Assembly: GCA_900299205.1 (NCBI GenBank)
Contig: OMIW01000165.1
Span: forward strand, 1-23,349
DNA length: 23,349 nucleotides
Reading direction: 5' to 3'
Source: Pseudomonadota bacterium
Lineage (GTDB): Bacteria; Bdellovibrionota_C; UBA2361; OMIW01
A program made the translations under genes and the position numbers. The notes beneath the pieces are model-generated. The model did no database searches and had not been told where the DNA came from. It was given only the letters and a program-made list of their open reading frames with translations. Positions 1 to 23,349 of this stretch are shown piece by piece. Numbering within the stretch: position 1 is the first letter of the stretch; each line of letters starts with the position of its first letter.

Positions 1-119
1 ATATTCCTCCGGTTTTTCCTCGTCCTTTCGAATCGAGTCTGTGCCAAAGCAGCGGCACCCTCGCCTCGAACCCCCTTATTTCGCAGCCTCTTAGACGGGA
101 CATGTGGATGGATGAATAG
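1..119 (+). other. possible 3' end of an upstream gene (ambiguous)
   Basis: One plus-strand frame is open from base 3 to a TAG at 117-119 that directly abuts the ATG at 120. A second frame is open from base 1 to a TAA at 154-156 and would overlap the next gene. The third frame closes at 92-94. FliR/SctT is the usual gene before FlhB/SctU, and tight stop-start junctions are common there. The residues visible in these frames do not identify the gene, so this is only a possible partial CDS. Confidence 0.2.
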
Positions 120-887
120 ATGGAAAAGAGATTCCCGGGTTCGGCCAGACATATAAGAAAACTTCGTGAGAAGGGAACCACGATCGAGTCTGCTCTGTTC
201 CTAGGGGCCGTTCCGGTAGTGCTAGTTGGATTGTTCAGTTGGTCTAGCCATCGATGGATCTGCTCTCCCGTTGTCTCGATCGCTACTCAATGTTGGGGGG
301 GAGGTTCGCAGGGATTGGATCGCTGTCTTCGGAAAATATTGACCGCAGACTGGGGGGGGGTAGTGATGACCTTTGCAGGTTGCTCGGTGACATCCTTTGT
401 CCTCACGCTCGCTGTCAAGCGTCCCCACCTGCAGCTGCATCTGCTTGCCCCGAGTATGTCTCGATTAACTCCGACAGCGTGGATCGGTCGTTTGCGTCGT
501 TTGCCAATCCAGCTGATAGGTTCGCTCAGCGCATTGTTTCTTGGTTCTCTGGTCGCTTGGTGGATAGCGGAATATTTTATCCAGAGGGGGTTTTTCCCTC
601 TGTCCAACACCGGAGTCAACGAACTTTTATACCGATTGTCGGTGGGTATTGGATTTTTTTTGGCTTCGGTGGGAGCAGCTTCCTTCGGCACTGGGTGGTG
701 GCGTTTTCGATGGCAGACGATGATGACCGGGCAAGAGGTTCGGCAGGAGCAAAGAGATGAGTTTGGTGACCCATTAGTGCGGGGACAGCAGCGTAGCCTT
801 CAACGTGCGATGCTTCGCGAGGAGTTAGTAAAGGCGGTGAAGCGATCGTCGGTAGTAATCGTGGCTCGCGCCAATCGTGTGAGGTAG
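120..887 (+). CDS. FlhB/SctU-family export apparatus switch protein, N-terminal (membrane) half
   Basis: This 255-residue protein matches the first two thirds of the flagellar/type III secretion export switch (FlhB, YscU/SctU), which sits at the inner-membrane export gate and sets substrate order. It starts with the basic family signature RKLREKGTTIES (residues 13-24). Four membrane segments follow, at about 25-41, 79-99, 130-149 and 171-192, with the typical RLTP loop at 115-118. The cytoplasmic linker has the conserved QEVRQE and GDP (216-218) followed by the basic RGQQRSLQRAM helix. The protein stops after VVIVARANRVR, where family members continue into the NPTH autocleavage motif. The missing C-terminal domain is encoded by the next gene, 10 bases downstream in another frame. 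The combined length of about 355 residues is normal for the family. A flagellar or an injectisome system cannot be decided from this window. A G9 tract lies inside the gene at 352-360. A pseudogene cannot be fully excluded. Confidence 0.8.
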   Translation: MEKRFPGSARHIRKLREKGTTIESALFLGAVPVVLVGLFSWSSHRWICSPVVSIATQCWGGGSQGLDRCLRKILTADWGGVVMTFAGCSVTSFVLTLAVKRPHLQLHLLAPSMSRLTPTAWIGRLRRLPIQLIGSLSALFLGSLVAWWIAEYFIQRGFFPLSNTGVNELLYRLSVGIGFFLASVGAASFGTGWWRFRWQTMMTGQEVRQEQRDEFGDPLVRGQQRSLQRAMLREELVKAVKRSSVVIVARANRVR

Positions 888-897
888 GGGGGTAGAA

Positions 898-1200
898 ATG
901 GTATCCATAGACCAAAGTTTATTGGGGGGATTTTCGGGTGGAGCCAAAGGCCCCTCCTACCGTGGTGCCGTGGCCATTGGGTATGATGCTGCGGAAGATC
1001 ATGCTCCACGGATTGAGGCGCTTGGAGCCTATTTTAGTGCCGATGAGATAGTCGCCATCGCACGGAGCCACGGGGTGCCGGTTGTTGAGCAGAGCGCTAT
1101 TGTTGATGGACTTTTGGAGTGTGGTTTGGGTGATTATATTCCAAATGAGCTTTTTCGGGCGGTGGCTGCCGTATTTCGGGTGCTGGGCATCACCGGATAG
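898..1200 (+). CDS. FlhB/SctU-family C-terminal cytoplasmic domain as a separate protein
   Basis: This 100-residue protein matches the cytoplasmic domain that FlhB/SctU proteins release from their membrane half by autocleavage. AVAIGYD (24-30) corresponds to the strand just after the cleavage site. It is followed by AP (36-37), the ADEIVAIARSHGVPVVE helix-turn (48-64), GDYIP (78-82) and the closing ELFRAVAAVF helix. Where family members have NPTH, GPSY (18-21) is found, so the Asn needed for cleavage is absent. The ATG at 898 follows a GAGGTAGGGGGG purine stretch at 881-892 that can serve as ribosome binding site, and translational coupling with the upstream gene is likely. Stand-alone relatives of this domain (the YlqH/FlhX type) are known. 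Here its position directly after an FlhB lacking this part suggests that the two proteins assemble into one switch. Confidence 0.75.
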   Translation: MVSIDQSLLGGFSGGAKGPSYRGAVAIGYDAAEDHAPRIEALGAYFSADEIVAIARSHGVPVVEQSAIVDGLLECGLGDYIPNELFRAVAAVFRVLGITG

Positions 1201-1216
1201 GAGTATCCTCCTACTC
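1201..1216. terminator. small hairpin between convergent genes
   Basis: GAGTA and TACTC (5 bp stem, 6-base loop) lie in the 10-base gap between two convergent stop codons and slightly into the minus-strand gene. There is no clear T-run, so a terminator role is only possible. Confidence 0.2.
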
Positions 1217-2854
1217 TCTCTTGAGGCGAAGCTTCAGATCCTTCAGGAAATTTGATTGAGTTGTCTTTTTCGTAATGTTCAGAGAAGAAGGGTCAAACCA
1301 GATCGTCGCGGTCGTATCGAGGGGCGCTCCCGGACACTGGATGTAACCGCGCAGGTAAAGAGGGCCTGAGGTCGCGGAACGACGGGATAATCGGGCTACC
1401 AGTCCTGATGGCAAGGCCGATAGGGTGGAGGAAAAGAGGGTCGTGCCCTTTGAAAAAAGGCCTTTTCTCGAGAAGCCTGCCTTGATTGAAAAGGTACACT
1501 GCTGGCCGAATACCGACCCATATTCGTCCGACACAGAGGGTCGCAGAACTATCCGGGGACCGGCTATCAATAAGCGGATTCTCGTCGTACTGCTGGCTGA
1601 ACCCGACCCCCCCGAGGTCGGTGTCGCCGTCGGCGTCGGATTCGGCGAGACAGATGCCATGCATGATCCATAGGTCTGGACATGAGAGGCGATCTCATTG
1701 ATGGAGGATGCAGAAAAGGATGAAGGAGGATTCGAGGGGTTCAGCGATGTCGTCATGATTCCGTCGGAAACATGAACCGCGGAGAGTGTGTGACCGATCT
1801 CATGAGCGAGAATAATCGGATCGAGGGCATCTTGAAATCTGCGTATTGCTGCATAAGATGCCGAAGGAATACGACATATCACCCCGAGGTAGGCTATCCC
1901 GATAACTGAATCATCGAAGGTTCGATCAGTGAAAAGGACCCCCGCATTGGAAGAACCCTTGATATCCTGATTGCTAAAGAGTTCGAGAAAACTCTCAGGA
2001 TTTGTTATCGATGCCGGATACGACAGGGGGGAATTATCGACGAGCTGAGAATCGATTGAGAGGCTCATGGCGAGGTCATTTCCGTAGATCGCCGACGCCG
2101 CATTTACGATTGTTTGAATTCTGGTATTTGCATTTGCTCCGTAAAGACCTGACCACCTCCAATCTGCGACAGTTTTCAGGGTCAGTTTCTTGCTCAAATT
2201 AACGGCTCTTGATGACCTTGGTAGTGACGAAGGCGAGATATTACCGGATATTTCTCGAGCATGTTCCTCAAGGTGCCCCTTCAGTGGGCATCCCTTGTTG
2301 GCGAGAGCAAAATGGGGAGCCCTTACTACTCTCAACTTCTCGGCCCCCTCACCTCCGCTCAGTGAAAAAAAACGGGTACCTCCCCGCACACCGGAAGTTG
2401 CAAAGTTGAGCGTTAGCTTCTTCTCAATTCCTGAAAGTTCGGCGGAAGGGATGGCATATCCTGTCGACGGCAAAAGTCCAGATTGCTCGGTGATTGATGC
2501 TGCTGCCCACCTTCTACTGACGCTGCTCTGTCTTCCGGCATCTCTTGACGGTGATTCGGCGTAGCCTCGCCACAGGTTCGACGAACGTAATGAGGCGGGT
2601 CGCTTAAGCTTTATGGTTGTTACCCCGTTTCCTGGGAGCCACAATCGCAGGAGTAGTGAGTTCGCTTTGATGAGCTCTGTCGCTGAGAGAGCTCGAGTGA
2701 CACCATACTCAGTTCTGATGGAGATTATTTTCGCCGAGCGGGGGGTAGCAAGTGCGAGAGAGGGAAGGAGGAACACGCACCCCAGAATTGCCGTTGCAAT
2801 ATACCCCAAGTGGAGAGCGGGAGGAGGGAGGTGCACACAGGAGGGTTTTGACAT
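1211..2854 (-). CDS. secreted metzincin-type zinc metalloprotease
   Basis: With the start at 2854 the protein has 547 residues. The signal peptide is at about 17-36, with a likely cut after SLALA. The metzincin zinc signature HEIGHTLSAVH is at 351-361: His351, His355 and His361 bind zinc and Glu352 is catalytic. The Met-turn GIM follows at 365-367. Upstream segments such as ADWRWSGLYG and IAYLGVICR resemble the reprolysin/M12-like fold, so the catalytic domain probably spans about 228-398. A Ser/Pro/Thr/Gly linker (about 401-423) leads to a C-terminal domain I do not recognise. The long segment before the catalytic domain may be a propeptide. An in-frame ATG at 2944 would add 30 residues, but it would place the signal peptide unusually far in; AGGAG lies 11 bases before 2854. 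The product is expected outside the inner membrane. Its substrate is unknown. Confidence 0.75.
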   Translation of the reverse strand: MSKPSCVHLPPPALHLGYIATAILGCVFLLPSLALATPRSAKIISIRTEYGVTRALSATELIKANSLLLRLWLPGNGVTTIKLKRPASLRSSNLWRGYAESPSRDAGRQSSVSRRWAAASITEQSGLLPSTGYAIPSAELSGIEKKLTLNFATSGVRGGTRFFSLSGGEGAEKLRVVRAPHFALANKGCPLKGHLEEHAREISGNISPSSLPRSSRAVNLSKKLTLKTVADWRWSGLYGANANTRIQTIVNAASAIYGNDLAMSLSIDSQLVDNSPLSYPASITNPESFLELFSNQDIKGSSNAGVLFTDRTFDDSVIGIAYLGVICRIPSASYAAIRRFQDALDPIILAHEIGHTLSAVHVSDGIMTTSLNPSNPPSSFSASSINEIASHVQTYGSCMASVSPNPTPTATPTSGGSGSASSTTRIRLLIAGPRIVLRPSVSDEYGSVFGQQCTFSIKAGFSRKGLFSKGTTLFSSTLSALPSGLVARLSRRSATSGPLYLRGYIQCPGAPLDTTATIWFDPSSLNITKKTTQSNFLKDLKLRLKRE

Positions 2855-3060
2855 TGATGATCTGACTCCTATTGAGACCTGATGAGTCGACGCGTTCTTC
2901 ATGGGGGACCGCCAAAAGTTCTTGGGGGAGAGCGGGCAGCACATCTGTTGGTGTCTGCCTCCACCTAGTATTGTACTCGACCCCTCATGTCCATACCACT
3001 TGAATCAAGAAAAGTTTTCAAAGGCTATATATTTGAAAGAATCTAGATATCTACGACTTC

Positions 3061-4158
3061 TTAGCCAAAGGGTGGAAGGACGCTCATGGGCGAGCTGTCC
3101 CTTTCGCAGGAGTGCTTTTTTATCTCCTGTTGCATAGAATTCATCGCGCGTTCGTGCAGATAGGCATCATGGAGCACGAGGGAAGTCAGGCAGGTAACCC
3201 CAAACCAGACCCATCCGATCGCGTTGAAGTTAAACAGAATGCTCCAATGATGAGCTGCCGCATCTCCCAGGATAGTTCGGAAAGCGAAATGGGTAAGAAA
3301 CCAGCCGGTTATGCACCCAATGACGTACCATCTCATCTTGGAGGCGGAATTGTGCAAAATAGTTGCAGAGTGAAGGACTGCATAACGGCGGCCATAATCG
3401 CCGACGATACTCAGAAGGGGAGCGCAGAGGAGTGGGATGCGCATAATGAGGTAGGCGAACGATCCGAGCGTCGTCGCGAGCAGCACGCCCTTTGTCGCGC
3501 GATTTCCGGATCCGATGAGGAGAAATAATCCAACGATGAAGCCCATCGAAATGGCTCGTCGTACTAATTTGAGGAAGATAAGCCAACTCGTAGAACATGA
3601 ACGACGGATCGCCCGTGGGGTCTGCTCGCACAACTCTACAAGGTCTAGTGAGCCTGAGAGAAAAAGGATACGGATGGGAAGGGCGCAGATCCCAACGGCT
3701 ACCGGAAAGAGAACAACCCGAAGTATCACAGCGATGCCCAGCGTCAAGAAAGGGGCGATAGCGATTGGAAGATCCCAGAGCATGCCACTTCGTGCAACGA
3801 CAGCGGCGGAGGCCTGCTCGATAAATGAGATCACACACAGAAGAAGCGAAAAGAGAGTGGCGTGATGTATGAGATACCCAGGTCCACCCTGACGAAGGAG
3901 GATTATTGGAAAGAGGAGGTCATTGATAAGGGGTTTTGTCTTGATGAATGGTCGCATTCCCTCTGAGGAGGCAGAGGATTGCTCTCTGTCTCGATTCTGC
4001 AGCCGTGAGCGTTGATACGAATGAAGATAGCCTCGGGGGGGGGAGGTGAGGGGACGGGACGAGCGCACGCGGTGTTGTGATGAACGACGGTGCGTTGGAT
4101 GCGGTACGGTGGCGACAGAGAGGGAGAATGCTTGAGTTCCCCGTCGAGGAGTCGCCAT
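3061..4158 (-). CDS. multi-pass membrane protein of unknown function
   Basis: I do not recognise this 365-residue protein. The start at 4158 is chosen because GGGAGG stands 5 bases before the ATG; the reading frame extends further to a TTG at 4305 but without such a site. The first 90 residues are basic, Ser/Arg/Pro-rich and probably cytoplasmic and disordered. About six hydrophobic segments follow, at roughly 98-118, 130-165, 192-216, 223-252, 275-295 and 307-330, with a short charged C-terminal tail. RRSCSTSWLIFLKLVRRAISMG (189 onward) is an amphipathic stretch between membrane segments. A C9 tract (G9 at 4035-4043 on the plus strand) lies in the codons around residue 39, so slippage there could switch the frame; a later Met at residue 68 could restart translation. 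It lies 206 bases upstream of the metalloprotease gene on the same strand and may share a transcript with it. Confidence 0.65.
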   Translation of the reverse strand: MATPRRGTQAFSLSVATVPHPTHRRSSQHRVRSSRPLTSPPRGYLHSYQRSRLQNRDREQSSASSEGMRPFIKTKPLINDLLFPIILLRQGGPGYLIHHATLFSLLLCVISFIEQASAAVVARSGMLWDLPIAIAPFLTLGIAVILRVVLFPVAVGICALPIRILFLSGSLDLVELCEQTPRAIRRSCSTSWLIFLKLVRRAISMGFIVGLFLLIGSGNRATKGVLLATTLGSFAYLIMRIPLLCAPLLSIVGDYGRRYAVLHSATILHNSASKMRWYVIGCITGWFLTHFAFRTILGDAAAHHWSILFNFNAIGWVWFGVTCLTSLVLHDAYLHERAMNSMQQEIKKHSCERDSSPMSVLPPFG

Positions 4159-4604
4159 CACCGCCTCCCTGACTGAAGAGCGTAGGGGAGTGGCTCGGAG
4201 GAATTCGGTGGGTTGCCCGAGTTGCTGTCCAGTGAAGCCCCTCCAACTGAAAGACAGCCACGTCTTGAGTCCCCTTCTCGAAGGGGCGCAATCCGGACCG
4301 AGCAAGTGATCTGAATCAAAGAATCAGGCACCACCGTCTCCGCAAAGAACTTTGTATGCGAGATCGCACAATGCTCAACGAGTGATGCAGTGCCTCGAAT
4401 TCCCTCAGTTTAGCGAAAGGTTTGTATCGTGTCAGGGGTAAAAATGCAACGATCAATGTTTGATGTATACACCGTTTTTAGTTGCAGAGAGGGTCTTTAT
4501 CTTTTTATTAAACGCGGCTTACGGTCCGATTTCTCTCTTTCGATCCCCCCAAATTCCCCCGATACTGGAGGAGTTAATCCCCTCGTGATTAGGGAGCGAC
4601 GGCT
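4159..4604. other. divergent intergenic region (446 bases)
   Basis: This gap separates the minus-strand membrane protein gene from the plus-strand lipoprotein gene and must hold promoters for both. A perfect hairpin CCCCTT-CTCG-AAGGGG is at 4271-4286. AT-rich sequence at about 4435-4510 is the likeliest promoter zone for the plus-strand gene, but no strong -35/-10 pair stands out. No convincing gene is seen. Confidence 0.4.
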
Positions 4605-6020
4605 ATGAATGCGTACCAGCGGATCGCACGGAAAGATCAGCGATTGGCTCCCCCTTCGAGTCGTCGATTGCCAGCGGTCATCTTCATTGCGAGTGTCGCG
4701 TTGGTGGCAGGGGGGTGCTCGCCTGGCCATACGCAGCGATCCTCCCGTCAAAGTGGGCATCGGCTCGTTGAGGAGATATTCAAGGCACCTCCCCGAGGAG
4801 AAATACCGCCCTACCGGGAGGTTCCGCTGAGAGATGCACGAAGGGTCCCCCAAACCCACACAGCGATTACATCTGATTTCAGTTGGCAGAGCGGGACTCC
4901 CCATCATCGGGTTGGGGATTACTCATCAAGGGGTGATTCTCATTTTGGTGGCGACCAGGATTGGTCGCACGGCCCTTCTGAAAAACAATCACCCCCTCGA
5001 TCGCGTGTCATCGCCTTTCTCCCAGTTACAGGGAGGTTCGCCACTATGGGTCAAACGGTGGAACGAGGATTTCGATGTGGTCTCGCGGTAGGGGATGACT
5101 CAACCCGTGTGGATATCTCGGTTCTCGATGCTGGCATCGAGGGAGATGCGCCGATGAGGGCACTCGAGGGGCTTCTTTCCGAACAGCCGTCGCCCGAAGC
5201 GATTGTTGGTCCGTTTCTTTCATCCCAGGTGGCGAGAGTTGCTTCGCTGGCACGCGAGAATCGAGTTCCGGTGTTCAATCTGTCAAAAGCAACTGCGGCC
5301 CGAGATGGGTTGGTTCTCGACCTTGGGTTTTCCCTTCCAACTCAGCTGAGGGCGTTGGTTTCGGACGGTATTGTTCGAGCTGGTGTCACCCGATTGGCGA
5401 TTGCCCGTACCAAAACCCCCTTCTCAGATGAGATAGTAGAGGAGTTTCGTCGAGCTCTGGAGGGAAGTGGGGTGTCAGTGTTATTCGAGGGCTCGTACGG
5501 GGAAGAGGGGGATTTTGAGGGTGTTGAAGGGATAGTAAAGAAGCTCGAAGAATTGCCGATTCAGGGGATATTCGTCGCTGATACGGTTCAGGGAGCGAGC
5601 CGACTTCTTTCCTCAATGGGGAGTTCGCATCGTCGACGGATAGCGGTATTTGGACCGGGGGCATGGTTCAATGCTGCGGCACTTCGGGCGACACAGGAGG
5701 CGTTTCGGGCGGCCATTTTCCCGGTTCCTTATATTGCTGACAGTCGGAACCCTTATAGCTCCGCCTTCAATCAGTGTCTCTCTGCGCAGCGTAATCGCGG
5801 TGAGGATTTTCTATCTGCACTTGGCTTCGACGTTGGCATAATCATTGCTGCTCGACGGAGAGGGCTTGGGGGCCAAGAGAGAGAGTTCAAAGGATTGACG
5901 GGGACCTTCGTGCTCGAGGAGGCGCATATCCGCCGAACGGTCACCGTCGGTACCTTTAAAGAAGGGACAGTGTTCCCTTTTAATCCAGTCATTCGCTCTC
6001 TTGACGATGTTCTCTCTTAG
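4605..6020 (+). CDS. lipoprotein with type I periplasmic-binding (LpoA/LivJ-like) domain
   Basis: This 471-residue protein has a basic N-terminus, a hydrophobic segment (about 22-37) and a lipobox ending VAGGC, with the lipidated Cys at 38. It should be exported and anchored in the membrane. Residues 39-130 are polar, Ser/Arg/Pro/Gly-rich and look like a flexible tether. From about 133 (VIAFLPVTGRFATMGQ) to the C-terminus the pattern is that of the type I periplasmic binding fold shared by ABC substrate-binding proteins and the LpoA/LppC activators of penicillin-binding proteins. EAIVGPFLSSQVARVASLA and RVPVFNLSKA are typical of its first lobe. AGGGAG sits 8 bases before the ATG. Lon follows 44 bases downstream on the same strand, so co-transcription is possible. 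A role in peptidoglycan synthesis is plausible from the lipoprotein architecture, but a ligand-binding or transport role cannot be excluded. Confidence 0.7.
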   Translation: MNAYQRIARKDQRLAPPSSRRLPAVIFIASVALVAGGCSPGHTQRSSRQSGHRLVEEIFKAPPRGEIPPYREVPLRDARRVPQTHTAITSDFSWQSGTPHHRVGDYSSRGDSHFGGDQDWSHGPSEKQSPPRSRVIAFLPVTGRFATMGQTVERGFRCGLAVGDDSTRVDISVLDAGIEGDAPMRALEGLLSEQPSPEAIVGPFLSSQVARVASLARENRVPVFNLSKATAARDGLVLDLGFSLPTQLRALVSDGIVRAGVTRLAIARTKTPFSDEIVEEFRRALEGSGVSVLFEGSYGEEGDFEGVEGIVKKLEELPIQGIFVADTVQGASRLLSSMGSSHRRRIAVFGPGAWFNAAALRATQEAFRAAIFPVPYIADSRNPYSSAFNQCLSAQRNRGEDFLSALGFDVGIIIAARRRGLGGQEREFKGLTGTFVLEEAHIRRTVTVGTFKEGTVFPFNPVIRSLDDVLS

Positions 6021-6064
6021 CCGTGCAAACGTCGCGGTGATGAGAATGTGATGAAGGGTTTACG

Positions 6065-8551
6065 ATGAAGAGAGGTGAGGTCCCATCACGCGCAAAATCA
6101 AAAAAAACACCCCATAAGTGGGAGTCGCTTCCCCGTGAATTACTTGTTCTTCCTGCCAAGGATCTTGTCGCCTTCCCGGCAGTCATGATGTCATTATCTG
6201 TCGGCAGATCGGGGAGTATCGATACAGTTGAGCGGGCGTTGGCAGGTGATAAGCTGGTCTTTCTGGTCGCGCAACGGAACACAGAGACCGACGCTCCAAC
6301 AGCTCGGGATCTGTATCGAATCGGAGTGATTGCCAATATTGTCAGGACCCTTCAGCAGCCGGATGGTCGGTATAAAGTTCTGATTCAGGGGCTCGTGCGA
6401 GCTCGGGCACGTTCGTACCGACAGGGAACATTTCTCATCGCGCAGGTTGAACCAATCCTTGCGCGGGAGACCCCTGTTTCTGGAGAAAATGCCGAGATAG
6501 TCCGCCGTATCAGAGAAAATCTCCAGGTTCTCGTCGAACGGGAGCACCTCCCCGAGGAGCTTCTCTTGGTGACCGAACAGGTGAATGATGCGGGAGAATT
6601 AGCCGATGTGATTCTCGCCCATTATCGGCTGGAACTTGCACAGGCTCAACGAGCTCTGGAGGAACTCGATCCGATCCGTCGCGTCGTGATGACTGATGAG
6701 ATTATTCAGGACGACCTCAGTAAGCTGATAATCTCAGAGAATATTCAAAGCCGCGCCCGAGATGAGTTGAATCGAGGTCAGAGAGAGTATTTCCTCCGGG
6801 AACAGCTTAAGCAAATCCAGGAGGAGCTCGGAGAAGGTCAGGAGGCGATAGAAGATGTCGCTCTTCTAAAAAAGACCCTTCATGCGGCAGAGCTTCCCAA
6901 ATTTGCCGGTCAGGAGGCGACAAAGCAGCTTTCTCGCCTCGAGCGGATGTCTCCCGAGGGGAGCGAATATGCGCTCCTGAGGACGTATCTCGAATGGCTT
7001 GCGGATCTTCCCTGGCAGAAACGAACAAAGGAGCGGTGCAATCTTTCTCAAGCTGCGCGGATACTCGACCAAGATCATTTCGGTCTGCATAAAGCAAAAG
7101 AGCGAATACTCGAATATCTATCGGTCAGAAAATTAAATAAGAGTCAGCCAGGGCCTATCTTGTGCTTTATCGGACCTCCCGGTGTGGGCAAGACATCGCT
7201 CGGCCGGAGTATCGCTTCAGCCCTTAATAGGAAATTTTTCAGGATGTCGCTCGGGGGGGTCCGTGATGAAGCCGAAATCAGAGGACATCGCCGAACATAC
7301 GTCGGTGCTCTTCCTGGGCGGATTATTCAAGGGCTCAAGCAGGTCGGTTCGAAGAATCCTGTTGTTGTCCTTGATGAGCTTGATAAGGTCGGCACTGATT
7401 TTCGGGGAGATCCTGCATCTGCACTGCTTGAGGTGCTTGATCCGCAGCAAAATAGAGAATTTCGGGATCATTACCTGAACGTCAATTTTGACCTTTCAGA
7501 GGTTTTGTTTATCGCCACGGCAAATACGGTCGATACCATTCCTGACGCGTTACTTGATCGACTTGAGGTGATTCAGATCGCGGGCTATACGCTCGAGGAG
7601 AAGCAAAAAATCGCAGAGAGGTTTATCGTGCCCCGTCAGATGGGGGAGAATGGGCTCAAACCTGGCCAGATTTCCTTTACGCCCCAGGCGATCACCTTCA
7701 TTATTGAACGGTACACCGCAGAAGCGGGGGTGCGAGGCCTCGAACGGGAGATCGGCGCGTTGTGTCGTAAGTTGGTTAAGCGGTTTGTCGCTGATGGGAC
7801 CCTGCTGAAAGAGGTTACGGTGTCGGCGGTCTCAGACCTATTGGGCCCAACGAAATTTGATCCAGAACTACGCGAAAGCGGTCACACTGTAGGATTAGCT
7901 AGGGGCCTCGCATGGACCGTCAACGGTGGTGAGATCATGCCCGTTGAAGCATCGGTCGCGCGAGGATCAGGGGTGCTCAGTTTGACCGGGCAACTCGGCT
8001 CTGTGATGCAGGAATCTGCGCAGGCTGCGCTCTTTTACGCGAGAGCGAACGCTGAATCGCTTGGGTTGGACCCTCACTTCTTTTCTAAACACGATTTTCA
8101 TATCCATGTCCCAAGCGGTGCTACGCCCAAGGACGGACCCTCGGCTGGTATTACGATTGCCTGCGCGCTTGTGTCCGCACTATCAGGTCGGCCGGTATCT
8201 CCCGAGTATGCGATGACCGGGGAGATGACCCTCCGCGGTCACATCCTTGGCGTCGGCGGGCTTAAGGAGAAAGCTCTGGCCGCACTGAGATTCGGCGTCA
8301 AGCATGTGATCATCCCGTTTGACAATATCAAAGACCTTGACGAAATTCCCCGAGAGCAGCGCGAAAAGATCCACTTTGTTCCGGTGAAGGAGGTTGCTGA
8401 GGTATTACAGCTCACTCTGCTTAAAAAGCAACGGATCAAGAAACGGGCAGGGGCGCGAACAGGCGGTGATGGTGGTTCGGTTAGGCGCAGGGTTCGGGCT
8501 CCCGCAGAGGTGGGAAGCCCGCAGTACAAAAGGTCGAAGAGCGCTCGATGA
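6065..8551 (+). CDS. lon: ATP-dependent protease Lon
   Basis: Lon is a cytoplasmic hexameric AAA+ serine protease that degrades misfolded and regulatory proteins. The 828-residue protein has the usual order of domains. The LON substrate-binding domain begins at [13 protein letters not shown] and covers about residues 25-220, followed by a helical linker. In the AAA+ module, Walker A GPPGVGKT is at 370-377 and Walker [10 protein letters not shown] at 433-441. In the protease domain, PKDGPSAG carries the catalytic Ser693 and [10 protein letters not shown] the catalytic Lys736. The 43-residue Ser-Lys spacing equals that of E. coli Lon. The last 30 or so residues are a basic, Arg/Gly-rich tail that is longer than usual and may be disordered. 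GAAGGG lies before the ATG. The gene is complete. Confidence 0.97.
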
Positions 8552-8552
8552 T

Positions 8553-8573
8553 TCACGGGTCAGCTGGCCGTGA
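8553..8573. terminator. hairpin after lon
   Basis: TCACGG and CCGTGA (6 bp stem, 9-base loop) directly follow the lon stop, in the gap before a convergent gene. No T-run follows, so intrinsic termination is uncertain. Confidence 0.25.
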
Positions 8574-8606
8574 CGGTGCGGTATCGGAATCCTTTGTGGA
8601 TTTAAG

Positions 8607-9269
8607 CTATGTTAATGCCCAGTGATCGGTTGAGGCGTGGTTAGTATCCTCTAACGACATGTGTTCCCCGTAAACCGGGAGAGATGTTTCAACATGAATT
8701 GATACCAATGGCGATACACCACTGAAAAGGTACCGTTTTGGGAGTGCAATACCAAACTCGCGCCAGTCAAAGCTGCCGTCTCCCGAGAAGCAAACGTGAG
8801 ACGGAGTTCGTTTTACCGTTCCAAAGATCCAAACCATCTGAGATATCGCCCTGATCGTTAGGACGCCATCAATCTGAACGGGCATCGAGTCGCCTACCCC
8901 CAGATGCTCGATATGGTCAACCCCGTCAATTCCTAAAAGCGTGAAGCGGGCTCGAGGGTGATGAAGGCTCTGGCATAATGAGTGGAGTGCCCTATTCGCG
9001 GCAAGGGTGTTCGTTCGGATCCTATCGAGCGGAAATACGACCTGGCCGTGGGGAATTTTTGTTCCTGCTGACTCGTCGAGGGAAATAACACCCGAGAACC
9101 CCTCGAGGGAGCCGTTTATCGTTGCCCAGCGGGTTTTTATCCCAAAGGTAACGGCAGTGTTTTCTTGCAGAATCTGCGTTGGAAAGACCGGGGATGCTCC
9201 ATCCACGGTGCCTGTGGTCAAAACGGCTATGATCGATGAATCACGGCGAGATATACAGACAATGGTCAT
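8607..9269 (-). CDS. YceI-like domain protein
   Basis: This 220-residue protein follows the YceI pattern, a lipocalin-like barrel that binds isoprenoid or other hydrophobic ligands. The pattern elements, in order, are a strand with the Trp of KTRWATINGSLEGFSG (about 45-60), the PHGQVVFPLDRIRTNT strand pair, the HPRARFTLLGIDGV strand, the DGVLTIRAISQMVWIFG region (family: LTIRGVT) and WREFGIALP near the end. The match is judged by eye and is divergent. Many YceI proteins are secreted, but this one has no signal peptide and is probably cytoplasmic. GAGGG stands 7 bases before the ATG, and a good promoter lies about 120 bases upstream. It is transcribed alone, converging on lon. Its ligand is unknown. 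Confidence 0.6.
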   Translation of the reverse strand: MTIVCISRRDSSIIAVLTTGTVDGASPVFPTQILQENTAVTFGIKTRWATINGSLEGFSGVISLDESAGTKIPHGQVVFPLDRIRTNTLAANRALHSLCQSLHHPRARFTLLGIDGVDHIEHLGVGDSMPVQIDGVLTIRAISQMVWIFGTVKRTPSHVCFSGDGSFDWREFGIALPKRYLFSGVSPLVSIHVETSLPVYGEHMSLEDTNHASTDHWALT

Positions 9270-9608
9270 AACAACACCCTCTTACGCCAAATGTGGTTTG
9301 CTGATAGCTCCTTGAAAGGGTCTCGTTGAAGGGACGTCAGTCAGGTGCATCGATGATCTAAAACAACAGCAATCTTCTAGTACAATGTTATTATACCGAC
9401 CGCGAGCTCCCCATTTCAAAGGAAATCTGTCGTGTAAATAGAACACATGCCTCCGATAGTCTCCGAGTGGCGATTGATGGTACAAATCATCCCCTGTTAT
9501 TCAGGGGTTGTCGGCGAACTAGTGCAATGATAGATGAATGGTCGGTTGTTTGAGGGGAAGGAAATATTTCAAACGGCCGTCGGATGATACTCTTAGTGGT
9601 GGGGATAC
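9270..9608. other. divergent intergenic region with palindrome
   Basis: This 339-base region lies between the YceI-like gene and the DHH gene. It contains a minus-strand sigma70-type promoter (listed separately) and a perfect inverted repeat CCCCTG-TTATT-CAGGGG at 9491-9507. A looser repeat GTTTGA/TCAAAC brackets a purine-rich stretch at about 9548-9575. The repeats could be operator sites or transcript hairpins. No gene is seen. Confidence 0.4.
9390..9419 (-). promoter_or_regulatory. sigma70-type promoter for the YceI-like gene
   Basis: Read on the minus strand, TTGAAA (9414-9419) and a perfect TATAAT (9390-9395) are separated by 18 bases. The start codon of the YceI-like gene lies about 120 bases downstream, giving a leader of roughly 110 bases. 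Confidence 0.5.
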
Positions 9609-10829
9609 GTGTCTGATGTAATTGAACAATTCGTAAAAGCTGTTGACGATACTGCGACTACGATCCGCGATGAGTACCAGCATTCTCCGTGCGTTGTCCT
9701 TCATCACAATGATGCTGATGGTATCGCCTCGGGAGCCATCCTTTCGGCGGCGTTTGCCCGTCTTAACATGCGGGTTGCCCGCTACTGCCTCGAAAAGCCC
9801 TTCCCAGAGGTGGTTCGGCGTATTCTCGAGGACCGTGACGAGCGGCTTTTCGTTGTTACTGATTTTGGCTCTGGCGTCATATCGCAGTTTGTCCATCTGC
9901 TGCCCGCGGATGGAAAGCTTCTCCTGCTCGATCATCACCAGGTGGAGGAGGTATGGGAGAAGAGCCATGACCAACGGTCCTCGCGAGTTTTCCTCCTTAA
10001 CCCCCTTACCCTCGGCATGAATGGGGCGCGTGCGGTGTCTGCGGCCGCTGTGTGCGCGCTCTTCGCTGAGGCTCTCTCTCCAGATAATAGGGACCTTACC
10101 TGGTTGGGGGTTTTAGGATGGCTGGGAGATGGGCACCGAGATGAAGGGCTTAATCGGGTCGTATCGGACCGCGCGGTAGAGGAGGGCTCCCTTTTTCGGG
10201 ACTCAAAAGGAGTGTTCATGAAGGGCGAGTATCCCCTGACCTCGATTGTCGACGGGGTGAATGCTCTCGGCGCATTTAATTACAATCGAGGGGGCCCCGA
10301 TTTCGCGCTGAAGGGGCTATTGAGTGGCGAGATAAGGGGAATGCTCCACCTGGCTGAGAAGGCGCGTGATCGCTATGCTGAGGTGGTCTGGGGCGATGAG
10401 GGGATTGTTTTGCAGCATCATCCGACGGCGCCGATACAATGGTTTTCGCTCGGGGATTCATGCTCTGACCTCGGAGTCAAGACAGTGGGGCTGGTATGTG
10501 AAGACCTTATTGCGCAAGGTCGAGTTGATCCTGACCGGTACCTTGTCGGATTTCAAAGAGTGCCGAATGCTATCCCGGGGATTGGACCGGTACCGCTCAA
10601 TCAGGTAAAAGTATCGATGCGTCTGCCATCGGGGATTGCCGCTCAGGTCTTCGCAGGAGCTGCCGCTCCTCTCACTGAGTTGTTGCCACTTGTCGCCCGC
10701 CCGATGGGAGGTCTCGTTGATGGATGTCACCCCCATGCGGCAGCAGTTTCGATAGGTATCGGTCGAGAGGAGGAGCTAATCGGGCTTCTCGCAGATTTAC
10801 TGGCAACGCCATTTGGGAAAAGGGGCTAG
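9609..10829 (+). CDS. DHH-family phosphoesterase (RecJ-like)
   Basis: DHH phosphoesterases are metal-dependent hydrolases of nucleic acid ends or small nucleotides (RecJ, NrnA, cyclic-dinucleotide phosphodiesterases). In this 406-residue protein HNDADG (33-38), the Asp of TDFGSG (85) and the DHH signature (108-110) give the Mn-binding site, with a further acidic motif in GWLGDG (170-175). The C-terminal DHHA1-like domain is recognisable from GGLVDGCHPHAAA (367-379), which resembles the substrate-binding GGH loop. The overall form is closer to short archaeal-type RecJ/DHH proteins than to full-length bacterial RecJ (over 550 residues). The start is the GTG at 9609, preceded by GGTGGGG. ssb lies 144 bases downstream with its own likely promoter. 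The substrate (ssDNA, oligoribonucleotide or dinucleotide) cannot be fixed. Confidence 0.8.
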   Translation: MSDVIEQFVKAVDDTATTIRDEYQHSPCVVLHHNDADGIASGAILSAAFARLNMRVARYCLEKPFPEVVRRILEDRDERLFVVTDFGSGVISQFVHLLPADGKLLLLDHHQVEEVWEKSHDQRSSRVFLLNPLTLGMNGARAVSAAAVCALFAEALSPDNRDLTWLGVLGWLGDGHRDEGLNRVVSDRAVEEGSLFRDSKGVFMKGEYPLTSIVDGVNALGAFNYNRGGPDFALKGLLSGEIRGMLHLAEKARDRYAEVVWGDEGIVLQHHPTAPIQWFSLGDSCSDLGVKTVGLVCEDLIAQGRVDPDRYLVGFQRVPNAIPGIGPVPLNQVKVSMRLPSGIAAQVFAGAAAPLTELLPLVARPMGGLVDGCHPHAAAVSIGIGREEELIGLLADLLATPFGKRG

Positions 10830-10865
10830 AGAGAGGCAAAAAATAGGGGTATCTGACGGCGAAAC

Positions 10866-10894
10866 TTTAGCCCCTGTTAAATCGAAAATATATT
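10866..10894 (+). promoter_or_regulatory. probable ssb promoter
   Basis: TTTAGC (10866-10871) and TATATT (10889-10894) are separated by 17 bases. The -10 is close to consensus and the -35 is weak. It lies about 80 bases before the ssb start. Transcription from here would exclude the longer in-frame start at 10893. Confidence 0.4.
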
Positions 10895-10973
10895 GGAAGG
10901 GATGAGTGGACCTACCTCTCAGTCAGAGGCTCAGATAACGGAACGAATCGCGAAAACAACTAGTGGAGGAACT

Positions 10974-11474
10974 ATGTCGCTGAATAAAGTGTTGCTTATT
11001 GGTAACCTCGGGAAGGACCCAGAGGTTCGGCAGGCAAATTCGGGAGTTGCTATATGTACGATGACGGTTGCCACGAAGGATCGTCGGAAAGATCAGAGCG
11101 GTAACTGGAATGATCATACCGAATGGCACTCAGTGGTTTGTTTCGGGAAGGTTGCTGAGAACTCAGGGAGATTTCTGCGCAAGGGTCGGCAGGTCTATAT
11201 CGAGGGTAAACTACAAACTCGAAAGTGGCAGGATAAAGAGGGGCGCGACAGGTACACGACCGAGGTTGTCGCGGACTCGGTGATGTTCCTCGGAAGTAAG
11301 CAGGATATCGGCTCTGATAGTGACTATCTGTCTGATACGCCAATGCAGGAGACGCCGATGGCCCAGGTGGGGAATGCGCCGGGGGTCTTTGCATCGCTCA
11401 AGACCGCGGACTCTCTCTCAACAGTTGCCCCATCAGGAGATATTTCGTTCGAAGATGACGATATTCCCTTTTAG
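10974..11474 (+). CDS. ssb: single-stranded DNA-binding protein SSB
   Basis: SSB coats single-stranded DNA in replication, repair and recombination. The 166-residue protein begins MSLNKVLLIGNLGKDPEVR, the standard start of the OB fold. TEWHSVVCFGKVAEN and GRQVYIEGKLQTRKW follow, and the fold ends at about residue 112. A flexible linker leads to the acidic tip FEDDDIPF, the docking peptide for partner proteins. The reading frame is open for 27 codons upstream, but GGAGGA stands 4-5 bases before the ATG at 10974 and the family start fits there. The DHH phosphoesterase gene upstream could code for a partner, since RecJ-type nucleases work with SSB, but the separate promoter argues against a strict operon. 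Confidence 0.95.
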   Translation: MSLNKVLLIGNLGKDPEVRQANSGVAICTMTVATKDRRKDQSGNWNDHTEWHSVVCFGKVAENSGRFLRKGRQVYIEGKLQTRKWQDKEGRDRYTTEVVADSVMFLGSKQDIGSDSDYLSDTPMQETPMAQVGNAPGVFASLKTADSLSTVAPSGDISFEDDDIPF

Positions 11475-11560
11475 AGGTGGGATTCCTTGAGGAGGGAGGA
11501 AGGTATAAATCTCAGAGATAAATCGTCAAGCAGCGGGATGTTCAGAAGGGGAAAGTAAGA

Positions 11561-11578
11561 GATGAGCAATCGCTCATC
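11561..11578. terminator. hairpin downstream of ssb
   Basis: GATGAGC and GCTCATC form a perfect 7 bp stem with a 4-base loop, 86 bases after the ssb stop. CCCCTCTTCTT follows, so it is a weak, pyrimidine-rich rather than T-rich terminator candidate. Confidence 0.35.
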
Positions 11579-11778
11579 CCCCTCTTCTTGGAACGGCTGT
11601 TTGGCGATTTTTTTTTATTGAGGGGGACCTATTTTCACATCCCGCTCTATTTCGGAATTTATTCAGTTTATCCGTATCGTGATTATTCCTCGGCTGGAAT
11701 TCTTCGGGCGAGTATACGCGACGAAAGAGTGATAAATTATTCGCGCTGTGAGAACGTTTTTCTCCTCCACGCATCGTT

Positions 11779-11813
11779 TTGAACCAATATTTTCTGATCA
11801 GATATTGTCTGAT
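11779..11813 (+). promoter_or_regulatory. palindromic promoter/operator-like element upstream of hsp20
   Basis: TTGAAC (11779-11784) and ATATTG (11802-11807) are 17 bases apart. The spacer and -10 are covered by a 23-base quasi-palindrome with CAATAT/ATATTG arms (11785-11807). A second inverted repeat ATCAGA-TATTG-TCTGAT overlaps it at 11797-11813. This arrangement would suit a repressor-controlled promoter about 150 bases before hsp20. The regulator is not identified. Confidence 0.3.
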
Positions 11814-11964
11814 TGACCGATTGCCGTCCCCTGATTACTTAAGAGGTGGAAGCAGCGTCGCGATAGGGTTGTTGCTCATCAGGTTGGGGGGCATATTCGC
11901 GTCGGTTGTTGCATCCAGTTGGGTAATCAAGCTGTTGTTGTAAATACTTGCAAAGGGAGGCTTT

Positions 11965-12459
11965 ATGAAACTGCGCGATTTAGTTCCGTGGCGAGAAGAA
12001 TCGAAGGGGCTGATCCGATTAGACCCTGTAACGCGACTACAAACTGAAATTAATCGGCTCTTTGAGGGGTTTTTTCCAGGATTTACCTCAGATATATCCT
12101 CTGAATTATCCGAGCGAAGGCTTGCTTATTCGCCTCGGCTCGACCTCAAGGAAAGTGATAAAGAGATAGTCGTCCGATGTGAATTGCCAGGAATATCGGA
12201 GAAGGAGATAGATATTTCTCTCGGTGACGACTATCTCACCATCAAGGGTGAGAAGCGATACGAGGAAGAGAAGATTGAGGGGGAGGTAACCTATCACGAA
12301 ACTTCCTACGGGCGCTTTGAACGGGTTGTACCGCTGAGCTGTGCGATTAATCAGGAAGCGATCGATTGTACCCTCAAGAATGGTGTCCTTCGTCTTGTTC
12401 TGCCGAAGAAGGCGGGGGTCGAGAAAGGCGTTCGTAAGGTGTCGGTGCGGGCTGCCTAA
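11965..12459 (+). CDS. Hsp20/alpha-crystallin small heat-shock protein
   Basis: Small heat-shock proteins are ATP-independent holdases that keep unfolding proteins soluble until other chaperones or proteases act. In this 164-residue protein the alpha-crystallin domain spans about residues 55-150. YSPRLDLKESDKEIVVRCEL opens it, LPGISEKEIDISLGDDYLTI continues it, and the signature NGVLRLVLPK (139-148) closes it. The N-terminal arm contains the DLVPWR and RLFEGFF segments common in bacterial class A proteins. The C-terminal tail is short and has only VSV in place of a classical I-x-I motif. GGGAGG is well placed before the ATG. A strong inverted repeat follows the gene. Confidence 0.93.
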   Translation: MKLRDLVPWREESKGLIRLDPVTRLQTEINRLFEGFFPGFTSDISSELSERRLAYSPRLDLKESDKEIVVRCELPGISEKEIDISLGDDYLTIKGEKRYEEEKIEGEVTYHETSYGRFERVVPLSCAINQEAIDCTLKNGVLRLVLPKKAGVEKGVRKVSVRAA

Positions 12460-12468
12460 CACTCACCG

Positions 12469-12516
12469 AAGCGCAAACGTTGACCTCATGATCGGTTGGG
12501 GCGCATGTTTGCGCTT
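12469..12516. terminator. 10-bp inverted repeat between convergent hsp20 and Thg1-like genes
   Basis: AAGCGCAAAC (12469-12478) and GTTTGCGCTT (12507-12516) are perfectly complementary across a 28-base spacer, directly after hsp20 and before the stop of the convergent gene. It is probably a shared transcript-end structure. There is no T-run, and the long loop is atypical. Confidence 0.45.
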
Positions 12517-12525
12517 AGTCGAGAC

Positions 12526-13581
12526 TCAGTCGGTATCGTCCTCTGACTCATCGCTACCGCCACTTGTGAAATCGTTGTTCGTAAGATCCTCCTGTGGGAG
12601 CTCTCGCTGAAAAACAGGAGCTTCTCCCTCTGTGCTTACACTTACCCCCCGAAGAATAGCCTTTATCCCAGTGATAAACTCATCCTCCTCGGGCAGGTCA
12701 ACACACTCAGCGATACCGAAAGGCTGGCCCTCTATACGTATCGAAGACGGGGCGGGCGAAGGAGCCCACCAGAGAAGGGCACCCCGATGTTGGTAAGGTG
12801 TCAGAGATGCGTAATCGACCCCAAAGTGACTCAGGGCCGCGAGCCGTTCCTCTTCTCCCGCCTTTGTGAGTATTCGATCCACTTCGCTTTTGGGTAGCGC
12901 TGCCTCGGCTATTTTAAGAGAGAGGAAGCGAGCGATAGTATTTCGGCGGGCGACGAGTCGCTGCCACAGCAGATAATCGATAACATGGTCGTTCGACGGT
13001 AATTCACTCACTTTGGCGTGAAAAAGGGCTCCGCGACCGATCGCGGTGCACAGTCCGACCGATGCGGCACTCGCGAGTCCCGAGACGAGGCGCGATTTTT
13101 TTCTACCGTTAATCAGCTCTTGGGGATCAATCGCTACTGATAGTTCATCGCCATGAGCGAAGACAAAGAGGATGCGAACACCACTAGTGAACAGAGCAGC
13201 GGCAGCAGCTCGAAGTCCCTGAGAGAAAGAAGCTCCGAGGGGATAGTCGGCATCGGGAAATGAAGCCCAGTGGATCCCAAGCCTGTGGGCGTCGAGTCGG
13301 ACGATGATGCGCATATCCGGAAGAAACGAGATATCAGAGAGATTCTCAAACTTACTGAGAGCTCGATCCAATTCGGCGAGTCCGCGCCCGGTCGCCTGTG
13401 TATGTTGGTATCCCTTCGTCGAGCCATGTTCTGGTAAGCGGTTTGGGGGCGTGAAGGAGCCTCGTGGTGATGTTGCAGGTGCCTCACCCATTCGGTTGGT
13501 TGAGGTATGAGACGGAGTGCCCCCTCCGCGAGGAACGGGTCGTTGAGGTGCACGATGTCCCTGCGGTCGCAGCTTGAACAT
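12526..13581 (-). CDS. tRNA-His guanylyltransferase-like protein (Thg1/TLP, 3'-5' polymerase)
   Basis: Thg1-family enzymes add nucleotides to tRNA 5' ends in the 3'-5' direction. Eukaryotic Thg1 adds G-1 to tRNA-His, whereas bacterial and archaeal Thg1-like proteins (TLPs) can repair truncated tRNAs. The pattern here is clear. SKFENLSDISFLPDMRIIVR leads to RLDAHR with the metal ligand Asp97, and FAHGDELSVAI gives Asp145-Glu146. The 48-residue spacing matches the catalytic aspartates of yeast Thg1. FHAKVSELPSNDHVIDYLLW (187-206) equals the family segment FDGRV-YPS-DYLSWRQ, and GVDYASLTPYQHRGALLWW (254-272) closes the core. The eukaryotic HINN motif is not preserved, which fits a TLP. The 351-residue protein has a Pro/Gly/Arg-rich extension of about 70 residues in front and an acidic tail ending GGSDESEDDTD. 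GAAGGGA precedes the ATG. It is divergent from radC. Confidence 0.85.
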   Translation of the reverse strand: MFKLRPQGHRAPQRPVPRGGGTPSHTSTNRMGEAPATSPRGSFTPPNRLPEHGSTKGYQHTQATGRGLAELDRALSKFENLSDISFLPDMRIIVRLDAHRLGIHWASFPDADYPLGASFSQGLRAAAAALFTSGVRILFVFAHGDELSVAIDPQELINGRKKSRLVSGLASAASVGLCTAIGRGALFHAKVSELPSNDHVIDYLLWQRLVARRNTIARFLSLKIAEAALPKSEVDRILTKAGEEERLAALSHFGVDYASLTPYQHRGALLWWAPSPAPSSIRIEGQPFGIAECVDLPEEDEFITGIKAILRGVSVSTEGEAPVFQRELPQEDLTNNDFTSGGSDESEDDTD

Positions 13582-13710
13582 GAACTGGTCCCTTCACCGT
13601 TGGAAACTTCCCGAGGGCTCGTGCCGATAACAGGGCAGGTCGGAGCGATTATTTTCCGCACCCTCCCGCCAAATACTGCCTCCTAGTCACGTTATCTATC
13701 GAGCGATCGA

Positions 13711-14349
13711 ATGGAATCCTCTCCCGCGCCACAACCTCGAGAAAAACTTCTGAAACAGGGAGCCCATGCCCTCTCAGATTCTGAGCTTCTCGCCGTGTTG
13801 CTCGGATGTGGCACGAGAGGTCGGCATGTTTCGCAGATTTCTGAAGTCGTTTTAGAGGTCTTCAACAGCCCTCGGGAGGGGGATCTCAGCATTGCTCTGA
13901 GGAATATCAAGGGTATCGGCTCGGCAAAGGCCGCGCAGCTCGAGGCGGCGGTTGAGTTCTCCCGGCGACGGATCGCCCCCCGCGGATATCGGGTGAAGAG
14001 CCCGAGCGATGTTGCACCGCTGGTTGGTTTCATCAGTCATGCAAAACAAGAACATCTCGTTTGTTTGACCCTTAACGGAGCTAACGAAGTGATTGCAACC
14101 AGAGTGGTGACTATCGGGCTCGCGAATATGTGCCATTTGCATCCGAGGGAGGTTTTCAGCGATGCTATTACCGACAGAGCATGTTCGATTATCCTCGCGC
14201 ACAATCATCCATCAGGCGAGTTGAGTCCGAGCCCGCAGGATATCTCGATTACCGAACGGATTAAACAGGCGGGGGAGCTCCTCGGGATTGGACTTCTCGA
14301 CCACATCATCGTCTCTATCAATGGACACCGAAGCATCCTGCGAAAGTGA
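13711..14349 (+). CDS. radC: RadC-family JAB/MPN-domain protein
   Basis: RadC proteins carry an N-terminal helix-hairpin-helix region and a C-terminal JAMM metalloprotease-like fold. Despite the name, their molecular role in DNA repair is unsettled. The 212-residue protein starts with the family's PREKLLKQGAHALSDSELLA, has the IKGIGSAKA hairpin (66-74), and carries the JAMM zinc motif HNHPSGELSPSPQD (164-177) with a conserved PREVFSDA element before it. The length is normal. The ribosome binding site is weak (GAGCGA). The gene lies divergently from the Thg1-like gene (129 bases apart), and the aminotransferase gene begins directly at its end. Confidence 0.93.
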   Translation: MESSPAPQPREKLLKQGAHALSDSELLAVLLGCGTRGRHVSQISEVVLEVFNSPREGDLSIALRNIKGIGSAKAAQLEAAVEFSRRRIAPRGYRVKSPSDVAPLVGFISHAKQEHLVCLTLNGANEVIATRVVTIGLANMCHLHPREVFSDAITDRACSIILAHNHPSGELSPSPQDISITERIKQAGELLGIGLLDHIIVSINGHRSILRK

Positions 14350-14356
14350 TGATGGC

Positions 14357-15604
14357 ATGAGTGGATCAGGAAGAGGGGCGGTGCTCAAGGAGGAGATGAA
14401 GCAGATGGAAGCAGGCCATAACGCCATCGCTCAAGCGATTGAACTAAGGAGATCGAAGGGGCTTCCTCTTCACGATCTCTCAAGGGTGGATCCGATCGGA
14501 GTTTTACCGTCATTTTCGGCTGAGCTCCTTATCGAGGCTTCGCGCCGATATTTTCTGAACCGGGATTATCAAGCAGACCCGCAAGGCTCGGGTGAAGCCC
14601 GTCGTACGATTAGTGAATGGTATCACGTCAACCATCAGCTCGAGCTGACGCCAGAACGAATCATTATTACCGCAAGCACATCTGAAAGCTATCAGTTGCT
14701 TTTGCAGAGCCTTTGTCCCCCGGGAAGTACGATTCTGGTCCCCAGCCCTTCCTACCCGCTCCTCGATGAATTTGCGCTTCAACGAGGAGTCTCAACCCGT
14801 GGAGTTCCGCTGAGGCGTCATGCCCAGTGGCGGTATGCACCTCAATCCTTCGAAGGATTTCTCGATCAATCGGTGGCAGCTGTCGTACTTGTCAGTCCGA
14901 ATAATCCCACCGGTACAATCGTGGGCGCGGATGAATTAATTGCTATTATTAACCTCCTAAAAGCTCTTCCCTACCGCCCACCTCTTATCATCGATGAGGT
15001 ATTTGCTCAGGCCCTGCACGGCGAAGAGCGTACCTGTCACTACCTTGCGATGGAAACCGACTATCCTGTTATCCTCCTCAATGGAATTTCAAAAAGCTTC
15101 TGTGCACCTGATCTTAAGGTCGGCTGGATGGGATTGAATGAGGCAGCTTGGAGGCAGTACGGCAATACCCTTGTGTATGCGAATGATCTTCTTTTGAGCT
15201 GCTCGGGATTAAGTCAGAGCCTTACGGTAGCAATGATGCGGGAGGGGGGGCACTATCAGGCCACGGTCAATGAATCGCTCGCCCTTCGATACCGGAGGAC
15301 TCTTAAGCTACTTGGTGAGCGTCATTGGTTGAGGGTATCGTCACCCCAAGGAGGATGGATGGCCATGGCTGAGTTGGTGCCTGACGGGCATCGGCGATCA
15401 ACGGTTGGGAACGATGAGCAGTTTTTCGAGTGTGCGGCGAAGGAAGGAGTGGTGCTGCATCCCGGCTATTTCTACGGGGTTCATGAACCGGGTCTGTGGG
15501 GAGCGTTTTCACTTCTCAGCGATGAGCATGTGCTCGTGGGGGGGCTTGATATTCTTGAGGAGCTGCTAACTGAGAGGCTTGTTGGCGCGCCGGACCGAGG
15601 ATAG
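14357..15604 (+). CDS. PLP-dependent aminotransferase, class I/II
   Basis: This fold-type I enzyme transfers amino groups using pyridoxal phosphate. The visible motifs are SPNNPTG for cofactor binding, PLIIDEVFAQALHGE with the Asp that contacts the pyridine nitrogen, and NGISKSFCAPDLKVGWMG with the Schiff-base lysine (Lys246 counted from the start at 14357). QGSGEARRTISEWYH is the usual substrate-domain region. The C-terminal domain ends normally. The frame opens at 14288, inside radC. I use the ATG at 14357, just after the radC stop, giving 415 residues, although AAGGAGG at 14387-14393 makes the ATG at 14405 a fair alternative. The substrate is not evident; the pattern resembles AspC/AlaA-like enzymes. 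Tight spacing suggests an operon with radC. Confidence 0.88.
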   Translation: MSGSGRGAVLKEEMKQMEAGHNAIAQAIELRRSKGLPLHDLSRVDPIGVLPSFSAELLIEASRRYFLNRDYQADPQGSGEARRTISEWYHVNHQLELTPERIIITASTSESYQLLLQSLCPPGSTILVPSPSYPLLDEFALQRGVSTRGVPLRRHAQWRYAPQSFEGFLDQSVAAVVLVSPNNPTGTIVGADELIAIINLLKALPYRPPLIIDEVFAQALHGEERTCHYLAMETDYPVILLNGISKSFCAPDLKVGWMGLNEAAWRQYGNTLVYANDLLLSCSGLSQSLTVAMMREGGHYQATVNESLALRYRRTLKLLGERHWLRVSSPQGGWMAMAELVPDGHRRSTVGNDEQFFECAAKEGVVLHPGYFYGVHEPGLWGAFSLLSDEHVLVGGLDILEELLTERLVGAPDRG

Positions 15605-15631
15605 TCCGGTAAGTAACCAAAGCAGTTTGGG

Positions 15632-15672
15632 CGAGCGGATGAAATCGCGATGATTGCAATTTCATCCGCTCG
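15632..15672. terminator. 14-bp inverted repeat after the aminotransferase gene
   Basis: CGAGCGGATGAAAT (15632-15645) and ATTTCATCCGCTCG (15659-15672) pair perfectly over 14 bp with a 13-base loop. This long hairpin lies 27 bases after the aminotransferase stop and faces a convergent gene. There is no T-run directly after it, so it may act in transcript protection as well as termination. Confidence 0.5.
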
Positions 15673-15677
15673 GAGCC

Positions 15678-15712
15678 GTTCTGAAAAAACCTGAGAGCGG
15701 TTTTCTCAGAAC
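15678..15712. terminator. second hairpin, bidirectional terminator candidate next to the DsbA-like gene
   Basis: GTTCTGA (15678-15684) pairs with TCAGAAC (15706-15712). After one mismatch, AAAACC (15686-15691) pairs with GGTTTT (15699-15704) around a 7-base loop. On the minus strand the inner stem is followed directly by a short T-run. It lies just beyond the DsbA-like stop codon, so it probably ends that transcript. Confidence 0.5.
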
Positions 15713-15715
15713 CAG

Positions 15716-16528
15716 CTATTTACCCGCGAGCAGCCGATCAATGATTCCTTTGAAGTGCTCGAACGGATAAGCCCCCGCAATTTTCACGCCATTAACGAAA
15801 AAGCCGGGGGTGCCGTGAACACCCAATTTCTTAGCCTGTTCCTGATCAGCGGTAACTGCTGCATCAATCTCGGGCGATGCCATGCTCGTTTTCCACTGCT
15901 CCAGATCAAGCCCGAGCTTCTTGGCGGTTTCTTCGTAAAACGCCTGCCCCAGCTTCTGCTGGTTTGCGAAGAGAGCATCATGAAACTCCCAGAACTTGCC
16001 CTGTTTTCCGGCAGCCAGTGCTGCTTTTGCAGCCGGTGTGGCTTCGTTGTGAAACGGAAGAGGGAGGTTCTTGAAGACAAGCTTGACGCTGTTTGGGTAG
16101 GCCTTAAGAACCTGCTGAGCTGTTTGGTTGCCACGACTGCAGTACGGACACTCAAAGTCAGAGAACTCGACGATGGTTACCGGTGCATCTGGATTACCTT
16201 TGACAGGGCTTGAGCCGATCGAAACGTCCGCCCGGTTTTTGAAGGCATTCTCAAGTTCTTCAGCCTTTTCCCGCTCCTGCTCTTCGACGGCAGCCTTTTT
16301 CATGGCGGTCACGAGGGCCGCCCGACCGTCCTGAGAGTCGAGAAACTGCTTCACCTGGTCGGCGAATTTGGGATCGACCTCAGCGCTTGATTGGCCGCCC
16401 ACGAGCACCATTCCCCCGAGGAGGGCGATCGCCAAGGATGTGACAGACGCGAAGCGACAGAGAGACGTTTTGCAGGAGGAGCCCCTGCCTAAGGGGCTTT
16501 TACAAGACGAAGATTCGGGCAGCGACAT
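15716..16528 (-). CDS. secreted DsbA-family thioredoxin-like protein
   Basis: DsbA/DsbG/BdbD-type proteins make or rearrange disulfides in exported proteins. AAGGAG stands 5 bases before the ATG at 16528, which gives 270 residues; an upstream in-frame ATG at 16552 lacks this. A signal peptide lies at about 24-49 (SLAIALLGGMVLVGG, likely cut near QSSA). A charged, coiled-coil-like helix (about 75-100) follows. The thioredoxin fold begins with PVTIVEFSDFECPYC, with the active-site CPYC at 127-130, then FKNLPLPFH and the cis-Pro loop VHGTPGFFVNG. The order is that of the DsbA-like subfamily found with an N-terminal helical segment. The product should be periplasmic. The gene stands alone between convergent and divergent neighbours. 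Confidence 0.9.
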   Translation of the reverse strand: MSLPESSSCKSPLGRGSSCKTSLCRFASVTSLAIALLGGMVLVGGQSSAEVDPKFADQVKQFLDSQDGRAALVTAMKKAAVEEQEREKAEELENAFKNRADVSIGSSPVKGNPDAPVTIVEFSDFECPYCSRGNQTAQQVLKAYPNSVKLVFKNLPLPFHNEATPAAKAALAAGKQGKFWEFHDALFANQQKLGQAFYEETAKKLGLDLEQWKTSMASPEIDAAVTADQEQAKKLGVHGTPGFFVNGVKIAGAYPFEHFKGIIDRLLAGK

Positions 16529-16862
16529 GAGAGCTCCTTGGACAGAGTGCAAAAATTTGATACTTTGGCGACCTCGAACAAAGGTCGGACGGGCGGGTCA
16601 CCGAAGGATCGCCCGAAACGGTTGTCCGCGAGGGTAGCACGGCCGGATCTGTTCGACAATAATCCATCTGGATGTGAGGCTTTTGGGGTGAGATCCGCTA
16701 GTTCATGGTGGGATCCGAAGTGCCGAGGGTTCTGATTATGGTCGGGGAACCCTGCAAAGAATGCCGAGCAGAACGAGGGTAAGAACACAGTCCCGTCGCC
16801 CGTTTGTTTGATTGGTGGGCAGGGGGCTGAACGATGTATGTAATGTCAGCAACGGTGAATTC
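16529..16862. other. divergent intergenic region (334 bases)
   Basis: This region separates the DsbA-like gene and the cyclophilin gene. A hairpin with CGGGCG (16590-16595) and CGCCCG (16610-16615) lies in the presumed leader of the DsbA-like gene. No clear promoter pair, RNA gene or small CDS could be supported. Confidence 0.35.
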
Positions 16863-17384
16863 ATGTCGATAACAGCGAGTCTTGAAACTGGTCGGGGTAC
16901 TATTATTCTCTCTCTTACCCCCCAAGAAACCCCGAAAACGGTCGCGAACTTTGTGAATCTGATTTTGCGGGGTTATTACGACGGTCTCACCTTTCATCGG
17001 GTTATCGCGGATTTCATGATTCAGGGTGGCGATCCCGAAGGGAAGGGGTTTGGTGGGCCTGGTTATCGATTTGAGGATGAGTTTGCTCCAACGCTTCGGC
17101 ACGATCGCGCAGGGGTGCTCTCGATGGCAAATGCGGGCCCGGGGACAAATGGAAGCCAGTTTTTCATCACTCACGGACCGACGCCACATCTCGATGGGCG
17201 GCACACCGTTTTTGGTAGGGTAATCGCGGGGCAGGAGGTCGTCGATGCGATTCGACAGGGGGACGTTATCGCCAAGGCGACTGTTTCTGGTGATGAAGGT
17301 GAGGTAGAGGCGCTCCTCGAGAATGGCGCGAGCTACCTTGCTGAGTGGAACAGCATCCTTGATACGCGGTATCCGCGGAAGTAG
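16863..17384 (+). CDS. cyclophilin-type peptidyl-prolyl cis-trans isomerase
   Basis: Cyclophilins speed cis-trans isomerisation of Xaa-Pro bonds. With the start at ATG 16863 the protein has 173 residues and no signal peptide, so it is cytoplasmic. [16 protein letters not shown] (42-57) holds the catalytic Arg46 with Phe51 and Gln54. GSQFFIT (97-103) and [10 protein letters not shown] (109-118) complete the active-site pocket, and TVANFVNL is typical of bacterial single-domain enzymes. The frame extends to a TTG at 16812, but the family start [16 protein letters not shown] favours 16863, although its ribosome binding site is weak. pheS follows about 150 bases downstream, after a hairpin. Confidence 0.93.
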
Positions 17385-17402
17385 AGATTTTATGACTTCA
17401 GC

Positions 17403-17433
17403 CCCAAAGAACTCCCTCCGTGAGTTTTTTGGG
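17403..17433 (+). terminator. 12-bp hairpin between the cyclophilin gene and pheS
   Basis: CCCAAAGAACTC (17403-17414) pairs with GAGTTTTTTGGG (17422-17433) with one G-U pair and a 7-base loop. The T-run is part of the stem. It may terminate the cyclophilin transcript or take part in attenuation ahead of pheS. Confidence 0.45.
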
Positions 17434-17537
17434 AAGCTCCGAGCGCAAGAACCCCTATCGTGACCATGTTCGCTACTGCTTCAGGCCTCGTGTTTTCCGC
17501 GAGTCGTGTACCCTATTTCGATCAAAAAAGGTGACCT

Positions 17538-18554
17538 ATGGAAACTCTTACCACAGACGCAATAGGTGCGCTCGTTGAACGGTTCCGAGCTGAGGCAGCG
17601 GGTGCTGAAGTTGGCGCGCTCAAAAAGGAGTGGCTCAGTAAAGATGGAATTCTGAAGGGGCTTTTTGCCCGATTGCGGGAGGTTTCCGCCGATGAACGTC
17701 CCGCTGTTGCGCAGCGGTGTAACGAGCTGAAGGCTCTTGTTGAGGAGATAGTAGGGGAAAAGGAGCGCCAACTAGATGAGCGACAACGCAGAAGTCTCGT
17801 GCAGAAGCAGTTTTTCGACCTCTCGCTCCCTGCGCGCTCGCCTGGTTTGGGATTTATACATCCGATCTCACGGGTAGAGGAAACCGTTTCAGCGGTGCTT
17901 CGTCAGCTTGGGTTTGTTGCGATCGATGGTCCTGTTGTCGAGACTGAATACTACTGCTTCGACGCGCTCAATATTCCGCAGCATCATCCTGCGCGTGATC
18001 TTCAGGATACCTTTTACACCGATACGGGGCATGTGCTTCGAACCCATACCACCTCGATGCAGTCCCGAACCCTCGAAACGGGAGCGATGCCGGTGAGGGC
18101 GATGGCGGCTGGGGGGGTATACCGGAACGAGGCCGAGGATGCCTCGCATACGGCATTCTTCCATCAGTTCGACCTCGTTTGGGTCGAAAAGGGGCTCACG
18201 CTCGCAAATCTGATGGGGACGATTCAGTTCGTTCTGCGAGAGCTGTACGGCAAGCGGCGCAAGGTCCGATTCGTGCCGAAATATTATCCGTACACGGAAC
18301 CGAGCATCGGAGCGCAGGTAGAGTGTAGCGCGTGTAAGGGAGCGGGGTGTCCGCTCTGCGGTGGTGCGGGATGGGTAACGGTCGCGGGCGCGGGGATGAT
18401 ACACCGGAACGTACTTCGGGAGTTCAAGTACGATCCAGAAAAAATAGCAGGATTTGCCTTCGGATTCGGCACGGGACGGCTTGCCGCGCAGCTCTGCGAT
18501 TTTTCTGATATCCGTGAGCTTTATCACAACGATCTGCGAGTTTTTGCAGGGTAG
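17538..18554 (+). CDS. pheS: phenylalanyl-tRNA synthetase alpha subunit
   Basis: PheS is the catalytic subunit of the alpha2-beta2 enzyme that charges tRNA-Phe. The 338-residue protein has the N-terminal coiled coil (about 1-90) and motif 1 in HPISRVEETVSAVLRQLGF. LRTHTTSMQSRTL follows, then motif 2 with VYRNEAEDASHTAFFHQFD, and motif 3 GFAFGFGTGRLAAQL. Between PYTEPSIGAQVEC and GAGMIHRNVL are four cysteines (263, 266, 271, 274) in CxxC-x4-CxxC arrangement, a probable zinc knuckle also known in Firmicutes PheS and absent from E. coli PheS. AGGTGA lies 4 bases before the ATG. pheT follows 89 bases downstream in the same direction. Confidence 0.97.
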   Translation: METLTTDAIGALVERFRAEAAGAEVGALKKEWLSKDGILKGLFARLREVSADERPAVAQRCNELKALVEEIVGEKERQLDERQRRSLVQKQFFDLSLPARSPGLGFIHPISRVEETVSAVLRQLGFVAIDGPVVETEYYCFDALNIPQHHPARDLQDTFYTDTGHVLRTHTTSMQSRTLETGAMPVRAMAAGGVYRNEAEDASHTAFFHQFDLVWVEKGLTLANLMGTIQFVLRELYGKRRKVRFVPKYYPYTEPSIGAQVECSACKGAGCPLCGGAGWVTVAGAGMIHRNVLREFKYDPEKIAGFAFGFGTGRLAAQLCDFSDIRELYHNDLRVFAG

Positions 18555-18643
18555 GCGGACGGCCACTCCCGAAAATCATCAATCCAAAGAAATCAAGCCG
18601 GGTGCTCACATTCGGCGATTCCGACATAACACGCGAGTACACT

Positions 18644-20722
18644 ATGAAGCTCTATCTTTCGATGCTTAAGCAGATGCTCGACTTGCCGACAGCCGAGATT
18701 TCCGAGATCCGAACCCATCTCGATGAGGCGGGGTTAGAGGTCAAAGCAATCGAAACAACTGAGGCGAAAGACACGGTCTTTACGATAGAGACCCTCGCGA
18801 ACCGAGGCGATCACGGGTGCGCTCTCGGTGCTGCTCGAGAGCTATCAGCGCGTCTCCTGATTCCCCTCAGAACTGTTTCAATCGCGACCGATCTCCCCGA
18901 GAAAGGGGTTTCAATCCCCGTTCGGAATGATACTGGTCTATGCACTCGGTATGCATTGCTCGAGATGAGCGCACCGGGTGAAATGACTCCCCGCTCTGAG
19001 GTTTTAGTTCCCGGAGGGGCGCAGCAGGGACGGCATCCTCTCGTTGCCGTCAGCAATTACGTTCTGATGGAGCTCGGTCAACCGACCCATGTGTTCGATA
19101 GGGATAAGATTCAGGGCGAGGTCGTTGTTACGGCTACGACTCAGGAGGAAACAATCACCGCTCTCGACGGCAACAGCTACCGGGTCCCCACGGGGTCGGT
19201 CGTGATCCGGGATCGCTCCCGAATTGTCGCTGTCGCAGGGGTCATCGGGTGTGCGAATTCGATGGTCACCCCCGAAACGCGCCGGGTTCTCATCGAATCA
19301 GCGACCTTCGATCCGGTGGCTATTCGAAAAACGGCCCGTGCAATGGGCCTTTCTACTGATGCTTCGCATCTGTTCGAGCGGGGAACCGACACTGAGCAGG
19401 TGGTGTTTGCGCTCAAGCGGCTCGTGTATCTGGCCAGAGGAGCCTCGGGGGTCGTGAAAGATGCCTCATCAGCACACCCTTTAGGGCTGACCGTGGTGTC
19501 CCCCGGGCAACGTGAAGTGCGCAAAATTACCCTCCCCTATCAGCGAGTGCGGGATGAGATGAATCTCCCTCGATTGAACGAAACTGAGGTGACGTCGCGA
19601 CTCAAATACCTGGGGTATACTCTCGACCCTTCTACGAATCCGAAGCAAGCGGTGGTGGTGGTCCCCTCATGGCGACTCTGGGATGTTTCTCATGAGCAGG
19701 ATGTCGTCGAGGATGTCGTGAGAAGCATTGGGCTCCATCGGGTTAAGATCGAGCTGCCGCAGCGAGAGCCCGTTATGCCGGAGCGTTCTCTCCGCGAGGA
19801 GGTTGTCGGGCGGATAAGAACCCCGCTGCATGGGAATGGATTCCACGAGGTGATCACCAAAGGGTTCTATACGCCAACCGATATCGCGCCTCTTGAGGAG
19901 CTTTCTCCCGGATATCTCGATAAACATGTGAGAATAAGCAATGCGATCGACCGGAGCAATGCGCTCCTGAAGGGAACTAACATTCTTCACATTACGGGGC
20001 TGCTCGAGGATAATCTCCGCCACGGTTCTCCCGCGGTGAAGTGTTACGAGGTGGCCCGCCTCTTCAGCAAGGAACGCCATGCTAATTCCCCCTTCGAGTT
20101 TGAGCGAGATGTCCTCTCGATTGGAGTAGGGGGGCGATGGTATACCGAGGAATGGGGACGTGAAGAGTCGACGGAGGACAAGCTGCTTCACCTGAAAGGG
20201 GTACTGTTGGCAATAGGGAGGGGGCTCTTTGTTGTCCCTCAGATAGTCAAGTCGCGCCACCCATGGCTCCATCCGGGATATCAGGGTGAGCTTAAAATCG
20301 GTTCTACCCGGGTGGGGGCGTTTGGGTTGATTCATCCCGATATCAAGGCAGCACATAAGTATCGGTTCGATCATATAGTCGGTGAATTTGACCTTCATCT
20401 GCTGATGAAGGTGATGAAAGAATTCTCCGCGAGGCAGGTCGCTGATACCCCTTCAATTCGGCGGGATATCACCCTCGCGATACCGACCCGCGAATGGAGT
20501 AGCGTCGTCGTACAAGGCATTGAGGGGATGAAGCTCGAGTTCCTCTCGGCGGTTCAGCCGGTCGATCTTTTCGTTAAGGAGGGAGAAGATGTCCGACGGG
20601 TGACATACCGGCTCACCTTTCAACACCCCGAACGGGCACTTGCCCACGATGAAGTTGATGGGTGGATGGCGCAGGTGATCTCGCATCTTGAGGAGCAGAT
20701 GAAGGTATCGCTCGCAGGGTGA
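18644..20722 (+). CDS. pheT: phenylalanyl-tRNA synthetase beta subunit lacking the EMAP/tRNA-binding domain
   Basis: PheT binds tRNA-Phe and hydrolyses mischarged Tyr-tRNA. With the start at ATG 18644 (KLYLSMLKQMLDLP, the family start) it has 692 residues, about 100 fewer than the usual 790-800. After DEAGLEVKAIETTE the sequence goes at once to TIETLANRGDHGCALGAARE, so the EMAP-like OB domain that normally lies between these blocks is missing. The B3/B4 editing region is present (CTRYALLEM, VAVSNYVLMELGQPTHVFD, VAGVIG, ASHLFERGTD), although the VVDVTNY block reads VAVSNYV. The B5, synthetase-like and C-terminal FDX-ACB domains (from SIRRDITLAIP to the end) are present. A longer in-frame GTG start at 18602 is less likely. 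Confidence 0.95.
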   Translation: MKLYLSMLKQMLDLPTAEISEIRTHLDEAGLEVKAIETTEAKDTVFTIETLANRGDHGCALGAARELSARLLIPLRTVSIATDLPEKGVSIPVRNDTGLCTRYALLEMSAPGEMTPRSEVLVPGGAQQGRHPLVAVSNYVLMELGQPTHVFDRDKIQGEVVVTATTQEETITALDGNSYRVPTGSVVIRDRSRIVAVAGVIGCANSMVTPETRRVLIESATFDPVAIRKTARAMGLSTDASHLFERGTDTEQVVFALKRLVYLARGASGVVKDASSAHPLGLTVVSPGQREVRKITLPYQRVRDEMNLPRLNETEVTSRLKYLGYTLDPSTNPKQAVVVVPSWRLWDVSHEQDVVEDVVRSIGLHRVKIELPQREPVMPERSLREEVVGRIRTPLHGNGFHEVITKGFYTPTDIAPLEELSPGYLDKHVRISNAIDRSNALLKGTNILHITGLLEDNLRHGSPAVKCYEVARLFSKERHANSPFEFERDVLSIGVGGRWYTEEWGREESTEDKLLHLKGVLLAIGRGLFVVPQIVKSRHPWLHPGYQGELKIGSTRVGAFGLIHPDIKAAHKYRFDHIVGEFDLHLLMKVMKEFSARQVADTPSIRRDITLAIPTREWSSVVVQGIEGMKLEFLSAVQPVDLFVKEGEDVRRVTYRLTFQHPERALAHDEVDGWMAQVISHLEEQMKVSLAG

Positions 20723-20774
20723 AAGCCGAGCAAACGAATAAACGGGTGCAGGGGAAGGATAGGGAGAAGACATT

Positions 20775-22034
20775 ATGCAGCGATTTTTTTCCTTTCGGCG
20801 ACAGGGGCAGAAGGTGAGATTTCCTCACAGAGAGGGAACAATAATCCGCCGGGGGGCAGCCATTATCGCGTTCCTCGCGTGTATTGGTTCCTCTTCTGCT
20901 TTTGCCCAAGACTCCATCACAATCGTTTCAAGCCTCCCCCGCACCGGCAGTGCGAATGCTCAGACAACGAGCATCGTGAATGGCATTCGTCTAGCCATTG
21001 ATGAGATAGGTGGCATCGTGGCAGGCATGCCGATCCGATTCGAAGACTGGGATGACGCCTCTCCGGAGCGAGGAGCTTGGGACCCGGTCGTGGAGGGAGC
21101 AAACGCAGACAAGGCGATAAGCGATCCATCGGTCGTCGCGTATATTGGGCCTTACAATTCGGGGGCGGCAAAGATATCGTCACCGAAGCTCAATCGCGCT
21201 GGGCTCGCGCAGATTAGCCCAGGGGCGTCGTGGCCTGGGCTGACCAAGGAGGGGCTAGGAGGGCCGGGAGAGCCTCGGATGTATCGTCCGAGTGGTACCG
21301 TCACCTTCTTTCGGACGGTACCTGCGGATGATATTCAGGGGCCAGCGGGAGCCCAATGGGCGAAAGACCTAGGTAAAAGGCGGGTCTTCATCCTTCATGA
21401 TCGCGAGCTGTACGGAAAAGGTATCGCCGATATCTTCAACAAGACCGCCGCCGCGATAGGGCTCGAGGTGGTTGGATTCGAGGGAATAGACGCAAAGGCG
21501 GCGAACTACAAGGCGCTCGCGAACAAAATCCGGGCGACTCGTCCAAGTCTTGTGTATTTCGGGGGAACAACGCAATCGAATGCGGGCCAGGTTGCCAAGG
21601 ATCTCCGCACCGCGGGGGTGGATGCGGCTTTTATGGTTCCCGATGGCTGCTTCGAGCAGGCGTTTATTAGCGCAGCGGGAGCCGAGCAGCTCAATGATCG
21701 GACCTATGTGACCTTTTCTGGTCTTCCTCCCCGCCTTCTCACGGGAAAAGGGAAGGAGTTCTATGAAGCTTATAAGGCGAAATTCGCGAGCGAGCCGGAG
21801 GGTTATGCCGTGTATGGGTACGACGCCGCGGGTGTCGTGCTGAAGGCGATCGCGAAGGTCGGAAAGAGGGATCGCGCTGCGATACTCGCGGCACTTCGTG
21901 AGACGAAAGAATATCAGGGGGCTCTCGGAACGTGGTCGTTCGATGCAAATGGCGATACCACCCTCGAAGTGCTCTCGGGGAATATCGTCCGCAACGGAGT
22001 ATTTGAGTTCCTCTCCGAGCTAAAAAAACCGTAG
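20775..22034 (+). CDS. branched-chain amino acid-type ABC transporter substrate-binding protein (LivJ/LivK family)
   Basis: This 419-residue periplasmic binding protein delivers its ligand to a HAAT-family importer. The signal peptide covers about 24-44 (AAIIAFLACIGSSSAFA, cut before QDS). The type I binding fold begins SITIVSSLPRTGSANAQTT, followed by IVNGIRLAIDEIGG, VVAYIGPYNSGAAKISSP, RVFILHDRELYGKGIADIF, PSLVYFGGTTQSNAGQVAKD and EGYAVYGYDAAGVVLKAI, all characteristic of the Leu/Ile/Val group. GGGAGAAG precedes the ATG. livH follows 58 bases downstream on the same strand, which supports an amino acid import function. Amide or short-chain urea ligands are known in the same family, so the ligand is not certain. 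Confidence 0.9.
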   Translation: MQRFFSFRRQGQKVRFPHREGTIIRRGAAIIAFLACIGSSSAFAQDSITIVSSLPRTGSANAQTTSIVNGIRLAIDEIGGIVAGMPIRFEDWDDASPERGAWDPVVEGANADKAISDPSVVAYIGPYNSGAAKISSPKLNRAGLAQISPGASWPGLTKEGLGGPGEPRMYRPSGTVTFFRTVPADDIQGPAGAQWAKDLGKRRVFILHDRELYGKGIADIFNKTAAAIGLEVVGFEGIDAKAANYKALANKIRATRPSLVYFGGTTQSNAGQVAKDLRTAGVDAAFMVPDGCFEQAFISAAGAEQLNDRTYVTFSGLPPRLLTGKGKEFYEAYKAKFASEPEGYAVYGYDAAGVVLKAIAKVGKRDRAAILAALRETKEYQGALGTWSFDANGDTTLEVLSGNIVRNGVFEFLSELKKP

Positions 22035-22092
22035 CCTGAGGAAACGGTCGGAGGGTAAGTTAACAAAGTAATACATCGAGAGAAGGCCGGGC

Positions 22093-23034
22093 ATGTCGCT
22101 CCTCCTCCAACAGCTTCTTACCGGTCTCGCCAACGGCGGTATTATCGCTCTGATTGCCCTTGGGTACACGATGGTGTACGGGGTCGTCGAGTTGATCAAT
22201 TTCGCGCACGGCGATGTATTCATGTTAGGGTCTTTTCTCGCCCTCACTTTGGTGGGGCTTTTTGGGCCGCATGTTGTCGCCGATTATCCGCTCGGTACCC
22301 TCATCATTCTTCTTGCAGTCGTGCCCCTCTGGTGCGGTGCGATCAACGTGGCGATTGATCGACTTGCGTATCAGCCACTCCGGGGAGCACCGAGGCTTGT
22401 TGCGCTCGTATCGGCTATCGGGGTCTCCTACATCCTCCTGAATATCGGCCTTTTTTGGGGGGGGATGCCTTTGTCCGTGTTCAATGGAGGAACGGCGGCG
22501 GCAGCGCCGAAAGATTTCCCTGCCTTAATCTCAGCTGCACCAATCTGGGACGGGGATGTGTACGTGTCGTACCGAGACCTTTTCGTCTTTGCGGTGACAA
22601 TACCGCTCCTTGCCCTGCTCTCGTTTCTCGTACATGGCACCCGATTTGGCCGGGCGATGCGGGCGGTGGCCCAAGACCCGATAGCAGCGCAGCTCTGCGG
22701 TATTCCTTCGACCACGATCATTCGCGGTACCTTTTTTCTCGGAGGGGCGCTCGCTGGGTTTGCGAGCGTCGTCTACGCCATCTACAACAATACCATCTTC
22801 TTTCAGATGGGGTATCGGGTTGGGATGGATGCGTTCACAGCGGCGGTATTGGGAGGTATCGGAAGTCTTGCAGGGGCGTGCGTCGGAGGAATCGCGATAG
22901 GACTCATCCGTGCCCTGTCCGATCAGTTTCTCGCGACGAGCTGGACCAACGCAGTTGTTTTTTCAGTTCTCATTCTGATTCTCCTCTTTCGGCCACATGG
23001 GATACTTGGCCGAGCAGTTCGGGAGAAGGTGTGA
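22093..23034 (+). CDS. livH: branched-chain amino acid ABC transporter permease LivH
   Basis: LivH is one of the two membrane subunits of the Liv/HAAT importer. The 313-residue protein has the family start LLQQLLTGLANGGIIALIAL, the signature VELINFAHGDVFMLGSFLAL, and further hydrophobic segments up to the C-terminus. FGRAMRAVAQDPIAAQLCGI is the cytoplasmic loop that couples to the ATPase, and AAVLGGIGSLAGACVGGIAI is also typical. GAGAAGG lies 6 bases before the ATG. The partner genes livM, livG and livF would usually follow directly. Here the next coding remnant, 80 bases on, is on the opposite strand and belongs to a transposase-like family, so the operon seems to end or be interrupted after livH. 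Confidence 0.95.
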   Translation: MSLLLQQLLTGLANGGIIALIALGYTMVYGVVELINFAHGDVFMLGSFLALTLVGLFGPHVVADYPLGTLIILLAVVPLWCGAINVAIDRLAYQPLRGAPRLVALVSAIGVSYILLNIGLFWGGMPLSVFNGGTAAAAPKDFPALISAAPIWDGDVYVSYRDLFVFAVTIPLLALLSFLVHGTRFGRAMRAVAQDPIAAQLCGIPSTTIIRGTFFLGGALAGFASVVYAIYNNTIFFQMGYRVGMDAFTAAVLGGIGSLAGACVGGIAIGLIRALSDQFLATSWTNAVVFSVLILILLFRPHGILGRAVREKV

Positions 23035-23113
23035 CAACTACCTCCGGATTAATCGCACACAGCTGCTTCTGGGGGCGGTCATCGAGATTCGGCGAATCGC
23101 TGAAATTTCCGTT

Positions 23114-23349
23114 TTAGTCGGACCCTCCTTCATCTTCTCGATGGGTCTCGGCGAGGAGCATTTCTACCGCATCACGTTGCATCCCGCTGAGAGGGTGATG
23201 ACCTCCTTACTGACTCCCTCGGCGATCAGCCGTTTCGCGAGCTGTCGGATACCCGCCCGACGCCCCTCTTCACGCCCCTTCTCCAATCCCACCTGATGCC
23301 CCATCGCCTCGGCCCACTTGACCTCCCACTCGTGCTGCCGCCCTTCACC
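23114..23349 (-). pseudogene. 3' end of an Rpn/PD-(D/E)XK-type transposase-like gene, frameshifted, partial at window edge
   Basis: The minus strand is open from the window edge for 61 codons to a TAG at 23164-23166. The translation has the Glu/Gly/Arg-rich helix GHQVGLEKGREEGRRAG followed by IRQLAKRLIAEGVSKEVIT, which resembles the C-terminal region of Rpn/YhgA-like nuclease family proteins (family: G.EKG.EEG, then LL..G.S.E.I...TGL). Right after VIT the match jumps to another frame, which reads SGMQRDAVEMLLAE and ends at a TAA at 23114-23116, close to the family's TGLS.EEVE.L ending. This points to a one-base loss near 23188. The gene starts beyond the window. By-eye family assignment is moderately secure; the frameshift is an inference. 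Confidence 0.5.

What the first reader, a model, noticed from the sequence alone, without database searches (positions are those of the whole stretch)
120..1200. Export-switch gene split in two at its own autocleavage site
Seen: two consecutive genes together reproduce a full-length FlhB/SctU (255 + 100 residues). The first ends after VVIVARANRVR, the second resumes with GPSYRGAVAIGYD, so the break coincides with the NPTH loop. Known: FlhB/SctU proteins cleave themselves between N and P of NPTH to switch substrate specificity. Inferred: gene fission may replace autocleavage, giving a switch that is permanently in the two-chain state or is controlled by expression of the small subunit. A simple sequencing slip is not a full explanation. 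The first gene stops before the G-run at 887-892, and even a one-base repair would leave about 25 unrelated residues and no NPTH at the junction.
Basis: partly seen in the sequence, partly recalled or inferred. Interest (0 to 1): 0.75.

Follow-up and report, generated by a model that had tools for sequence, protein, structure and literature searches.

The report
Secretion switch protein in two genes
A protein that secretion machines normally make as one chain and then cut themselves (FlhB/SctU) is here made as two separate genes broken at exactly the cutting site, and dozens of related uncultured bacteria share the arrangement, so it is an inherited design and not a sequencing error, although this genome may be losing the machine.

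Summary
Window 120-887 encodes the membrane half (U_N, 255 aa) and 898-1200 the C-terminal half (U_C, 100 aa) of an FlhB/SctU protein. The break falls at the autocleavage loop and neither half has NPTH. It is not an isolated accident. Of 45 held genomes of this phylum, 36 (including this one) carry the same C-terminally truncated U_N. At 24 relative loci both halves lie on one contig, with a PAS/GAF histidine-kinase gene between them: SctI-SctP-SctR-SctS-SctT-U_N-kinase-U_C. No intact copy of this paralogue was found, while the flagellar FlhB of the same genomes is intact with NPTH. The two gene products match the two PDB chains that autocleavage produces (CN and CC). In U_N and U_C trees the window pair joins one family's pairs. 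The SctV of this system sits in a Tad-pilus operon, recalling the Myxococcus Kil/T3SS* machine. The window copy differs: no kinase between the halves, and no kinase, SctR or SctV of this system was found in its ~90% complete genome, so it may be a reduced or decaying member. That the chains bind and act like cleaved SctU is inferred. New variant of a known family.

The parts
120..887 (+). U_N: SctU/FlhB membrane domain plus linker and CN segment, ending just after strand beta-1, where the NPTH loop would begin
   Evidence: PF01312 2-256, E 4.4e-26; profile of the family matches SpaS/FlhB structures up to 1-2 residues before the cleavage Asn; U_N tree places it with the f11 family's split U_N, SH-aLRT 84
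898..1200 (+). U_C: SctU/FlhB CC domain as a separate gene, no NPTH
   Evidence: PF01312 262-334, E 3.7e-14; AF2 model pLDDT 85.7 matches PscU, FlhB and EscU CC chains; in the U_C clade with 97/94 support
888..897 (+). 10-bp junction at the autocleavage position. In relatives a PAS/GAF/HATPase histidine kinase gene lies here; in this genome it is absent
   Evidence: kinase present between the halves at 24 relative loci; kinase not found elsewhere in G000
1..119 (+). contig-edge stub upstream of U_N; SctR-SctS-SctT would be expected beyond it, but the stub itself does not resemble relatives' SctT ends

Best explanation
The two ORFs are the two subunits of a naturally split SctU (FlhB paralogue), the export-switch component of a non-flagellar type III export gate. 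An ancestor of this lineage split the gene at the loop where ordinary FlhB/SctU cuts itself, and NPTH was lost (shown by conservation; the order of the two events is unknown). The membrane half docks on SctRST, and the separately translated C-terminal half binds it non-covalently, using the same interface that holds CN and CC together after autocleavage, so the mature two-chain switch is made by translation, not proteolysis (inferred from exact boundary correspondence and fold). In relatives the gate works with an SctI-like rod protein, an SctP/FliK-like ruler, a sensor kinase encoded between the halves, and an SctV encoded in a Tad-pilus operon (gene order shown; joint function inferred). The window copy has lost the kinase gene and sits in a genome where other parts of this system were not found; it is either a reduced working version or an early remnant.
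For: Both halves match PF01312 up to the cleavage loop from either side. 36 of 45 phylum genomes carry the truncated U_N. 24 loci show U_N-kinase-U_C in one operon. U_N ends 2-20 residues past the Asn column in 33 of 34 sequences (the 34th is an alignment artefact), and none of 34 U_N or 25 U_C keeps NPTH. Profiles of U_N and U_C hit exactly the separate CN and CC chains of cleaved EscU/FlhB/SpaS crystals (3bzl, 3b1s, 3b0z, 3c01, 2vt1). U_C is predicted with the CC fold, TM up to 0.88 by target. U_C of this system is one clade (99/97) with the window inside; window U_N and U_C join the same family's pairs (SH-aLRT 84; UFBoot 94). Operon mates resemble SctI (PF17001 in 11/14, best 3.6e-5) and SctP/FliK (PF02120 in 6/13, best 4.7e-4). 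Flagellar FlhB of the same genome is intact with NPTH.
Against: No binding or activity data. No two-chain structure could be predicted. The AF2 model of U_N alone matches the solved FlhB only weakly (TM 0.31, E 1.0). In this genome SctR-B, SctV-B and the kinase were not found, and the U_N branch is the longest in the tree, so this copy may not be functional; but the genome's flagellar FlhB is also a long branch (0.88 against about 0.3) and the MAG is about 90% complete. YscU-CC dissociates irreversibly from CN in vitro (PMC3504009), so assembly in trans is not guaranteed.
Confidence: 0.7

Rival explanations
1. Remnant in this genome: the split family is real in relatives, but the window pair is what is left of a system being lost (kinase deleted, SctV-B gone), with no present function.
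For: Kinase missing at its place and genome-wide; SctV-B (500-600 bits in most relatives) absent; the only Tad operon found has TadC followed by a TadG-like gene where relatives have SctV; longest U_N branch.
Against: Both ORFs are intact, and the positions most conserved in the family are kept. SctRST would lie beyond the contig edge and the MAG is ~90% complete. Fast evolution is also seen in this genome's flagellar FlhB. The C150 Tad operon may be a different Tad cluster.
Confidence: 0.3
2. Not a fission: a membrane-anchored SctU lost its C-domain and a free-standing FlhX/FlhB-like small protein was recruited in its place.
For: Free-standing C-domain proteins (FlhX/TIGR00789) exist in the same genomes, and U_C scores better with TIGR00789 (66.9 bits) than with SctU or FlhB models (49 and 42). 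A sister system in these genomes (C-type) has a SctU without any C-domain.
Against: U_C lies on the FlhB/SctU side of a supported branch (96/95), apart from the lineage's own FlhX proteins; below the TIGR00789 cut-off (117). Tree of only 88 columns, so not decisive. The boundary fits the cleavage site on both halves.
Confidence: 0.17
3. The switch is dispensable: like the needleless T3SS* of Myxococcus, the system has no needle-to-effector switch, so the cleavage motif and the covalent link decayed neutrally and U_C has only a structural role.
For: Two Myxococcota MAGs have single-chain SctU without NPTH and with degenerate C-domain. The system is linked to Tad genes, as in Myxococcus Kil/T3SS* (PMC12075869), where needle and secretin are lacking.
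Against: The operon keeps an SctI-like rod protein and an SctP/FliK-like ruler, the classical partners of the SctU switch; the U_C sequence is well conserved (mean column identity 36%).
Confidence: 0.25
4. Assembly or sequencing error splitting one intact gene.
For: MAG in 206 contigs; G-runs near the junction.
Against: The same split in 35 other genomes, with a 2.5-3.6 kb gene between the halves; no NPTH in either half.
Confidence: 0.02

Closest known systems
FlhB/SctU (YscU, EscU, SpaS) autocleaving switch proteins, PF01312
   Same: Same domains in the same order; the two gene products end and start where the CN and CC chains of cleaved proteins do; next to SctRST in relatives
   Different: Two genes, no NPTH, no autocleavage possible at that site; kinase gene between the halves in relatives
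FlhX / FlhB-like free-standing C-domain proteins (TIGR00789, Bacillus YlqH type)
   Same: A free-standing CC-like domain of about 90-110 aa
   Different: Known ones accompany an intact FlhB (own knowledge); U_C accompanies a SctU that lacks the domain, is in its operon, and forms a separate clade
Myxococcus xanthus Kil (Tad) plus needleless T3SS* (PMC12075869) and the Myxo NF-T3SS (PMC3459982)
   Same: Non-flagellar T3SS gate without flagellar rod or hook genes, functionally tied to a Tad pilus
   Different: Here SctV is encoded inside the Tad operon, SctI- and SctP-like proteins are kept, and SctU is split; no report of a split SctU was found in the papers searched

Membership tests
FlhB/SctU family (PF01312) | Sequence match to membrane domain and to C-domain above the curated cut-off | tested here: met
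   92.3 and 53.1 bits against a cut-off of 24.4
FlhB/SctU family (PF01312) | C-domain fold of CC | tested here: met
   AF2 pLDDT 85.7; Foldseek to 5cul, 3b0z, 3b1s and 3bzl CC chains, E 4.5e-5 to 3.3e-4
FlhB/SctU family (PF01312) | Single polypeptide with autocleaving NPTH motif | tested here: not met
   Two ORFs; no NPTH in 34 U_N and 25 U_C. So it is a variant, not a standard autocleaving member
FlhB/SctU family (PF01312) | Encoded with SctR, SctS, SctT | tested here: inconclusive
   Met in relatives; the window contig ends 119 bp upstream, and only two FliP/SctR were found in G000, neither of this system
SctU equivalog (TIGR01404) | Score above the equivalog cut-off (358 bits) | tested here: not met
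   59 and 49 bits for the halves
FlhX/FlhB-like (TIGR00789) | Score above cut-off (117 bits); grouping with FlhX in trees | tested here: not met
   66.9 bits; separate clade 99/97
Kil/T3SS* type predation machine | Tad pilus and T3SS gate acting together at prey contact | not testable with these tools
   Only gene linkage seen: SctV-B follows TadC in relatives

The most novel reading that the evidence does not exclude
A lineage-wide, genetically two-part export switch in which a sensor kinase encoded between the halves tunes the supply or docking of the small subunit U_C, so that substrate switching is set by signalling instead of by a once-only autoproteolysis.
Probability: 0.2. Interest if true: 0.85.

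Novelty: new variant of a known kind. Interest (0 to 1): 0.66.

Why it matters
Whether FlhB/SctU needs the act of autocleavage, or only the two-chain product, is a long-standing question. A lineage that has made the product from two genes for a long evolutionary time, without NPTH, would be a natural experiment showing that the act is dispensable. It also shows an export gate rewired with a sensor kinase and a Tad pilus in uncultured bacteria.

Tried and rejected
Sequencing slip or assembly error: rejected, the split is conserved with a large gene between the halves. Frameshift or readthrough giving one chain: rejected in relatives because the kinase gene intervenes. Membership in the genome's other non-flagellar system (C-type): rejected, since that system has its own SctU-like gene (186 aa, assigned by gene order) on C151. 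Kinase relocated elsewhere in G000: only weak hits; the best (C49) is a different receiver-PAS kinase. Joining the window to other own contigs by end overlaps: none found among 8 contigs. AF2 of U_N alone was not informative by fold search. No dN/dS: no close relative of the window genome is held.

Full report
WHAT IS THERE. The window is the start of contig C165 of an uncultured bacterium's draft genome (G000: 2.45 Mb, 206 contigs, 89.75% complete). ORF 120-887 (+) gives a 255-aa protein matching the FlhB/SctU family over positions 2-256. ORF 898-1200 (+) gives a 100-aa protein matching positions 262-334. The break is at the NPTH loop and neither half carries NPTH. The genome also has an intact flagellar FlhB with NPTH next to FlhA (contig C127) and a weak free-standing C-domain protein (C59).

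CONSERVATION. In 57 related genomes the family search showed the same pattern repeatedly: an N-only protein ending at position ~256 and a C-only protein starting at ~261, on one contig, same strand, 3-4 kb apart. I fetched these loci and built family profiles. The operon, here called B-type, is: c7 - c13 - SctR - SctS - SctT - U_N - histidine kinase (PAS, GAF, HATPase) - U_C - FHA/SctD-like protein (the last is missing in the family nearest to the window). c7 resembles SctI (PF17001 in 11 of 14 members, best E 3.6e-5) and c13 resembles SctP/FliK (PF02120 in 6 of 13, best E 4.7e-4). 24 loci have U_N, kinase and U_C on one contig, mostly with tiny gaps or overlaps. In the whole phylum as held (45 genomes, one class, at least 24 families) 36 genomes including this one have the truncated U_N. 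No intact copy of this paralogue was seen. In 382 relatives and sampled bacteria the listed U_N-like hits outside the phylum lie in full-length frames of 340 aa or more, apart from one at a contig edge (the list was cut). One named locus is identical in contig length to G004's: JAGFJO010000046.1, 'Deltaproteobacteria bacterium isolate mag.25'.

THE BREAK IS THE AUTOCLEAVAGE SITE. Aligned to FlhB, U_N proteins end 2-20 residues after the Asn column (one further row is an alignment artefact) and none of 34 U_N or 25 U_C has NPTH. Profile searches of the PDB find, as separate chains, exactly the two products of autocleavage. U_N matches the CN chains (3bzl_A, 3b1s_A, 3b0z_A, 3c01_A, 2vt1_A) to one or two residues before the Asn. 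U_C matches the CC chains from their third residue, the His of PTH. AF2 predicts window U_C with pLDDT 85.7, and Foldseek returns only CC chains at good E-values. For U_N alone the fold search was uninformative, as may be expected for an extended membrane protein; the sequence profile match to SpaS is strong (E 2.4e-43).

HISTORY. In the U_N tree the window sits with the f11 family's split U_N (SH-aLRT 84) on a very long branch. In the U_C tree, U_C proteins of this system form one clade (99/97), with the window next to the same f11 family (UFBoot 94); the clade lies apart from the lineage's FlhX proteins, although only 88 columns were available. So the pair was inherited together. In f11 the kinase is present, so its absence in the window is most simply a loss.

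THE REST OF THE MACHINE. Relatives have three FlhA/SctV classes per genome. One (~705 aa) follows TadC inside a Tad-pilus operon with PP2C phosphatase, FHA protein, Ser/Thr kinase, TadZ, CpaB and TadA; assigning it to the B-type gate is an inference from co-occurrence. In G000 this SctV was not found, only FlhA and the class belonging to the third (C-type) system. A Tad operon exists on C150, but its TadC is followed by a TadG-like gene. The kinase was not found, and SctR of this system was not found, though it would lie just beyond the contig edge. So I cannot say whether the window pair is part of a working system.

MECHANISM. Known: FlhB/SctU cuts itself between N and P, and the cleavage is required for switching (PMC7064499). 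In Yersinia the CC chain can dissociate and be secreted (PMC3504009). Inferred here: two genes supply the same two chains directly. That NPTH was lost only after the split is plausible but not shown. Retention of SctI- and SctP-like genes suggests that a switch still operates in relatives. The link to Tad genes resembles the Kil/T3SS* predation machine of Myxococcus (PMC12075869), and two Myxococcota MAGs have a single-chain SctU that has lost NPTH, so relaxed need for cleavage may be older or recurrent.

VERDICT. Observation confirmed. Gene fission is supported far beyond this genome; the functional reading is plausible and untested; the window copy itself may be reduced. I found no description of a split SctU in the open-access papers searched, which is not proof of novelty.

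Noticed in passing
L057, L058, L059, L060, L062, L067, L073; in G000: L079:10343-14374: A third export system (C-type) in the same lineage has a SctU that stops right after the membrane domain, with no C-domain gene beside it; in G000 the SctU-like protein (by gene order) is only 186 aa.
   Followed up: partly
L213-L222, L227: SctV encoded inside a Tad-pilus operon with PP2C phosphatase, FHA protein and Ser/Thr kinases: a pilus/type III hybrid with eukaryote-like signalling genes.
   Followed up: partly
L237, L240: Two Myxococcota MAGs (Sandaracinaceae, Polyangia) have single-chain SctU lacking NPTH, with a degenerate C-domain.
   Followed up: partly
L171:10909-11655: Armatimonadota MAG with a SctU (248 aa) lacking the C-domain, next to SctR and followed by an SctV-like gene.
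   Followed up: no
window 1211-2944 (-): Reprolysin-like M12 metallopeptidase, convergent with U_C.
   Followed up: no
window 12526-13581 (-): Thg1-like (tRNA-His guanylyltransferase, PF04446, E 1.6e-7) protein in a bacterium.
   Followed up: no
L048:8821-15802: In one relative about 3.4 kb of other genes lies between the kinase and U_C, so U_C can move away from the operon.
   Followed up: no
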